Below, one piece after another: positions 1 through 5,337 of a DNA stretch of 5,337 bases. The position numbers were made by a program, and so were the translations under genes. The notes below the pieces were generated by a model. It did not search any database, had not been told where the DNA came from, and saw nothing but the letters and a program-made list of their open reading frames with translations. Source of the stretch: Flavobacteriaceae bacterium (GTDB lineage: Bacteria > Bacteroidota > Bacteroidia > Flavobacteriales > Flavobacteriaceae); assembly GCA_947482805.1 (NCBI GenBank), contig CANKLK010000145.1, forward strand, positions 1 to 5,337. Direction: 5' to 3'. How positions within the stretch are numbered: position 1 is the stretch's first letter; every line of letters starts with the position of its first letter.

Positions 1-132
1 GTTATAAGTATCTTCTTCAACAATGTTTACAAAGGCTAATGGATTCCCATTTTCATCAGTAACTTTTCCTTTTATTTGAGATAAGCAATTGAGGGAAATC
101 AATATAAATAGGAGAGAAGTAATTTTTTTCAT
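1..132 (-). CDS. N-terminus of a secreted carboxypeptidase-regulatory-like / probable TonB-dependent receptor protein (partial)
   Basis: Reading the minus strand from an ATG at 132-130 gives 44 codons that run off the window edge without a stop. The product starts with Lys-Lys and a hydrophobic stretch (about residues 4-17) ending in LNCLSQ, a typical Flavobacteriia signal peptide probably cut before Gln19. It continues with IKGKVTDENGNPLAFVNI, which has the pattern of the carboxypeptidase-regulatory-like beta-sandwich (GxVxDxxGxPLxxVxV). That domain sits at the front of many Bacteroidota TonB-dependent outer-membrane receptors, and also of some other surface proteins. The plug and barrel would lie outside the window, so receptor identity is inference. 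The Cys in LNC is a poor lipobox, so a lipoprotein is less likely. The gene lies downstream of aroQ on the same strand, separated by a 145-base repeat-rich spacer, so cotranscription is uncertain. Confidence 0.8.
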   Translation of the reverse strand, partial: MKKITSLLFILISLNCLSQIKGKVTDENGNPLAFVNIVEEDTYN

Positions 133-148
133 AAATGTTTTTTGTTAT

Positions 149-270
149 ACAGAGATTTTGTTACACAGAGATCCACAGAGATTTTTTCAAGAGATTCACG
201 ATGTTTTAAACTCTCTCTGTGCATCTCTTTTTTTTTTCTCCTGTATCTCCGTGAGACTTTTTCATCTCTT
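149..270. repeat. Degenerate CACAGAGAT-type intergenic repeat cluster
   Basis: ACAGAGAT occurs three times at 149-156, 165-172 and 175-182. The inverted form TCTCTGTG is at 214-221, so CACAGAGA at 174-181 can pair with it across a 32-base loop. Further degenerate copies (ATCTCT, TCTCCGTGAGA) follow up to about 270. The stretch has no credible gene; the short open frames across it are low-complexity. Its position between the stop of aroQ and the start of the next gene suggests a dispersed intergenic repeat family rather than coding remains. A transcript could fold here, but no classical stem with a T-tract is apparent. Confidence 0.6.
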
Positions 271-277
271 AGCTTAA

Positions 278-691
278 TTATAAAAACGATTGCAACGCCA
301 ATTCATAACTTTTCAAACCAAAGCCAATAATAATTCCTTTGGCATTTGGAGAAATAAAAGACTGATGTCTAAATTCTTCACGTGAAAATGTATTTGAGAT
401 GTGTACCTCAATAACGGGAGTTGATATTGCTTTTACCGCATCGCCAATTCCAACAGAGGTATGCGTATAAGCAGCCGCATTGAGAATGATGCCGTCAAAT
501 GTAAACCCAACTTCTTGGATTTTATCAATCAGTTCACCTTCTATATTACTTTGAAAATAAGAAAGCGTAATGTTTGGATAGCTTTTTTTCAACTGGTCAT
601 AAAAAACATCGAAAGTCATGTTGCCATAGACTTCAGGCTCACGCTTGCCTAATAAGTTTAAATTAGGGCCATTTATTATTATTATTTTCAT
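278..691 (-). CDS. aroQ: 3-dehydroquinate dehydratase, type II (AroQ)
   Basis: This enzyme dehydrates 3-dehydroquinate to 3-dehydroshikimate, the third step of the shikimate pathway to aromatic amino acids. It is a small cytoplasmic enzyme, normally a dodecamer. At 137 residues it is slightly shorter than the usual 140-150. The family signatures are all present in order: NGPNLNLLGKREPEVYG (residues 7-23, with Arg17 and Tyr22 of the active-site lid), SNIEGELID (48-56), LNAAAYTHTS (70-79, Asn71 and His77), EVHISN (95-100, His97) and REEFRH (104-109, Arg108). All catalytic residues known for the family are therefore kept and the gene should be functional. The start ATG at 691-689 is fixed by the MKIIIINGPNLN beginning. 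The first 17 codons are duplicated at 2420-2470. A terminator hairpin ends only about 23 bases upstream of the start, and no TAnnTTTG promoter element is visible there, so its present transcription is unclear. Confidence 0.97.
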   Translation of the reverse strand: MKIIIINGPNLNLLGKREPEVYGNMTFDVFYDQLKKSYPNITLSYFQSNIEGELIDKIQEVGFTFDGIILNAAAYTHTSVGIGDAVKAISTPVIEVHISNTFSREEFRHQSFISPNAKGIIIGFGLKSYELALQSFL

Positions 692-696
692 GGGGA
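641..696. repeat. Direct repeat, copy A (start of intact aroQ)
   Basis: This 56-base stretch recurs at 2420-2475 with one difference (T at 653, C at 2432). It covers aroQ codons 1-17 and five bases before the ATG. The mismatch falls on the third base of Leu13 (TTA here, TTG in the other copy) and is silent. A weaker match continues toward about 630 if one single-base gap and two or three substitutions are allowed. On the other side identity ends abruptly after 696. Offset between the copies is 1779 bases. Confidence 0.95.
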
Positions 697-714
697 TTAT
701 ATTTTTTAGTCATG

Positions 715-745
715 AAAAAAAAAGGGAAACATTGTTTCCCTTTTT
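715..745 (-). terminator. Intrinsic terminator after the TM2/DUF2752 pair
   Basis: GGGAAAC (724-730) and GTTTCCC (734-740) form a perfect 7-bp stem with a 3-base ATT loop. It is flanked by nine A's (715-723) on one side and five T's (741-745) on the other. Read on the minus strand, this is a GC-containing stem followed by a nine-T tract, 20-50 bases past the DUF2752 stop codon. It could also act weakly on the plus strand. Its distal end lies about 23 bases from the aroQ ATG, so it should insulate aroQ from the genes upstream. Confidence 0.85.
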
Positions 746-764
746 AAAATGATAAATAAAAAAA

Positions 765-1079
765 TTAAGTTAGTCTTCCCAATACTCCAGGTAATGATTT
801 GCCTCTTACTTCAAAGAATGCTTTGAGCCATAGTGGAAATAGTAAAGGAACAACAATAAATGACAATTTATTAAATTCCCATGCTTTTTGAAATTCAAAA
901 TGAATAAAATGCATTATAGCTCGTGTCATCCCACAAGCATAACACTCCATTCCAGCAAGTAACTTGGAAAGACAAATGCTCTCGCCATTATCAAATAAAT
1001 CTGAAGGTAAACAAATTAAAACAAAGGGTGCTACAATGGTTATCCATATTCTTGTATGGAAAACTATATTTCTTATCAT
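765..1079 (-). CDS. DUF2752 family membrane protein
   Basis: The 104-residue product carries the family hallmark CxxCGxxRA (C46-Y-A-C49-G50-M-T-R53-A54), followed by a hydrophobic helix region and AWEFN (66-70), equivalent to the usual A...NP motif. Hydrophobic segments at about residues 11-25 and 72-90 suggest two membrane helices, with the Cys pair between them. The biochemical role of DUF2752 is not known; the paired cysteines invite metal-binding or redox ideas, but nothing here proves either. It starts 8 bases after the stop of the TM2-domain gene, and the two are almost certainly cotranscribed. A TM2 plus DUF2752 pairing is, as I recall, common in Bacteroidota. The unit ends at the hairpin at 715-745. 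Confidence 0.87.
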   Translation of the reverse strand: MIRNIVFHTRIWITIVAPFVLICLPSDLFDNGESICLSKLLAGMECYACGMTRAIMHFIHFEFQKAWEFNKLSFIVVPLLFPLWLKAFFEVRGKSLPGVLGRLT

Positions 1080-1087
1080 AAATTTTT

Positions 1088-1447
1088 TTAAAGCGTTTTG
1101 TCGTAGTTACCATCTTTTGGCTGTAAATCACCTATAATGATTCTAACTAAGTCAATAAGAGACCAAATACCGCATCCACCTAAAGTTAACAATTGAACGA
1201 CTCCTTGCCATGTGTAACCAAGATAGAATCTGTGAATTCCAATTCCGCCAATTAAAGCACAAACAATTAAAGCAATAACCTGACTTTTACCGCCGCCAGC
1301 AGCAGCAGGAGATGTCAACTCTTCTTTTTGAACAACTGTTGTCGTTGAATTGTTGGTTGAAGTTCTTTGAACAGGAAACGACGCATATGATGCTGTTAAA
1401 GAAACTGCAAAAAATGCCAACATTGATAAAAATAATTTAAATTTCAT
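1088..1447 (-). CDS. TM2-domain protein with signal peptide
   Basis: The 119-residue product begins with a signal peptide (about 1-23, MKFKLFLSMLAFFAVSLTASYAS). A short Ser/Thr/Asn-rich linker follows (about 24-48), then AAAGGGKSQ. The TM2 domain comes next: a first helix at about 56-75 ending in GGIGIHRFYLGYTWQG, and a second helix at about 82-106 with GGCGIWSLIDLVRIIIGDL. The G-x-HRFYLG turn and WxLIDL...I motif are diagnostic of TM2 (PF05154). The function of bacterial TM2 proteins is poorly defined. If the N-terminal peptide is cleaved, the domain would sit in the inner membrane with a short periplasmic tail. It is the first gene of a two-gene unit with the DUF2752 protein and is divergent from the secreted protein at 1503, with only 55 bases between the starts. 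Confidence 0.92.
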   Translation of the reverse strand: MKFKLFLSMLAFFAVSLTASYASFPVQRTSTNNSTTTVVQKEELTSPAAAGGGKSQVIALIVCALIGGIGIHRFYLGYTWQGVVQLLTLGGCGIWSLIDLVRIIIGDLQPKDGNYDKTL

Positions 1448-1476
1448 AATAAAATAATAAAAGGTTAGTAAATAAT

Positions 1477-1495
1477 TATATTTGTCACAAAAATA
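1477..1495. promoter_or_regulatory. Overlapping divergent promoter elements (two TAnnTTTG -7 boxes)
   Basis: On the plus strand TATATTTG (1477-1484) matches the Bacteroidota -7 consensus TAnnTTTG exactly. On the minus strand TATTTTTG (1495-1488) also matches exactly. The boxes face each other across three bases, so the two start sites would be transcribed across one another. Expected plus-strand start near 1490 leaves 12-19 bases to the ATG at 1503 or 1509; the minus-strand start near 1482 leaves about 35 bases to the TM2 ATG at 1447. No clear -33 TTG is seen at proper spacing on either strand, and chance matches are frequent in AT-rich DNA. Confidence 0.5.
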
Positions 1496-1502
1496 TAAAA
1501 AA

Positions 1503-2387
1503 ATGTATATGAAAGAATTTTTTTTTCTTTTTTTATTGATTTCTTCAATAAAAAGCTTTTCGCAAACTAATTATGAATTTTATGGAGCATTAAAATTAAA
1601 CGAGAATGATAAAACCTTAGTCATTTATAGGTTGATTTTTTCTGAATCTAAAGGTATTTTAAAAGGTTATTCAATTACAGATATGGGTGGGGTCAATGAA
1701 ACTAAAAACGTCATTAAGGGAAATTATAATAAAAAGACGAAAGCATTTTCATTTTATGAAGATGATATTTTATATACTAAATCTAACTACAATAAAAATG
1801 ATTTTTGTTTTGTGGTTTATGAGGGAAAATTGAAACTCATTGAAAATACCAATAAGATTGAGGGCAAATTTAAAAGTTTCTATAAAAACAAGAAAGAATG
1901 TATCAATGGAAGTTTGGTCTTAGTTGGTTCGGCCAAATTGAAAAAAGTAATAAATAAGATTAATAGTAAAATTCAAAATTCCAATAAAGTTGATGTGGAA
2001 ACAAAAATAAAAGTTAATCCACTAACTATTTTAGATAGTTTAAAAGTTAATAATCTTACTAATGGTCAAAATTTAAATGTTTTTTCAAAATCTAGTTCCG
2101 TTACTATTGAAGTTTGGGATTCTAAAATTGATGATGGAGATTGTATTAATTTGTATCAAGATGATTTAGTGATTTTAAAGAATTTTAAAATTACAAATCA
2201 AAAGAAAACTATAACCACTATACTCACAGCTGAAAAAACTGTTTTTAAATTAGAAGCTTTAAATGAAGGAGATCGGCCAGGAAATACAGTTATGATAAGA
2301 CTAGTGGATTCAGATAGCAGGGTTTTTGAATTGATTTCCTTTTTGAAAACAAGGGAAAAAGCCTCAATAACAATTATAAAAAATTAA
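1503..2387 (+). CDS. Secreted protein of unknown function, very AT-rich
   Basis: I do not recognise a named family. The product (294 residues from the ATG at 1503; an ATG at 1509 gives 292) starts with a strongly hydrophobic signal peptide ending SIKSFSQ, probably cut before Gln21 or Thr22, so it is exported. A first part (about 22-146) is beta-rich with repeated short strands and many Lys/Asn residues. A Lys/Asn-rich linker follows (about 147-176). A C-terminal part (about 177-294) has IEVWDSKIDDGDCINLY (202-218) and ALNEGDRPGNT (252-262), a layout I associate with beta-sandwich-like tails of secreted Bacteroidota proteins. The TTG at 1482 also opens the frame, but it lies inside the -7 box and before any plausible transcript start, so I reject it. 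Base composition is visibly more AT-rich than in aroQ or xerD, and Lys, Asn and Ile codons dominate, consistent with acquisition. It lies between the two aroQ-start repeats. Confidence 0.78.
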   Translation: MYMKEFFFLFLLISSIKSFSQTNYEFYGALKLNENDKTLVIYRLIFSESKGILKGYSITDMGGVNETKNVIKGNYNKKTKAFSFYEDDILYTKSNYNKNDFCFVVYEGKLKLIENTNKIEGKFKSFYKNKKECINGSLVLVGSAKLKKVINKINSKIQNSNKVDVETKIKVNPLTILDSLKVNNLTNGQNLNVFSKSSSVTIEVWDSKIDDGDCINLYQDDLVILKNFKITNQKKTITTILTAEKTVFKLEALNEGDRPGNTVMIRLVDSDSRVFELISFLKTREKASITIIKN

Positions 2388-2470
2388 AATAAATAATTAA
2401 TTACGTTCAATTTCCGGCCACGCTTGCCTAACAAGTTTAAATTAGGGCCATTTATTATTATTATTTTCAT
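2384..2470 (-). pseudogene. aroQ: Truncated remnant of the aroQ 5' end
   Basis: On the minus strand an ATG at 2470-2468 opens 17 codons identical in protein sequence to residues 1-17 of AroQ (MKIIIINGPNLNLLGKR). It then departs as GRKLNVINYLF and stops at 2386-2384. The remnant ends just before the lid Tyr22 and all later active-site residues, so it cannot encode an enzyme. The point of departure can be aligned a few codons further if one base is deleted and two or three changed (GAGCCTGAA against GGCCGGAA). It is most simply the former start of the gene left behind by the insertion of the 697-2419 block. Confidence 0.9.
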
Positions 2471-2475
2471 GGGGA
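2420..2475. repeat. Direct repeat, copy B (aroQ start remnant)
   Basis: This is the partner of the repeat at 641-696: same orientation, 55 of 56 bases identical, single difference at 2432. Identity stops sharply after 2475 on the xerD-proximal side. The two copies are placed like the ends of an inserted segment of 1779 bases per repeat period. Confidence 0.95.
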
Positions 2476-2676
2476 CAAATATTTCTGTAAAAATAGGAAT
2501 AAACAGTTTAATGTAGTATTTATTTTTTAGCTAAAAAAAGCACTTACTAAATAGGGAAAATGAATTTTTACCCTCAAAATTTTAAGTTTTTCATAATGGT
2601 TACATCGTTGTTATTAGCATGAATTAGATTTAAAATATTGTAAAACAACGATTTAAATATATTTTTTGTTAATAAT

Positions 2677-2688
2677 GTTGTTAACAAC
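2677..2688. promoter_or_regulatory. 12-bp palindrome GTTGTTAACAAC, candidate operator
   Basis: This is a perfect dyad of 12 bases, 38 bases upstream of the -7 box of the barrel gene. The same GTTGTT half-site recurs at 2607-2612 and, inverted, AACAAC at 2644-2649. The spacing and reuse of the half-site fit a binding site for a dimeric regulator. No regulator gene is in the window and no named operator is recognised, so the role is inference. Confidence 0.35.
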
Positions 2689-2725
2689 TGCAAAGACCGA
2701 TTATGATGAAAGATAAAATTCCTTA

Positions 2726-2733
2726 TAAATTTG
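2726..2733 (+). promoter_or_regulatory. Candidate -7 promoter element of the outer-membrane barrel gene
   Basis: TAAATTTG is an exact match to the Bacteroidota TAnnTTTG -7 element and lies 28 bases before the ATG at 2762, giving a short A-rich leader. No TTG is found at the expected -33 distance, which lowers confidence. Confidence 0.5.
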
Positions 2734-2761
2734 AGTATTATTAATTTTAAACTAAATAAAA

Positions 2762-3475
2762 ATGAAAAAAATTATTTTAACAGTTGCTGCAGTATTCGCT
2801 TTATCGTTTGCTAATGCACAAGACATTAAATCATCAAAAGGTGAAAACTATCTTCCTGAAGCAGGGGATTGGGCCATTAGCTTTAATGCTGACGGTGTTT
2901 TCGATTACGTTGGGAATGCATTCAATGGTAGTGCAGATAACAGCGCTCCAAAAGTTGCTAGTGTAAGAGACAATTGTTTTGTTGGAAAAAAATTCATTAC
3001 TGACAAAACAGCTTACAGAATTGTTGCTAATTTAGGTTTTGGAAGTAACAACCTAAAAGGCGGTGATTATAATGGAGATAATACTGTAGATTTTGCTACA
3101 TACAAAGCCTCAACAATTAATTTGACTGTTGGATTAGGTAAAGAATGGAGAAAAGGTTCTACAAGATTACAAGGATTTTATGGAGCTGATGCATTAGTTG
3201 GTTTTTCTTCTACAAAATGGACAGAGACTAACCCATCAGGAGTTAATGAAAAATTTGATGCTGGTACTTCTGTTAATTTTGGAGTAACTGGTTTTATTGG
3301 TGCTGAATATTTCCTTTTTCCTAAAATGTCTATAGGTGCACAATACAATTACGGTTTGCAAATTGCTTCACAAGGTGCTTCTAAATTAGATTCAGTTGAA
3401 CAAAGCAAATCAACTTCAAACGTTAACTTAGGTAATGTAACTTCTGCTTCAATGAATTTAACATTACACTTCTAG
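2762..3475 (+). CDS. Outer-membrane beta-barrel protein
   Basis: The 237-residue product has a classic Sec signal peptide cut after FANA or FANAQ (about residue 19-20). The mature part alternates hydrophobic and polar residues as in an outer-membrane barrel: strands near 37-50 (WAISFNADGVFDYV), 72-95, 117-130, 136-150, 171-200, and a final strand 228-237 ending in Phe (MNLTLHF), the usual terminal aromatic of barrel proteins. An Asp/Gly/Asn-rich loop at about 100-108 (GGDYNGDNT) resembles a calcium-binding type loop, but this is not diagnostic. About eight strands are expected, so it is a small barrel rather than a TonB receptor. No specific family name can be assigned. It appears to be monocistronic, with a TAnnTTTG element upstream and a terminator 20-50 bases downstream. 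Base composition is less extreme than the 1503 gene. Confidence 0.85.
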   Translation: MKKIILTVAAVFALSFANAQDIKSSKGENYLPEAGDWAISFNADGVFDYVGNAFNGSADNSAPKVASVRDNCFVGKKFITDKTAYRIVANLGFGSNNLKGGDYNGDNTVDFATYKASTINLTVGLGKEWRKGSTRLQGFYGADALVGFSSTKWTETNPSGVNEKFDAGTSVNFGVTGFIGAEYFLFPKMSIGAQYNYGLQIASQGASKLDSVEQSKSTSNVNLGNVTSASMNLTLHF

Positions 3476-3496
3476 TATTTTAGAAATGTTTATAGA

Positions 3497-3523
3497 AAAG
3501 CTTCTCAGATGAGAGGTTTTTTT
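3497..3523 (+). terminator. Intrinsic terminator of the barrel gene
   Basis: CTTCTC (3501-3506) pairs with GAGAGG (3511-3516), including one G-T wobble, around an AGAT loop. The stem is preceded by AAAAG and followed by a run of seven T's. It starts about 20 bases after the stop at 3475, separating this gene from the lipoprotein operon. Confidence 0.82.
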
Positions 3524-3564
3524 ATTATATCAAAATAATATTATTAAAAGCAGAAAAGTAACAT

Positions 3565-3596
3565 TTGATTACTTGAATTACATTACTAAAAATTTG
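3565..3596 (+). promoter_or_regulatory. Weak candidate promoter of the lipoprotein/barrel operon
   Basis: TTG at 3565-3567 and AAAATTTG at 3589-3596 are separated by 21 bases, a spacing typical of Bacteroidota TTG/TAnnTTTG promoters, but the -7 box lacks its first T. The ATG follows 29 bases later. Since a terminator lies just upstream, some promoter must exist in this 150-base gap. Confidence 0.35.
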
Positions 3597-3625
3597 TCAT
3601 TATTAATTCAAAAAATATTAAAAAC

Positions 3626-4108
3626 ATGAAAAAAATTATTTTTATTGGACTCGCACTTTTTGCATTAGTTGCAACTAGTTGTAAGTCAACTGTAGCAAGT
3701 GCTACATCTACACCTATGTCAGTAACAGAGAACATTAGACCCCTAGATGCTGATATTACTGTTGATGTAACAAAAAAGATATCTGGAGAATCAAGTGCAT
3801 TATATTTTTTGTGCTTTAGATTAAAAGGAGATAAAAAATATGCTGAGGGAGTAGATTATTCAACTAGAACAAATTTATTTTCATTTGCTGTTTCTAGAGC
3901 TAAATCTGCTGCTGCATACAAAGCAATTATTGATTCAAATACCGATGTTATTGTACATCCAAATTATGTAGTTGATGTAGAAAATTATGTTTTTTTCAAA
4001 AAAGTAAATGTTAAAGTAACCGGTTATGCTGGTAAAATAAATAAGATTTACCAACAAAATTACTGTAATCCTTGTAGCACTGATTGGAAAGGTACCATAA
4101 TTAAATAA
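3626..4108 (+). CDS. Lipoprotein of unknown function
   Basis: The 160-residue product begins with a hydrophobic signal segment (residues 4-16) ending in the lipobox ATSC. Cys19 would be lipidated after signal peptidase II cleavage, anchoring the protein to an envelope membrane. The mature part has a Ser/Thr-rich stretch (20-35), a beta-rich region with DADITVDVTKKISG (41-54), an Ala-rich helix SAAAYKAIIDSNTDVIVHPNYVV (94-116) and VNVKVTGYAGKI (127-138). It closes with YCNPCSTDW (146-154), a CxxC pair near the C-terminus. The combination of a KSAAAYKA helix followed by a 'DVIV.P.YVV' strand and VTGYAGKI reminds me of small TRL-like lipoproteins, but I cannot assign a family. It is the first gene of a pair: the next gene starts 23 bases after its stop, and no terminator lies between them. 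Confidence 0.82.
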   Translation: MKKIIFIGLALFALVATSCKSTVASATSTPMSVTENIRPLDADITVDVTKKISGESSALYFLCFRLKGDKKYAEGVDYSTRTNLFSFAVSRAKSAAAYKAIIDSNTDVIVHPNYVVDVENYVFFKKVNVKVTGYAGKINKIYQQNYCNPCSTDWKGTIIK

Positions 4109-4131
4109 TAATTAATTTAAAAAATATAAAG

Positions 4132-4626
4132 ATGAAAAAAATTTTATTGTTTATTGGACTAGTTACTCTAGGTGTAAACGCTCAAGATATTAAAGGGGGG
4201 ATTAGATTATCTCCAAACATGCCTACTTTTTCTAATGATGTAGATAATTCATCTTCTGGTAAGGTTGGTTATAGTATAGGTTATTTTGAAACTATGAATT
4301 TAAATTCTAATATCGCCCTACAAGGTGAGATTAATTATACTCATATTTCTTATGAAACTGAATTTTTTGGACAAAAAACTACTTATTCAAATAGCTTTTT
4401 TGAAATCCCTGTGTTGGTTAAATACAGAGTAAGTGAAGATTTTTCAATTGGAGGAGGTTTGCAATATTGTTTTGGAGGAGTTACTGATATGGGTCAAGTT
4501 GTTGATTTGTCTTACGATATTAATGATATTAAGATTGGAGCAAGATATTATATGGGTTCTGAAAAGATTTATGAAGGTAACTCTCTAAATAATATTTCTG
4601 TTTCCGTAGGTTTTGTAATTTTTTAA
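4132..4626 (+). CDS. Small PorT-like outer-membrane beta-barrel protein
   Basis: The 164-residue product has a signal peptide cut near residues 17-18 (GVNAQ), then a mature start DIKGGIRLSPNMPTFS. Alternating strands follow: VGYSIGYFETMNL (45-57), NIALQGEINYTHISYET (60-76), FFEIPVLVKYRVSEDFSIGGGLQYCFG (89-115), IKIGARYYMG (133-142) and the final ISVSVGFVIF ending in Phe. The EIPVLVKY strand (91-98) is the hallmark of the OMP_b-brl_2 / PorT-type barrels (PF13568). It is shorter than the usual roughly 200 residues but begins and ends properly, so it looks complete. Specific cargo or partner is unknown. It is cotranscribed with the preceding lipoprotein, which suggests an envelope pair in which the lipoprotein may associate with the barrel. 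A terminator follows its stop. Confidence 0.87.
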   Translation: MKKILLFIGLVTLGVNAQDIKGGIRLSPNMPTFSNDVDNSSSGKVGYSIGYFETMNLNSNIALQGEINYTHISYETEFFGQKTTYSNSFFEIPVLVKYRVSEDFSIGGGLQYCFGGVTDMGQVVDLSYDINDIKIGARYYMGSEKIYEGNSLNNISVSVGFVIF

Positions 4627-4648
4627 ATTCAAAATTATAACTAATTTA

Positions 4649-4676
4649 ACCGTGCCAATGGCGCGGTTTTTTTATA
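4649..4676 (+). terminator. Intrinsic terminator of the lipoprotein/barrel operon
   Basis: AACCGTGCC and GGCGCGGTT form a 9-bp stem with one T-G wobble around an AAT loop, followed by further T's. It lies about 22 bases after the stop at 4626 and just upstream of xerD, and it is notably more GC-rich than its surroundings. Confidence 0.9.
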
Positions 4677-4701
4677 ACTCTACTTTTCGTTTCTTTGTCT
4701 A

Positions 4702-5337
4702 ATGAACTGGAATACCTATATCAAGAGTTTTCAATCCTATCTCAAAATTGAACGCGGGTTGTCTAAAAACACCGTTGCAAATTATAGCTTTGATTTGGAG
4801 CGTTTGTCTAAGTTTTTACTTGAAAATGAAATAAGCATTTCTCCCGAAAAGATAAACGAAGAAACTATTCAACAGTTTATATATGCTGTTTCCAAAGAAG
4901 TAAACGCTCGTTCACAAGCTCGAATTATTTCCGGTTTAAAAAGCTTTTTTTCGTATCTCATTTTTGAAGATTATCGAACTGATAATCCAATGGAGTTAAT
5001 TGAAGCACCAAGATTAGGCAGAAAACTTCCTGATACACTTTCTATTGACGATATAGATAATCTGATTGCAGCTATTGATTTGTCAACTCCTGAGGGCGAA
5101 AGAAACAGGGCCATACTTGAAACTTTGTATGGTTGTGGACTTCGAGTTTCTGAAATTACTTCGTTGAAAATTTCTGATTTGTTTTTTGATGAAGGTTTTA
5201 TCAAAATAACCGGAAAAGGTAACAAACAGCGATTTGTTCCCTTAGCCAATGCAACACAAAAGTATATAGAATTATACAAAGACACAACCAGAAATCATAT
5301 GACAATTGTGAAAGGTTATGAAGACACTTTGTTTTTA
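4702..5337 (+). CDS. xerD: Tyrosine recombinase XerD (partial, 3' end beyond window)
   Basis: The frame is open from the ATG at 4702 to the window edge, giving 212 of about 300 residues. XerD works with XerC, or alone in some lineages, to resolve chromosome dimers at the dif site near cell division. The N-terminal SAM-like DNA-binding domain (about 5-95) shows YLKIERGLSKNTVANYSFDLERL (13-35) and SGLKSFFSYL (77-86), followed by NPMELIEAPRLGRKLPDTLS (95-114). The catalytic domain has GCGLRVSEITSL with catalytic Arg148 and ITGKGNKQRFVPL with the beta-hairpin Lys172, both at the numbering of E. coli XerD. The later HxxR, His/Trp and Tyr residues lie outside the window. The order within this family, and the conserved Bacteroidota context next to aroQ, favour XerD over XerC, though sequence alone does not settle it. 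Its composition is less AT-rich than the preceding accessory genes. No own promoter consensus was found in the 26 bases between the terminator and the start. Confidence 0.93.
   Translation, partial: MNWNTYIKSFQSYLKIERGLSKNTVANYSFDLERLSKFLLENEISISPEKINEETIQQFIYAVSKEVNARSQARIISGLKSFFSYLIFEDYRTDNPMELIEAPRLGRKLPDTLSIDDIDNLIAAIDLSTPEGERNRAILETLYGCGLRVSEITSLKISDLFFDEGFIKITGKGNKQRFVPLANATQKYIELYKDTTRNHMTIVKGYEDTLFL

What the first reader, a model, noticed from the sequence alone, without database searches (positions are those of the whole stretch)
641..2475. Three-gene block inserted in the 5' end of aroQ, bracketed by 56-bp direct repeats that re-supply the gene start
Seen: the first 17 codons of aroQ plus 5 upstream bases occur at 641-696 and again at 2420-2475, same orientation, 55/56 identical, period 1779 bases. 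Copy A leads into a full aroQ; copy B is cut off and runs into unrelated DNA. Between them lie TM2, DUF2752 and an AT-rich secreted gene. Inference: a segment entered the aroQ start and restored the reading frame with its own gene-start copy, as some integrative elements do at gene ends. It carries no recombinase, so either it moves with an enzyme in trans or it arose by recombination with donor DNA carrying its own aroQ start. Insertion at a 5' end of a housekeeping enzyme gene, rather than a tRNA or a 3' end, is unusual.
Basis: partly seen in the sequence, partly recalled or inferred. Interest (0 to 1): 0.85.

Follow-up and report, generated by a model that had tools for sequence, protein, structure and literature searches.

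The report
Gene cassette inserted with target duplication
A small three-gene cassette with no mobility enzyme of its own entered the start of a housekeeping gene of a Flavobacterium-like bacterium, duplicating about 57-65 bases of the gene start so that the gene stayed whole, and relatives suggest that this kind of cassette has done so more than once.

Summary
The repeat is real: 57 columns, one mismatch (640-696, 2419-2475). It flanks a three-gene cassette: a secreted protein ('sec'), divergent from TM2 and DUF2752. The three nearest relatives found lack the cassette and have one aroQ start on the sequence that begins at 2476; in one (L230) that start is 51/51 identical to the remnant. The remnant is thus the original start, and the cassette was inserted with duplication of its target. 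Synonymous divergence from the one close cassette found (L003) is 0.41-0.53 in the cassette, about 2 in aroQ and xerD: the cassette moved without aroQ. In L128 a related cassette sits at the 5' end of xerD between 116-base repeats (94%), with an empty site in L011. Further repeats: a permease 3' end, clpC 3' ends (doubtful), an older aroQ 5' end. Edge repeats: 6 of 72 loci against 2 of 1256 pseudo-cassettes; 66 of 72 show none. No recombinase, plasmid or phage carrier was found. Best reading: insertion with long target duplication, as reported for Helicobacter restriction-modification genes. The joining mechanism is inferred.

The parts
278..691 (-). aroQ, type II 3-dehydroquinate dehydratase, intact
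   Evidence: Pfam and NCBIfam matches
640..696 (-). copy A of the duplicated target: aroQ codons 1-17 plus 5 upstream bases, continuing into the full gene
   Evidence: first 51 coding bases 50/51 identical to the empty site L230
719..745 (-). terminator-like hairpin and T run after DUF2752; the high-identity block shared with L003 ends just beyond it
   Evidence: 1 found, 0.9 expected in shuffles; present in L003 too
697..2418 (.). inserted unit, not present at aroQ in L229, L230, L231, L001
765..1079 (-). DUF2752 protein gene
   Evidence: PF10825, E 5.9e-15
1088..1447 (-). TM2-domain protein gene
   Evidence: PF05154, E 1e-18; a signal peptide is read by eye only
1509..2387 (+). secreted protein ('sec') of 292 residues, used here as the marker of the cassette
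   Evidence: no family hit; 69 homologues at E 1e-10 or better; AlphaFold2 model, mean pLDDT 90; start codon chosen to match L003
2419..2475 (-). copy B of the duplicated target: the original aroQ start, cut after codon 17
   Evidence: first 51 coding bases 51/51 identical to L230
2476..2825 (-). original aroQ upstream region, now 1.78 kb from the working gene
   Evidence: aligns to the sequence just upstream of aroQ in L001 and L229, L230, L231

Best explanation
A recombinase-less cassette (sec / TM2 / DUF2752) entered this chromosome from another lineage and was inserted in the first codons of aroQ with duplication of 57-65 bases of target. The original upstream region and first 17 codons were left as a remnant; the second copy of the target kept a complete aroQ, now behind TM2-DUF2752. 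Shown by comparison: insertion, empty sites, target origin of both copies, divergence of the cassette out of step with aroQ and xerD, and at least one further insertion of this kind (xerD, L128) besides the older aroQ case in L003. Inferred: the cassette's arrival by transfer; joining by non-homologous or very-short-homology repair, as suggested for 'insertion with long target duplication'; and that insertions are seen at gene ends because only there does the duplication spare the gene.
For: Empty sites in the three nearest relatives found and in L001. Remnant 51/51 identical to a cassette-less sister's start. dS between window and L003: sec 0.44, TM2 0.41, DUF2752 0.53, against aroQ 1.98 and xerD 2.07; in the nine other pairs with sec measured, sec dS is 1.39 or more or saturated. 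Second target: xerD 5' end in L128, 116 bases, 109 identical, empty site L011. Third: near the 3' end of an FtsX-type permease in L218, 63 bases, 73%. Enrichment: edge repeats of 35 bits or more at 6 of 72 cassettes against 2 of 1256 pseudo-cassettes in the same loci; 40 bits or more, 5 of 72 against 0 of 1256. sec tree (70 of 72 rows): the window and L003 join L118 and a pnp-rpoD row (L112); the label 'xerD and aroQ in the stretch' needs 10 changes, 7 forced by starred branches.
Against: 66 of 72 cassettes have no edge repeat at 35 bits, so most insertions either lost it or never had it. Of the six with one, all but L218 had been seen before the control was run, and L117 and L120 are near neighbours on the sec tree whose repeat is mostly a terminator palindrome that also encodes the last residues of sec and of the next gene: perhaps one event or a shared terminator. 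TM2 dS is below that of xerD in all ten pairs in which cassettes were compared, and DUF2752 in some, so part of the contrast may be constraint. The joining step is not observed, and no microhomology was evident by eye at the junctions. L003 and the window were hit at the same gene end in the same orientation, which random joining does not predict.
Confidence: 0.7

Rival explanations
1. Homing by homologous recombination: a donor that already carried aroQ'-cassette-aroQ recombined with a cassette-less recipient, the two duplicated arms pairing with the single recipient aroQ start. The duplication made by a first, rare insertion then serves as the homology arms for further spread.
For: Window and L003 share gene end and orientation, and L003 has an older, decayed remnant. 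In L128 the seven sites at which the two copies differ lie towards the cassette side of the copy that departs from cassette-less L011: 6 and 9 in the remnant, 69, 72, 74, 109 and 111 in the full copy; 6 and 9 of the remnant and 69 of the full copy match cassette-bearing L126.
Against: The other four departures of the L128 full copy are not matched by L126 (72 is matched by L122 and also by cassette-less L021; 74, 109 and 111 by no row shown); the pattern rests on few sites and was seen after the fact. In the window the stretch between remnant and sec does not align to L003's decayed remnant better than shuffles (p 0.35), the breakpoints differ from those of L003, and both copies are recipient-like over the 51 coding bases.
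Confidence: 0.2
2. Integrative element with an attachment site in a gene 5' end, moved by a recombinase in trans (as dusA islands are by their own integrase).
Against: No recombinase in the block. The duplicated targets (aroQ, xerD, permease, clpC ends) are different genes and the repeats 36 to 116 bases long; no common core was seen, by eye.
Confidence: 0.04
3. Ancestral cassette upstream of aroQ inherited vertically; the remnant is a late local duplication of the aroQ start.
For: Cassettes stand beside aroQ in several lineages.
Against: dS contrast; empty nearest relatives; the remnant, not the working copy, lies on the native upstream region.
Confidence: 0.04
4. Assembly error in a metagenome contig.
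For: Source of the window unknown; no own genome held.
Against: Same arrangement with a decayed remnant in L003, and the analogue in L128 from a 243-kb contig.
Confidence: 0.02

Closest known systems
Insertion with long target duplication (Nobusato et al. 2000, restriction-modification genes in Helicobacter pylori)
   Same: Insert flanked by long direct copies of the target of variable length, seen by comparison with a relative; no mobility enzyme in the insert here.
   Different: Cargo is not a restriction-modification system; host is a Flavobacterium-like bacterium; in the cases seen here the target gene stays intact. The original paper was not looked up: known from passages of PMC3031569 and PMC1643837 and from recall.
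dusA 5'-end prophages and islands (PMC4482086)
   Same: Insertion in the 5' end of a housekeeping gene.
   Different: Those carry a dedicated integrase and use one site (title and abstract start); here there is none and the sites differ.
Insertion sequences and composite transposons
   Same: Target duplication.
   Different: No transposase among the block's genes; the duplication here is 36-116 bases, against 8-10 for IS1 and 4 for IS5 in passages of PMC3031569.

Membership tests
Insertion with long target duplication | Empty site in a close relative | tested here: met
   L229, L230, L231, L001 for aroQ; L011 for xerD of L128. Not tested for L218, L117, L120, L112
Insertion with long target duplication | Both flanking copies derive from the target | tested here: met
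   51/51 and 50/51 to L230; L128 remnant and full copy 109/116 and 106/116 to L011
Insertion with long target duplication | Duplication long and of variable length | tested here: met
   57-65 (window), 63 (L218), 101 (L003), 116 (L128) bases; 36-38 for L117/L120 with doubt
Insertion with long target duplication | Cargo is a restriction-modification system (as in the first cases) | tested here: not met
   TM2, DUF2752 and a protein of no known family; no PADLOC-DB hit for the three. I take this as a feature of the first cases, not of the mechanism, from recall; it limits the claim to 'works like'
Insertion with long target duplication | Joining mechanism | not testable with these tools
   to my recall it is not settled for the original cases either
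Integrase-borne integrative element | Own site-specific recombinase | tested here: not met
   none in 697-2418; xerD at 4702 lies outside and stands upstream of aroQ in 58 of 80 loci, many of the others being cut by contig ends
Integrase-borne integrative element | Constant attachment core | tested here: not met
   different target genes duplicated; no core search was run beyond reading the repeats
Plasmid- or phage-borne cargo | Relatives of sec on plasmids or phages | tested here: not met
   no sec in PLSDB or INPHARED at E 1e-5; none confirmed in IMG/VR (pattern search). The TM2 protein does match 8 PHROG families of unknown function

The most novel reading that the evidence does not exclude
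The cassette is a self-homing unit without an enzyme: a first insertion duplicates the end of a housekeeping gene, and the two copies then act as homology arms that let the cassette spread by ordinary recombination into the same gene end of cassette-less relatives, in fixed orientation, while keeping the gene whole each time.
Probability: 0.2. Interest if true: 0.75.

Novelty: new variant of a known kind. Interest (0 to 1): 0.6.

Why it matters
It gives a clean case of gene mobility without an evident recombinase, outside Helicobacter and outside restriction-modification genes, with empty sites, a donor-like relative and more than one target. It offers a simple rule (target duplication plus selection) for why such cassettes are found at the ends of needed genes, and it shows a housekeeping gene cut off from its upstream region and placed behind foreign genes. 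It makes the question of how genes insert with long duplications testable in environmental bacteria.

Tried and rejected
Donor remnant beyond codon 17 in the window: alignment to L003's decayed remnant p 0.35, to the window's own aroQ 0.74, to L001 0.35, to L003 aroQ 0.17; dropped. aroQ or xerD remnants beside other cargo: the 80 aroQ loci (58 with xerD upstream), 40 shuffles each, z cut at 5: aroQ test L003 (z 5.0), L048 (7.2), L070 (6.4), xerD test L046 (5.0); the hits of L048 and L070 cover mostly bases upstream of the start codon and L046's was not followed, so none but L003 is taken as a remnant. Remnants in L131, L132, L134, L118, L122, L124, L126: none clearly above shuffles; the best, L124's aroQ test, is reached by 14 of 300. 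L129's 33-base repeat lies far from the cassette edges and L112's (89 bases, 74%) encloses an extra gene and contains a terminator-like palindrome; neither is among the 6 of 72. One search found 38 of 296 genomes at E 1e-20; 12 of them were already in hand and the surroundings of the other 26 were not examined. Rfam: no match. Fold of sec: no PDB match at E 0.001 or better; avidin-type barrels match a part of it at E about 0.007-0.14; BFVD gave one match below 0.001 with TM 0.13, ignored. re-drew nearly the same genus sample (395 genomes) and added no new cassette. In one search, 2 of 72 sec rows under 230 residues were left out. Double illegitimate recombination in transformation was looked up in a listing only and not used.
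Full report
OBSERVATION. The repeat is as described, one base longer: 640-696 and 2419-2475, 57 columns, one mismatch, spacing 1779. It is far beyond chance (score 114 against at most 35 in 300 shuffles). Copy A begins the intact aroQ; copy B is cut after codon 17 and runs out as a 28-codon frame. The block holds DUF2752, TM2 and a secreted protein of 292 residues without a known family.

WHICH COPY IS THE ORIGINAL. No genome is held for the window, so relatives were used. A scan with AroQ kept the best 80 loci of 566. In L001 the DNA upstream of its single aroQ aligns to window 2409-2825, that is, to the DNA upstream of copy B. A later search with AroQ in 396 genomes of the genus of G002, the genome of L003, titled Flavobacterium sp. 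(387 with a match), gave nearer relatives: G198 (97% protein identity), G328 (95%) and G151 (93%), the top three of a list ordered by score and cut at its end. Eight loci were fetched (L229-L236); 8 of 8 have no sec, TM2 or DUF2752 match in the fetched stretch, and G198, G328 and G151 are not among the 124 of 398 genomes with a sec match. L229, L230 and L231 show one aroQ start on the upstream sequence of copy B. The first 51 bases in L230 are 51/51 identical to copy B and 50/51 to copy A; in L229 46 and 47, in L231 44 and 43. Copy B is therefore the old gene start on the old upstream region, and the block was inserted at about codon 17 with a duplication of 57 to 65 bases.

WHERE THE CASSETTE CAME FROM. 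Of the 80 loci only L003 has the same three genes beside aroQ; eight others have sec and TM2 relatives at 31-44% there. L003's cassette genes are 88-89% identical in DNA, but aroQ 77% and xerD 79%. Synonymous distance is 0.44, 0.41 and 0.53 for sec, TM2 and DUF2752, against 1.98 and 2.07 for aroQ and xerD. Nine other pairs with cassettes were measured. In five with distant aroQ and xerD (L131-L134, L131-L132, L132-L134, window-L118, L003-L118), sec and DUF2752 are at 1.66 or more or saturated and TM2 at 0.94-1.56. In the four pairs among L122, L124, L126 and L128, sec is at 1.39-2.95, TM2 at 0.43-0.66 and DUF2752 at 0.70-1.80. So TM2 alone would prove little and DUF2752 not much; sec carries the case, and the three agree. 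Between the window and cassette-less L229 and L230, xerD and aroQ stand at 0.42-0.77. The high-identity block ends at the sec stop and just past the DUF2752 terminator: the cassette moved without aroQ. L003 itself bears an aroQ remnant, decayed and with a stop at codon 7 (read by eye), over about 101 bases at 69%. A single old insertion does not fit a 50/51-identical pair in the window beside a decayed one in L003 and several empty nearer relatives, unless the copies were converted; two arrivals are simpler.

THE CASSETTE ELSEWHERE. With the window protein, 26 of 398 genomes of the genus have a match at E 1e-40 or better (rows, nearly the same draw, gives 26 of 395), and 46 of 397 genomes of the family at E 1e-15 or better, the L003 genome included. 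Seventy-two loci were compared: 26, plus 45 from the family draw, plus the window. In the 27 of the genus, the window counted with them, DUF2752 was seen in 21 (two of the six without are cut by contig ends); in the 45 others TM2 in 42 and DUF2752 in none at E 1e-4. 29 of 72 have both xerD and aroQ in the stretch, and in 25 the cassette lies between the two: 10 of the genus with aroQ on the DUF2752 side, 15 others with aroQ on the sec side. Other recurring places are what I read as pnp-rpoD and gcvT-yebC/clpC; these gene names, like rny, are recalled from the look of the proteins and were not tested against a family library. On the sec tree (70 of 72 rows; the four loci with both genes on one side were labelled with the 29) the place changes at least 13 times in all against a shuffled mean of 34; the xerD-aroQ label alone needs 10 changes, 7 of them forced by starred branches. 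No sec was found on plasmids, phages or viral contigs at the limits used.

OTHER DUPLICATIONS. L128: the cassette stands against xerD, whose first 116 bases recur on the far side at 109/116. The remnant and about 100 bases upstream of it match the xerD start and upstream region of cassette-less L011 in one alignment, 90.8% over 218 columns. Its relatives L122, L124 and L126 have the cassette at the same place without a detectable remnant. L218: an intact permease gene (MacB_PCD and FtsX domains) on one side; 63 bases near its 3' end recur on the other side at 73%, in a frame that runs to a stop. L117 and L120: 36 and 38 columns with a terminator palindrome that also gives the last residues KPAN to sec and to the next gene, read as clpC. 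L112: 89 bases at 74% after pnp, with an extra gene inside. As a control, pseudo-cassettes of the same length were laid at random in the same loci: 35 bits or more at the edges in 6 of 72 real and 2 of 1256 false; 40 bits or more in 5 of 72 and 0 of 1256. The window started the search; without it the figures are 5 and 4 of 71. All of the six but L218 had been seen, before the control was run and its thresholds chosen.

MECHANISM. Shown by comparison: insertion, target duplication, a cassette out of step with aroQ, more than one target. Inferred: the joining. Different targets and lengths and the lack of an enzyme speak against a recombinase with a fixed site. Duplication at insertion together with the need to keep the target gene predicts what is seen: 5' ends with the remnant on the old upstream side (aroQ, xerD) and a 3' end with an intact gene on one side and the remnant on the other (L218, where no empty site was sought). 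DNA uptake is known in the family for Riemerella but was not seen in Flavobacterium johnsoniae under the same condition (abstract start of PMC7965970 in the listing), so the route of entry is open. Homing through the duplicated arms remains possible: same gene end and orientation in the window and L003, and a hint in L128, where the 7 differing sites lie towards the cassette side of the copy that departs from L011. Three of them match cassette-bearing L126; the other four do not. The window itself gives no support for it.

COMPARISON. [quoted passage not shown] The 2010 follow-up was not held; the original (Gene 2000) was not looked up. The dusA islands (listing and abstract start) share the 5'-end target but carry an integrase. 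Searches for DUF2752 with TM2 domain and for DUF2752 alone found no paper in the library, and a search combining target duplication with Bacteroidota terms gave one unrelated paper; that is all that I can say on print.

CONSEQUENCE FOR aroQ. The old upstream region is now 1.78 kb away, behind a gene on the other strand. aroQ follows TM2 and DUF2752 on the same strand with a terminator-like hairpin at 719-745 between. How aroQ is transcribed now is unknown.

Noticed in passing
L117 and L120, cassette ends: The last codons and stop of sec (KPAN*) lie inside a terminator-like palindrome that also ends the next gene (read as clpC); one DNA word serves as coding end, stop and terminator in two neighbouring genes.
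   Followed up: partly
xerD-aroQ interval, L001-L080: The distance varies from about 0.8 to 3.7 kb among 58 loci, and in many the start of the outer-membrane-type gene at 2762 recurs; it looks like a permissive place for changing cargo.
   Followed up: partly
2762-3475 and 3626-4108: Two probably secreted genes between the old aroQ upstream region and the next outer-membrane-type gene have no Pfam hit; 46 bases at their starts are 72% alike.
   Followed up: no
1509-2387: sec model: eight strands (probably a barrel, with weak avidin likeness), three helices, then an all-beta second domain; the last third alone (about residues 190-300) matches many other proteins of the genus at 24-34%.
   Followed up: partly
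L135 (G152:C91): sec and TM2 are each split over frames: a decaying cassette, or sequencing errors near a contig end.
   Followed up: no
1088-1447: The TM2 protein matches 8 PHROG families of unknown function, best E 2.5e-10: TM2 domains occur in phages even though sec was not found there.
   Followed up: no
1470-1500: Two TAnnTTTG motifs (recalled as the Bacteroidota -7 element) face away from each other between sec and TM2 (1477 plus, 1488 minus), as a divergent promoter pair would; the number in the window is at chance level.
   Followed up: no
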